In this document: piece by piece, positions 1-42,138 of the stretch
Layout: the number at the start of each line of letters is the position of its first letter
Numbering within the stretch: the first letter of the stretch is position 1
NCBI GenBank assembly: GCA_016208465.1
Contig: JACQXZ010000019.1
Coordinates: 1-42,138 of the forward strand
DNA: 42,138 nucleotides
Source of the DNA: Actinomycetota bacterium
GTDB taxonomy: Bacteria > Actinomycetota > Aquicultoria > JACQXZ01
Reading direction: 5' to 3'
Notes under the pieces: model-generated
What the model saw: the letters and a program-made list of their open reading frames with translations, nothing else
Databases searched by the model: none
What the model was told of the DNA's origin: nothing
Made by a program: the position numbers and the translations under genes

Positions 1-72
1 CGCCAGCATAACAGTTCTGCCAGTTTCAGGTTTGATTATTCTCGCGAGACGATTTTTCATTTCCCAATCCAT
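1..72 (-). CDS. Partial DhnA/LsrF-like class I aldolase (N-terminus only)
   Basis: The first 24 codons of a gene that runs off the left edge. The peptide starts MDWEMKNRLARI and continues with a KPETGRTVML segment. This resembles the start of the LsrF / DhnA-type class I aldolase family, where a 'GRTVMLAVDHG' strand leads into the barrel. An AAAGGATG Shine-Dalgarno lies about 9 bases before the ATG at 72, and a second in-frame ATG is at 60. The catalytic residues lie outside the window, so substrate is unknown. The dehydrogenase upstream on the same strand could belong to the same sugar or aldehyde pathway. Family assignment rests on 24 residues only. Confidence 0.5.
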   Translation of the reverse strand, partial: MDWEMKNRLARIIKPETGRTVMLA

Positions 73-134
73 TTACAATCATCCTTTCTGTTGTTTTGAT
101 TATTTTCTTGATTCTTTCTCATTTCAAGTGGTTT

Positions 135-327
135 CCCCTCTAAAAAGAGGGGATTAAGGGGTGTGTTTATTTTCAATCTTTTCAATATAACCTTTAATAT
201 CTTCTAATACTCCTTCAATATTATTCATTACGTCAGCATCCTTATATCTTAAAACTGTTATTCCTAATTCATTTAATTTCTGTTCTTTTCTTTCCTACAC
301 ACCCCTGCACCCCTCTTTTTAGAGGGG
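135..327. mobile_element. Palindrome-bounded element carrying a DUF559 remnant
   Basis: Two copies of the 18-base near-palindrome CCCCTCTAAAAAGAGGGG lie in exact inverted orientation at 135-152 and 310-327. Each is followed on its inner side by a G-rich tail (GGGGTGTGT type). Between them is the end of a DUF559-type endonuclease gene. Related palindromes without a gene occur at 27742-27762 and 38974-38994. The layout suggests a small element with palindromic ends that has lost most of its gene; mobility is inferred. Confidence 0.5.
154..294 (-). pseudogene. C-terminal remnant of a DUF559 (Vsr-like) endonuclease
   Basis: Minus-strand reading gives 46 codons ending in TAA at 154-156. They include ELGITVLRYKDADVMNNIEG and then a VLEDI..YIEKIE helix. 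This is the typical C-terminal end of DUF559 proteins, small PD-(D/E)xK nuclease-fold proteins related to very-short-patch-repair endonucleases. An in-frame TAG at 295-297 precedes it, and no start codon or N-terminal catalytic portion (usually about 80 more residues) is present, so it cannot be functional. It fills the space between two inverted palindromes. Confidence 0.6.
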
Positions 328-448
328 AATATTTATTTACTCACTTACTTTGAGAAAGAACCATTTTTATACATTATACCACTAAGTTTGTTATGGCAAT
401 TAATTCAAATATCAAAGCTCAAATTTCACTCTTCACCTCTTACGTTAA

Positions 449-1471
449 TCAGGGCTCAACAATCACCTTAATAGATTCCTTTGCTTCAGCAACAAGTTTG
501 AAACCAATGCTTGCTTCTTCTAAGCTTAGTCTATGAGTAATCATATCAAGCACATTTATTCTTTTGGCGCGAATTAGTTTTAAAGCTGCTATATGATCCG
601 TGCGGTCACCGGCATAAGAAGTGGTAAGAGTTATTTCGTTACGCCAGAAAAGATTGTTTATTGAAATCGGAATAGTTACACCTTGATTGGTTGGCGCAAA
701 GAAAAGTATAGTGCCCCCTCGTTCTACTGATTCTAATGCTTGCGTAATAGCTGGAGCCGCACCAGTGCATAATATTACCAGATCAGCCAATAAGCCATCA
801 TTTATTTTGCGAAGAGCATCTGGTATATCTTCTTTAGCATGAATTACTACATCAGCGCCAAATTTTTGAGCTGTTTTAAGGCGATAGTCAACAATGTCTG
901 TTGCTATTATTCGACTTGCTCCGAGCGCGCGAGCCAGTTGTATGTGAAGCAATCCTGAAATACCACTGCCAATCACAAGAACAGATTGACCGGGTTTAAA
1001 ACACGCCATCTTTTGTCCACGAAAAACACAAGCCAGCGGTTCAATAAAGGTTGCTTCTTCAAACGAAACTTCGTCCGGTAATAAATAAATACCGCGGTCA
1101 ACATTTATGGCAGGGATTCTAATATATTCAGCAAATCCGCCCGGGTCAAAACTGGTTTTACGCAATGTTTCACAAACAGTATGATGATCACTCAAACAGT
1201 AATGGCAGGTATTGCAAGGAACATGATGAGAAACAGAAACTCTATCCCCTTCTTTATAATTCTCTATACCCTCTCCCACACTTACAATTTCACCCGCAAC
1301 TTCATGCCCTAATACCAACGGTGTTCTGCCGGCTCGATACCACTCGACTACATCAGTCCCGCAAATACCACTAGCTTTTACACGCATCAGTATTTCCCCG
1401 GGACCAATTTGCGGCACAGGAGTTTCTTCTAATCGCACATCATTGTTACTATAATACATCGCAACGCGCAT
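449..1471 (-). CDS. Zinc-dependent medium-chain alcohol/polyol dehydrogenase
   Basis: A 340-residue MDR-superfamily NAD(P)-dependent dehydrogenase of the sorbitol/threonine dehydrogenase type. Visible are the catalytic-zinc CGTD motif near residue 37, GHEVAGEIVSVG near residue 55, the structural-zinc cluster CNTCHYCLSDHHTVC near residues 86-100, and a Rossmann GSGISGLLH near residue 168. Length is normal for the family. The ATG at 1471 has an AGAGAGG Shine-Dalgarno 7 bases upstream. It would oxidise a secondary alcohol or polyol; substrate cannot be told from sequence. An aldolase of the DhnA type starts about 380 bp downstream on the same strand, suggesting a carbohydrate-linked pathway interrupted by the DUF559 element. 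Confidence 0.85.
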   Translation of the reverse strand: MRVAMYYSNNDVRLEETPVPQIGPGEILMRVKASGICGTDVVEWYRAGRTPLVLGHEVAGEIVSVGEGIENYKEGDRVSVSHHVPCNTCHYCLSDHHTVCETLRKTSFDPGGFAEYIRIPAINVDRGIYLLPDEVSFEEATFIEPLACVFRGQKMACFKPGQSVLVIGSGISGLLHIQLARALGASRIIATDIVDYRLKTAQKFGADVVIHAKEDIPDALRKINDGLLADLVILCTGAAPAITQALESVERGGTILFFAPTNQGVTIPISINNLFWRNEITLTTSYAGDRTDHIAALKLIRAKRINVLDMITHRLSLEEASIGFKLVAEAKESIKVIVEP

Positions 1472-1513
1472 AATGTTACCTCTCTTTCAAAAATCAAAAT
1501 CAAAGGATCAGAT

Positions 1514-1624
1514 TTACACGTACACAGGCTGATCGATAATTTCCTTCAAATTACTCCAAACCTTTCTTAAATTGTACCCGATACACATTAGCTTAAATTC
1601 TGTCTTAACTCTCCGATAGGCAAG
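1514..1624 (-). pseudogene. C-terminal tail of a DDE transposase (IS1182/IS5-like)
   Basis: About 36 codons ending at TAA 1514-1516. They read YRRVKTEFKLMCIGYNLRKV, then a short helix and QPVYV. The 'VKTEF.L.C..YNLR' pattern is the usual last segment of IS1182-type DDE transposases. An in-frame TAA at 1625-1627 closes the frame upstream and nothing else of the element is present. It marks the downstream edge of the cassette array and is probably a relic of an old insertion. Confidence 0.55.
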
Positions 1625-1758
1625 TTAGGTCGGAGGCGTTAGCCGGAGCCGTGAATGCTGCTGTTAAGTGAAGTTGGTCGCTCCCATATTCAGAGGTCGA
1701 CAGGACGTGACCCCTCAAATCCCTATAAGTGCTCTTAACGGTAACTGAATAATGCTTA

Positions 1759-2133
1759 TCATTTTTTGTTTTTTCTAACTATATTTTGAGGATTTTTAAA
1801 TTTTGAAAAAATTGCATTTGCACAAAGTTGAGTCAATGGCTCTCCGATAGCCGTCTTAAAATTAAAACCAAGTAGTTGCAATGTTTTCAAAGTATCTACG
1901 CCAATAAGTTCCTTGATTTGTTCATAGGTTCTTGTTTCCATCGGAGTCGTAGAACTCATTGTTTTAAATATTTCTAGAACTTTCCCAACTGTATCGTGTA
2001 GATGTGTAATATCTTCATCACTAATCTCGTACCGGTCTAATTCGCTTTTATACACTTGAGCAATTCTAATTGCTTCTTCTCGTTCTGAAAGTAGTTCATT
2101 AATAATTTCGTCATATTTATTCTTGATAATTTC
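1759..2133 (-). pseudogene. 3' part of an unknown gene split by an ISL3-family insertion
   Basis: This frame is open from the IS boundary to TGA at 1759-1761. It joins in frame, across one copy of the 8-bp target duplication, to the 5' part at 3509-3639. Removing the IS and one duplication restores a single 165-residue protein. The restored product is rich in charged helices (NKYDEIINELLSEREEA near residues 45-61) and I do not recognise its family. An internal ATG at 2055 could start a 98-residue peptide, but it has no clear Shine-Dalgarno. It overlapped the preceding 74-residue gene by 32 bases, so the two were probably translationally coupled in one cassette. Confidence 0.6.
2126..2133. repeat. 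8-bp target site duplication, left copy
   Basis: ATAATTTC immediately outside the left end of the IS. The same octamer is at 3509-3516 outside the right end. Eight bases is the usual duplication for ISL3-family elements, and removing one copy plus the IS restores an open frame. Confidence 0.85.
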
Positions 2134-3508
2134 GGTTCTTTCTTAAAAAAGTTGGAATCTTCTCGGATTTAAAAGCCCGCAATGTTGATGTATTTTTAGT
2201 CTGAAATAATCAATATCTTTATAACCATAAGCCATTCGTTTCAGTCGTTTAATTTTGTTGTTAAATCCTTCTGAATTCTCTTTTTAAACCAATTTAATAT
2301 ATACTCAGTTTTATCTTTTACACTTTCAGCTAATTCTTGAAATATCTTCAGTGAACTTTCTTCTGCCTGTTTTACCCAGCTTTTTATTTGTATTTCCGCC
2401 TGTTTGATATCTGCACTTTCATAAATTTGCAGAAAGCTTTCTTTTAACAGCATTGCCTGATATATTGGTTCATTTACTTCACATAATCTTTTTAATGTTA
2501 CAGCCTGTCTTTCTGTTAAATTGCTTCTTTTTTTTAATAATACAAATCTCTGTTTGCAGCCAGCTAATTCAACAAATTCTGCATCCTTAATATTTCTCGC
2601 TTTTTTTAATTCATCTTTTCTTACTTGATCTAATGCTCTATTAATTTTTTGTACAGCATGAAATCTATCCAATACTATAAGAGCTTTAACTGCATATTTT
2701 TTTGTTGAACTTATGTACGTTCTGGCTCCATCAAGCGCCACTGATTCTAAATTAGAACATTTGTTTCTGCCTAAAGATTCATAATATTTATCAAGCGCTT
2801 CGGCTTTTCTTCCTTTTGCGTTCCACGTGATAATTTTTTCATCTGCATCAATCACATTAGTAAGATATCTGTGATATTTCCTGTAACTGACCTCGTCTAC
2901 GCTTATATTTACTGATCCGGGTGTTGGCTCAAGTTTTACTTTTGATAATTCATCCAGAATCATTTTATCTATACGATATATCTTTTCATCATCCAGCCCT
3001 AAATACCAGCCGGCTTCTTTATTTGTCGTTATTGCTGTCAGCCTGTTGACTTCGTGCGCAAATCTCTTTGTTACTCGTTCCCATTTTCCTATCCAACTAA
3101 TTGCTTCAGTTTTTATTTTTGCACTCTCAGCACACTTATATTTTCTTTTAGGAATATGTAAAAATATTCGACGTTCTCCCATTCTTAGATCTTCAGCTAT
3201 TGTTATATCAGTACTGTGATAACCTTTTGTATGAATTTTTCCGCATTCACTGCATACTGCGTTATTATTTTTATATGGCGCTAATTTAATATGTATTTCT
3301 TTATCTGTTATTGAAACAATTTTTTCTACTTTATATTCTGGAATATTTAACAATTTGCTGATAGTATATTTGCATAACATCGACTGCCTCCTGGTTTGTT
3401 ATTTTTCTCAATTTAACTATACCAGATTACTTGGTAGTCGATGTTTCTATTTATTCCTTTATTTACAATGCTTTACAAGTTTTTATCCAACTTATTTACG
3501 AATGACCC
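2134..3508 (-). mobile_element. ISL3-family insertion sequence (1,375 bp)
   Basis: The ends were set from the 8-bp target duplication and imperfect terminal inverted repeats of about 25 bp. The left end begins GGTTCTTTCTTAAAAAAG and the right end, read inward, begins GGGTCATTCGTAAATAAG. Both continue with TTGGA. A single ISL3-type transposase gene fills the element. The insertion splits a small cassette gene. The transposase is frameshifted near its C-terminus, so this copy is probably inactive, although the ends and duplication are still crisp, implying a fairly recent arrival. Confidence 0.85.
2143..3380 (-). pseudogene. ISL3-family transposase, frameshifted near the C-terminus
   Basis: An N-terminal zinc-finger region (CSECGKIHTKGYH near residues 39-51) is followed by the DDE_Tnp_ISL3 domain. 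The catalytic region includes NISVDEVSYRKYH near residue 160 and LDRFHAVQKINRALDQVRKD near residue 238. The frame beginning at ATG 3380 stops early at 2241 after KDLTTKLND. Changing frame by one base in an A5 run near 2283 gives the expected ending, with EGFNNKIKRLKRMAYGYKD and CGLLNPRRFQLF, then TAA at 2143-2145. One lost A explains this. Sequencing error in the homopolymer is the alternative. Confidence 0.85.
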
Positions 3509-3516
3509 ATAATTTC
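3509..3516. repeat. 8-bp target site duplication, right copy
   Basis: ATAATTTC, identical to 2126-2133, immediately outside the right end of the IS. Confidence 0.85.
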
Positions 3517-3639
3517 CGTATCTTTTTCCAGTTTAAGTGCTTTAATTTTTGTGCTGACTGCAGATACCGTGCCTTTTACGGCTAAAGTTGTTAAATTAGT
3601 GCCCATCTCAGTTAGAACTGCCATAGTCGTATCGTTCAT
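3509..3639 (-). pseudogene. 5' part of the unknown gene split by the IS
   Basis: Starts at ATG 3639, preceded by AGGAGG at an 8-base spacing, the best ribosome binding site in this part of the window. It reads MNDTTMAVLTEMGTNLTTLA and continues through a lysine-rich helix to the target duplication. The frame then enters the IS and stops after GHS. The remaining codons lie at 1759-2133. The start overlaps the end of the 74-residue gene upstream. Function unknown. Confidence 0.65.
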
Positions 3640-3832
3640 CAATAATTCCTCCTAGCCTCTTTTTACTTAAATAATCAATTAATTCTTGAATATGATTTTT
3701 TAGATTGGGGTCAATGGTAAGATGGTACAAGTATCCAAGTCGATGCTGGAGATCGAATAAAGGAAGTATTCCAATCTCATTGCTCAATGAAGATGTGTGC
3801 AAAAAAGCATAGAAACCAATTTCTTGAATCAT
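3608..3832 (-). CDS. Small cassette protein of unknown function (74 aa)
   Basis: ATG at 3832 follows a TTAGGAGC Shine-Dalgarno at good spacing, and the stop (TGA, 3608-3610) overlaps the next gene's start by 32 bases. The product is a small soluble protein (MIQEIGFYAFLHTSSLSNEI...) with a C-terminal basic helix and a glycine-rich DERYDYGSSN tail. I do not recognise a family. Its layout, a short gene translationally coupled to a 165-residue partner within one integron-type cassette, resembles many two-gene stress or defence cassettes, but nothing in the sequence shows what it does. Confidence 0.6.
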   Translation of the reverse strand: MIQEIGFYAFLHTSSLSNEIGILPLFDLQHRLGYLYHLTIDPNLKNHIQELIDYLSKKRLGGIIDERYDYGSSN

Positions 3833-3854
3833 AAATGCTCCTAATTACTTATTT

Positions 3855-3897
3855 CATTCTGCGGTTTACAATGCGGCACTCGCAGAATGTTGTCTAA
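3855..3897. repeat. Cassette-leader palindrome (copy 1)
   Basis: The 9-bp arms CATTCTGCG (3855-3863) and CGCAGAATG (3881-3889) flank a TTTACAATGCGGCA centre and are followed by TTGTCTAAT. The centre and right arm match the leader of another cassette at 4919-4956 (ACAATGCGACATTCGCAGAA..GTCGCCTAAC). The match ends at the R'' core box, so the two cassettes share a beginning. Confidence 0.55.
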
Positions 3898-4125
3898 TTA
3901 TGTAAAAACGGCAACCGAAACGGAGCGTTTAGTAGCAAACCCTTTTTTGTGAAGTTTAATACGTTCAATTTCATGAAGTGTTTCTGCTTCAAGGTAACTC
4001 TCTCCACAGTGAGGACAGGTCACCACAGGAACATTTTCTATTACTAAAATGTTTTTGCCCTTTCCATATGTCCTGGTAACCCTGCGGATACGCACACCCT
4101 CTTTTCCACAAATTTCACATATCAT
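3898..4125 (-). CDS. YgiT/MqsA-type zinc-finger antitoxin
   Basis: A 75-residue protein with two CxxC pairs (CEIC near residue 3 and CPHC near residue 37). These are the zinc-binding knuckles of the YgiT-type (MqsA N-terminal) domain, followed by a YLEAETLHEIERI helix. Members pair with DUF4258 or MqsR-like toxins, and a DUF4258 gene lies directly upstream. The frame stays open to an ATG at 4167, but the ATG at 4125 has an AGAGGA Shine-Dalgarno and gives a typical N-terminus. The usual DNA-binding Xre half of full MqsA is absent, as in many short members. The toxin partner is frameshifted, so this antitoxin may be an orphan. Confidence 0.7.
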   Translation of the reverse strand: MICEICGKEGVRIRRVTRTYGKGKNILVIENVPVVTCPHCGESYLEAETLHEIERIKLHKKGFATKRSVSVAVFT

Positions 4126-4156
4126 CTGTTTTTTTCCTCTCATAGCCATATATACA

Positions 4157-4443
4157 TTATAACGCATACACAGTAATGATAACCAACTTGCCTGTTGTAC
4201 TTATTGTTGCAACAACCTCAACTTACTACCGGCAATGGTTTTTCCATTAATCCGATATTTCCATTCTGTAGTTACCTTGTCTTTTTGACGTGCTGTAATT
4301 TTACCTGTCAGAATACAACGCTCTACATCATATATGTTCAAGCAATCGTTGACCATTTCTTCTTCTGCATGAATTGTCATTACATATTGACGTCTGTGAA
4401 TTTTATCTCTCATTACTTTTAAGATTTTATCGAACATTACCAT
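4157..4443 (-). pseudogene. DUF4258 toxin, frameshifted
   Basis: The N-terminal part (IHAEEEMVNDCLNIYDVERC, then ILTGKITARQKDK) is the signature of DUF4258 proteins, BrnT/RelE-like small toxins usually followed by YgiT-type antitoxins. The frame stops early at 4201 after IAGSKLRLLQQ. Shifting one base near 4215-4225 restores the expected last strand, EVVATISTTGKLVIITVYAL, which ends at TAA 4157-4159, just upstream of the antitoxin. One inserted or deleted base has therefore removed the conserved C-terminal strand, and the toxin is probably inactive. Confidence 0.7.
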
Positions 4444-4473
4444 CCTTTGCCTTTTTAACCATCCCCCATTTCA

Positions 4474-4537
4474 GATAACGGTTTTGAGCTAAAAGAAACT
4501 AGAGGAGGGTTAACTCTAGTCTTTTGCGCCATGTTAG
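4474..4537. other. attC-type recombination site (site A)
   Basis: A degenerate R'' box (GATAAC) at 4474 and R' box (GTTAGCT) at the right end enclose nested stems. ACTAGAG (4498-4504) pairs with CTCTAGT (4514-4520), and the outer AAAAGA pairs with TCTTTT. The layout of core boxes around an imperfect palindrome of about 60 bp is that of an integron attC. It closes the cassette carrying the decayed ORF 4499-4685. Confidence 0.6.
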
Positions 4538-4685
4538 CTGCTGTTGCAAAAGTGATTCCTCAAGTTCTTTAACCCTCTGCTTTGCAACTAAATTATCATA
4601 AAATCTTACCAAAGATTCCCTGGTTTTTTTAGGTCAAATTGCACTGCAACTTTTTGCCCCTTTTCAATTTAACTCCTGTCATCAT
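4499..4685 (-). pseudogene. Decayed small ORF in a 180-bp cassette
   Basis: From ATG 4685 (MMTGVKLK) the reading becomes QKVAVQFDLKK after one frame change. After a second change in an A7 run near 4624 it becomes RESLVRFYDNLVAKQRVKEL then EESLLQQQLTWRKRLEL, ending at TAG 4499-4501 inside attC site A. The amphipathic coiled segment looks protein-like, but two frameshifts are needed. I do not recognise a family. Confidence 0.35.
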
Positions 4686-4716
4686 TTATGGTCTCATTCC
4701 CCCGCTCGCAATGAGC

Positions 4717-4793
4717 AGATAACGGTTTGTATTCACGAAGTCGCCGAAGGCGATTTCCCGAAGGGCAAGCGTAGCGTGAATACTTTGTTAGGC
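4717..4793. other. attC-type recombination site (site B)
   Basis: AGATAAC (4717-4723) and GTTAGGC (4787-4793) are R''/R' core boxes. A perfect 9-bp stem GTATTCACG (4729-4737) / CGTGAATAC (4775-4783) lies inside them, with smaller GC hairpins (TCGCCGAAGGCGA) in the centre. Size (77 bp) and architecture fit an integron attC. Confidence 0.75.
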
Positions 4794-4814
4794 GACGTTC
4801 TGGAACTTCGTGAA

Positions 4815-4930
4815 TACAAAATTGTAAAATGAAAATTGTAAATATTAAATTTTAAATTGTTCATTTTCTTTTTCCTTTATTTGACTTGCTTAATCATTCA
4901 TTTTACAATTTCCAATCTTCAATTTACAAT
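4815..4930. repeat. AT-rich inverted repeat filling a gene-less cassette
   Basis: The left half (ACAAAATTGTAAAATGAAAA...) and right half (CATTTTACAATTTCC...TTTACAATG) are imperfect inverted copies. This is the style of the other dispersed AT-rich repeats that border four-helix-bundle elements in this window. Together with the leader palindrome it makes up the whole cassette between attC sites B and C; no convincing gene is present. Confidence 0.5.
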
Positions 4931-4951
4931 GCGACATTCGCAGAATGTCGC
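4931..4951. repeat. Cassette-leader palindrome (copy 2)
   Basis: GCGACATTC (4931-4939), loop GCA, GAATGTCGC (4943-4951): perfect 9-bp stem directly abutting the R'' box of site C. It matches the leader at 3855-3897. Confidence 0.55.
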
Positions 4952-5018
4952 CTAACGTTCAAGCACAAACGAAGTCTTTTAAAGGATTTTGGCTTTAGCC
5001 GTTTGTGCTGTGTTATCT
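4950..5018. other. attC-type recombination site (site C)
   Basis: GCCTAAC (4950-4956, a perfect RYYYAAC box) and GTTATCT (5012-5018) flank a perfect 10-bp stem, AGCACAAACG (4962-4971) / CGTTTGTGCT (5000-5009). It closes the PIN toxin-antitoxin cassette, whose last gene ends inside the site. Confidence 0.8.
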
Positions 5019-5170
5019 GTAGTTGAACGCTTACGCCTTTTAAGCTGTTCCTGTAGCTTCTTTGATTTCTCCTTTATAAACCGAATCTGCTCTGTAACTG
5101 ACAGATCTTTAGTATCTTCATAATGTTTGTCCCTAATCTTTCGGACCATTTCAACTGATTTTACGACCAT
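4979..5170 (-). CDS. Putative antitoxin of the PIN-domain toxin
   Basis: A 63-residue basic, helical protein (MVVKSVEMVRKIRDKHYEDT, then a lysine-rich KEKSKKLQEQLKRRKR segment). It overlaps the PIN gene by 20 bases, the usual sign of a translationally coupled toxin-antitoxin pair. No family-specific DNA-binding motif is recognisable, so the role is inferred from position and size. The last residues are encoded inside attC site C, as is common for integron cassette genes. Gene order is toxin first, antitoxin second, the reverse of most VapBC loci. Confidence 0.6.
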   Translation of the reverse strand: MVVKSVEMVRKIRDKHYEDTKDLSVTEQIRFIKEKSKKLQEQLKRRKRSTTDNTAQTAKAKIL

Positions 5171-5624
5171 AAGTCGTCACCTCCCTTGGAGAATAAATTG
5201 AGATTGGCTTATATCCAATCTCAATATTGACAGCATTGAATTTCTGGATTTTATCGAATCTGACGATATGTTTGAAGTTCCAACTGACCAGTAAATCAGC
5301 TCCTGCTACTGCCGCAATAGCAATATGACGTGCATCGTTGCGGAATTTATGAGCTAAAATGCGATGCCTAAGGTATGCATCTGATAATTCAATTGCTTCA
5401 GATGTGAGTTCAATGATCTTGTTTGTACATTTCCTGAACTTTGCATAGATTTTTTTAACCTCATCCGGTGCATCCTGAATCTCAGCATCGGTAAGTTCAG
5501 AAAGTAACAGAGTAAAGACACCTGATTGGAAATCTTTTAAGAGTCCGTTAGACCATTCTTGAAATTCAGGGTCACAACAGCCTCCGATTACAGATGTGTC
5601 TACGTATATGCTCGTTTTCTTCAT
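5151..5624 (-). CDS. PIN-domain ribonuclease toxin
   Basis: A 157-residue PIN-domain protein. The acidic active-site set is visible: D9 in YVDTSVIGG, the ELTDAEI segment near residues 43-49, D97 in RNDARHIAIA, and the final SWNFKHI strand near residue 114. PIN toxins of the VapC type cleave RNA, and this subgroup is common in integron cassettes and genomic islands. It starts 34 bases after the preceding attC site and overlaps a small downstream gene that is the likely antitoxin. All expected core residues appear present. Confidence 0.8.
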   Translation of the reverse strand: MKKTSIYVDTSVIGGCCDPEFQEWSNGLLKDFQSGVFTLLLSELTDAEIQDAPDEVKKIYAKFRKCTNKIIELTSEAIELSDAYLRHRILAHKFRNDARHIAIAAVAGADLLVSWNFKHIVRFDKIQKFNAVNIEIGYKPISIYSPREVTTYGRKIS

Positions 5625-5657
5625 AATCTCATTTTACCATTTTCAGCGTTCAATTGC

Positions 5658-5746
5658 ATCTAACGTTTCCAGCATAAAAGAAGTTTTTGCGGAGCAAAAA
5701 TTTGGGTGAGTGCCGTAAGGCACGAACCTTTTATGCTGTGTTATAC
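5658..5746. other. attC-type recombination site (site D)
   Basis: ATCTAAC (5658-5664, exact RYYYAAC) and GTTATAC (5740-5746) enclose a perfect 11-bp stem, CAGCATAAAAG (5670-5680) / CTTTTATGCTG (5728-5738), with a GCCGTAAGGC hairpin between. This is the clearest attC in the window. It closes the radC-OLD-methylase cassette. Confidence 0.8.
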
Positions 5747-5757
5747 GCTATGCCGTG
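5740..5757. repeat. Inverted boundary repeat of the 5-kb cassette, left copy
   Basis: GTTATACGCTATGCCGTG is the inverted match (17 of 18) of CACGGCATTGCGTATAAC at 10803-10820. It starts with the R' core box of site D. Confidence 0.7.
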
Positions 5758-5835
5758 TCTTCTTTTTGTATTAAGAGCTGACTTTAATTTCATTACTAAT
5801 TTACCTCTATCAAAATTGCTAGCCAGGGGTGGTTT

Positions 5836-8358
5836 CTAAATAGCTCCTTCTTGTAGTCGCATTATCTCTTCTGTTGCTTTCCATTTTAACTCAAAAGCAT
5901 TCTGAACTTTTTTGCTGATGTCTGATCTCATTTTTTTGTCTTTGTGGATGGGTAAAAGTAATTCCTTCCACCTGTCCGATATATTAGGGAGTGTCGTTTC
6001 AATAAGAACTTTGTCATCTATTTGCCTTTGTACTATTGGGTTGGTTAATAGATAGATGAGATAGTAAGGGGTTATATCAAGGTCATTTCCTTTGTTCACC
6101 ACGCGAAATATCAAAATTTCCTTTGTTAATAACACCTTCTTATCGAATGGCGAAACAAGCGCAACACTTCCGATTCTATAACTTCCTCGCCTAACAAAAA
6201 GCAAATCGCCTATCTCTAAGTCTATACCCCGCCCCTTCTTTTTTAAATATATGTCCTCAGGTATTAAGGCAGTAGGATTCTTGTAAACTTCTAAACTAAT
6301 AATATCGGCTACTCTTATATAAGGTATTGTTCCCGTTCCCTTAAAAACTGCGTCTGGTGAGCCATGTCCTTCATAAACTTTTAGAACTCCCCTGTTACAT
6401 AATTGTCCCAAAGGGATCAATTCACAATTTTTCTCTTTTGCATATCGTTCAATATCCTTTACATAATCTCGCCAATAATACCGTGGAACTAAAACTCTCG
6501 GATTTATATCGCTGTATTGCATAGGAAATAACAAATGGGCAGGAATAAGTTTCTTGGAATTTCTATATTCTGTTAGTTTTTCTATTATATAAGGTATCTC
6601 ATCATCAATTTCATTCGTTCTTTCATTTGTTGTGGGGTTGATTTTATAAAGTGTCCTGCCAGTATGATCGTGCCCAACAGTTTTTGCAACTGAAAGAAGA
6701 ATTTTGCAATTGCTTTTAGATTCGCTTTTTTCTAAAACTACAATAACCGTCTTAGCGTTATTATGAGGCCTAAAGGTATCATGGGAGAGATCAGCTATGT
6801 GAAGTATTTTGTGTTGTTGTAAGAATTGTAATATATGCTCAGAGTTTTTGGCATGGAGATATGTTTCTGGCAATACAATAGCCATCCGTCCACCTGGTTT
6901 TAGTAGTTGTAAGCATCGCTCAATAAAAAGTATCTGTGGCACCTGCTTATCCAGAACCTTATCAGTCCTTTCCCATTTACCAGTTTTTTTGTCCATCTTC
7001 CATTTAAAACCAAGTTCGTATTTTTCAAGAAGCGATTTACTGGTGATGGGTATTTTTGAACCGAAGGGGGGATTAGTTAAGAGAACATCAAAAGAGCCAA
7101 GTTTAATTTTTTCTTGCTGGATTGGTGTCCATTCTTCGGGATCCACTAAGCTATCGGCACAGAATATGCCACCTCTGCCATCACCAACAATAGCCATATA
7201 GGCTTTACTCACCTTGGCAAGATCAAATTCTTTATCTATTCCATAAAAATTCCTTGAGGCAGTCTCCGTCTTCAAACTTCCAATCTTTCCTTCTGGAAGA
7301 TGTTTATATTTTTCTTCTATCTTTTTCCAAACATGCTCTAATGCAACAGTTAAAAACCCACCTGAGCCACAGGCAGGATCAACCACCTTTTCATTGGGCT
7401 TTGGATCAAGCATTTCAACACAAAGACGAACAATATTTCTTGGAGTGAAAAATTGCCCTTTTTCTCCTCGCAAGGCGGGACCAATAAAAACCTCAAAGGC
7501 ATCTCCTACAGCATCTTTATCTGTTTTCAAGAGGCTGTAATTCTGTAGCTGGCTGACAACATATGCGACAGATTTAGCATCTAACAATAGTTTTTCGTCT
7601 TCCTCAAAGACATCCCGGTATTCGGTCCTAACCTTTTCAAATAATCCCTTTATTCTCTCTGCAACTTTCTCATCTGATTCTTCCGCTCCTGCCTTAAACT
7701 TTAGATCTTTGTAATTGTGCATCTCATCATAAATTTTGCAGAATATTAGCCGAGTCATTTCTCCGCCAAGTCTCTCGGCTCTTGGAAGGTTGCTATTAGT
7801 ATAGAGATGATAGTAAATAACTTTGAAGATTGATTTTAGATTTTGAGCAGGTATCAGTTCATCGCCAGTTTTATATTTTCCTATTTCTTCCCAAGACTGC
7901 CCTTTCCTGGGGATATTTCTCCATTCAACAAGTTCGGGTGTGTAAGATGGTGGTTTTCTTATTGCTCTAACATAGACTATTTCGGTACCATTGAACCACA
8001 CGCCCCCTTCAGCGGGAGTCGGGTCAATATAACTTTTAAGTTGCTTTATTCCATCCTTTTTGTCTTTTCGCTTAGTCTCTACAATAAGGGAAATATTGTC
8101 GAAAGTTTTTTTATCATCTTTGAAAACTACAATATCCGCTGGTCCTATTTTAGTACTCCCCTTCTGGATATAGAATTCTGGGAAAGTCTGAATTTGTTCT
8201 TTTGAATACCCATACTCACTGAGAAGTCTCTGAGCAAAAACAATTTTTGCCTCTACTCTTTCTGGAGTTATTTTTACAAGCCTACCTGAAACAGGGTCTT
8301 TAACATACCCTTCTTTGGCTTCAAGTTCTTCAGTTGGTTTAAATTCTTTTTCAGGCAT
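5836..8358 (-). CDS. Single-chain restriction-modification enzyme (nuclease-like N-terminus, N6-adenine methylase, specificity region)
   Basis: 840 residues. Residues about 35-125 resemble the HSDR_N nuclease-like domain of type I R subunits, with D75 in PADIVVF and E94-T-K96 in IVETKRKD as a possible PD-(D/E)xK site. Residues about 170-560 are a HsdM-type N6-adenine methylase: SAM motif VDPACGSGGF near 326-335 and catalytic NPPF at 429-432. Residues about 640-830 resemble one HsdS target-recognition domain (IPYIRVADI, GDLLFVRRGS). Cleavage, methylation and recognition thus appear combined in one chain, as in type IIG enzymes. No helicase/translocase domain is seen. It is the last gene of a three-gene operon after the OLD nuclease, 11 bases away. 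It ends in TAG. Confidence 0.8.
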   Translation of the reverse strand: MPEKEFKPTEELEAKEGYVKDPVSGRLVKITPERVEAKIVFAQRLLSEYGYSKEQIQTFPEFYIQKGSTKIGPADIVVFKDDKKTFDNISLIVETKRKDKKDGIKQLKSYIDPTPAEGGVWFNGTEIVYVRAIRKPPSYTPELVEWRNIPRKGQSWEEIGKYKTGDELIPAQNLKSIFKVIYYHLYTNSNLPRAERLGGEMTRLIFCKIYDEMHNYKDLKFKAGAEESDEKVAERIKGLFEKVRTEYRDVFEEDEKLLLDAKSVAYVVSQLQNYSLLKTDKDAVGDAFEVFIGPALRGEKGQFFTPRNIVRLCVEMLDPKPNEKVVDPACGSGGFLTVALEHVWKKIEEKYKHLPEGKIGSLKTETASRNFYGIDKEFDLAKVSKAYMAIVGDGRGGIFCADSLVDPEEWTPIQQEKIKLGSFDVLLTNPPFGSKIPITSKSLLEKYELGFKWKMDKKTGKWERTDKVLDKQVPQILFIERCLQLLKPGGRMAIVLPETYLHAKNSEHILQFLQQHKILHIADLSHDTFRPHNNAKTVIVVLEKSESKSNCKILLSVAKTVGHDHTGRTLYKINPTTNERTNEIDDEIPYIIEKLTEYRNSKKLIPAHLLFPMQYSDINPRVLVPRYYWRDYVKDIERYAKEKNCELIPLGQLCNRGVLKVYEGHGSPDAVFKGTGTIPYIRVADIISLEVYKNPTALIPEDIYLKKKGRGIDLEIGDLLFVRRGSYRIGSVALVSPFDKKVLLTKEILIFRVVNKGNDLDITPYYLIYLLTNPIVQRQIDDKVLIETTLPNISDRWKELLLPIHKDKKMRSDISKKVQNAFELKWKATEEIMRLQEGAI

Positions 8359-8369
8359 ATTATTTTCCC

Positions 8370-10031
8370 CTACTGTTCAATTAAGTTTTCAACAATCTTT
8401 ATTAATTCATCAATTTTTTCTTGCCTTATTTTATTATTTCTATAATGCCACATTACGCTTAGTGGTTTTTTATATCTGTCAGTTACCTTTTCAATCCCCA
8501 AAAAGTCTTCTAACTCACCTTCGCTAAATGAGTGCAACTTCAATGTGAATTTATTTTTATTCTTCTCAATAAATGCATTTATTTTCTTATGCTTGTCATT
8601 ATTTGTATCACTATCAAATAAAACAGAATGCTCAATGCCAAGTCTATCAAATAAATTCATATACCGATGAATATCATATTTACCCGCCGAATTTAATATA
8701 TAGACTCTACGGCTTTTAAAATTTAGTTTTTTCTCCTTAACCAAACAATCTATTAAAGCCTTTTCACTTAAACCCTCACAGATAAGAACAATATCAGCAA
8801 AAAAGGAACAACACCTATCAGGGTCTAACCATAAACAATAGCGAATGGATTCTAATTCTATATCTTCTCCTGTGGCTTTGCCTTCTAAAATTTCTTTTAA
8901 TTCTTTATTTTCTTTTAAGATATCCTGCAGAATATTACTATCTGTTTGGTAAATAAAAGTTTCTGCTACATTTTTTGTAAGTTTCAAAAGAGACGGCATA
9001 TCATCTATATTTTTACTTACAAAATGTGAAGAGTGGGTTGATATTAGCACCTGCTGATTTTCTGCTGATGCAATTTCATCCAGACTTAAATTTAGAATTT
9101 CCTGTTGTGCTGGATGCAAGAATGCTTCTGGTTCTTCAAACAAAATTAGGGTAAAATCTGGAGAAAACCCTTTTTTTTCTTTCTTGACCGGCATTTCTTT
9201 ATATTTTGTGGATAATTTTATTAGTGTATAAATAAGATGTCGTTGAAGTCCTTGACCAAAGGAACTTATATCCAATCGCTCTTTTAGATATTTTTCCTCT
9301 AAATAGTGGCTTACTAAATTTTTTATAATTTCTTCTGGTTTAATTTCATTGATTTCCACACCAAAAGATACATCCCAATCTTTAATTTCTTTATTAACAT
9401 CATCAATGAAATTTTGTATCGAAACCCCATCTTTAAAGGATTCAGTTTTAAATTTCTCATTAAAATCTATGAATGATTTACTCAAAGAATCAAAAGAAGA
9501 GCTATTTTTTGCAACTTTCTTTACCACAAAATTTAGTGAATCTCTAAAAGCAGAAGGACCACTTAACTTAGTATATTCATCTACCTTAGCCACTTCTGGA
9601 ATGTAAATCACATCTCCTAACTTTGCCTCTGATATATTTTTTGCACCATAGAAAAGATTATTTGAAAGATTGCCTCTCTCATATCCATAAATGTTACTTT
9701 GATTAGACTTTACTCGGTCTGATTGGGAAGATTTCAAATATTTTCTTACTTTTAGAGAATTGTTATCTTGCTTATACTCATCTTTCAAATTCTCAAATTC
9801 ATCATCGGTCAGATGGAACTCGATTTCAATCCAGATTTCTTGGTCATCAATTTTAAACTTAGGAATATCTTCTTTATCAAATTTTTCTTTCTCATAGAAA
9901 ATCCTCAAAGCGTCAATTACATTTGTCTTTCCTGAATTATTTGCTCCTATTAGCAATGAATAATCACCTAAATTAAATGTTTGCTCCTTGATAGTCCTGA
10001 AATTATGAAGAGCGATTGTTTTGATCTTCAT
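8370..10031 (-). CDS. OLD-family ATP-dependent nuclease (AAA ATPase + TOPRIM)
   Basis: 553 residues. The N-terminus has an SMC/RecF-like ATPase fold with Walker A GANNSGKT at 29-36, a Walker B LILFEEPEAFLHP near residue 300 and a following STHSSHF segment. The C-terminal third carries a TOPRIM nuclease domain: LICEGLSEK, LNSAGK, LFDSDTN. OLD proteins cleave DNA and act in phage defence (for example P2 Old and GajA of Gabija). No UvrD-like GajB partner is present; the neighbours are radC and a methylase. An AGGAGG ribosome binding site lies inside the end of radC, so expression is coupled. Confidence 0.85.
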   Translation of the reverse strand: MKIKTIALHNFRTIKEQTFNLGDYSLLIGANNSGKTNVIDALRIFYEKEKFDKEDIPKFKIDDQEIWIEIEFHLTDDEFENLKDEYKQDNNSLKVRKYLKSSQSDRVKSNQSNIYGYERGNLSNNLFYGAKNISEAKLGDVIYIPEVAKVDEYTKLSGPSAFRDSLNFVVKKVAKNSSSFDSLSKSFIDFNEKFKTESFKDGVSIQNFIDDVNKEIKDWDVSFGVEINEIKPEEIIKNLVSHYLEEKYLKERLDISSFGQGLQRHLIYTLIKLSTKYKEMPVKKEKKGFSPDFTLILFEEPEAFLHPAQQEILNLSLDEIASAENQQVLISTHSSHFVSKNIDDMPSLLKLTKNVAETFIYQTDSNILQDILKENKELKEILEGKATGEDIELESIRYCLWLDPDRCCSFFADIVLICEGLSEKALIDCLVKEKKLNFKSRRVYILNSAGKYDIHRYMNLFDRLGIEHSVLFDSDTNNDKHKKINAFIEKNKNKFTLKLHSFSEGELEDFLGIEKVTDRYKKPLSVMWHYRNNKIRQEKIDELIKIVENLIEQ

Positions 10032-10037
10032 ACTTTT

Positions 10038-10742
10038 CTATTCCTCCTCAATAAGCCCTTCATTGAAAAAACTAAAGTAATTGTTATCACCGATGATGAT
10101 ATGGTCTAAAATTCGTATTCCCACAAGTTCGCAAGCAGAAATGATACGGTTGGTTATATCTATGTCATCTTGGCTTGGTTGTGGTTCACCGCTTGGGTGA
10201 TTATGGATAAGCACCAAAGCCGCTGCTGATTCTGTTACAGCCTCTTTTATAATTTCCCTTGGATGAACAACGCTTTTAGTAAGTGTTCCTTCAGAAATAG
10301 TAACATCTTTGATGATTTTATTTTTACCGTCAAGTAAAACTGCTTTAAAAATCTCTTTTTTCATATCTCTCATATAGGGTGTAAAATGATCAACTAAATC
10401 CTTGCTGGTTGTAATTTTAATCTTGGTCAAACTTTTTTCTTTAAGAAATCTTTTGCCTACTTCTGTTGCAGATTTTATTTGTGCAATTTTAGCAATGCCT
10501 AAACCCTTTCTTTTAAGTTCAACAAAACTCTTTGAATCAATATTTCTAAATGTTCCAAATTCATTAATTAATTCCCGCGCCATATCTACAGCACTTTTGC
10601 CGCTTGAGCCAACTCTTAAGAGAATAGCAAGAAGTTCTGTATCTGAAAGTTTATCAGCCCCCAGTTTTAATAGTTTTTCCCTTGGTCGCTCATCTTCTGG
10701 CCAATTTACTATTGCCCTTGGGTATTTTAACTTTTTTGTCAT
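10038..10742 (-). CDS. radC: RadC/UPF0758 family JAB-domain protein
   Basis: 234 residues. The N-terminal helix-hairpin-helix region (about 10-90; LSDTELLAILLRVG) is followed by a JAB/MPN metal-binding domain with the H-x-H...S-x2-D signature (H180, H182, S190, D193 in LIHNHPSGEPQPSQDD). Most RadC proteins are of unknown biochemical role and are enriched in mobile and defence islands. It is the first gene of the 5-kb cassette. The OLD nuclease starts 6 bases after its TAG stop and, by chance, in the same frame. The start at ATG 10742 has an AAGG ribosome binding site. Confidence 0.85.
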   Translation of the reverse strand: MTKKLKYPRAIVNWPEDERPREKLLKLGADKLSDTELLAILLRVGSSGKSAVDMARELINEFGTFRNIDSKSFVELKRKGLGIAKIAQIKSATEVGKRFLKEKSLTKIKITTSKDLVDHFTPYMRDMKKEIFKAVLLDGKNKIIKDVTISEGTLTKSVVHPREIIKEAVTESAAALVLIHNHPSGEPQPSQDDIDITNRIISACELVGIRILDHIIIGDNNYFSFFNEGLIEEE

Positions 10743-10802
10743 AATGAAACCTTATTCTACTTTATATTTAAAGTCAGCCCGTTTTTTATTACTTTCATTA
10801 GG

Positions 10803-10820
10803 CACGGCATTGCGTATAAC
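10803..10820. repeat. Inverted boundary repeat of the 5-kb cassette, right copy
   Basis: CACGGCATTGCGTATAAC matches the inverted left copy at 5740-5757 in 17 of 18 positions. The two copies bracket radC, the OLD gene and the methylase exactly. Confidence 0.7.
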
Positions 10821-10854
10821 GGCGAACGCGCAACACACCCGAACTTGGTTATAT
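10814..10854. other. Candidate attI or attI/cassette junction
   Basis: GTATAAC (10814-10820) and GTTATAT (10848-10854) are core-box-like. The sequence between them lacks the paired stem of the attC sites, as expected for an attI. It lies between the recombinase remnant and the first cassette, and the cassette boundary repeat ends in its left box. Confidence 0.4.
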
Positions 10855-10873
10855 CCGAATAAGTTCGGATATA
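10850..10873. repeat. Perfect hairpin between recombinase and first cassette
   Basis: TATATCCGAA (10850-10859), loop TAAG, TTCGGATATA (10864-10873): a perfect 10-bp stem without a following T-run. It may be a recombinase-binding or regulatory structure. Confidence 0.55.
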
Positions 10874-10895
10874 CTAATTCTGACTGAACAGTCAA
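10868..10895 (-). promoter_or_regulatory. Candidate cassette promoter (Pc-like) with overlapping palindrome
   Basis: On the minus strand TTGACT (10895-10890) and TATATC (10873-10868) are separated by 16 bases and point into the cassette array. The -35 box overlaps a perfect palindrome, TGACTG-AA-CAGTCA (10881-10894), that could be an operator. The -10 box is only a partial match to consensus. Confidence 0.35.
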
Positions 10896-10920
10896 CAAGC
10901 CCTTCTTTTGACAAATTTTG

Positions 10921-11388
10921 TCAACTACTACTCTCTTCTTTAATATTTAAACTATCTAATGGACTCTTTATCTTACCAAGACTTTTTGTGCTTACATGGG
11001 TATAAACCTCTGTTGTTTTACTGTCTTTATGTCCAAGCAGTTCTTGTATGTATCTTAATCCGTGTCTCTTTCCAACAAGTGAGTCGCGAAACTGTGCCTT
11101 AGTGTATGTACTGAAACATCTTTTTTGATACCTGCCTTGTTGCAGGCATGTTCCAAAACCTTTTCGACTGTGATAGTCCTTTACGTCGTTGTCATTAATA
11201 TCTGATGAACTCTTACCTGTAAAATTCAAGAAATTTCTGTGGTCGGTATCTGGAAAACCCCAGTGTCTTTCCAAAGGATGCCATTTATAACCAGAAATAG
11301 TTTTAATCTTTGCAATGCAAGAAGAACTATAAGGAAAAGTAATTATTATATTACCCGAGGTGTCTTTGCCTACATTAATCTCTGTCAT
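10921..11388 (-). pseudogene. Broken tyrosine recombinase / possible integron integrase
   Basis: The start (ATG 11388, GGGAGG ribosome binding site) encodes an N-terminal arm domain (ITFPYSSSCIAKIKTISGYK, then WHPLERHWGFPDTD). The core-binding domain, expected to be about 200 residues, is gone. A second frame then encodes [20 protein letters not shown] and SFATHLLE. After a further shift the first frame encodes [20 protein letters not shown] followed by THVSTKSLGKIKSPLDSL. The catalytic box II residues (H-x-x-R, GH, Y) are recognisable, but the first arginine motif is deleted and two frameshifts are present. It is the only recombinase next to the attC array, so it is the natural candidate for its integrase. 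It could instead be an unrelated XerC-like enzyme: the integron-specific extra helix cannot be assessed. Confidence 0.7.
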
Positions 11389-11520
11389 AGAATAAACCTC
11401 CCGATCAGAGCATTGGCGGCAAGTTAAGTAAAATTAAATCACATTTATTAGGTATTATCAATGAAGCGCATGACGAATCTGAGGTAAGATGCCTCGGCTA
11501 TAACCTATCGCCTCTTGCCC

Positions 11521-12246
11521 CTAACCTCTCTTTAATTTTTCCAATTCACTTTTCGAAAGATGACGAGATCTTCCACGTGGTAAATTTCTTAAAACCAAAG
11601 GACCAAACCGAATCCTTTTTAAATATATTACAGGATGTCCTATTCTTTTGCACATCTCTCTTATTTGTCTCTTTTTTCCTTGATGAATCGTTATTTCAAG
11701 TGTTGTTCTATCTTTACCGGCAAATAAAACTTTTATTTTTGCGGGAGCGGTTGGTTTGTTTTCTATTTTAATTCCTTTTCTTAAAAGATTTAATTTTTTC
11801 TCATCAGGAACACCTTTCACCGTAACCTGATATACTTTGTTTAGCTTATATCGCGGGTGAATTAATTTATTGGTTAACTCGCCGTCATTCGTAAGCAGAA
11901 GCAATCCTTCTGTATCTTTATCCAGTCTTCCTACAGGAAAAATACGTGTTTTTAATTGAGGATTTGTTTTACGAATCAGATCGATAACTGTAGGGCGGTT
12001 TTTTTCATCGGACAAAGATGTTATATAGCCGGAAGGTTTATTTAAAATTATATATATCTTTTCTTCCCTGATTCTTAATTTTTTCCCATTTACTTTTATT
12101 ATATTTTTGTAGGGATCAGCCTTAAAGCCCAATTCGGTTATTATTTTTCCATCAACAGAAACCAAGCCGCTTTTGATTAATTCTTCGCACTTTCTGCGCG
12201 AAGCTATTCCCGCATCTGCCATTATTTTCTGAAGTCTTATTTCCAT
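11521..12246 (-). CDS. rluB: RsuA/RluB-family pseudouridine synthase
   Basis: 241 residues. An N-terminal S4 RNA-binding domain (RLQKIMADAGIASRRKCEEL, residues 4-23) is followed by the RsuA-type catalytic domain with GRLDKDTEGLLLLTNDG near residues 107-123, whose aspartate (D109) is the nucleophile. It modifies a uridine in 23S rRNA (RluB-like) or 16S rRNA (RsuA-like). The usual scpA-scpB-rluB order favours RluB. ATG 12246 lies 11 bases after scpB, with overlapping expression signals. The end is TAG. Confidence 0.85.
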   Translation of the reverse strand: MEIRLQKIMADAGIASRRKCEELIKSGLVSVDGKIITELGFKADPYKNIIKVNGKKLRIREEKIYIILNKPSGYITSLSDEKNRPTVIDLIRKTNPQLKTRIFPVGRLDKDTEGLLLLTNDGELTNKLIHPRYKLNKVYQVTVKGVPDEKKLNLLRKGIKIENKPTAPAKIKVLFAGKDRTTLEITIHQGKKRQIREMCKRIGHPVIYLKRIRFGPLVLRNLPRGRSRHLSKSELEKLKRG

Positions 12247-12257
12247 CTAAAAGTGTC

Positions 12258-12821
12258 CTATGAAGTTAAATTCATTACAATTTGTCTTTTTGTTTCTTCA
12301 TCCGCCTCAAATTCTTCAAGCGGCGGCAAGTCAGAAATATCTTTTAGACCGAATTTTTCAAGAAACATTTTGGTCGTTCCATAAAGGATTGGCTGGCCCG
12401 GCGTTTTTTCACGGCCTGCTTCTTTAATTAAATCTTTTTCAAGGAGGGATGAAATTACTCCATCGACATTTACTCCCCTTATTGCGCTTATTTCATTTTT
12501 GGTTAATGGCTGTTTATACGCGATTATGGCAAGGGTTTCAAGAGCGGCTTGACTTAATTTTCTTGAATCGGAAGTAAGAATTAATTTTTCGATATAAGAA
12601 GCGTATCCCGGATGCGTGTATAAACGATATCCTCCCGCGATTTCTCTCAACTGAAATCCTCTGTTTTGTTCAATGTATTCATTTTTAAGTTCTTCGAGTA
12701 TATTTCTTGCGGCAATCTCATCAATTTCCGCAATTTCCATAATTTTTGGTAATGGAAGCGGACGGTCTGATACAAACAAAAGCGCTTCGATTACTCCTTT
12801 GATGTTTATAAAGTCAATCAA
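12258..12821 (-). CDS. scpB: Segregation and condensation protein B
   Basis: 187 residues of the ScpB family. Two winged-helix domains are visible, with GVIEALLFVSDRPLPLPKI near the N-terminus and the diagnostic LSQAALETLAIIAYKQPLTK near residues 89-108, followed by IRGVNVDGVISSLLEKDLI. ScpB dimers bind ScpA to close the SMC ring. The start is TTG at 12821 with AGGGAAGG 10 bases upstream. A 160-bp gap with an AT-rich repeat separates it from scpA, which has an internal stop codon, so the complex may be affected. Confidence 0.9.
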   Translation of the reverse strand: MIDFINIKGVIEALLFVSDRPLPLPKIMEIAEIDEIAARNILEELKNEYIEQNRGFQLREIAGGYRLYTHPGYASYIEKLILTSDSRKLSQAALETLAIIAYKQPLTKNEISAIRGVNVDGVISSLLEKDLIKEAGREKTPGQPILYGTTKMFLEKFGLKDISDLPPLEEFEADEETKRQIVMNLTS

Positions 12822-12875
12822 TGTTCTTTTTCCTTCCCTGCTGTTTTTTTATATTTAAGTTGAGACAATTAGATT

Positions 12876-12967
12876 TTAGAAATCAAAAATTATCACAAAT
12901 GAAATTTAGAAAAATTTTTACATTTTAATCTGTCATTTTAATTTTTGACTTTTTATTTTTAATTTTG
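12876..12967. repeat. Short AT-rich inverted repeat (S23-element end type)
   Basis: The right side, read on the minus strand, is AAAATTAAAAATAAAAAGTC followed by AAAAATTAAAATGACA. It is nearly identical to the start of the degraded element at 23812. The left side (AAATCAAAAATTATCAC) is a shorter inverted match. It looks like an internally deleted element of about 90 bp between scpA and scpB. Confidence 0.5.
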
Positions 12968-12985
12968 CTTTAAACAATCAGCTTT

Positions 12986-13768
12986 TTACACAACAACATT
13001 TAATTCATTCGAGGGCATTTCAAATATAATCATCTGACTACGGTCTCTTAAATCAATTTCAATTTCTCCAAAAGTTAAAGCCTGATTCACTATAATATAC
13101 TCTTGTTTATAGAGTTCAAGAATTGCAAGAAACGTAACAATTTTTTCTAATTTGCTTAAACATTCAGCAGTTAAGTCTTTAAAAGTTCTTTTTCCTGATA
13201 TTCTTAGCCTTTCTACAACATGGCTCATTTTTTCTTCAAAAGTAAACCTTAAAGTAGTTTCAATTTCTTTAAGGAAATTGTCCTCTTTCCTAAATTTAAG
13301 CATAGACCTCATCAAATCTTCCACTGTTATGTCTTTAAGAAAGTCTGGAGCTATATTCAAAAATCCTTCCTCAGGTTCTGCGTCTCTCGGAAAAGCTTTA
13401 GCTTCATTTTCTGCCCTTAAGGCAAGCTAAAGAGATGCATTTTTAAACTTTTTATAATCGATTAATCTTGCGATCAGAATTTCACGAGTTTCTTCGGGAG
13501 ATAGTTCTTCTTCATCTAAGTCTGTTTGATTTGTTCTGTCGGACGGCAGTAAAGTTGAACATTTTATTTCGATTAAGGTAGTCGCGACCAACAGGAAATC
13601 ACTTGCAATCTCTAAATTTAAATCTTCCATAGCTTTTAAGTAGGCAAGATATTCATTTATAATCTTTGCAATAGGAACGTCATATATGTCTAGTTTTTGT
13701 TGATTAATGAGGTTTAATAGTAAATCAAACGGACCCTCGAAAATCTTAAATTTTACTTTATAAGACAT
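12986..13768 (-). pseudogene. scpA: Segregation and condensation protein A with in-frame amber codon
   Basis: The N-terminal part from ATG 13768 (KFKIFEGPFDLLLNLINQQK) is the typical ScpA kleisin start. After YKKFKNASL the frame meets TAG at 13427-13429. It then continues without a frame change through LALRAENEAKAFPRDAEPEE and NIAPDFLKDITVEDLM to the C-terminal winged helix, ending QMIIFEMPSNELNVVV. Total length with the stop bridged is about 260 residues, normal for ScpA. Without readthrough, the N-terminal 113 residues and possibly a C-terminal piece from ATG 13360 are made. TAG ends many other genes here, so reassignment is unlikely. A CAG-to-TAG point mutation or a sequencing/assembly error is the simplest explanation. 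Confidence 0.8.
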
Positions 13769-13778
13769 TTCGTTATCC

Positions 13779-14759
13779 TCATTCGATGTTTATATTTTTT
13801 TTGACTTTTTCAAGCGCGTCTCCAGCGATTTGTCTTACTTTTGACGCGCCGCCTTCCAGAATTTTATTGACTATCTCAGGATCGTTCTCAAGCTGTTTTC
13901 TTTTTTTTCTAAAATCAACCAGACTTTCATTTATATGAGAAGACAGGAGATCTTTACATTCCATGCATCCACGAAGAGCGTTTTTGCATTTTGTTTCAAT
14001 ATCAGCCAGCTCGTTTTCGCTGTATATTTTGTGAAGCCCAAAGACAAGACAAATTTCAGGATGTCCTTTGTCGGTTAATTTGATACGCTCCGGATCAGTT
14101 ATCATTGTTCTTACTCTGGCTTTGATTTCTTCCGGTGAATCGGATAAGTTTATTGCGTTATGATAACTTTTGCTCATTTTTCTGCCATCTGTTCCAAGCA
14201 GTCTTTTTACCGGAGCCAAAAGAGGCCGTGGTTCAGGAAATAAATTATTATAAAGATAGTTAAATCTTCTTATTACCTCGCGTCCAAGTTCAAGATGAGG
14301 CAGTTGATCTTCTCCAATTGGAATAAGCTCTCCATGGCATATTGCAATATCCGCTGTCTGAAGAACCGGATAGCCCAAAAATCCGTGAGTAGCAATGTCT
14401 TTGCTGTTTAATTCCTGAAGCTGCTCTTTATATGTCGGGCATCTTTCAAGCCATGAAATAGGCGTAATCATTGACATATACAAATTAAGTTCTGCTATTT
14501 CTGGTATTTTTGACTGGCGATAAATAACGCATTTTTCAGGATCGAGTCCTGATGCCAGCCAGTCAATAACCATATTCTCTATGTCGCTTTGCAGTGTTTC
14601 CACATCATCATATCTTGTGGTAAGCGCGTGCCAGTCAGCAACAAAATAAAAACATTCATATTCATTTTGAAGAGCTATCCAGTTTTTAAGAGTCCCGTGA
14701 TAATGACCGATATGCAGTTTGCCGGAAGGCCTCATTCCACTGACTACTCTTTTTTTCAA
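13779..14759 (-). CDS. trpS: Tryptophanyl-tRNA synthetase
   Basis: Class I aminoacyl-tRNA synthetase, 326 residues from TTG 14759. Seen are RVVSGMRPSGKLHIGHYHG with the HIGH motif, the tryptophan-site region ADWHALTTRYDD, and GTDGRKMSKSYHNAI with the KMSKS motif. The frame is open to a TTG at 14789, but TTG 14759 is preceded by AAAGGAG at 8 bases and gives the usual N-terminus; the extra residues come from a repeat. It charges tRNA-Trp. The stop is 10 bases from the scpA start, so they are probably cotranscribed. Confidence 0.92.
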   Translation of the reverse strand: MKKRVVSGMRPSGKLHIGHYHGTLKNWIALQNEYECFYFVADWHALTTRYDDVETLQSDIENMVIDWLASGLDPEKCVIYRQSKIPEIAELNLYMSMITPISWLERCPTYKEQLQELNSKDIATHGFLGYPVLQTADIAICHGELIPIGEDQLPHLELGREVIRRFNYLYNNLFPEPRPLLAPVKRLLGTDGRKMSKSYHNAINLSDSPEEIKARVRTMITDPERIKLTDKGHPEICLVFGLHKIYSENELADIETKCKNALRGCMECKDLLSSHINESLVDFRKKRKQLENDPEIVNKILEGGASKVRQIAGDALEKVKKNINIE

Positions 14760-14779
14760 TTTAAATGCTCCTTTCTTAG

Positions 14780-15074
14780 AAGGGTTCAAGGATTCAAGGG
14801 GTCAAGGATTCGAGTGTTTGTTTTCTAAAGATTTTATAAGTACCTTGAGCATTATTTCAACCTTTTCTACATTCTGAAGTTTCTTTAATTTCTCGATTCC
14901 AATATATCCTGAATCTCCAGATAATAATATTTGAGTTTCCAATTCACAATTTGGACCATAAGCTAGATATAAAAACCTGATATATTCTGGAGTTGTTTTT
15001 CTTCCATATCCTTCTGCTGTAATTCCTTGTAATTCTTAAGCATTTCACTTGAATCCTCGATCCCTTGAATCCTT
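14780..15074 (-). mobile_element. Degraded four-helix-bundle (S23) element with inverted ends
   Basis: The ends are inverted copies of a repeat: AAGGATTCAAGGGGTCAAGG..GAGTG at 14790-14815 and CACTTGAATCCTCGATCCCTTG... at 15046-15074. A truncated four-helix-bundle gene lies between them. Solo copies of the same end occur at 18535-18564, 20070-20107 and 40490-40525. Confidence 0.6.
14802..15035 (-). pseudogene. C-terminal half of an S23-type four-helix-bundle protein
   Basis: The frame from 15035 to TGA 14802-14804 reads ELQGITAEGYGRKTTPEYIR, then FLYLAYGPNCELETQILLSG and IKSLENKHSNP. 'AEGYGR.T..EYIRFL..A.GS..ELETQ' is the signature of TIGR02436-type four-helix-bundle proteins, the family of 23S rRNA intervening-sequence proteins. 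The N-terminal 40-50 residues and the start are missing. An in-frame TAA at 15036-15038 precedes it, so it is non-functional. Confidence 0.7.
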
Positions 15075-15077
15075 AAT

Positions 15078-15689
15078 TTACAAAAACAAATGCAGGAAAA
15101 AACTTATCACCGGATCCATAATTGACCATAAAATGCCTCTAAGAAACAATAATACAAAAAGCAAAGGAAATAATCCATATCGTTCAATGCTCATATATGT
15201 CCTAAGCGGTTTACCCGTAAGAAATCCTGCTAAAACTCTCGATCCATCCAAAGGAGGAATTGGGATTAAATTAAACACCCCAAGAATTATGTTTACAAAA
15301 ACAAGGTATTGAAGGAAAGTCCCCAAAACAGGAAACGTCAGAAGTTTTGAAAGAAATCCGCTTGCGGCCGCCAGAGTAAAATTAGTAAGCGGGCCTGCTA
15401 TGGCAACATACATCATCCCTCTTTTGGGATTTTCGAAGTAATTAGGATTTATGGGCACCGGTTTTGCGGATCCAAAAATAATTGGAGAGCCTGCTGATAT
15501 TAACATTATTGGCAGAATAATTGATCCAAAAGGATCAATATGAACAATTGGATTAAGTGATAACCTTCCGGCATTACGGGCAGTTGGATCACCCAACAAT
15601 TCTGCTACTCTTCCATGTGCGTACTCATGAAATATGACACTTAAAATTAAAGCGGGCAGAAGAATAATTAATTGACTTAAATCACTCAA
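15078..15689 (-). CDS. M50-family site-2-type membrane metalloprotease
   Basis: 203 residues, largely membrane-embedded. The zinc motif HEYAHG near residues 21-26, the GDPTARNAGRLSLNP loop near residues 33-47 and the second metal motif NLIPIPPLDGSRVL near residue 140 are all present. These small 'site-2 protease family' proteins lack the PDZ domain of RseP and have unknown substrates. The start is TTG 15689, overlapping the TGA of the upstream nucleotidyltransferase (TTGA), so the two are translationally coupled, an arrangement common in diverse bacteria. Confidence 0.85.
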   Translation of the reverse strand: MSDLSQLIILLPALILSVIFHEYAHGRVAELLGDPTARNAGRLSLNPIVHIDPFGSIILPIMLISAGSPIIFGSAKPVPINPNYFENPKRGMMYVAIAGPLTNFTLAAASGFLSKLLTFPVLGTFLQYLVFVNIILGVFNLIPIPPLDGSRVLAGFLTGKPLRTYMSIERYGLFPLLFVLLFLRGILWSIMDPVISFFLHLFL

Positions 15690-18316
15690 GCAATATTCAC
15701 CTTTTCTGAATTTTTAATTTCGTTTTTAATAAATTCAATCTCCTCCTCTTTTTTCTTAACCAGTCCGTCTAGTTTGGCATCTAATAATTTTTTTAATGCC
15801 TTGTTGAAAATACTTGATGGCTTAATGCCCATTGCAATTAAATCTTTTCCGTTAACTTCAATCTTAACATCTTTTAGTTTAGTAATATAGGTTTCTATTC
15901 TGTATTTTGCGTTAGAGGAAGCTTTTGAATACATATAAACAAGGGATTCCTGGTTAAAATCATAAAGCAGTTCATAAATTCTGCTGTTTCTAAGTTTTTT
16001 GTCTGAGTTTAAAACAACCATTATCTTTGGTCCTTCAATTATTCCATTTATCAGGGTATTTGTATCGACTTTTCTAAATTTCATTTGCGCGCACCAGTTC
16101 TTAAGTTCTTCCTCTGATAAGTTTTCAAGCATAATCATTAACAAAACAAGCCACATTTTAGATTTGCTCTGGAAAAATATATCAATTTTTGAAGCAGCGC
16201 TTTTTATCTTCTTAAAATTATCTTCAAGATTCTGATCAACTTTTATTTTAGGGAAGATATTTTTTAATACACCGAGATTATCTAATCTTTCTATGGCTTT
16301 AAAAGATTCTTCTTCTGAAAGAATTAAAATTAATTTGTTTCTAACCCTGACAGTGGTAAGTTCGCCCACCAGTTCCATTTCAACAGCCTTTCTGGCTAGT
16401 TTCTCTGTTTGTTCTTCCATGCAAAAGCCGTATCTTTGTTCAAAACGAACCGCCCTGAAAATTCTTGTTGGGTCTTCAATAAAGCTCAAACTATGGAGAA
16501 TCCTGATTTGTTTTTTTTCAATATCTTTTTGCCCGCCAAAGAAATCAAACAATTCACCAAACCTTGGAGTGTTTAAAGCAATAGCCATTGCGTTGATGCT
16601 GAAATCGCGGCGGCTTAAATCCTGCCTGATTGAGCTGAGTTCCACTTGGGGCAGCGCGGCAGGATGTTCATAAAATTCTCTTCTTGCGGAGGCTATATCA
16701 ATTCTGAAATCACTGGTAAGAATTACAACCGCGGTGCCAAATTTTCGATGCGATCTTAATCTGCCGCCTAGTTTTTTTACTATGTTTTCGGCAAATATTA
16801 TTCCGTCTCCTTCGACCACTAAATCAATATCAAAATTAGGATAATTCATAATCATATCACGGACAAATCCGCCTACAAGATAAACATTAAAACCTGTCTC
16901 TTCAGCCAGATTTCCCAGATCTTTGAGCAATTTCTGGAGATGATGAGGAAGAAGTGTTTTTATTCTTTGCAGAAAATCACCCCGGGTGAATTTTGGAGAC
17001 GCAGGTTTAGCTGTAGTTCCCCTGATGTAATCAGTTCCGTGAAGAGCTTTTAGCAGGTCTGATCTGGTGATAATTCCAATTATATCAGCATCTTCTATTA
17101 CAAATAACCTGCTTATTTCTTCTTCAGTTAAAAGATTTTCAATATTATGAAGCGGCTCCTCTGGTTTAACTGCTGCAACCCGATGAGACATAAATCCTTT
17201 AACAGGCGCATGCCCTAAACCGTGATGATCTGCCTTATCAATATCCCGTCTTGAAATTACACCTGTCAGCTTTCCGTTTTCCAGAACAGGAAGACCTGTG
17301 TAACCGTATTTTCTCATTAGTTTGCTTGCTTCCTGGATTGTTGTTGACGCGCTGATTATTTTTACAGGACTGGACATTATTTGTTTTGCGATTAAAGGTT
17401 GATGCATTGATTTTAATAGTTCTTCAATTATTTCTTTTTCAATCAAAGGAAAATTTTTATTTTTTATAATAGCCGAAGCGGCTTGTGAATGACCGCCTCC
17501 TCCAAGTTTACTTAAGACAGCGCCTACATCAACTTCATTAATTCGGCTTCGTCCGATGATGTGAATGCGGTCGTTCATTTTAACGAGGATAAAAACAATT
17601 CCTGCTTCTTTAAGACCGCTTAGGCGATGCGCGAGAATAGAAACTTCATCAATATATTCATTTATTTCAGCGGAAGCAAATAATACGTTTATTCCTTTTA
17701 CTTCAATATTGTGGGCTGTTTTTAAAAGTTCTCTAAATAATTCCCTTTGAGGTTCAGAAAGAATTCGACTTAAGAAATGGCTGATTACATTAACATTTGC
17801 TTTCTGACCCATTAAAAAGGCAAGCGCGTAAGCGTCTTCGTAAGTTGTTGTTGGATAAGTAAGAGAACCTGTGTCTTCGTGAATACCCAAAGCAAAAAGA
17901 GTTGCCTCAAAAGGCGACACAGGAATTTTTTTGTCTATTAATATCTTAACCAGAATGGTTGTAGTAGCTCCAACTTCTTCATAAAAATCTTTAGCGGTTT
18001 TCATATCTTCATTGGTTGGGGGATGATGATCAAATGAAAAAATTTCTATATCAGGATGTTCTGCAAGTTCTTCCAGCTCGCCAAGACGGCTTGCGATTCT
18101 CGTGTCAACAACGATCATTCTTTTTACAGAACTTTTATCCAGTTGTTTTAAGTCGATTAAGTCAAGAACTTCCTGATGTAGCGACAGAAATTCCCTCACG
18201 TTTTTATTCTGAGAGCCGGTGAAAACCAGTTTTGCCTCAGGATATAATTTTTGAGCGGCTACCATAGCCGCCAATGAATCAAAATCAGAATTAAAATGAC
18301 TTGTAATGATTTCCAT
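15686..18316 (-). CDS. DHH - CBS - tRNA nucleotidyltransferase fusion (A-adding type)
   Basis: 876 residues with three modules. Residues 1 to about 315 are a DHH/DHHA1 phosphoesterase: SHFNSDFDSLAA, DTRIASRLGEL, FDHHPP, and GGGGHSQAA near residue 272. Residues about 315-435 are two CBS domains. Residues about 445-876 are a class II polymerase-type CCA/poly(A) nucleotidyltransferase with LVGGFVRD and the catalytic DIDLVVEGDG. Proteins of this architecture in bacteria with split activities add the terminal A of tRNA CCA ends. Whether this one adds A or CCA cannot be settled without the CC-adding partner, not seen here. The DHH module could be an oligoribonuclease. The ATG at 18316 gives a full DHH domain. 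Confidence 0.85.
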   Translation of the reverse strand: MEIITSHFNSDFDSLAAMVAAQKLYPEAKLVFTGSQNKNVREFLSLHQEVLDLIDLKQLDKSSVKRMIVVDTRIASRLGELEELAEHPDIEIFSFDHHPPTNEDMKTAKDFYEEVGATTTILVKILIDKKIPVSPFEATLFALGIHEDTGSLTYPTTTYEDAYALAFLMGQKANVNVISHFLSRILSEPQRELFRELLKTAHNIEVKGINVLFASAEINEYIDEVSILAHRLSGLKEAGIVFILVKMNDRIHIIGRSRINEVDVGAVLSKLGGGGHSQAASAIIKNKNFPLIEKEIIEELLKSMHQPLIAKQIMSSPVKIISASTTIQEASKLMRKYGYTGLPVLENGKLTGVISRRDIDKADHHGLGHAPVKGFMSHRVAAVKPEEPLHNIENLLTEEEISRLFVIEDADIIGIITRSDLLKALHGTDYIRGTTAKPASPKFTRGDFLQRIKTLLPHHLQKLLKDLGNLAEETGFNVYLVGGFVRDMIMNYPNFDIDLVVEGDGIIFAENIVKKLGGRLRSHRKFGTAVVILTSDFRIDIASARREFYEHPAALPQVELSSIRQDLSRRDFSINAMAIALNTPRFGELFDFFGGQKDIEKKQIRILHSLSFIEDPTRIFRAVRFEQRYGFCMEEQTEKLARKAVEMELVGELTTVRVRNKLILILSEEESFKAIERLDNLGVLKNIFPKIKVDQNLEDNFKKIKSAASKIDIFFQSKSKMWLVLLMIMLENLSEEELKNWCAQMKFRKVDTNTLINGIIEGPKIMVVLNSDKKLRNSRIYELLYDFNQESLVYMYSKASSNAKYRIETYITKLKDVKIEVNGKDLIAMGIKPSSIFNKALKKLLDAKLDGLVKKKEEEIEFIKNEIKNSEKVNIA

Positions 18317-18371
18317 TATTCACTATCCTTCACTATCCAATTTTAATTAATTAATTTACTTGGTTCTTTTC

Positions 18372-18564
18372 TAGAAATAGTTAACAAAAAGGGTCAAGTG
18401 AAATTTTAAGTTCAAATGTCAAAGCTCAAAGTTCAAATGAAATCCAAAGTTTAAATGACCAAAACTTTTAATAATTTGGATTTTGTCATTCATTTGACAT
18501 TTTGATTTTGTCATTTGAACTTTCTAAATATTTACACTTGAATCCTTGACCCCTTGAATCCTTC
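18372..18564. repeat. Nested inverted repeats downstream of the pyrimidine phosphorylase
   Basis: The outer pair is AAGGGTCAAGTGAAA at the left and CACTTGAATCCTTGACCCC at the right (18535 onward). The inner pair is AAGTTCAAATGTCAAAGCTC (from about 18410) and the inverted TGTCATTTGAACTT (to about 18522). The centre (TTTTAATAATTTGG) has no gene. It looks like one repeat element inserted into another. Confidence 0.55.
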
Positions 18565-18568
18565 TAAA

Positions 18569-19873
18569 TTACTTAATTACTTCATAAATAAAAGGTTCTT
18601 GTTCTGGTTTACTTTCTTTTATTTCGACAGCCTCATCAAAAATACTCTTTGCCTGTTTTATTTTTTCTTTGTCATTTGCGAATATCTTAATTAGGACATC
18701 CTCTTCTTTCACCAAATCGCCAACCTTGTAATTTAATATTACACCAACTGAGAGATCAATTTGAGTGTCTTTTGTTATTCTTCCAGCCCCCAGACATTTA
18801 ACTGCCTCGCCAATTCTTAAAGCGTCAATTTTGTGGATGTAACCTTTCTGTTTTGCAGTATATTCATCAGTCAAATTTGCCTGAGGCAGTTTATCGTAAG
18901 AAAAAATAACTTCTTCATTTCCATCTTGTTCTTTTATTATTTCTCTAAACTTATTTAAGCCTTTCCCTGTTTTAATTATATCATTGAGGATATTTATAGC
19001 TTCATTCTGGCTGTTTGTGATGCCCCCAAGAATAAGCATTTCAGATCCAATGGCTAAACATAATTCTTTCAGGTCAGATGGGCCTTTGTCTTTGAGGGTA
19101 TCTATCGCTTCTATTACTTCCAGAGAATTTCCAACCGCAAATCCTAATGGCTGGTTCATATTGCTTATTATCGCAACGGTTTTTCTACCAAGATTATTTC
19201 CCAGTGAAACCATTATTTCAGCCAGCTTTTTTGCGGAAGAAAGAGATTTCATAAATGCGCCGGATCCAACTTTTACATCCAAAACTATTTTGTCAGCGCC
19301 TGATGCTATTTTTTTACTCATTACACTGCTGGCGATTAGCGGAATACTTGAAACAGTTGCGGTTACATCTCTTAAAGCATAAATTTTTTTATCCGCTGGA
19401 ACTAATTTTTCTGTTTGCCCGATTATCGCGGCTCCGGTTTTATTTACTATTCTTATAAATTTTTCTTTTGATAAGTTTGTGTTAAAACCGTCTATAGATT
19501 CCAGTTTGTCTATTGTTCCGCCTGTGTGTCCCAGTCCGCGTCCTGATATTTTAGGAACTTTTATTCCAGCGGCCGCAATCATAGGAACAATGACCAATGT
19601 TGTTTTATCCCCTACTCCGCCGGTGCTGTGTTTGTCTATTTTTATACCTTCAATTGCGCTTAAGTTTATTTGCTCGCCAGAATAAATCATTGAATTAGTC
19701 AAGTGCGAAATTTCTTCATTGTCTAATCCTTTTATATATATAGACATCAAAAAAGCAGCCATCTGATAGTCAGGGATTTTATTGTTAGTGAATCCCTGAA
19801 CCATAAAATCAATCTCATTTTCAGACAGCTTAAAACCATCTCTTTTTTTAGCGATAATATCATATGGCTTCAT
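18569..19873 (-). CDS. pdp: Pyrimidine-nucleoside phosphorylase / thymidine phosphorylase
   Basis: Glycosyltransferase family 3 enzyme, 434 residues from ATG 19873 (MKPYDIIAKKRDGFKLSE). It phosphorolyses uridine/thymidine. Conserved segments are KHSTGGVGDKTTL, GRGLGHTGGTIDKLE, KKIYALRDVTATV, and KIASGADKIVLDVKVGSGAF. A C-terminal barrel (GYIHKIDALRIG, GAGRITKD) follows. The frame runs on to a TTG at 19933, but those residues derive from a repeat and other family members start at the MKPYDII equivalent. The gene is bordered on both sides by inverted-repeat elements, which may interrupt its cotranscription with dxs. Confidence 0.88.
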   Translation of the reverse strand: MKPYDIIAKKRDGFKLSENEIDFMVQGFTNNKIPDYQMAAFLMSIYIKGLDNEEISHLTNSMIYSGEQINLSAIEGIKIDKHSTGGVGDKTTLVIVPMIAAAGIKVPKISGRGLGHTGGTIDKLESIDGFNTNLSKEKFIRIVNKTGAAIIGQTEKLVPADKKIYALRDVTATVSSIPLIASSVMSKKIASGADKIVLDVKVGSGAFMKSLSSAKKLAEIMVSLGNNLGRKTVAIISNMNQPLGFAVGNSLEVIEAIDTLKDKGPSDLKELCLAIGSEMLILGGITNSQNEAINILNDIIKTGKGLNKFREIIKEQDGNEEVIFSYDKLPQANLTDEYTAKQKGYIHKIDALRIGEAVKCLGAGRITKDTQIDLSVGVILNYKVGDLVKEEDVLIKIFANDKEKIKQAKSIFDEAVEIKESKPEQEPFIYEVIK

Positions 19874-19909
19874 TGGTTTATAAAAGGGTCTGAGAATTCT
19901 GGGATTCAA

Positions 19910-20107
19910 AAAATTAAGTGAAAAATTGAACAATAAAGTTCAAATGTCAAAGTTCAAATGTCAAATGAATGTCAAAACTCAAAGTTCAAAGTGTTAATTT
20001 TTTAATAATTTAGGCTTTGGATTTTATTTGAACTTTGGATTTTGTAATTTGAACTTATCTTTTAAATTTCACTTGAATCCTTGAATCCTCGACCCCTTGA
20101 ATCCTCC
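19910..20107. repeat. Nested inverted repeats between dxs and the pyrimidine phosphorylase
   Basis: Same architecture as 18372-18564. The inner copies are AAGTTCAAATGTCAAAGTTC (19937 onward) and, inverted, TTTGAACTTTGG...TTTGAACTT (20024-20055). The outer end is CACTTGAATCCTTGAATCCT...CCCCTTGAATCC (20070-20107). No gene between. Confidence 0.55.
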
Positions 20108-20110
20108 GAA

Positions 20111-22054
20111 CTAATTCTTCTTATACCCAATTTTCGACACTCGTGATTTTATTCCGCGGACAATCTGAAATTTCTTTTCCATTTTGTTTAGTCTTTCGCT
20201 GATTTGTGAGGCAATTTTTGGGGCATCTAAACCAATATCTGAAAGAAGCAAATCAACTGGACCATGTTCAATAAATTTATCAGGCAAACCAAATCTTAAA
20301 ACAGGGATTGAAATATTATTCTCGTTTAGCAGTTCCATGATTCCGCTTCCAAAGCCGCCGGTTAAAACGTTTTCTTCTATTGTTACAACAAGTTTATGCT
20401 GAGGAGCTGTTAATGAAATCAAATGTTCATCAATCGGTTTGATAAAGCGCGCGTTTATAATTGAAGAAGTAATCCCTTTTTTGACTAATTCATTTGATGT
20501 CCGAATGGCTGTTTGAACCATTCTTCCAACAGCAATAATACAAACATCTTTTCCTCTTTGAATAATTTCAGCCTTAACTGTTTTAATTAATTTAAATTCA
20601 TCCGTAAGCCTGACCCCAACCGCGCTTCCGCGAGGATAACGAATTGCGACTGGTCCTTCCATTTGGACAGCGGTATAAATCATATCGCAAAATTCTTCTT
20701 CGTCTTTTGGCGCCATTATTGTTATGTTTGGTAAATGTCTAAGATAAGATATGTCAAAAGCGCCATGATGTGTTGCCCCATCTTCACCTACCAGTCCCGC
20801 CCTGTCCAGAGCAAAAACAACATGAAGATTTTGAAGGCATACATCATGAATAATCTGATCAAGCGCTCTCTGGAGAAATGTTGAATATATTGCCACAACA
20901 GGACAGAAACCTTTCAAGGATAATCCCGCCGCAAAAGTTACCGCGTGCTGTTCTGCTATTCCTACATCGTAAAATCTGTCAGGAAATCTTTTTGCAAATT
21001 TATTTAATCCTGTGCCGTCTTTCATTGCGGCAGTAATAGCGATGACATTGTCCTTTTTTTCAGCGATCCTGATTAAGGCATCGCCAAAAACATCGGTATA
21101 AGATGGAGCCATAATTTTCTTTTTTGCTTTGCCCGTCTCAATTACAAAGGGATTGGTGCCGTGGAATTTATCAGGATTTTGTTCAGCCGGCGGATAACCA
21201 AATCCTTTTTTAGTCAGCGTGTGAATCAGAATAGGTCCGCCCAATTGCTTTGCGAAATTAATACTTTTTACAACTGCTTCAATATCATGTCCATCAACTG
21301 GTCCTATATATTTAAAGCCGAGTTCTTCGAAAATCATTCCCGGAACAAAAAGATGTTTAACACTGTCTTCCAGTAATTCCCCCATTGTTATCATTTTAGG
21401 TCCAATGTTGGGTATCTTTTGAATCTGCTGTTCAATTTTTTCTCTTACTTTTTTAAACGCAGGATCGAGCCGAATCCGATTCAGGTACAATGACATTGCT
21501 CCAACATTCGGAGAAATCGACATTACATTGTCATTTAGCACAACAATTAAATCTGTCTTTAAGTGTCCTGCCTGATTTAAGGCTTCATATGCCATGCCGC
21601 CGGTTAGAGAACCATCGCCTATTACGGCAACGATAGTATCTTTTTCATTTTTTATATCACGCGCCTCCGCAAGACCTAATGCCGCGCTAATTGAAGTACT
21701 GCTATGGCCTGTATCAAAAATGTCATGGTCGCTTTCCGATCTTTTTGGAAACCCGCTGATTCCGCCATATTGTCTTAAAGTATTAAATTGTTCTCGTCTT
21801 CCTGTGATTATTTTGTGGGCATAAGACTGGTGGCCTACATCCCAAATGATTTTATCTTTTGGACTGTCTAAAGCCAGATGAAGTCCAATTGTTAACTCCA
21901 CCACACCAAGGCTTGGCGCTAAATGTCCACCTGTTTCAGAAACAGTTTTGATTATTTTCTCTCTTATTTCATCTGCAAGTATTTTTAATTGGGAAGGAGA
22001 AAGATTTTTTAAATCAGACGGGCTGTTTATGTTATTCAAGATTTTATTATCCAA
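20111..22054 (-). CDS. dxs: 1-deoxy-D-xylulose-5-phosphate synthase
   Basis: 647 residues, a full-length thiamine-diphosphate transketolase-type enzyme making DXP from pyruvate and glyceraldehyde-3-phosphate, first step of the MEP isoprenoid pathway. Seen are GHLAPSLGVVELT, the WDVGHQSYAHK active-site loop, the ThDP/Mg motif GDGSLTGGMAYEALNQAG near residue 140, and DRAGLVGEDGATHHG near residue 414. The start is TTG 22054 with AGGGAG about 10 bases upstream. It follows ispA and xseB, the order found in many bacteria, linking precursor supply with prenyl chain synthesis. Confidence 0.95.
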   Translation of the reverse strand: MDNKILNNINSPSDLKNLSPSQLKILADEIREKIIKTVSETGGHLAPSLGVVELTIGLHLALDSPKDKIIWDVGHQSYAHKIITGRREQFNTLRQYGGISGFPKRSESDHDIFDTGHSSTSISAALGLAEARDIKNEKDTIVAVIGDGSLTGGMAYEALNQAGHLKTDLIVVLNDNVMSISPNVGAMSLYLNRIRLDPAFKKVREKIEQQIQKIPNIGPKMITMGELLEDSVKHLFVPGMIFEELGFKYIGPVDGHDIEAVVKSINFAKQLGGPILIHTLTKKGFGYPPAEQNPDKFHGTNPFVIETGKAKKKIMAPSYTDVFGDALIRIAEKKDNVIAITAAMKDGTGLNKFAKRFPDRFYDVGIAEQHAVTFAAGLSLKGFCPVVAIYSTFLQRALDQIIHDVCLQNLHVVFALDRAGLVGEDGATHHGAFDISYLRHLPNITIMAPKDEEEFCDMIYTAVQMEGPVAIRYPRGSAVGVRLTDEFKLIKTVKAEIIQRGKDVCIIAVGRMVQTAIRTSNELVKKGITSSIINARFIKPIDEHLISLTAPQHKLVVTIEENVLTGGFGSGIMELLNENNISIPVLRFGLPDKFIEHGPVDLLLSDIGLDAPKIASQISERLNKMEKKFQIVRGIKSRVSKIGYKKN

Positions 22055-22098
22055 GTTACTAAGTCTCCCTAATCTTAATGAGTTGAAACTAAAATTCG

Positions 22099-22180
22099 TA
22101 AGTCACAGGTTAAAAGTCACAGGTCACAGGTTGAAAGCTTCTTCACTTGTGACTTGTGTCATGTGACTTTGTGACCTATC
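22099..22180. repeat. GTCACAGG-type inverted repeat
   Basis: AAGTCACAGGTTAAAAGTCA...AGGTCACAGG on the left and the inverted CTTGTGACTTGTGTCATGTG..TTTGTGACCT on the right form a long imperfect hairpin between ispA and dxs. A half copy is at 23273-23302. Confidence 0.6.
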
Positions 22181-22188
22181 TTATTTTA

Positions 22189-23070
22189 TCAAGAACTTCT
22201 TTTGTATACAAAATCAGCTATTTCAATCAAGGGTTGTTTTCTTTCCCCAAAAATACTTAAAGAATCTTTTGCTTTTTCAATTTCTTCTTTAGCGTGAATT
22301 TTTGCTTTTTCAAGACCAAAAATACTTATATAAGTAGATTTAAGCATACGTTCATCACTTCCTGCTTCTTTTCCCATTAATTCAGTTTCTCCTGCAGTAT
22401 CCAGAACATCATCTATAATCTGAAAAGCTAAACCCAGATGGCTCGAATAATCCAAAAGGGCTTTTGTTTTTTCTTCATCGGCTCCCGCAAGTATTGTTGC
22501 AACTTTTACTGAAGCAGAAATTAATCGGCCGGTTTTGTTTTTATGGATAAATTCAAGTGTTGATGAAGCAATAGTCTTACCGGTGGATTCGATGTCAACA
22601 ACCTGTCCGCCGACCATTCCCCTGACACCAGAAGCATCTGAAAGCTCTTCAATAATTTTCACAATTTTTTCTGGACTATCTGCTTCTTGCCTTGAAGATA
22701 TCAAATAAAAAGCCTCAGCAAATAGCGCATCGCCTGCCAAAATAGCAATATCTTCACCAAAAACAATATGACAGGTTGGCTTCCCCCTTCTTAACTTATC
22801 ATTGTCTATTGCTGGTAAATCATCATGAATTAAAGAATATGTATGAATATATTCTATCGCACAGGCTGTTGGCAGTATTTTGTGTATATCATAATCAAGA
22901 ATTTCAGCAGCCGATAAAGACAATACTGACCGCAGTCTTTTGCCCCCGGAAAAAAGACTGTGTCTCATTGCTTTATAGATAATTTGTGGATAATTATCTT
23001 CTGAAGGAAATAATTCTGAAAGTGATTTTTCAATTAATATTCTTTTTTCGTCAGGATAATTATTTTCCAC
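22189..23070 (-). CDS. ispA: Geranyl/farnesyl (polyprenyl) diphosphate synthase
   Basis: 293-residue trans-isoprenyl diphosphate synthase that condenses IPP with allylic diphosphates. The first aspartate-rich motif is DDLPAIDND near residue 88 and the second is IIDDVLDTAGE near residue 216, with GGKRLR near residue 38 and VGGQVVDIE near residue 155. The short-chain family and position between xseB and dxs support farnesyl/geranylgeranyl synthesis; exact chain length is not decided. The start is GTG 23070 with GGAG four bases upstream. Confidence 0.92.
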   Translation of the reverse strand: MENNYPDEKRILIEKSLSELFPSEDNYPQIIYKAMRHSLFSGGKRLRSVLSLSAAEILDYDIHKILPTACAIEYIHTYSLIHDDLPAIDNDKLRRGKPTCHIVFGEDIAILAGDALFAEAFYLISSRQEADSPEKIVKIIEELSDASGVRGMVGGQVVDIESTGKTIASSTLEFIHKNKTGRLISASVKVATILAGADEEKTKALLDYSSHLGLAFQIIDDVLDTAGETELMGKEAGSDERMLKSTYISIFGLEKAKIHAKEEIEKAKDSLSIFGERKQPLIEIADFVYKRSS

Positions 23071-23096
23071 TAATCTCCAGTCCCGTGGGATATCTT

Positions 23097-23246
23097 CTAC
23101 CGAGCATCTATATTCTCGGTATATTTTTTAGTCAAAGCAATGCTCTCTTCGAATAACTTTATTGATTGATCAAGACTTAAGTTATTATTCTCGAAGGTAT
23201 AAATGATTTCATCCAATCGTTTCATGGTTTCTTCGATTTCATTCAT
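23097..23246 (-). CDS. xseB: Exodeoxyribonuclease VII small subunit
   Basis: 49 residues from ATG 23246, with GGAAGG 9 bases upstream. MNEIEETMKRLDEIIYTFEN followed by LSLDQSIKLFEESIALTKKY is the XseB coiled-hairpin pattern (E-L-S-L-E-E-S-L-x-L-F-E-E-G). It ends at TAG 23097-23099, some 15-25 residues earlier than is usual, lacking the last 'LNEAE' turn. It would partner XseA, not in this window, in the nuclease that degrades single-stranded DNA. Lies between nusB and ispA, as in many bacteria. Confidence 0.75.
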   Translation of the reverse strand: MNEIEETMKRLDEIIYTFENNNLSLDQSIKLFEESIALTKKYTENIDAR

Positions 23247-23272
23247 AATAAATTTCCTTCCTGTTTTTTCGC

Positions 23273-23302
23273 TTATGACTTGTGACCTGCAACCTGTGAC
23301 TT
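23273..23302. repeat. Half copy of the GTCACAGG-type repeat
   Basis: TTATGACTTGTGACCTGCAA and CCTGTGACTTTTATT match the right half of 22099-22180. It lies between nusB and xseB. Confidence 0.5.
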
Positions 23303-23716
23303 TTATTTTTTGTCTGACTTTAAATCTATTGCTATTTTACCCAGAACACCATTTACAAATTTACTGGATTCAGCGGTACTGTAAGTCTTAGCAAGTTCTA
23401 CTGCTTCATTTATCGAGACACTAAACGGAATATCGTCTTCGTAAAGCATTTCATACAAACACATTCTGATAATATTTCTGTCAAGAATCGGCATTCTTTC
23501 AATTGACCAATTATCGGTATATGACTCTATGGTCTGGTCGATTTCTTCAATATGTTTGTATATTCCGGTAACTAACTTCAGAGAGAATTCTGAAAGCGGA
23601 TACTCTTTATTATTTTCCTGATGATTTTCAATTATTTTATTAACTGACGCCCCGACTACTTCAACCTGATAAAGTAATTCCAAGGCTGTTCGACGAGATC
23701 GTCGCCTTTCTATCAT
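23303..23716 (-). CDS. nusB: Transcription antitermination factor NusB
   Basis: 137-residue all-helical NusB. The N-terminal arginine-rich helix (RRRSRRTALELLYQVEV) binds boxA RNA; later helices carry WSIERMPILDRNIIRMCLYE and SINEAVELAKTYSTAESSKF followed by VNGVLGKI, the most conserved family segment. It acts with NusE/S10 in rRNA antitermination. Sits before xseB-ispA-dxs; a 330-bp gap with a degraded mobile element separates it from the Asp23 gene upstream. Confidence 0.93.
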   Translation of the reverse strand: MIERRRSRRTALELLYQVEVVGASVNKIIENHQENNKEYPLSEFSLKLVTGIYKHIEEIDQTIESYTDNWSIERMPILDRNIIRMCLYEMLYEDDIPFSVSINEAVELAKTYSTAESSKFVNGVLGKIAIDLKSDKK

Positions 23717-23811
23717 TTATAATTCTGCCTCCGCTTGAATATTCTACTTCCACAATTTATCTTTAACTTTTGAAATCCAGTTATAGACTTTAATTTACTT
23801 GACTCTTTCTT

Positions 23812-24001
23812 AAATTAAAAATAAAAAGTCAAAAATTAAAATGACAAATCAAAATTCAAAAATAAACTCAAAAGACCGTAGATTCTTTAAGAAAAAGATA
23901 GCTAAATAATTAATTTCTTGCATATTTACTTTGAAAGACAGGAAATAATTTTTTCATTTTAATATGTATTTTTGATTTTTTATCTTTAATTTTTAATTTT
24001 T
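23812..24001 (+). mobile_element. Deletion derivative of an S23 four-helix-bundle element
   Basis: The left end (AAATTAAAAATAAAAAGTCA...) and inverted right end (TTTTTGATTTTTTATCTTTA...) match the ends of the intact element at 35447-35883. On the plus strand the first gene codons remain (NDKSKFKNKLKR from about 23840) and so do the last codons (TLKDRK, then TAA 23946-23948). The middle is almost wholly deleted. No functional gene is left in this 330-bp gap. Confidence 0.6.
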
Positions 24002-24050
24002 GTAACTGAGCTATATTGCATTTCTAATCTTCGATTATCTCAACTTTAAC

Positions 24051-24410
24051 TTATTCATTAGAAAAATGAATGTGATCAACAAATATTTTTATATTTTTAA
24101 CAGTTAAAGAAGTCGTGTTTTCAATTGATTTTTTTATATTTTGTTGAACAGCATATGCCGCTTCAGGAATATTATATCCAAATTCTACAATAATGCGAGC
24201 CTCAATAGTTACTTCATTATTGTTGACGCTTATCTTTATTCCTCCGGTATTACTTTTGATGCCTAATCGATGAATTATGTTACTAAATGGATTTCTATGT
24301 AAATCTACTACTCCTTTTACCGATTTAATAGCCAAATCCACAATTACTTCAATTGCTTCATCCGCAATTTTAAATTCACCATAGCTGGTTTTTTCTTTTT
24401 CTGTTTCCAT
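24051..24410 (-). CDS. Asp23/Gls24 family envelope stress protein
   Basis: 119 residues with the Asp23 pattern: YGEFKIADEAIEVIVDLAIK, then SVKGVVDL, GGIKISVNNNEVTIEARIIV, and a C-terminal VQQNIKKSIENTTSLTVKNI segment. The role is generally described as envelope or alkaline-stress-related and is poorly defined. The small gene between accC and nusB is a widespread arrangement (accB-accC-asp23-nusB), which supports the call. ATG 24410 is 4 bases from the accC stop. Confidence 0.88.
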   Translation of the reverse strand: METEKEKTSYGEFKIADEAIEVIVDLAIKSVKGVVDLHRNPFSNIIHRLGIKSNTGGIKISVNNNEVTIEARIIVEFGYNIPEAAYAVQQNIKKSIENTTSLTVKNIKIFVDHIHFSNE

Positions 24411-24414
24411 GCAA

Positions 24415-25761
24415 TTATTTGCTCAGTATTCTTCTTTGAATGAAGTTAGTGTAGACTTCTCCTTTTCTAAAAAATGCGTTATCAAGCACTTTTAAATGAA
24501 AAGGAATAGTTGTAGCAAGTCCCATTATTATAAATTCATTGAGGGCTCTTTGCCCTCGCGCAATAGCCTCTTCCCTGTTTTCGCCCCACACTATTAGTTT
24601 TGCCAAAAGTGAGTCATAGTATGTGGGGACATCATATTCTGAGTAAAGATGCGTATCTAATCTTACACCGGGACCGCCGGGAGGATTAAAAAAATTAATT
24701 TTTCCGCCAGCAGGCATAAAGTCTTTATCAGGATCTTCCGCATTAATTCTAAACTCAATTGCGTGTCCCTTTAATTTTATATCAGATTGGTGATAGTTTA
24801 ATTTTTCTCCAACAGCGGATTTAATTTGTTCTTTAACAATATCAACACCAGTTACCATTTCTGTTACAGGATGTTCTACTTGAATCCTCGTGTTGATTTC
24901 CATAAAATAAAAATTTCCATGGATGTCTACCAAAAATTCTATTGTGCCTGCGTTCGTGTATTTAATTTTCTTAGCCGCTTTTATTGCGGCGTCTCCAATT
25001 TTTTTTCTTAGTTTCTCACTTAAAGCAGTCGAGGGAGATTCCTCAATTAATTTTTGATGTCTTCTTTGAACCGAACAGTCTCTTTCTCCCAGATGAATTA
25101 CATTTCCGTATTTATCGCCCAAAATCTGAAATTCAATATGGCGAGGCTCCTCTACATATTTTTCCAGATAAATTTCTGAATTACCAAAGGCGGCTTCTGC
25201 TTCTGATTTGGCGGTTGAGATAGCGTTAAGTAAGTCTTGTTCTCCTTGGACAATCCTCATTCCTCGCCCGCCTCCGCCAGCCGAAGCTTTTATTATTACC
25301 GGATAGCCAACTTTTTGGGCAAAAGAAACAGCTTCTTTTTCTGTTTTAATAACGCCTTTGCTTCCCGGAATTACAGGTATACCGGCTTCTTCCATTATTT
25401 TTTTTGCGTTTGCTTTGTTTCCTGCCTGTTCGATTGTTTTTGGAGATGGACCTATAAATGTAATTTTGCAGGATTCACAAATTTCGGCAAATTGAGGATT
25501 TTCTGCTAAGAATCCGTAACCGGGATGAATTGCTTCAGCGCCTGTGAGTTCTGCCGCGCTTATTATATTGGGCATATTAAGATAACTTTTAATTGATTGA
25601 GGCGGACCGACACAAATTGCCTCATCAGCAAATTTTACATGAAGACTTTCGGAATCTGCCTCAGAATAAATTGCCACTGTTTTTATGTTTATTTCTTTAC
25701 ATGCCATTATAATTCTTAGAGCTATTTCTCCCCTGTTAGCAACTAAAATTTTTTTAAACAA
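24415..25761 (-). CDS. accC: Biotin carboxylase subunit
   Basis: 448 residues, the ATP-grasp biotin carboxylase that loads CO2 onto biotin. Seen are [20 protein letters not shown], the glycine-rich ATP loop [14 protein letters not shown] near residue 159, [40 protein letters not shown] and the [13 protein letters not shown] segment. Length is normal. TTG 25761 with AGGAGG 10 bases upstream. It lies directly downstream of the carboxyltransferase-biotin carrier fusion. The two could form a pyruvate carboxylase / oxaloacetate decarboxylase-type enzyme, and the AccB-type carrier would also suit acetyl-CoA carboxylase. Confidence 0.93.
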
Positions 25762-25790
25762 GAAAAATTATCCTCCTGAGTCCTTAGTAG

Positions 25791-25809
25791 GACAGGCGTC
25801 TCGCCTGTC
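25791..25809. repeat. REP-like palindrome, copy 1
   Basis: GACAGGCG-TCT-CGCCTGTC: 8-bp stem with 3-base loop, identical to 29792-29810. Located between accC and the carboxyltransferase gene. Confidence 0.7.
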
Positions 25810-25837
25810 TATGTATACTTGTATGCTCACGTCTTAC

Positions 25838-27664
25838 TTAATCCACAGGTTCATATAAAAACAATACTTGACCATATTCAACCGCTTGAGCATTTTCAAT
25901 CAAAACCTCTTTAATTACACCTTTTTCTTCCGAGGTAATTTCATTCATTAGTTTCATTGCTTCCAGTATACAAATGGTTTGACCTTCTTCGACAATGTCG
26001 CCAACTTCAACAAAAGGTGGAGCATCTGGCGAAGAGGCTCTGTAGAAAGTTCCTACCATAGGCGCTTTTATCTCTTTATAAGAATGGGGTTTTTTCTCTG
26101 GTTGCGGAGCAGGAGCAGGAGCGGCAGCAGCAGATACTTCAGTTCCTCCGACAATTAAACCAGAGCCCTTTCTTACAGTTATCTTTACCCCCTCTTCCTC
26201 CACCACAATTTCGTTGATTTCACTTGTATTAACTACTTTTATAAGTTCTTTAATTTGATCAATATCCATAACTCCATCCTCTTTTACTGCTTTGATTTCT
26301 TCGCTCATCATAAACACTGCTTCTTCTGGTTTTTGATGAGATTCAAGATATTTTCTGGTTAGGTTTGGGAATAATGCATAAGATAAAATATCCCCTTCGT
26401 TAGTTGAAAGATCAGCGATTTCTTTAGCATAGTCATTATATTTTTCTTTGATTAATTCTGCTGGTCTGCCGGTAAAAGGCTGTTTGTCTCCTAAAATTAA
26501 TTTTTGAATTTCAGGAGCGATTGGTCCCGGCGCTTTGCCGTATAAACCATTTATATATGACTTCATTTCATCTGGAATTATTCCCCATCTTTTTCCGCTC
26601 AATATATTTAAGACTGCCTGTGTTCCGACAATCTGGCTGAGCGGTGTGACCAGTGGTGGATAACCGACTTCCGCCCGGACTCGCGGTATCTCTTCTAGTA
26701 CTTCATGCAATCTATCAAGAGCTTTCTGTTGCTCAAGTTGACTGAACAAATTGGAAATCATTCCTCCGGGAACCTGATGAGAAAAGACTCTCATATGAGC
26801 AAGCGAAGTAACTCCTCGTTTAAATCCTCTTTTTTCACGAACTTCATCGAAGTATTCGGCAATTTCATATAGTTTATCTAAATTCAGCCTTGAATCATAA
26901 GGTGAATCTTTAAGCGCGGCAACAATCATTTCAGTTGCCGGTTGAGAATTTCCAAAAGCAAGAGGAGTTGTAGATGTGTCTATTATATCCACTCCGGATT
27001 CAATTGCTTTTATATAATTCATTGGCGCCATGCCGCCAATGTAATGGCAGTGAAGTTCTATCGGAAGATCTATTTCCTTTTTAAATCGCTCAACCAATTT
27101 TTGGGTTCGATAAGGAGTTAAAAGCGCCGCCATATCTTTTATGCAGATTGAGTCAGCGCCCATTTCAACCAACTCAAGGGCTGTCTCAACATAGTGCTCA
27201 AGCGTATGAACTGGGCTTATTGTATAAACCACCGCGCCCTGAACGTGAGAACCTACTTCTTTTGCCGCCTTTATGCTTGGTTGCAAATTCCTGGTGTCAT
27301 TTAGGGCATCGAATACCCTAAAAATATCAATCCCGTTTTTTGCTGAATAATGAACAAATCTTCTGACTATATCATCAGAATAGTGACGGTAACCAACAAG
27401 GTTCTGTCCCCTTAAAAGCATCATAAGAGGAGTTTTTCTTGCATGAGCTTTTATTACCCTCAGTCTGTCCCACGGATCCTCATCAAGAAAGTTCAAGCAG
27501 GCATCAAAGGTTGCTCCGCCCCACATTTCCAATGCGTAATATCCTATCTCATCTATTTTTGATAATATAGGCAGCATATCCTGTGTCCGCATTCTTGTTG
27601 CCCACAGCGACTGATGAGCATCCCGCAGTGTTGTGTCAGTTATTTTTACTGGTTTTTCTTTCAT
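25838..27664 (-). CDS. Pyruvate/oxaloacetate carboxyltransferase fused to AccB-type biotin carrier
   Basis: 608 residues from ATG 27664, chosen for AAGGTAGG upstream; an ATG 18 codons earlier lies in repeat sequence. Residues 1 to about 450 are an HMGL-like TIM-barrel carboxyltransferase ([31 protein letters not shown], the metal-binding HCHYIGG, then PYC_OADA). Residues about 460-608 are a full AccB-like protein: [20 protein letters not shown], Ala/Pro linker, and the biotinyl domain [20 protein letters not shown] with biotin lysine in EAMKLMN. OadA/PycB proteins normally carry their own biotin domain. Here that tail looks like acetyl-CoA carboxylase carrier, including its N-terminal helix, so gene fusion of adjacent oadA and accB is likely. 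AccC downstream would biotin-carboxylate it. Confidence 0.88.
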
Positions 27665-27676
27665 AAAACCTACCTT

Positions 27677-27762
27677 CATTGCGAGCCGATGGCGAAGTAA
27701 TTTCTTCTTTAACCTCACGTCTCACATTTTTTGTCTTGTTCCCCTCTTTTTTAAAGAGGGGT
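27677..27762. repeat. REP-like sequence and CCCCTC palindrome upstream of the carboxyltransferase
   Basis: TTCATTGCGAGCCGATGGCG (27675 onward) is a common type of extragenic palindromic repeat. CCCCTCTTT-TTT-AAAGAGGGG at 27742-27762, followed by TTAGGGGAGATT, belongs to the same palindrome family as the DUF559 element ends at 135 and 310. Confidence 0.5.
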
Positions 27763-27789
27763 TAGGGGAGATTTAAAAAATCACAAAAA

Positions 27790-28347
27790 TTAAACTCTTG
27801 TAATATAAGTTCCTGTCCGAGTGTCAATTTTTACAACGTCTCCGATCTGAATGAATAAAGGAACCTGCACCACAAGTCCTGTTTCAAGAGTTGCTGGTTT
27901 AGTTCCGCCTGAAGCAGTATCACCTTTTATTCCCGGATCGGTATTAGCAACTTCCAGTTCAACCGTAATTGGCAGTTCTATGCCTATTGGATTATTTTCA
28001 TATAATGTAATAGTGACCAACATTCCTTCTAATAGATAATTAGTTCCTTCTCCAACCTGTTCGGGAGATAAAGGAATCTGGTCAAAAGTTTTAGTGTCCA
28101 TAAAATAATAATGACTGGGATCACTATAAATATATTGCATTTCTCTTCTGTCAAGAATTGCCTGTTCTACTTTTTCGCCGGCCCTAAAGGTTTTATCAAT
28201 TACAGCTCCGGTTTTTACATTTCTTAGTTTTGTCCTAACAAAAGCCCCGCCTTTTCCCGGTTTCACATGCTGAAATTCGATAATAGTAAATAATGTTCCG
28301 TCCAATTCAATGGTAATTCCATTTTTAAATTGATTCGTTGAAATCAA
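27790..28347 (-). CDS. efp: Translation elongation factor P
   Basis: 185 residues, three beta-barrel domains. The N-terminal KOW-like domain has [20 protein letters not shown] with the modification-site lysine at the loop tip (K33). Domain II/III contains [11 protein letters not shown]-like [20 protein letters not shown] and a [19 protein letters not shown] ending. It relieves ribosome stalling at polyproline. The start is TTG 28347 with GAGGG seven bases upstream; an ATG just before it is out of frame. No EpmA/EpmB-type modification gene is seen here. Confidence 0.95.
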
Positions 28348-28454
28348 GGCATATCCCTCTTTCTATCCATTTTATATAAACTAAATTATTATATCATAGA
28401 GAAATTATTTGAGGAATATATCAAAAGTTTTAAGAGGTCCAGAATTCAAGTGAT

Positions 28455-28500
28455 TTGTCATCGCGAGGAAGAACTTGGCCGACGCGGCGATCCCTTTGCC
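28455..28500. repeat. REP-like sequence
   Basis: TTTGTCATCGCGAGGAAGAA...GCCGACGCGGCGATCCC belongs to the common 'CATTGCGAGGAGC...GCAATCCC' type of extragenic repeat. Related to 27677 onward. Confidence 0.45.
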
Positions 28501-28523
28501 ATTTTAATTATATCATACCCAAA

Positions 28524-28651
28524 GGGGCTGTTGAAAAAGTCTGAATTTTGTAGTTGCTCGATTCATCGAGCCCAAGAATGCCTGATAAATCAGGCAACTA
28601 CATTAATCACGGAGAGTCCAAAGTCAAATAAAACACTTTTCCAACAGACCC
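28524..28651. mobile_element. MITE-like element, 128 bp
   Basis: Terminal inverted repeats GGGGCTGTTGAAAAAGT (28524-28540) and ACTTTTCCAACAGACCC (28635-28651) match in 15 of 17 positions. Inside are GTAGTTGC...GCAACTAC arms with GCTCGATTCATCGAGC and CCTGATAAATCAGG hairpins. There is no coding sequence, so it would depend on an IS elsewhere with such ends. It fills most of the 344-bp gap between the peptidase gene and efp. Confidence 0.6.
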
Positions 28652-28691
28652 TAAAGACTTGTCCGCTGAGGAGTCTGACTTTCAGGAAACT

Positions 28692-29762
28692 TTACAAAAC
28701 AAGGAGTTCTTTAAGGGTTTTTGTGAGAATTTTTGGTCCATCATTTTCCAAAACTAACAAATCTTCAATTCTAACTCCTCCGAAATCTGGAATGTAGACA
28801 CCCGGTTCAATCGTAAAGACCATTCCTTCCCTTAAGACATCCTTACTTGACATGCTTATAAAAGGAGATTCGTGTATTTCCAGTCCTACGCCGTGACCAG
28901 TTCCATGCCCAAAAAACCTGCTGTATCCTCTTTCTCCAATAAAATCGCGAGCTGTTTTATCAACGAAGCTGCAATTTACGCCAACTTTTACTTGATTAAG
29001 AGCAAGCATTTGGGCTTTTAAAACAGTTTCATAAACATCTTTTTGCTTTTCAGATACATCTTCGATTGCTGCTGTTCGGGTCATATCAGAATGATAGCCT
29101 TGATAAACTACTCCTAAATCGATAATAACAAAATCTCCTTTTGCGATTTTTCTTTCTCCAGCAGCAGCATGAGGCATTGAAGAATTAGGTCCTGAGGCAA
29201 CGATAATATCAAAACTAATTTTTTCCGCTCCGTTTTTCTTTAAAAATAGTTCTAATTCTAAAACAATATCTTTTTCCCTGACTCCTTCTTTTAAAAAAGG
29301 AAGAATATAATTAAGGCCTTTATCTACAATTTCCGCGGCTTTTGATATTTTAAATAATTCATCTTCATCTTTAATGGTTCTTATGTTTTCTATAAAATTG
29401 CTCAATGGTTTTAGGTTTATCTCTCTGAAATTATCTTTAAAATTTTCAAAATGCCTGAAAGTAAAAAAATGTGATTCAAAGCCTAAGTTTTTTGTTCCTG
29501 ATTCTTTGAGGATGTTGTAGAGTTTTTCGTACAGAGGTTCTTCCCATAATTCTATCTTTGAACCACAAACTTCTTTTTCAGCTTGTTCGATATATCTAAA
29601 ATCTGTTAAAAAGACGCTATCGTTTAATCCGACAATCAATAACCCGTTTGAACCTGTAAAGCCGGTTAAATATCTGATGTTTTCTAGTTTTCCAATCAAA
29701 ATTCCGTCAACATCAGCTTCTTCAAGTTTTTTTCTTGCTTTAACCAGTCTTTTTTCAATCAT
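28692..29762 (-). CDS. M24-family Xaa-Pro aminopeptidase
   Basis: 356 residues of the creatinase-N plus pita-bread fold. The N-terminal domain has GILIGKLENIRYLTGFTGSN. The metal ligands are visible in VIIDLGVVYQGYHSDMTRTA (two Asp), the FGHGTGHGVGLEIHE segment (His), MVFTIEPGVYIPDFGGVRIE (two Glu). All five ligands seem intact. It removes N-terminal residues before proline. A proline peptidase adjacent to efp and aroQ is a widespread arrangement (aroQ-pepP-efp-accB). ATG 29762. Confidence 0.92.
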   Translation of the reverse strand: MIEKRLVKARKKLEEADVDGILIGKLENIRYLTGFTGSNGLLIVGLNDSVFLTDFRYIEQAEKEVCGSKIELWEEPLYEKLYNILKESGTKNLGFESHFFTFRHFENFKDNFREINLKPLSNFIENIRTIKDEDELFKISKAAEIVDKGLNYILPFLKEGVREKDIVLELELFLKKNGAEKISFDIIVASGPNSSMPHAAAGERKIAKGDFVIIDLGVVYQGYHSDMTRTAAIEDVSEKQKDVYETVLKAQMLALNQVKVGVNCSFVDKTARDFIGERGYSRFFGHGTGHGVGLEIHESPFISMSSKDVLREGMVFTIEPGVYIPDFGGVRIEDLLVLENDGPKILTKTLKELLVL

Positions 29763-29790
29763 ATATTATCCTTTACCATATTCCACGGTA

Positions 29791-29811
29791 AGACAGGCGT
29801 CTCGCCTGTCT
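29791..29811. repeat. REP-like palindrome, copy 2
   Basis: AGACAGGCG-TCT-CGCCTGTCT, core identical to 25791-25809. Lies in the 56-bp gap between aroQ and the peptidase gene. Confidence 0.7.
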
Positions 29812-29818
29812 TTTGATG

Positions 29819-30235
29819 TTACCCTTTTATCATTTTTATAGCCGCGGAAAGCGCAAGAAAATAGCTTTCTGGGCCAAAACCTGAAATTTGTCCATATGCC
29901 ACGGGTGCGATTACAGATTTTTGCCTGAATTCTTCCCGTTTATAGATATTAGAAAGATGAACCTCTATCACCGGATTCTTTATAGCCGCTACTGCATCAC
30001 GAATAGCAATACTGTAATGAGTAAATGCTGCCGGATTTATTATAATCACATCCACTTCGTTAACCGAACTTTGAATTTTTTCAACTATTTCACCCTCATG
30101 ATTTGACTGAAAAATATCTATTTCGATATTTTCACCAGAAGTCAGACTGGTTAGTTTTTTATTTATTTCATCCAAGCTCATGCTTCCGTATATATCTGTT
30201 TCCCTTGTTCCTAATAAGTTTAAATTTGGACTGAT
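29819..30235 (-). CDS. aroQ: 3-dehydroquinate dehydratase type II with lost normal start
   Basis: A type II dehydroquinase, step 3 of the shikimate pathway. Conserved features are PNLNLLGTRETDIYGSMSLD with the catalytic N, R and Tyr, then NPAAFTHYSIAIRDA, and VIEVHLSNIYKREEFRQKS with the catalytic His and Arg. The family start (MKxLVIHG before PNLNLLG) is absent: the frame opens after TAA 30242-30244 with NQIS, and the first ATG (30181) lies after the catalytic Tyr. Either ATC at 30235 or another non-ATG codon starts translation, or the gene has lost about 8 codons. The ligase gene upstream overlaps it in another frame, as if a small deletion fused their ends. If only ATG 30181 is used the product should be inactive. 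Confidence 0.8.
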   Translation of the reverse strand: MSPNLNLLGTRETDIYGSMSLDEINKKLTSLTSGENIEIDIFQSNHEGEIVEKIQSSVNEVDVIIINPAAFTHYSIAIRDAVAAIKNPVIEVHLSNIYKREEFRQKSVIAPVAYGQISGFGPESYFLALSAAIKMIKG

Positions 30236-32276
30236 CTGGTTTTAATTTTAATGTTTTTTCGTAATTAGAAATTGCCTTATCCCAAAATTCAAGTTTTTGA
30301 TACGTAAATCCTTTATTAAAATGGATTATCCAGTCGGAATCATCCAGATTTAGAGCCTTATCGTATTCTTTCAATGCTTTTTCTGTGCTATTCAGAGCCA
30401 CATATGTATTTCCTAGTCCAATGTATGCTTTTTTTATCGCCAAGAGAGGTTCTTTTATATAAACAGGAAGATTTTCAGTTATTTTTGCGTTTGGATCTGT
30501 TTTGTAATATTTAGATAGAGCAATTGTTTTTTTATATTCAGCTATTGCAAGTTTATATTTTTTATTTGAATAATAAAACTCCGCCAATGAATTGTGGTAA
30601 GATGGATTATTGTTGTAAAAACTTACTGCTTTTTTTAACTCTTCTTCCTGCAATTTAATCTTTCCAAGAGCGCCATAATAAATAGAAAGTTGATAATGAT
30701 AAAATGACCAGTATGGTTCAAGTTTTATTGCTTTTTTAGCTTCATATATTGCATTTGATATAGATTTTTTTCTAAAATAAACCTCACTTAGCTTACTATG
30801 ATAAAGCGCCTGAAGTGGATCAAAAGAAATTGCTTTTTTAAAATTCACAGTTGCTTCGCTGTAATCTCCTTCATCAATTAAATTCTTGCCTGTTTCAAAA
30901 AATGAATTTCCCAGATAGATTGAAAGACTAGAAAGAATAAGCATTATTATTCCTATTGAAGCAAGAGATGCAATTGTTTTCCCGCCTCGCAGACTATAAA
31001 TTTTTTTATCTGATAATTTAGCGATTGAAATAGTTAAGCCGGCAAAAAACCAAAATATTAATGTCTCGCCGGGTGAGTACCAGTCAAAATCTATCAGATT
31101 TCTGATAACAAATGAGACGCCTGCCGCAAAAAACGCAAGCGCATATAACTTATATTCCTCGTCTTTTTCAAGCCTTGCCAGATTAAATTGATTTTTAAGG
31201 ACTAAAAATACAATCAATAAAAAAGACAAAAAACCAGCTATACCAGTTTCGGCGAATATTTCCAAAAATGTATTGTGGGCATGCTTGGAATATTTTCCTT
31301 CATATTGATAAATCGGATAAATATAAGAATAAGTGCCTATTCCTGTGCCAAGCAGATAATTTTCTTTTATCATATTAACTGTTCCCCGCCACAATTGAAC
31401 TCTTCCCTGAAGGCTTGTTGCGCTTGTGTTTGGATCAAGAGCGGAATACGCTCCCACTTTGTTGGATTGGTTGGTTGAGGGATTCTTGGTGATAAAAAAA
31501 TTCACAGCTAAAAGCATTAATACAAGCACAATTGTAGCGGTGATTGTCTTTCTGGGATATTTATAAATTATTCCGAAGAAAACAATCGATAACGCAGCAA
31601 CAGAACTTATCCAACCGCCTCTTGAGTAGGTCAAAATAAGAGAAGTTCCCATTAATAAAATTCCTGAGCCGATTAAGATGGTTTTAATTTTACTTTTAGA
31701 GCGCATAAGGCTAACAAAGGCAAGAGGAATTATAAGGCTTAAGAAACCAGAAAGATGATTAGGGTTTATAAATGTTGAAAATATCCTGTTTTCAATGCTA
31801 AACGAGATATTGTGAAGTGGAGCCCAGTTTGCCAAATCTTCGAGTCCGTATAAATATTGCCATAATCCATACAGTGCAACCAGACTTCCTGTTGCAATCA
31901 AACCATTCAAAGCAAAACTTATTTTATCTCTGGATTCAAAATTATTTGCTGTCAGCCAGAAAAATAAAAAATAAATAATGAATGAGAAAATTCCATCAAT
32001 GCTTGCGTGAATATTTAAAAGTTTATAAAAAGACAAAAGTGAAACCAGAAGGAATAATATTAAATATTTATCAAGATTCGTTCTGATAAGTTCAAAACAG
32101 TCTTTTTTTAACTGCTCAAACAGCCAGATCAAAAAAACAGTTCCCAAAAAAACATAAATAAAAATTTTTGTTTCTGGAAATATTCCTGCGCCTGCCGTAA
32201 TCGGAACAAGTAAAACAATGAACATTAAGCTATCGCTTATATATTTTGAAAAAAAACTAATTATATTTTTTTGCAT
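30168..32276 (-). CDS. O-antigen ligase-like membrane protein with C-terminal TPR repeats
   Basis: 702 residues. Residues 1 to about 450 form roughly 10-12 hydrophobic segments with the Wzy_C (O-antigen ligase) signature, including FINPNHLSGFLSLIIPLA, TYSRGGWISS and KHAHNTFLEIFAETGIAGFL near residue 330. From about residue 460 a TPR array follows (ATVNFKKAISFDPLQALYHS, IYEAKKAIKLEPYWSFYHYQ, and others). Such proteins transfer glycans to lipid or protein acceptors at the outer face of the inner membrane. Its substrate is unknown. It lies unusually between aroB and aroQ. Its last 20 or so codons read aroQ sequence in another frame, suggesting the true end was earlier (near KTLKLKPDQ). Confidence 0.85.
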   Translation of the reverse strand: MQKNIISFFSKYISDSLMFIVLLVPITAGAGIFPETKIFIYVFLGTVFLIWLFEQLKKDCFELIRTNLDKYLILFLLVSLLSFYKLLNIHASIDGIFSFIIYFLFFWLTANNFESRDKISFALNGLIATGSLVALYGLWQYLYGLEDLANWAPLHNISFSIENRIFSTFINPNHLSGFLSLIIPLAFVSLMRSKSKIKTILIGSGILLMGTSLILTYSRGGWISSVAALSIVFFGIIYKYPRKTITATIVLVLMLLAVNFFITKNPSTNQSNKVGAYSALDPNTSATSLQGRVQLWRGTVNMIKENYLLGTGIGTYSYIYPIYQYEGKYSKHAHNTFLEIFAETGIAGFLSFLLIVFLVLKNQFNLARLEKDEEYKLYALAFFAAGVSFVIRNLIDFDWYSPGETLIFWFFAGLTISIAKLSDKKIYSLRGGKTIASLASIGIIMLILSSLSIYLGNSFFETGKNLIDEGDYSEATVNFKKAISFDPLQALYHSKLSEVYFRKKSISNAIYEAKKAIKLEPYWSFYHYQLSIYYGALGKIKLQEEELKKAVSFYNNNPSYHNSLAEFYYSNKKYKLAIAEYKKTIALSKYYKTDPNAKITENLPVYIKEPLLAIKKAYIGLGNTYVALNSTEKALKEYDKALNLDDSDWIIHFNKGFTYQKLEFWDKAISNYEKTLKLKPDQSKFKLIRNKGNRYIRKHELG

Positions 32277-32284
32277 TTTGATAT

Positions 32285-33373
32285 TTACCGCGTGTTTTCT
32301 AGTGCCTGAGCTATTAGTTCTTTTGGAACTTCAAAAACTTCAGCTTCGCCAATTTTTTTAAGAAGAACAAGAGATTCAGTCTCCTGTTTCTTTTTCTTGT
32401 CCAGCTTAATTCTTTCAAGTATTTCTTCCAGAGTTATTTTTTGAGGTATTTTGATTGGCAAACCAAATGATGTTAATATTTTTTTATGTTTTTCAACTAC
32501 AGCAGCATCAATAAGCTTCATTTGGCAGGCAATATTAGCGGCGGCAGCCATTCCAATTGAAATTGCTTCGCCATGAAGCAATTTTTTATATTTAGTTAGC
32601 GATTCTATTGCGTGACCAATGGTATGTCCATAATTTAGAATAGCTCTTTTCCCAAAATCTTTTTCATCTTCTTCAACAATTCTTGCTTTTATTTCACAGC
32701 ATTTAGCTATAACTTTAAGCAATACATCGTTTTCTTTGTTTAATATCTTATCCGGACTATTATCAAGCAGTTCAAGCAGCTCTTTGCTTTGAATAAATCC
32801 GTATTTTATCACTTCCGCCAGTCCAGCCCTATATTCACGCAGAGGCAGTGTTTTAAGAATGTCTGTGTCTATAAAAACTAACTTAGGCTGATAAAAACAG
32901 CCTATCATATTTTTTCCAAGAGGATGATTGACCGCGACTTTGCCGCCCACACTGCTATCAACCTGAGCCAGTAATGTGGTTGGCACTTGAATTAGGGGGA
33001 TTCCTCTCATATAAGTAGCCGCGACAAACCCCGCCAAGTCGCCAACAACCCCTCCCCCAAAAGCGATTAATGGATTATTTCTGCGGATATGCGATTCGAT
33101 GAGCTTATCATATAGAAAAGAGGCAGTTTTAAGCGATTTATATTTTTCTCCATCAGGGACAACCAATGTGATACTTTCAATATTGCCAGCGTTTAAAGAC
33201 TCGATAATTTTATTCTTATATAAATCAGCAATGGTAGTATTTGTAATTACCACTGCTTTACTGCTGTAACCTAATTTACTTACTTCTTTTCCCAAAGAAG
33301 ATAAAAAATCATAGCTTATTTTTATGTCATAACTATCTTTGCCTAAAGAAACCCTTACGGTTATTTTTACCAT
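32285..33373 (-). CDS. aroB: 3-dehydroquinate synthase
   Basis: 362 residues; NAD- and Zn-dependent conversion of DAHP to 3-dehydroquinate. NAD-site GGGVVGDLAGFVAATYMRGI near residue 108, QVPTTLLAQVDSSVGGKVAV near residue 130, GLAEVIKYG near residue 184, the zinc ligands E(184-region), H in LNYGHTIGHAIE near residue 250 and H in LLHGEAISIGM. Length normal. Only 8 bases separate it from the ligase gene downstream. Part of an aroC-aroK-aroB run. Confidence 0.95.
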   Translation of the reverse strand: MVKITVRVSLGKDSYDIKISYDFLSSLGKEVSKLGYSSKAVVITNTTIADLYKNKIIESLNAGNIESITLVVPDGEKYKSLKTASFLYDKLIESHIRRNNPLIAFGGGVVGDLAGFVAATYMRGIPLIQVPTTLLAQVDSSVGGKVAVNHPLGKNMIGCFYQPKLVFIDTDILKTLPLREYRAGLAEVIKYGFIQSKELLELLDNSPDKILNKENDVLLKVIAKCCEIKARIVEEDEKDFGKRAILNYGHTIGHAIESLTKYKKLLHGEAISIGMAAAANIACQMKLIDAAVVEKHKKILTSFGLPIKIPQKITLEEILERIKLDKKKKQETESLVLLKKIGEAEVFEVPKELIAQALENTR

Positions 33374-33405
33374 CTCTTTTCATATAATCTCAGATATTGC
33401 AGAAA

Positions 33406-33912
33406 CTACTGTGATATCTGAAACGACAAGATTTTTTCAACAACCTTGTCTAATTCTTCTTCTGCCTCAACTATTATATCTGCAATATTTTCATAGATTT
33501 CAGCTCTTTTTGAAAAAATTTTATAGAATTGTTCTTCCGGATGTCTGGTATTTAAAAGAGGTCTTTTGTTTGTATGTTTTACTCTATTGAATAAGATTGA
33601 GGGATCTGCTTTTAAATAAATAATAATACCATTTTTCTTTAATGATTTTACATTTCTGTTTCTTAAAACAGCTCCTCCGCCACACGCAATAACAACATTA
33701 TCAAAATCTTCTATTTCTTTTATAACTTCAGTTTCAGCTTGTCTGAAAGCAGTTTCTCCGATTCTCTTAAATATATCTTTGATTCTTTTTCTGGTTTTTT
33801 CCTCTATCAGGGCATCTGTATCAATAAATTTTCTTTTTAATTTTTGAGCTAATTTTTTGCCAACCGTACTTTTGCCGCACCCCATAAATCCAACCAGAAC
33901 TATGTTTTTCAT
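33406..33912 (-). CDS. aroK: Shikimate kinase
   Basis: 168 residues of the P-loop kinase family. Walker A GFMGCGKSTVGKKLA at 8-22, the shikimate-binding FIDTDALIEEK near residue 30, FRQAETEVIKE near residue 57, CGGGAVLRNRNV near residue 78 and the lid KRPLLNTRH near residue 117. Phosphorylates shikimate using ATP. It sits between aroC and aroB with a 300-bp gap to aroC filled by an AT-rich element. Stop is TAG. Confidence 0.93.
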   Translation of the reverse strand: MKNIVLVGFMGCGKSTVGKKLAQKLKRKFIDTDALIEEKTRKRIKDIFKRIGETAFRQAETEVIKEIEDFDNVVIACGGGAVLRNRNVKSLKKNGIIIYLKADPSILFNRVKHTNKRPLLNTRHPEEQFYKIFSKRAEIYENIADIIVEAEEELDKVVEKILSFQISQ

Positions 33913-33965
33913 TTAAATTCACCCACAAGAAATAAATAACAAATTCCAAGCAGCAAATAAGTTTT

Positions 33966-34179
33966 AAAATCAAAAATCAAAAATTAAAGATTAAAATGAC
34001 AAATTAAAATTCAAAAATGAATACCGAAGAGATCTTAAGTCGAAGATATGAGGTCTAAAAGTGGATCCATACGACCTACGACCTTGACCTATAACTTTAT
34101 TAGCTACTTGAATTTTGCATTATAATTTTTTCATTTTGATATGTACTTTTGATTTTTTATCTTTTATTTTTGATTTCTT
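33966..34179 (+). mobile_element. Deletion derivative of an S23 four-helix-bundle element
   Basis: The left end (TTTTAAAATCAAAAATCAAA...ATGACAAATTAAAATTC) and inverted right end (TTTTCATTTTGATATGTACT..GATTTTTTATCTTTT) match the intact element at 35447-35883. The plus-strand start of the gene survives for about 17 codons (NDKLKFKNEYRRDLKSKI, then TGA), and about 80 bases of unrelated or diverged sequence follow. No functional gene is left in the aroK-aroC gap. Confidence 0.6.
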
Positions 34180-34216
34180 TCATATTTAAACATTGCATTT
34201 GGAATTTCTATCTAAA

Positions 34217-35371
34217 CTACATCTCTTTAAGTCTCTTTAGATAGCTATTATAATTTGATTTTAATTCGCCAATACTATCCCCGCCAAATTTCTCCAGCGC
34301 CGCATTGGCAATTTCAATTGCAACAACTGATTCTCCTATCACCGCGGCGCTTGGCACTGCGCATACATCAGATCTTTCTTTAAAAGCAGGCATTGCTTCT
34401 TTTGTTTTCATATCAACCGTCATCAATGGTTTTCCTAATGTTGGAATAGGTTTCATAACTGCTTTTATAACTACAGGTTCTCCATTGGTCATTCCGCCTT
34501 CAATCCCGCCTGCTCTATTGGTTTTTCTGTAGAATTTTTTTGTATTATTATAAAATATTTCATCATGAGCGTCGGAGCCCTTAAGGTTTGCTAAATTAAA
34601 ACCTTCTCCAAACTCTACTCCTTTTATAGCTTGTATGCTCATCAACGCCTGAGCAATTTTTGCGTCTAATTTTTTATCCCAATGAACATAACTTCCCAGC
34701 CCCGGCGGAGCGCCGTAAACAATTATTTCAAATGTTCCCCCTAGAGTTTCTTTTTCATCAATTGCTTTTCTTATTATTTCCACCATTTCGGAGCCTGCTT
34801 TTTCGTCAAGGCAGCGTACTGGCGAAGAATCAATTTTTTTTATATCTTCTATTAAAGGAGGATCGTTTAAGCAGGCTTTACATCCCCCAATATTAGTTAC
34901 GTGGCTCAGAATGTATATGTCAAGTTCTGCTATAATAAGTTTTGCCAAAGCTCCGGCGGCAACTCTTGCTGTGGTTTCTCTGGCGCTGGATCGCTCCAGA
35001 ATGTCTCTTATATCTTTTCCGTTTATTTTTTGAAGACCAGCCAAATCAGCATGACCGGGTCTAGGCTTGGTTAAGGTTTCCTCTGCTTCACCTTCTTCAA
35101 TTTTCATAATCTCTGTCCAGTTTTCCCAGTCTTTGTTTCTAATTAAAAAAGCAACAGGACTTCCAAGTGTTTTGCCAAATCTGATTCCGCTTACAACCTC
35201 AACTTTATCCCCTTCAATTTGCATCCTCATTCCTCTGCCAAAACCAAGCTGACGTCTTGAAAGTTCGTTGTTTATAAAATTCGTGTCAACCTTAAATCCG
35301 TAAGGCATTCCTTCTACAATTGTTAACAAACCGGGACCATGTGATTCTCCTGCAGTCAAATATCTTAACAA
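34217..35371 (-). CDS. aroC: Chorismate synthase
   Basis: 384 residues, FMN-dependent last step of the shikimate pathway. Signatures are LTAGESHGPGLLTIVEGMP at the N-terminus, the flavin-site RPGHADLAGLQK and the following RSSARETTARVAAGALAKL near residue 128, and EGGMTNGEPVVIKAVMKPIP near residue 290, and RSDVCAVPSAAVIGE near residue 336. The start is TTG 35371 with AGAGGA upstream. First gene of the aro block. Beyond it, at higher coordinates, is an intact mobile element. Confidence 0.95.
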   Translation of the reverse strand: MLRYLTAGESHGPGLLTIVEGMPYGFKVDTNFINNELSRRQLGFGRGMRMQIEGDKVEVVSGIRFGKTLGSPVAFLIRNKDWENWTEIMKIEEGEAEETLTKPRPGHADLAGLQKINGKDIRDILERSSARETTARVAAGALAKLIIAELDIYILSHVTNIGGCKACLNDPPLIEDIKKIDSSPVRCLDEKAGSEMVEIIRKAIDEKETLGGTFEIIVYGAPPGLGSYVHWDKKLDAKIAQALMSIQAIKGVEFGEGFNLANLKGSDAHDEIFYNNTKKFYRKTNRAGGIEGGMTNGEPVVIKAVMKPIPTLGKPLMTVDMKTKEAMPAFKERSDVCAVPSAAVIGESVVAIEIANAALEKFGGDSIGELKSNYNSYLKRLKEM

Positions 35372-35446
35372 GCTTATCCTCTTTCGTATTTAAGTTGAAA
35401 CAATCTGAATATAGAAATGTGAACATACCTTCTGTCGCAGAATCAA

Positions 35447-35883
35447 AAATCAAAGATAAAAAATCAAAAATACATATTAAAATGAAAAATTACTTCCTGC
35501 CCTTCAAAGTAAGTATGCTGGAAGCTAATATGTTAGCTATCTCTGTTGTTTCCTTTAAGAGTTTATTGGTCTTATCTTTATCAAACTTACCAGAGTCTCT
35601 TAATAACCCTAACCAAAACTTGCTTTCATTGGCTGATTTTAAAGCATAATTAAAGAAATTGATATAATCTTTTTTGGAACAAGCTGAATTGGCTTCAACT
35701 ACATTAGCTCCAACACTGGTAGCGCTCCGAAGTAATTGATTGCCGATAATCTCACAGGTCTTCTCTTTTGGTAATTCATCGACAAGCTTAATTATCTCAA
35801 GAGCAAATTTATAAATTCGTCTTTTGAACTCATCTTTGAATTTTAATTTGTCATTTTGCATTTTGATTTTTTATCTTTGATTT
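35447..35883 (-). mobile_element. Intact S23 four-helix-bundle element with 23-bp terminal inverted repeats
   Basis: Perfect 23-base inverted repeats (AAATCAAAGATAAAAAATCA plus AAA) lie at 35447-35469 and 35861-35883. They enclose one gene whose ATG coincides with the inner edge of the right repeat. Total 437 bp. Two plus-strand deletion derivatives (23812-24001, 33966-34179) and a short relic (12876-12967) share the ends. Confidence 0.75.
35490..35861 (-). CDS. Four-helix-bundle (S23 / TIGR02436) protein
   Basis: 123 residues. The family pattern is visible: FALEIIKLVDELPKEKTCEI, then IGNQLLRSATSVGANVVEAN, KKDYINFFNYALKSANESKF with WLGLLRD, and the last helix ETTEIANILASSILTLKGRK. These proteins form four-helix bundles (some pentameric) and were first seen in intervening sequences of 23S rRNA; relatives act as accessory proteins of diversity-generating retroelements. 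Function is unresolved. No reverse transcriptase is nearby. The start ATG 35861 falls at the end of the element's inverted repeat. The gene appears intact, unlike the copies elsewhere in the window. Confidence 0.85.
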   Translation of the reverse strand: MQNDKLKFKDEFKRRIYKFALEIIKLVDELPKEKTCEIIGNQLLRSATSVGANVVEANSACSKKDYINFFNYALKSANESKFWLGLLRDSGKFDKDKTNKLLKETTEIANILASSILTLKGRK

Positions 35884-35943
35884 AGTTCCGGATTAATCAA
35901 CTTTTTTATGAAAGAACCTAATTAGTTTGTTAAGCTACCAATT

Positions 35944-36483
35944 TTACTTAGAAATCGACGAACCGATTTCCAGATTAATTGTTTCGTCTCCATAAAGCAA
36001 TGTTACACTATCTGTGCCTATTGTGACAACTTTATAGTTAGTAGCAAAAGTATCTCCTTCTTTTACTTTATAGTTAGTTTCACCAACATCTATAGAAGTA
36101 TATTTAGTGGAATCTTCTGTATAAATATCTTTGAGTGTTAGTGTTGATTGACTTTCTTCCCCTCCTGAAGTAGAACCACTTCCAGAATCATCAGATTGAG
36201 GCTTAACAAGAGGTTCAAACGGATCTTTTATTAAATATATTTCAAAAGAGTCTTCTTCTGAGCTTGCGTCTTCTGTGGTTTTGTCTTCAGGTGTTTCTTT
36301 TTGAACTACTGCTTCTTTATTAGAAGAACTTTGTTCTACAGGGGGGACGCGTGGTGTAAGAACAACATATAACTCAAGAACAATTACGAGGCTGATTATA
36401 ACTATTAAACCAATCGTCACCGATCTTCCATTTTTTGACTCCATAAAGTCTTTTATTTTTTCTGAAAAATTAGCCTTTGCCAT
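35944..36483 (-). CDS. PilP-like pilus assembly protein
   Basis: 179 residues. One N-terminal transmembrane helix (VTIGLIVIISLVIVLELYVV, residues 22-41) is followed by a long acidic, low-complexity linker, a KDPFEPLVKP motif near residue 86 and a C-terminal small beta domain (VKEGDTFATNYKVVTIGTDS, then VTLLYGDETINLEIG). The 'DPF' motif plus beta domain is typical of PilP-like periplasmic proteins that connect PilMNO to the outer-membrane secretin. It is anchored by a helix rather than a lipoprotein signal. Position directly after pilO supports the call. Confidence 0.65.
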   Translation of the reverse strand: MAKANFSEKIKDFMESKNGRSVTIGLIVIISLVIVLELYVVLTPRVPPVEQSSSNKEAVVQKETPEDKTTEDASSEEDSFEIYLIKDPFEPLVKPQSDDSGSGSTSGGEESQSTLTLKDIYTEDSTKYTSIDVGETNYKVKEGDTFATNYKVVTIGTDSVTLLYGDETINLEIGSSISK

Positions 36484-36504
36484 TTATTTCACCCTTTAAT
36501 TGGC

Positions 36505-37071
36505 TTATTTTTGAGGAGTTTGTGTTTTTATCAGCATAAAAGCGCTCGAATTAATTACTGCATAAATATTTGGAAGACCCTCTTCTGTTGGATTAATTGT
36601 TATTTTTGAAACAGCATATTTTCTTTTTGATTTCTCGATGCGATAAAGAAAATCAAGAAGATCAAAAAAGCGTCCTTTAATGGTTAACTCAAAGGGTACT
36701 TCTGTGTATTCACCTTTGCCGATATAGGTGAGCGGTTTTATGCTTACAAAATCAATATTTGATTCAGTCGCAATACTTTGAACATCGGTGATTATCGATG
36801 GAACGTCTTCACTCTCTGGGAGTTCTGCTTTTAGTTCTTCAAGTTTTTTCTCGATGGTTTCTGTTTCTTTTTTAATTTCTTTAAGCCTGTTAAATGACAT
36901 AGTTATCTCGCTAAATTTTTTTATTTCTAGTTGTTCTTGTTCTGATATTTCATTAAATTGAGTAACTTTAGGGCGGATTAATATAAAGTAAAACAATCCA
37001 AAAACCAGAATTGACAACACAATTGTAATGATTATTTGTTCTTTAAACGACATCTCAAAAAATTTTTTCAT
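36505..37071 (-). CDS. pilO: Type IV pilus inner-membrane protein PilO
   Basis: 188 residues. One N-terminal transmembrane helix (IIITIVLSILVFGLFYFILI) is followed by a coiled coil (about 35-85, rich in KETETIEKKLEELKAELPES) and a ferredoxin-like domain with the FFDLLDFLYRIEKSKR segment near residue 131. Forms a heterodimer with PilN. ATG 37071 overlaps the pilN stop by one base (TAATG), giving tight coupling. Confidence 0.85.
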   Translation of the reverse strand: MKKFFEMSFKEQIIITIVLSILVFGLFYFILIRPKVTQFNEISEQEQLEIKKFSEITMSFNRLKEIKKETETIEKKLEELKAELPESEDVPSIITDVQSIATESNIDFVSIKPLTYIGKGEYTEVPFELTIKGRFFDLLDFLYRIEKSKRKYAVSKITINPTEEGLPNIYAVINSSAFMLIKTQTPQK

Positions 37072-37667
37072 TACTGAGCTCCTTCCTTTTCAGGAGGAGG
37101 TTGCGTGGGCGCAGGCTGATTTGATGCTGCTGTTGGGAATTTAACAGAAAGATTAAATTCGACCACATTCTGATTTTCTAAAATTGTTTTTTGTGAGTAT
37201 TGTAAATTAACCTTCTCGCCTTGTTTTATTTCACTTAATTTGATCATTAGATTTGCTGTGGATGGATGTTGAAAGGTGTATCCTTTTACAAGCATACCTT
37301 CCTGGGAACTGGCTTCCAAATATGACAACCAAACATCAACCGGCGCTAACATACTAAATTCATTTAGAACATGTGACCAAAGAATTTGGTTTTTGGAAAT
37401 TTCATTAACTATATTTTCTCTTTTAGTAACTTCGTTTTGAATATCCTCATAACTTTTAAATCCTAATACAATATTTTGTACTTTTTGATTGCTCTCTTGT
37501 ATTTTTATAAGGGATGAATTTGCTTGGAACACATACCACGATGTTATTAAATAAACAAGCAAAACAATAACAATCGATCCCAAGAATACGCCGAGCAAGT
37601 ACACAGCTCTTTTTTTTGCTTTTTTTCTTTGACTTATTTCAGGTGGAATCAGATTAATTCTTATCAT
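37071..37667 (-). CDS. pilN: Type IV pilus inner-membrane protein PilN
   Basis: 198 residues. The N-terminal cytoplasmic INLIPPE peptide that binds PilM is present (residues 4-10). It is followed by a basic stretch, one transmembrane helix (YLLGVFLGSIVIVLLVYLIT), a coiled coil and the PilN periplasmic domain (VLNEFSMLAPVDVWLSYLEA, GYTFQHPSTANLMIKLSEI). The C-terminal proline-rich tail (APTQPPPEKEG) is unusual. The start overlaps pilM by 14 bases. Confidence 0.88.
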   Translation of the reverse strand: MIRINLIPPEISQRKKAKKRAVYLLGVFLGSIVIVLLVYLITSWYVFQANSSLIKIQESNQKVQNIVLGFKSYEDIQNEVTKRENIVNEISKNQILWSHVLNEFSMLAPVDVWLSYLEASSQEGMLVKGYTFQHPSTANLMIKLSEIKQGEKVNLQYSQKTILENQNVVEFNLSVKFPTAASNQPAPTQPPPEKEGAQ

Positions 37668-38790
37668 TTTTAGTTCCTCTTAATGCCAACCCTATGCTTA
37701 TCGCTAAAGACAGTTCATCTTTTTCAACCGCTTCTTTTTGCGATGAGTCTATTTTGATTTTGGCAAGTGGATGACCGAACCCGACTTTCAACTGAAGACC
37801 TTTTTCCAGATACAAAGGCAGGTTTTTAAGTCGTGAACCATTTCCTGTCAAAATAATATTCCGAATATTTGTGTTTTTTGTTTGAGTCAGGTAGTAATCA
37901 AGTGACCGCCGTACTTCATCTATAAATTTAAAGATTTCTCTTGTTAAAACTTCCTGCCCTAACTTTATTTTTTTTGTCTCTTCTTCTGATAAATTGCTTT
38001 CTTTTTTTAGTGGATTTTCTTCATCAACGGGCGGAAGTCCCAATTTTATTTTTAAATCTTCAGCTTCATCAAATGGTATTTCAAGAAAATCAACTAACGA
38101 TTGGGTGAAGCTGTCTCCTGCCAATGTTGTAACTCGTGTGAATTTAGGTATCCCATTTTCAACCACAACGATATTTGTTGTTCCTGTGCTTATGTTGATT
38201 AAAACCAAAGCATCTTCTTTTGAGTTGACAACTGAAGAAGAAGAGATTAATGAGCGAACCATTGCAAAAGAAGAGACGTCGATAACTTCCGGCTCTAATC
38301 CTGCGGCATTAAGAGTGGAAACGTATGATTGAACAAGGTCTTTCTGGGCTGCGATTAAAAGAACTTCTATCTTATGGTTTTCTTCTTCGTCTACAAATTC
38401 ATTAACAACCTGAAAATCAAGAATGGCTTCTTCTGTTGGAATGGCGATAAACTCCTGTGCCTGATATTGAATCGCTCCTTTAAGCTCCTCTTCTTCCATA
38501 AAGGGTAATTCAACTAACCGGACAATCACCTTTTGACTAGCGATTCCTACAGTTGCGTTTTTTTCTTTAAGTCCGGTTTTTTTCCAAAGTCCGGCAATTG
38601 AAGCCGCTACAGTTTCTATGTCTATAATTTCGCCTTCAACCACCGCTCCTTTTGGTATTTTAATGCTTCCGTAAGTGGTTAATATAGGAGTATCAGAAGA
38701 AGGTTTTAAGCAAACCACTCTCAGGTTTCCTGCGCCTATATCAAGCCCAATAAGTGTTTTTTGAGGAAAAATATTATCTAAAAATCCCAC
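37654..38790 (-). CDS. pilM: Type IV pilus assembly ATPase-like protein PilM
   Basis: 378 residues, FtsA/actin-like fold. IGLDIGAGNLRVVCLK near residue 14 is the phosphate 1 motif, ATVGIASQKVIVRLVELPFM near residue 80 and EEELKGAIQYQAQEFIAIPT are characteristic, LINISTGTTNIVVVENG is phosphate 2 and ILTGNGSRLKNLPLYLEKGL near residue 312 is the adenosine motif. Cytoplasmic partner of PilN. The start is GTG 38790 with AGGAG about 6 bases upstream. No PilQ, PilB or PilT is seen in the window. Confidence 0.92.
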   Translation of the reverse strand: MGFLDNIFPQKTLIGLDIGAGNLRVVCLKPSSDTPILTTYGSIKIPKGAVVEGEIIDIETVAASIAGLWKKTGLKEKNATVGIASQKVIVRLVELPFMEEEELKGAIQYQAQEFIAIPTEEAILDFQVVNEFVDEEENHKIEVLLIAAQKDLVQSYVSTLNAAGLEPEVIDVSSFAMVRSLISSSSVVNSKEDALVLINISTGTTNIVVVENGIPKFTRVTTLAGDSFTQSLVDFLEIPFDEAEDLKIKLGLPPVDEENPLKKESNLSEEETKKIKLGQEVLTREIFKFIDEVRRSLDYYLTQTKNTNIRNIILTGNGSRLKNLPLYLEKGLQLKVGFGHPLAKIKIDSSQKEAVEKDELSLAISIGLALRGTKNDKN

Positions 38791-38973
38791 AAATTCTCCT
38801 ATAAAATCGAAAAATTTTCATTAAATTTAAATTTCTATAAATCTTTTGAGTTTCCTTTAAAAAAATTAATCAATATTTTCCTGTAACTTGCTGTAGAATT
38901 ATCTTATACACCCCTTTCCCTTTGTAATGAGTAGCTATCTTTATCTCCTCACCTGCAAGGAGTACCACCTTAT

Positions 38974-38994
38974 CCCCTCCTTTACAAGGAGGGG
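38974..38994. repeat. CCCCTCC palindrome
   Basis: CCCCTCCTT-TAC-AAGGAGGGG, 9-bp stem, followed by TGGGGGAGGTT. Same palindrome family as the DUF559 element ends at 135/310 and the solo copy at 27742. No T-run, so not a convincing terminator. Confidence 0.55.
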
Positions 38995-39007
38995 TGGGGG
39001 AGGTTGT

Positions 39008-40465
39008 TTAGTCTTCACGCCATGTTTTATAATCTGGCTGGACATTGACAGGAATTTGGAAAACAGAAGGCATTTGAGACGGTTTCGCGGCTGGCGATGC
39101 AGTAACCTGAATTAATCTTCCGCTTCTATTCGGGGTTGTAAAAATAATTGGACGATTGAATATGGTTCCTACCGCATTTTTATAGCCGGCTACCGCGCCA
39201 CCGTCAAACTCGATTGTTCCCCCGCTTGCGTTAACTACAAACTGGATTAGATTCCCTGAAAATAAAATTCCATCTAAATCAATATCAGGATTTGCGGTAA
39301 GATTGTAACGCGATTGAACCACAACGCTTCCTCTTGCAAAAATAGAAGCCTGCTCCATTCTTGTATTGTCATATACATATATATTGGATTGAGAATAATA
39401 TTGGGTTTCTTTTTTTAAGTAGACAGGATAAGGATTTGTGCCCCATGGATTAAAATATATACTTCCTCTTGCCAATATATTAATATAAGAATCTCCACTC
39501 GCGTTTCCTATTGTAATTCCATTGGCTATCCTTCCATCTATATAAACATTTCCCCGAACAACTACTTCAGCAGGATTTGTTTTGGTAACAGATGGGTTGG
39601 TAGTAATTCTGGCTCCATTATTTATAGTGAGATTTCCTCTTACATATCTTTGTCCGGGAGAAAGAATAACGTTTGTGCTCCATATTTGACTGACTCCGGA
39701 AGGAACACTGGCAATTTTACTATCATAAGAAGTTGTATTAAAATACGGCGGTGAATAACCCGATGGAGTGGATCCTCTTCTTCCTTCAGAAAAGGATCCA
39801 AGATAATTAACTGGATTTAATACTCTTCTGGCATAAGCTACGGCGTGTCTTTCCGGATCACGAAGAGTGGTGTGAGGTCTTGGGTCTGAAGGATTAGGAG
39901 GAATAAGGACTTCAGGTTTATTTAGAACATATCCATAAATGTTTAACCATCCTTTAGTAGCGCCAACATTATAATAATTTTCAAGAACTACTTTATTTTG
40001 ATCAGTTGAAGCCAAACCATTCCAGATTACTACATTGCTATATCTACTGGTGGGAACATTATTATAGCTACTGGTAACACTTCCAAAAAAGACTCCTACA
40101 TCAAAAGCAGACGGAGCAGTGGTTTCTATTGTGTTAACAATTATTTTTCGCGTAACTCCATTAAATGTACCTGTAGAAGTTAATACTTGCCCGGAATAAG
40201 TAGTGCTATAAGTTCCTTCATCACCAAAATCTCCGGAAACCTCTCCACTGGGAGTAGTCTGGTTTAATTTCCAGATGGCATGATTTATTCCTGCTTCTGC
40301 CAGATAATATGCTTTAGCCCGGCTTGAACCGTGTCCAACTAACGTAACTTCATTACTGACAATTGCTGATATTCCTATGCTCAGAGCCATCAAAACAAAA
40401 ATTATCCCAATGGCGATATAGGTAGCAAACCCTTTTTCATCTTTTAGAAATTTTAAAGATAACAT
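39008..40465 (-). CDS. PilX-like prepilin-type protein (paralogue 1)
   Basis: 485 residues. The N-terminus has a short basic leader, KG^FATY and a hydrophobic helix (residues 14-37), resembling PilX N-terminal domains, with SRAKAYYLAEAGINHAIWKL typical of this group. The prepilin E5 residue is not present. The rest (about 80-485) is Gly/Asn/Ser-rich, with repeated short strands (LTINNGARITTNPS, VVVRGNVYIDG, IYFNPWG), like a beta-helical or surface-exposed domain. It is the second of two tandem paralogues and both end YxTWRE. Probably a minor pilin or surface-exposed pilus-associated protein; cargo or ligand unknown. Confidence 0.7.
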   Translation of the reverse strand: MLSLKFLKDEKGFATYIAIGIIFVLMALSIGISAIVSNEVTLVGHGSSRAKAYYLAEAGINHAIWKLNQTTPSGEVSGDFGDEGTYSTTYSGQVLTSTGTFNGVTRKIIVNTIETTAPSAFDVGVFFGSVTSSYNNVPTSRYSNVVIWNGLASTDQNKVVLENYYNVGATKGWLNIYGYVLNKPEVLIPPNPSDPRPHTTLRDPERHAVAYARRVLNPVNYLGSFSEGRRGSTPSGYSPPYFNTTSYDSKIASVPSGVSQIWSTNVILSPGQRYVRGNLTINNGARITTNPSVTKTNPAEVVVRGNVYIDGRIANGITIGNASGDSYINILARGSIYFNPWGTNPYPVYLKKETQYYSQSNIYVYDNTRMEQASIFARGSVVVQSRYNLTANPDIDLDGILFSGNLIQFVVNASGGTIEFDGGAVAGYKNAVGTIFNRPIIFTTPNRSGRLIQVTASPAAKPSQMPSVFQIPVNVQPDYKTWRED

Positions 40466-40489
40466 TTAAATAACCTCTTATATAAATTT

Positions 40490-40680
40490 AGGATTCAAGG
40501 GGTCGAGGATTCAAGGATTCAAGTGAAAAGTCGAGAGCAGTTCACAGTTGATAGTTGACAGTTTAAATTATTACCTACTGTCTACTACCGTATCAACCTT
40601 TTTCAATCGTAACCCTGCATTTTTCCTAACTTCCTATCTTCCTTACGTCTCACACCTTACGTTTTACGCCTTACGGGGGT
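40490..40680. repeat. Composite repeats between the two PilX-like genes
   Basis: AGGATTCAAGGGGTCGAGGA...TTCAAGTG (40490-40525) is the solo end of the 14780-type element. It is followed by GTTCACAGTTGATAGTTGAC and, near 40632, CCTTACGTCTCACACCTTAC..TTTTACGCCTTACG. All are short dispersed-repeat styles; no gene is present. Confidence 0.5.
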
Positions 40681-40681
40681 A

Positions 40682-42073
40682 TTATTGTTCGCGCCAGGTA
40701 GTGTAATCCAATTGCGCTCCGCTTGTAACAGAAAAAGCAGACGGCAATTCAGATGGTTTTGCTGACTGAGAAAATGTGAGCTGAATTGTTCCTTCAGGGG
40801 CATTGGCGTTAGTGTAAAGATGAATTTGTCCATCACCGCTGCTATAACCAGCGACCATTCCTCCCTCAAACTCAATTGTTCCACTGTCTGGCGAGTTGGC
40901 TCTAAACTCGATTATGTCCTTTGAAAATAAAATTCCTTTTAGGTCAATATCAGGACTTCCTGTAGGATTATGTTTTGTTTCTACCGTCAAATCATCTTTT
41001 GATAATATAGAAGCATTATTCATTCTTGTATTATCATTTATAATGATTCTTGACTTAGAATAAAACTGGGTTTCTTTTTTTAAGTAAACAGAATTTGTCC
41101 AAGTGGAATGATTAAATTCTATATTTCCACCTGCCAATATCCGAATATAAGAATCCCCGCTCTCATTCCCTATTGTAGAACCATCTATATACACATAACC
41201 TGATACAACTAATTCAGCAGGATTGGTGGATTGAGTAGCAGTTGTTATAACATTGGTGCCATTTATTATTAAATTGCCATTTATATATGTTTGTCCGGGT
41301 GTTAAAGTTTGGGTTGTAGTCCAATTTGGATTGCTTGAAGGATATGTTCCGGCAGTAGTAATTTTATTGTCATCAGATGTAGAATCAAAAGAAGGCGGCA
41401 AAAAGCCAGACGAAGTTGTTGCTATTCTTCCTTCAGCGCTTGATCCAACGAAATTAATTCCACTTCCTCCTGCCGAATAAGCCGATGCATGTCTTCCTGT
41501 ACTGCAAGCAGCTCCACCCGGGTGAGTTTTTCCATCTGCTTCAGTATAAGAAACCTCAGGCTTGTTCAAGACTTTGCCTTTAATAGTTAAAGTGCTATCT
41601 CCATAATTTTCTATTACCACCCGGTTGGGCTCGGTAGAACCCAACCCATTCCAGATTGTTACTCCATCCGGAATAGCATTAAATTGTCCTCCAAAAACTC
41701 CCACATCAAAAGCAGATGGAGAAGTAGACTCTATCGTTTTGACAATTATTTTTCGGGTAACTCCGTTGAATGTACCTGTAGAAGTTAATACCTGCTCGGA
41801 ATAAGTAGTTTCGTAAGTTCCTTCGCCAAAAGTAGTTTCGGGAATTGCTCCATCAATAGCAGGGCTCTGATTCAACTTCCATAGAGCATGGTTTATTCCC
41901 ATCTCTGCTAGATAATATGCCTTGTTTCTATCCAAATTATGCTTAACAGACGATAATTCATTATCTGCAATTATAATCAATCCTGCGCCAAGAACTGTCA
42001 TAATTGAGATAATTCCCAAAGCCACGTAGGCGGCGAACCCATTTTCATTTCTTAAGAGTTTCAGTAATGACAT
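40682..42073 (-). CDS. PilX-like prepilin-type protein (paralogue 2)
   Basis: 463 residues from ATG 42073; a GTG three codons upstream is possible. The N-terminus (MSLLKLLRNENGFAAYVALG, then a hydrophobic helix to about residue 37) and the NKAYYLAEMGINHALWKLNQ segment match paralogue 1. A long nearly identical stretch (EQVLTSTGTFNGVTRKIIV, ...TSPSAFDVGVFGG) and the shared order of short beta strands show tandem duplication. A Gly/Asn/Thr-rich C-terminal region follows, ending DYTTWREQ. No family-level function can be assigned beyond pilin-like. It would be the first gene of the pair and its upstream region lies at the window edge. Confidence 0.7.
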   Translation of the reverse strand: MSLLKLLRNENGFAAYVALGIISIMTVLGAGLIIIADNELSSVKHNLDRNKAYYLAEMGINHALWKLNQSPAIDGAIPETTFGEGTYETTYSEQVLTSTGTFNGVTRKIIVKTIESTSPSAFDVGVFGGQFNAIPDGVTIWNGLGSTEPNRVVIENYGDSTLTIKGKVLNKPEVSYTEADGKTHPGGAACSTGRHASAYSAGGSGINFVGSSAEGRIATTSSGFLPPSFDSTSDDNKITTAGTYPSSNPNWTTTQTLTPGQTYINGNLIINGTNVITTATQSTNPAELVVSGYVYIDGSTIGNESGDSYIRILAGGNIEFNHSTWTNSVYLKKETQFYSKSRIIINDNTRMNNASILSKDDLTVETKHNPTGSPDIDLKGILFSKDIIEFRANSPDSGTIEFEGGMVAGYSSGDGQIHLYTNANAPEGTIQLTFSQSAKPSELPSAFSVTSGAQLDYTTWREQ

Positions 42074-42138
42074 TTTAAACACCGTCGCTTTTTAAACTCT
42101 ATTTTCTTAATCTTATATTTGAATCTAAAACATATTCA

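Follow-up and report, generated by a model that had tools for sequence, protein, structure and literature searches.

Decaying cassette array in an Actinomycetota genome, assigned to a predicted integron-like platform other than the IntI integrons

A cassette array beside a broken recombinase

The window, that is the whole 42,138-nucleotide stretch of Actinomycetota DNA analysed here, carries at one end of a cassette array the remnant of a tyrosine recombinase (10921..11388, minus strand). The remnant, which an earlier note on this DNA had correctly recognised, is frameshifted and consists of a HARP-like N-terminal domain, a core-binding fragment and a C-terminal catalytic part; its homologues L261, L252, L253, L255, L260 and L262 are intact. 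Internal losses and frameshifts make the window recombinase inactive. Directly past its stop lies an attI-like site (10844..10874, minus strand), formed by the palindrome GTATATCCGAAcTTaTTCGGATATAA and a 5-nt junction (ACCAAG|TT). The 23-nt gap between this junction and the start of the first cassette (10821..10843) has no counterpart in other attI-like sites, and may mark where a cassette was deleted.

The cassettes that follow are all on the minus strand, and their hairpin sites are on the plus strand. Cassette 1 (5744..10820) encodes a RadC protein (10038-10742), an AAA/OLD-like TOPRIM ATPase (8370-10031) and a MADS2-like DNA methylase (5836-8358). Its ends, GTTATACGC(T/A)ATGCCGTG, are complementary over 18 nt, and 5744-10820 is therefore a fifth, 5-kb cassette; R1, a covariance model of the hairpin sites from whose building the window sites were kept out, finds no site inside it. 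Both this methylase/ATPase/RadC cassette and the attI-like palindrome had been overlooked in the earlier note. The cassette's hairpin site, site 4 (5661..5743), lies on the strand bearing the TAACGTT...GTGTTA pattern, with one match to the pattern against none in 100 shuffles, and is recovered by R1 with 97.4 bits (E 3e-23). Cassette 2 (5016..5660) has complementary ends and encodes a PIN/VapC-like toxin (5151-5624) with a small partner (4979-5170). It is followed by site 3 (4953..5015; 42.9 bits, E 7e-9), and then by cassette 3 (4791..4952), a 163-nt unit without a gene whose ends, GTTAGGCGAC(G/A)TTCTG, are again complementary. Beyond site 2 (4720..4790; 35.8 bits, E 5e-7) lies cassette 4 (4537..4719), a decayed 184-nt unit, also without a gene and with only partial end complementarity. 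Site 1 (4476..4536) is degenerate and reaches just 13.9 bits (E 0.29), its place, order and strand being those expected. Cassette 5 (3898..4475) holds a DUF4258 gene (4201-4443) and a YgiT-type antitoxin gene (3898-4167), and a decayed cassette-end repeat (aatgcggcactcgcagaatgttgtctaatta, 3866..3895), resembling the cassette 3 end (4927-4956), is the last trace of the array.

Much of this agrees with the earlier note, which had described a decaying chromosomal integron at 1600-11400. The minus-strand units are those it listed (a PIN (VapC-like) pair, a gene-less unit, a second gene-less unit that it called a decayed ORF, and a DUF4258/YgiT pair), and the two exact RYYYAAC boxes are present, as GCCTAAC in site 3 and ATCTAAC in site 4. 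Sites 2, 3 and 4 have perfect stems, of 9, 10 and 11 bp, enclosed by TAAC...GTTA, and site 1 is degenerate; no perfect-stem TAAC...GTTA site of that kind occurs in 30 dinucleotide shuffles of 12 kb. Positions 1600 to about 3860, within the extent that it gave, hold an ISL3 transposase and no cassette feature, which it had missed. The core genes trpS, efp, aroB and aroC follow further along the same contig, so the array is chromosomal.

Hairpin sites and cassettes in other genomes

The same hairpin, TAACGTTYCCAGCATA...TATGCTGTGTTA, recurs at 87 loci spread over at least 29 phyla, 57 of the loci being bacterial and 30 archaeal, against a chance expectation that we calculate to be about 0.2. As most of these loci belong to metagenome bins, misbinning could account for some of the cross-domain pairs. 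A search of Rfam gave no match. A loose form of the pattern also occurs at 36 places in viral contigs, where it has no paired stem and was treated as chance. The fold and its polarity mark can be read from the aligned sites: the stem covaries (AU:28/UA:26 at columns 17-88, AU:28/CG:21 at columns 19-84), 35/43 units keep a G.T wobble at position 11, and the bottom strand of the junction hairpin is the more stable in 58/59.

The units between the sites are cassette-like. Complementarity between the two ends of one unit reaches a score of 9 or more in 18/43 cases, compared with 1.3% for ends taken from different units, and the largest ORF points in the same direction in 54 of 57 cassettes. The same cassettes recur across phyla and domains, and the best pairs break exactly at the sites; of 107 cassette alignment ends, 35 fall no more than 40 nt from a site boundary, a distance reached by 4% of random positions. 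One cassette, matching at 92.7% over 1,076 nt, occupies the attI position of a Bacillota MAG and an internal array position of an ANME-2 archaeon, with the breakpoint exactly at TAAC. The exchange seen is exchange between phyla, the genomes searched including none of the source genus. The cargo often consists of defence genes, such as methylases, restriction enzymes, HEPN and abortive-infection domains. Divergent versions of the system are present on plasmids of cultured Bacteroidota.

The recombinase and the integrons of the same genome

The defining features of integrons are IntI and attC sites with extra-helical bases that IntI recognises. Two true IntI integrons (C41 and C12), with canonical attC sites and intact IntI genes, lie elsewhere in the source genome. 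The tyrosine recombinase of intact platforms carries a HARP-like domain at its N-terminus and lacks the IntI-specific insertion: these ∼30 residues are present in the IntI of C41, C12 and L013 and absent in L158, L134, L157 and L016, and the window remnant no longer has the region concerned. On the integron integrase model TIGR02249 (cut-off 265 bits) the intact platform recombinases score 200-239 and the remnant 45, against 441 and 413 for the two IntIs of the genome. In the phylogenetic tree IntI forms one clade (100/100) with the platform recombinases outside it, and a grouping of these with IntI alone is rejected (p-AU 0.0003); the exact branching is uncertain, because a few other insertion-less recombinases share their neighbourhood. 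Platform recombinases pass the XerA_Arch cut-off of 220 bits (245, 227 and 257), and the nearest solved structure is XerA. An AlphaFold model (pTM 0.50), in which XerA and IntI4 are equally best matches, is too loose for fold claims.

Association of recombinase and sites is seen at several levels. The sequences show a palindrome pair after the recombinase stop, with the same spacing to GTTA, at about 20 loci, and a HARP-type recombinase lies upstream of the sites and codirectional with them on nearly all same-contig pairs compared. The geometry is not uniform: the relative L265 has a related recombinase that lacks the HARP-like domain and points away from the array, and L097 has a recombinase fragment whose direction differs from that of the nearest site. 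Among 149 relatives, five have the specific recombinase and four of these carry sites, compared with 8 of the 144 others (p = 1e-4). A recombinase match is found in 35 of 50 site-bearing genomes at a loose E <= 1e-30 and in fewer when the match must reach the specific clade; in many of them the full-length recombinase is missing from the assembly. No intact copy of the platform recombinase was found in the source genome, and with the recombinase of the array dead, the array there is probably frozen.

In its overall layout the array resembles a canonical sedentary integron in decay, with ordinary attC sites and a broken IntI, and the best NCBIfam match of the remnant is indeed the integron integrase model, at those 45 bits; canonical integrons in the same genome also speak for such an origin. 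It is nevertheless quite unlikely. A canonical attC model was built from 16 canonical sites, using a subset with a hand-given structure because a plain MAFFT alignment was poor. It gives canonical sites 20-71 bits, and those outside its training set 20-32, while the window sites receive 12.0, 9.2, 7.2 and 6.6 bits (E 0.33-4.3), which is noise level. The attC covariance check, proposed in the earlier note, goes against canonical attC: the four hairpin sites are real and lie between cassette-like units, sites 2-4 where the note had placed them, but they are not canonical attC. Conversely, the arrays of C41 and C12 and the other IntI loci give no R1 hit. The intact homologues, insertion-less, below the cut-off, outside the IntI clade, HARP-bearing and codirectional with their arrays, also disagree with a broken IntI.

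The sites could instead be served in trans by the intact IntIs of C41 and C12, or by several recombinases, the neighbouring one being incidental. IntI uses varied attC sites, including 8/9 archaeal ones tested (PMC9668308). This explanation is very unlikely given the separation of site types, the canonical model finding no canonical attC site in platform arrays just as R1 finds none of its own in those of C41 and C12, and given that elsewhere the specific recombinase lies upstream, codirectional and with its own attI-like site. The strong conservation of the hairpin sequence would also fit REP/MITE-like dispersed repeats inserted between genes. Inserted repeats would not produce, unit by unit, the complementarity found between the flank behind one copy and that ahead of the next, and leave the cassette-exact breakpoints between phyla and the attI-like junction unexplained, making this reading extremely improbable.

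What stands of the earlier claim is a decaying chromosomal cassette array that includes toxin-antitoxin cassettes and whose recombinase is broken. Its short codirectional units between hairpin sites with R''/R' cores are those of integrons, as are attI-like palindromes, of different sequence, next to the recombinase at the start of the first cassette, and the gain or exchange of cassettes evident from cassette-exact sharing between phyla. The IntI additional domain near patch III, a TIGR02249 score above cut-off, a place in the IntI clade and a match to the canonical attC model are lacking. R1-type sites, an attI-like palindrome and an upstream, codirectional recombinase place the array with the HARP-recombinase platform, the caveats being the broken recombinase and the weak site 1. 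The array is very probably that of an integron-like recombination platform, now in decay and separate from the IntI integrons; the activity of the platform is predicted from sequence. The platform itself is best read as a relative of IntI integrons across Bacteria and Archaea; no description of it was found in the open literature searched.

Proposed mechanism and relation to known systems

In an intact platform, the tyrosine recombinase, HARP-like at its N-terminus and insertion-less, is transcribed towards the array, with an attI-like double palindrome right behind its stop that ends a few bases short of GTTA. Every cassette has a single hairpin site, placed at the 3' end. In the circular cassette, the unit-specific ends would pair into an outer stem of 12-20 bp, beyond which lie an asymmetric bulge, with GTTYCC facing GT, and a perfect inner stem of 10-11 bp. 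The neighbouring recombinase, as the predicted catalyst, probably recombines this hairpin, folded as a single strand in vivo and most likely the bottom one, with double-stranded attI beside GTTA, so that cassettes would be added in one orientation. The loss of extra-helical bases may accompany the loss of the IntI-specific helix.

It is likely that this is a second class of hairpin-cassette platform, closely related to IntI integrons but without their specific helix, common among uncultured bacteria and archaea that are anaerobic or live in the subsurface, divergent on the plasmids of cultured Bacteroidota, and moving cassettes between domains. If so, cassette recombination at hairpin sites would predate the feature regarded as essential to integrons, or would have arisen independently of it, and strand choice would be set by the conserved wobble and the asymmetric bulge, replacing extra-helical bases. 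A working platform without IntI and extra-helical attC bases would alter the integron definition, explain cassette arrays that present tools probably overlook, and offer a concrete route for gene flow, often of defence genes, between bacterial phyla and archaea. Its divergent Bacteroidota plasmid versions make the platform testable at the bench.

The closest likeness is to integrons (IntI/attI/attC), with which the platform shares a tyrosine recombinase, an adjacent attI, tandem one- or two-gene cassettes in a single orientation, hairpin sites with R''/R' cores and exchange of cassettes across domains. In the archaeal integrons of Ghaly et al. (2022, PMC9668308) attI also lies directly downstream of the integrase gene. 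The platform differs from integrons in the HARP-like domain and missing insertion of its recombinase, in its codirectional gene order and palindrome-pair attI, and in its sites, which do not match the canonical attC model and have an inner stem without an extra-helical base, a long unit-specific outer stem and a conserved wobble. Passing the XerA_Arch cut-off recalls Xer recombinases (XerA, XerC/D), and the attI palindromes recall a dif-type core; in contrast with Xer/dif, the platform adjoins cassette arrays rather than a single chromosomal dif, and its recombinases are separate from the Xer-like group of the tree. Without a working integrase, the window array is like a CALIN (cluster of attC lacking integrase), but it has sites other than canonical attC, and both attI and a recombinase remnant remain beside them.

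The array in the window

The window comprises the whole of contig C11 of a 1.75 Mb genome (G000, 89.5% complete), and the element is placed on the chromosome because the remaining genes of the contig are ordinary core genes. Its genes run on the minus strand, with the hairpin sites written on the plus (bottom) strand. First in gene direction comes the recombinase remnant (11388-10921, minus), followed by an attI-like palindrome (10874-10844, minus) and a 23-nt stretch (10821-10843) between the attI-like junction and cassette 1. Other platforms, the integron-like combination of a HARP-type tyrosine recombinase, attI-like palindromes and a site array, have no such stretch, which may be a scar left by a cassette deletion. 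Cassette 1 (10820-5744, minus) carries RadC, an AAA/TOPRIM ATPase and a methylase, and is followed by site 4. The PIN pair of cassette 2 lies between site 4 and site 3, the gene-less cassettes 3 and 4 between sites 3 and 2 and sites 2 and 1, respectively, and cassette 5 (DUF4258/YgiT) after site 1. A decayed cassette end (3866-3895) closes the array past cassette 5, and an ISL3-family transposase (2241-3380) sits immediately past the far end. The earlier note described sites, an array and a broken recombinase here, and the analysis bears this out: sites 2, 3 and 4 are genuine and exceed chance, and site 1 is degenerate. A dispersed repeat, CACACCCCTGC(A/G)CCCCTCTTTTTAGAGGGG, is found at ~295-330 in the window and at ~9785-9860 in L038 (contig C12), unrelated places of the genome.

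The site family and its cassettes

A search pattern of 23 fixed bases, taken from window sites 3 and 4, matches 87 stretches of the genome collection (57 bacterial, 30 archaeal, at least 29 named phyla) against ∼0.2 expected by chance on our own estimate. Positions left open by the pattern are conserved too, and there are two subtypes with covarying stems. R1, a covariance model trained on 61 of the matched sites and none from the window, scores site 4 at 97.4, site 3 at 42.9, site 2 at 35.8 and site 1 at 13.9 bits. It detects additional sites close to those initially matched, so R1-type sites form arrays. The hairpin sites belong to a cross-domain family, and R1 finds sites in 12 of 149 relatives, with G000 counted among the 12. 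A lone degenerate member without an array occurs on contig C3 of G000 (L267:3333-3404, 35.4 bits).

A cassette circularised as in an integron would have its end paired with its own start. The unit start is complementary to its own end in 18 of 43 units, versus 1.3% for the ends of other units (score ≥9). In 35 of the 43, the bottom strand has a G.T wobble at position 11 of the outer stem, and this position is fully paired in only two. In 58 of 59 cases the junction hairpin folds more stably as the bottom strand than as the top, and the largest ORF lies in gene direction in 54 of 57 cassettes, a pattern that marks the units between sites as cassettes. The 72 cassette proteins include DNA methylases, the type II restriction enzymes ThaI, TdeIII, MjaI and Bpu10I, NucS, GmrSD, and HEPN and Abi_C domains. 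An AMP-binding enzyme, an aquaporin and an ion channel are also among them.

Pairwise comparison finds the same cassettes in different phyla, and cassettes evidently move between lineages. In the clearest case (92.7% identity over 1,076 nt), the shared cassette lies directly at the attI-like site in a Bacillota locus (L135) and inside the array of an ANME-2 archaeon (L136), and the similarity stops exactly at TAAC on both. Further pairs join two archaeal phyla (L100/L125, 90.5%), a bacterium and an archaeon, at attI in both (L101/L108, 80%), and Aminicenantota and Bacteroidota (L097/L154, 94.8%). Taking every pair together, a site boundary is no more than 40 nt away from 35 of the 107 alignment ends, versus 4% for random positions. 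Some cross-phylum pairs may be binning errors; L097 and L135 sit in long contigs of 403 kb and 158 kb.

The recombinase and the attI-like site

Where a contig carries both sites and a close homologue of the window remnant, the homologue is nearly always upstream of the sites and points the same way. Among the 149 relatives, sites occur in 4 of 5 with the specific recombinase versus 8 of 144 without it (p = 1e-4). In intact platform recombinases, a HARP-like domain at the N-terminus (weak Pfam match) precedes a core-binding domain and a catalytic domain, and the catalytic domain has the usual R..K..H-R..H..Y residues. The window copy retains the HARP-like domain and the C-terminus; most of the middle is gone and it is frameshifted, and a search of G000 turned up no intact copy. 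Comparable internal losses, with attI and array retained, are seen in L266 (1275-1700), L268, L269, L083 and L084. Shortened recombinase genes are frequent, and in some a single open frame links the N-terminal domain with the catalytic C-terminal part.

The recombinase stop is directly followed by two palindromes, GTATAtCCGAAC-n-GTTCGGATATA in form, with a CCAAATTGG-like spacer between them; the second, which the window retains at the correct spacing, ends ∼5 nt ahead of GTTANNNGNAAT, the start of the first cassette. The arms vary by locus yet remain complementary (CGAAC/GTTCG, CGACA/TGTCG, CGCA/TGCG).

Full-length recombinase relatives (37-43% identity) reside on plasmids of the cultured Bacteroidota Chryseobacterium, Rufibacter tibetensis and Pontibacter kalidii (loci L276, L277:8650-15850, L278:8641-15100 and L279). 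In Rufibacter and Pontibacter the recombinase is followed by small codirectional genes with TAAC...CGTTAG hairpins, and in L277 and L278 divergent hairpin sites separate the small hypothetical genes of the arrays. These plasmid sites, mostly under the R1 threshold, likely represent the same system. The only complete integron listed for Bacteroidetes proper in the IntegronFinder 2.0 survey is that of Salinibacter (PMC9024848).

Comparison with canonical integrons

No description of the platform was found in the open-access library searched; some R1-type sites may be present, unrecognised, among published archaeal attC sites. G000 also holds two intact canonical IntI integrons (L037:1485-2462 on C41; L038:8433-9665 on C12), whose canonical attC sites and toxin-antitoxin or methylase cassettes coexist with the decayed platform. 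A DnaB helicase at L037:5525-7315 seems to hold an intein-like insertion (CVTGETIVVL...HN).

By integrase domain, score, clade and attC model, the system lies outside the IntI family. Intact platform recombinases lack the characteristic IntI insertion, which is called essential to integron function (PMC8138268) and serves as the IntI mark in surveys (PMC9668308). With the integron-integrase model they reach 200-239 bits, under its cut-off of 265, and they exceed the cut-off of the XerA_Arch model. In the maximum-likelihood tree IntI is a single clade (100/100); the platform recombinases fall outside it on an adjoining branch (84/81), and both, with a few others, split from Xer-like proteins at 100/100. 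The window sites score 12.0, 9.2, 7.2 and 6.6 bits with a model of 16 canonical attC sites, and canonical sites outside its training set reach 20-32 bits. This canonical model has no matches in nine platform loci, and R1 has none in the IntI loci of G000 or of relatives.

The inner stem of the platform sites is perfect, whereas that of the canonical attC sites in L037, L038, relatives and class 1 integrons has an unpaired base (GCCG-T-CCGCTG). In the IntI-attC structure of MacDonald et al. 2006, the IntI-specific part reportedly holds the extra-helical bases; the joint absence of these bases and of that part from the platforms fits the structure, and the two may be linked. In nearly all platforms compared, recombinase and sites are codirectional; in the same class of genomes, L265 (G020:C115) has the opposite, canonical integron geometry, with a related recombinase that lacks the HARP-like domain. 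Both geometries exist, because this recombinase is divergent from its array of R1-type sites and has the attI-like site on its 5' side. On its sequence features, the window system appears to work like an integron, though outside the IntI family.

Follow-up and report, generated by a model that had tools for sequence, protein, structure and literature searches.

Intervening sequences (IVSs) with an S23p open reading frame (ORF) occur sporadically in the 23S rRNA genes of Coxiella, Leptospira and Brucella, where one S23 gene lies between ends that can pair, over about 430-540 bp (PMC4990558). In Coxiella, GACAGAT heptamers precede the S23 ORF, and cutting by RNase III at heptamers was shown for this 23S rRNA member (PMC4990558). 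No function has yet been assigned to S23 proteins (PMC4990558, PMC11270868), and the presence of S23 genes in cas loci was noted earlier, with the repeats not mentioned (PMC3936711). Separately, heptad arrays have been found in cyanobacteria, Bacteroidetes, Xanthomonas and Geobacter; their source is not known. For a TAACTGA array, horizontal spread seemed likely to the authors but "no mechanism is evident" (PMC4679880), GGGGATT/GGGAATC are further orphan heptads, GGGGATT being the Nostoc repeat (PMC4692102), and paired heptamer and octamer sites of Geobacter were taken as regulator sites (PMC2700814). In the accessible parts of these reports and of those on the cyanobacterial STRRs, the arrays resemble the elements described below in being tandem, intergenic and patchy across phyla, with some paired on opposite strands. 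The same parts explain orphan heptads by regulators, slippage or G-quadruplexes and yielded no mention of S23 (PMC4679880, PMC4692102, PMC2700814, cyanobacterial STRR). A literature search reaching few subscription journals returned no publication on a general link between heptads and S23.

The window, i.e., the whole stretch of 42,138 nucleotides analysed here, comes from contig C11 of an Actinomycetota genome (G000; 1.75 Mb, 89.5% complete). It contains an S23 gene and arms that probably belong to a widespread family of minimal mobile hairpin elements, in which S23 would recognise the heptads that flank its gene. The features of the window were as follows:

35490-35861, minus strand: S23/23S_rRNA_IVP four-helix-bundle gene, 123 aa (PF05635 profile, structure model, dN/dS)
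35835-35883, minus strand: 5' heptad arm (gene sense), period-7 array and inverted repeat, including the end 35861-35883 and overlapping the start codon
35436-35491, minus strand: 3' heptad arm, period-7 array and inverted repeat, including the end 35447-35469
35897-35918, minus strand: outer inverted repeat, 5' side, GGTTCTTTCATAAAAAAGTTGA, recurring in other subfamily A copies and L078
35377-35399, minus strand: outer inverted repeat, 3' side, TTCAACTTAAATACGAAAGAGGA, directly before the aroC start, recurring in other subfamily A copies and L078
23812-23999, plus strand: gene-less deletion derivative of subfamily A, antisense to its neighbours (paired ends, subfamily grouping)
33967-34176, plus strand: gene-less element of subfamily B with the same ends but an unrelated core, antisense to its neighbours
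12867-12964, minus strand: degenerate relic with paired ends (inverted repeat; end-motif match at 12943-12965)
4819-4931, no strand assigned: heptad hairpin with an AATTGTA-type unit (period-7 array)
18408-18522, no strand assigned: heptad hairpin with a AAAGTTCAAATG-type unit, as beside the G000 S23 gene L002 (period-7 array)
19923-20069, no strand assigned: heptad hairpin with an L002-like unit (AAAGTTCAAATG type; period-7 array)

The ORF at 35490-35861, upstream of aroC, matched the S23/IVP family PF05635 with an E value of 1.7e-23 (83.3 bits against a curated cut-off of 33.8), and the ends at 35447-35469 and 35861-35883 were perfectly complementary over 23 bp, in agreement with the preliminary description of an S23 gene with perfect inverted ends at 35447-35883. 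That description had also treated these ends as one terminal inverted repeat (TIR) of a single family. A unique transposon TIR was rejected, as the ends are embedded in 45-nt arms that are 78% complementary and consist of 7-bp units of the AAATCAA type; they are heptad arrays within a larger element and exemplify a rule that applies to S23 genes generally. Outside them, at about 35377-35399 and 35897-35918, lies an imperfect inverted repeat that was found again in other subfamily A copies and at the Nitrospirota locus L078, and because the similarity extends to this repeat, the window element probably spans about 35377-35918. In the predicted RNA fold the arms paired (z -4.1), placing the S23 ORF in a loop between paired ends as in 23S IVSs. 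The window element, however, sits between protein genes, outside any 23S rRNA gene, and no Rfam match was found in the window. Such positions between protein genes, the many unrelated heptad units, the dozens of copies and the gene-less derivatives distinguish the present elements from the 23S IVSs. The 3' outer end occupies the expected ribosome-binding site of the downstream gene (35372-35385, GAGGA before the aroC start), as it does at C16:34300 of G000; the element may therefore supply this site.

The S23 proteins were under strong purifying selection (dN/dS roughly 0 to 0.1), with a value of about 0.07 between the window gene and its nearest relatives (dN 0.07 and dS 1.04 against L078). 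Residues Q42, S49, N53, E56 and E79 were invariant over 28 diverse members. A monomer model of the window S23 (pLDDT 95) matched the solved S23 structures 2RLD (38% identity, TM 0.8-0.9) and 2GSC, and the protein is predicted to share the four-helix bundle fold of the solved PF05635 members; the title of the 2GSC paper speaks of five four-helix bundles. After the S23 structures, the next match was Avd of diversity-generating retroelements (DGRs), alone and in complex with reverse transcriptase (RT) (4DWL, 8UB7; TM about 0.7-0.8). The likeness to Avd lies in the four-helix bundle, whereas the identity is 13% and neither an RT nor a template or variable repeat is linked to the S23 element; the one RT match in G000 lay on contig C14, a different contig from that of the window. 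No recognised nuclease domain was found in the window S23 by profile search.

Association with inverted heptads extended well beyond this locus. Other S23 genes of G000 had inverted arrays of further heptads on either side, e.g., ACAGACA, GTCACAA and GTGAATG. The inverted-repeat score differed between 70 S23 genes, drawn from the window's class and other phyla, and 215 other genes (p=3e-19), a conservative comparison, since the controls include genes adjoining the elements, and one that, like the other statistics here, concerns related S23 genes and not independent observations. Period 7 was raised on both sides of the S23 genes in the same comparison. With 7 S23 genes from cyanobacterial plasmids included, the best period was 7 in 48 of 77 5' arms and 50 of 77 3' arms, versus 1 of 77 shuffled arms, with a median of 4.9 copies per heptad arm. 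When one gene was taken from each of 33 protein clades separated at <50% identity, its two arms were more complementary to each other than to the arms of other clades (p=9e-13). Heptad units differ between S23 lineages, and arm complementarity is kept. The similarity of arms tracked that of the proteins: arms resembled each other in 100% of the pairs with >75% protein identity and in about 1% of those with <50%. The unit is lineage-specific, yet S23 relatives from different phyla and domains have it in common. Some flanking arrays had a period of 8-9; a clear inverted array was absent from a minority of the S23 genes.

Units of published orphan arrays were among those found. TAACTGA is the unit beside the S23 genes L091 and L092 of Tenacibaculum, and CCCCAAT, which up to phase corresponds to the reverse complement of the Nostoc repeat GGGGATT, lies next to S23 on a plasmid of Planktothrix. 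The link gives both partners a role, with S23 as a candidate protein that recognises and spreads the arrays, and the S23 hairpin package could be the source of this common class of bacterial repeats. S23 genes were also found among tRNA genes and within a 23S rRNA gene; the latter case (L067), from the window's class, obeys the heptad rule. The best reading is that 23S IVSs are rRNA-inserted members of the S23 hairpin family, which makes them one branch of a common mobile family and no longer a curiosity. At L067 (G027:C44), a single 23S rRNA gene carries both the S23 element and a group I intron.

Within G000, the end motif (at most 3 mismatches) had 106 matches, compared with 6 for a reversed-pattern control. 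Pairing of these matches gave 35 elements of 111-437 bp; one contained the S23 gene, and the other 34, of 111-317 bp, were gene-less. When elements up to 700 bp were inspected, S23 was the sole gene seen between these ends. These elements share with MITEs of DNA transposons their short length, terminal inverted repeats and many dispersed gene-less copies; no target site duplication was evident by eye in the flanks, where the exact element ends are uncertain. Grouping by internal sequence produced subfamilies of 15 (A, including the S23 copy) and 13 (B) and smaller groups, with shared cores up to 95% identical among dispersed elements. Two elements on different contigs (C1:19864 and C56:28850) share, at 95% identity over 150 bp, a nested second hairpin built of a different unit, which indicates that derivatives dispersed after forming. 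On these data, the short elements are extremely unlikely to be ordinary terminators or AT-rich repeats arisen by chance. The window unit is indeed AT-rich, and shortened derivative sequences folded no better than shuffles, although partial sequences make this say little; both the motif count and the shared cores contradict such an origin, and GC-rich units in other genomes follow the same rule.

The preliminary description had listed two plus-strand deletion derivatives of the S23 gene and a relic in the window, and the paired ends were recovered as inverted repeats in all three. The copy at 23812-23999 is a deletion derivative, because it belongs to the subfamily of the S23 copy and keeps both gene ends. 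The same origin was rejected for 33967-34176, which shares the ends only; no S23 sequence was found in the core of the 13 subfamily B copies to which it belongs. Period-7 arrays numbered 11 in the window, all intergenic and none coding, while each other period from 4 to 12 gave 0-3 arrays. A CAGTTGA-type heptad array lies at 40537-40573, and its inverted partner is absent from the same intergenic region.

Relatives of the window S23 with 72-85% identity were found in Nitrospirota, Nitrospinota, Chloroflexota, Brocadia and an archaeal Methanophagales genome, and in most cases the ends matched those of the window element; none occurred on viral contigs or in phage records. Empty sites were sought in Tenacibaculum, where the fadB-fadA junction was compared across 36 genomes of this genus. 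It measured 3-7 nt in 15 genomes and 27 nt in 2; another 10 had 68-119 nt, in nearly every case a heptad hairpin, with several units among them, and 9 had 432-540 nt with an S23 element inside. The states were interspersed on the tree of the flanking genes, and the sister pairs G110/G108 and G107/G104 differed in state. The S23 elements of G104 and G108 were identical at 474 of 475 positions, with flanks of 89-90% identity; the two also share about 20 nt of the adjoining fadB, and the sister of each has a short hairpin there. This represents a recent between-species transfer into the same site, which could reflect a homing process or short-tract homologous recombination, the latter requiring no dedicated mechanism. 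The comparison of empty sites proposed in the preliminary description has here revealed empty, short-hairpin and S23-element states. These, the dispersal in G000 and the cross-phylum relatives with the same ends bear out its view of a mobile family with pairable ends and MITE-like remnants, and neither of the contrary outcomes it had named, genes that never move or ends unrelated between copies, was encountered.

Host slippage and template switching might instead make and equalise the arms, with S23 as a separate selfish or regulatory gene that tolerates them and with exchange by ordinary recombination. In favour of this view, inserts in several Tenacibaculum species open with a nearly inverted copy of the final bases of fadB, close relatives have arms of different units at the same site, and slippage has already been proposed for heptads. 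We nevertheless regard this as quite improbable: the units travel with the S23 lineage across phyla, dispersed subfamilies have whole cores in common, and the junction is only 3-7 nt when empty, yet in different species it is occupied by S23 types that are only 37-56% identical. The inverted copies of the last fadB bases read TTCGCAAC TA GTTGCGAA in G069 and CGCAATT AAA AATTGCG in G076 and hint at template switching at the insert edge. Many S23 loci look vertically inherited (L069/L071/L072/L074 and pairs of cyanobacterial plasmids). Similar S23 copies on such paired plasmids were dropped as evidence of movement; they share neighbours and are thus orthologous and uninformative.

In the mobile hairpin reading that we prefer, a complete element would be one S23 gene between inverted, mostly heptanucleotide arrays, and gene-less derivatives would retain the arrays and disperse. 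We infer that S23, whose solved relatives form rings of five four-helix bundles, recognises the heptads flanking its own gene, as RNA or as hairpin DNA, perhaps with one heptad repeat per subunit. S23 would bring the element to intergenic junctions, which mostly separate co-transcribed genes, and host or resident enzymes would join the strands. In transcripts the arms could pair, and RNase III could cut the element out, by analogy with the rRNA member, so that insertions would be nearly harmless. More tentatively, and with somewhat less than even confidence, S23 and its heptad hairpin may constitute a distinct mobile class of bacteria and archaea, in which a pentameric four-helix-bundle protein reads heptads one per subunit, comparable to the reading of triplets by the TRAP ring, and spreads the element without a transposase of its own, and of which most orphan heptads are gene-less descendants.

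The sense bias and the Avd-like fold favour RNA as the moving form, antisense copies and RT-less CPR genomes DNA. With neighbours defined as open frames and not as curated genes, S23 genes with both neighbours on one strand were sense in 51 cases and antisense in none, and the elements of G000 were sense in 22 and antisense in 4 (21 and 4 without the gene copy). Ordinary operon genes are also mostly co-directional, so the bias of the gene-less copies is more telling than that of the S23 genes. Four S23 copies on cyanobacterial plasmids were antisense, and the sense rule is therefore not absolute. As a special case of the preferred reading, an Avd-like S23 might bind the hairpin RNA, which a resident RT copies back by retrohoming in trans. 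Such a route, which we consider possible though rather unlikely, would suit both sense biases, the match to Avd alone and in its RT complex, the presence of one RT in the window genome and the about 20 nt of fadB that travelled with the G104/G108 element, as flanked cDNA would carry. It is weakened by the four antisense plasmid copies, by the co-directionality of ordinary genes and by two CPR genomes, with small assemblies, that have 6 and 4 S23 matches and no RT match.

Alternatively, the inverted arms could fold as single-stranded DNA or cruciforms during replication, and S23 and host enzymes could join the hairpin to a new site. REP/REPIN sequences with RAYT transposases are comparable: there, as here, short hairpin copies are far more numerous than the gene on which they would rely, but the present elements have no Y1 transposase and end in tandem heptads whose sequences are many and unrelated. 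The ratio of 34 gene-less hairpins to one gene copy in G000, the antisense copies and the RT-less genomes with S23 genes fit movement as DNA, which we also judge rather unlikely: the 21 to 4 sense bias of gene-less copies would have to be explained separately, no recognised nuclease domain is present in S23, and the outer and inner repeats define no single conserved cleavage site.

Several further loci were noted. On cyanobacterial plasmids, S23 genes lie between cas2 and cas1 (antisense) or between cas6 and cas4 (sense) (L197, L198 and L244), with heptad arrays around those whose surroundings were seen; such inserts agree with the earlier report on cas loci (PMC3936711). A putative ISL3-type transposase ORF, named by sequence reading, occupies positions 2241-3380 of the window on the minus strand, with no sign of ends shared with the hairpin elements. 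In a Tenacibaculum genome, two related S23 copies are about 1.7 kb apart (G127:C1:3607512-3609552). Finally, the window holds three octamer arrays of the TTGAATCC/TTGACCCC type or its complement (18535-18563, 20068-20105 and 40490-40523), which probably form a further element family with period 8; their unit is close to that beside the S23 gene L115 of another phylum.
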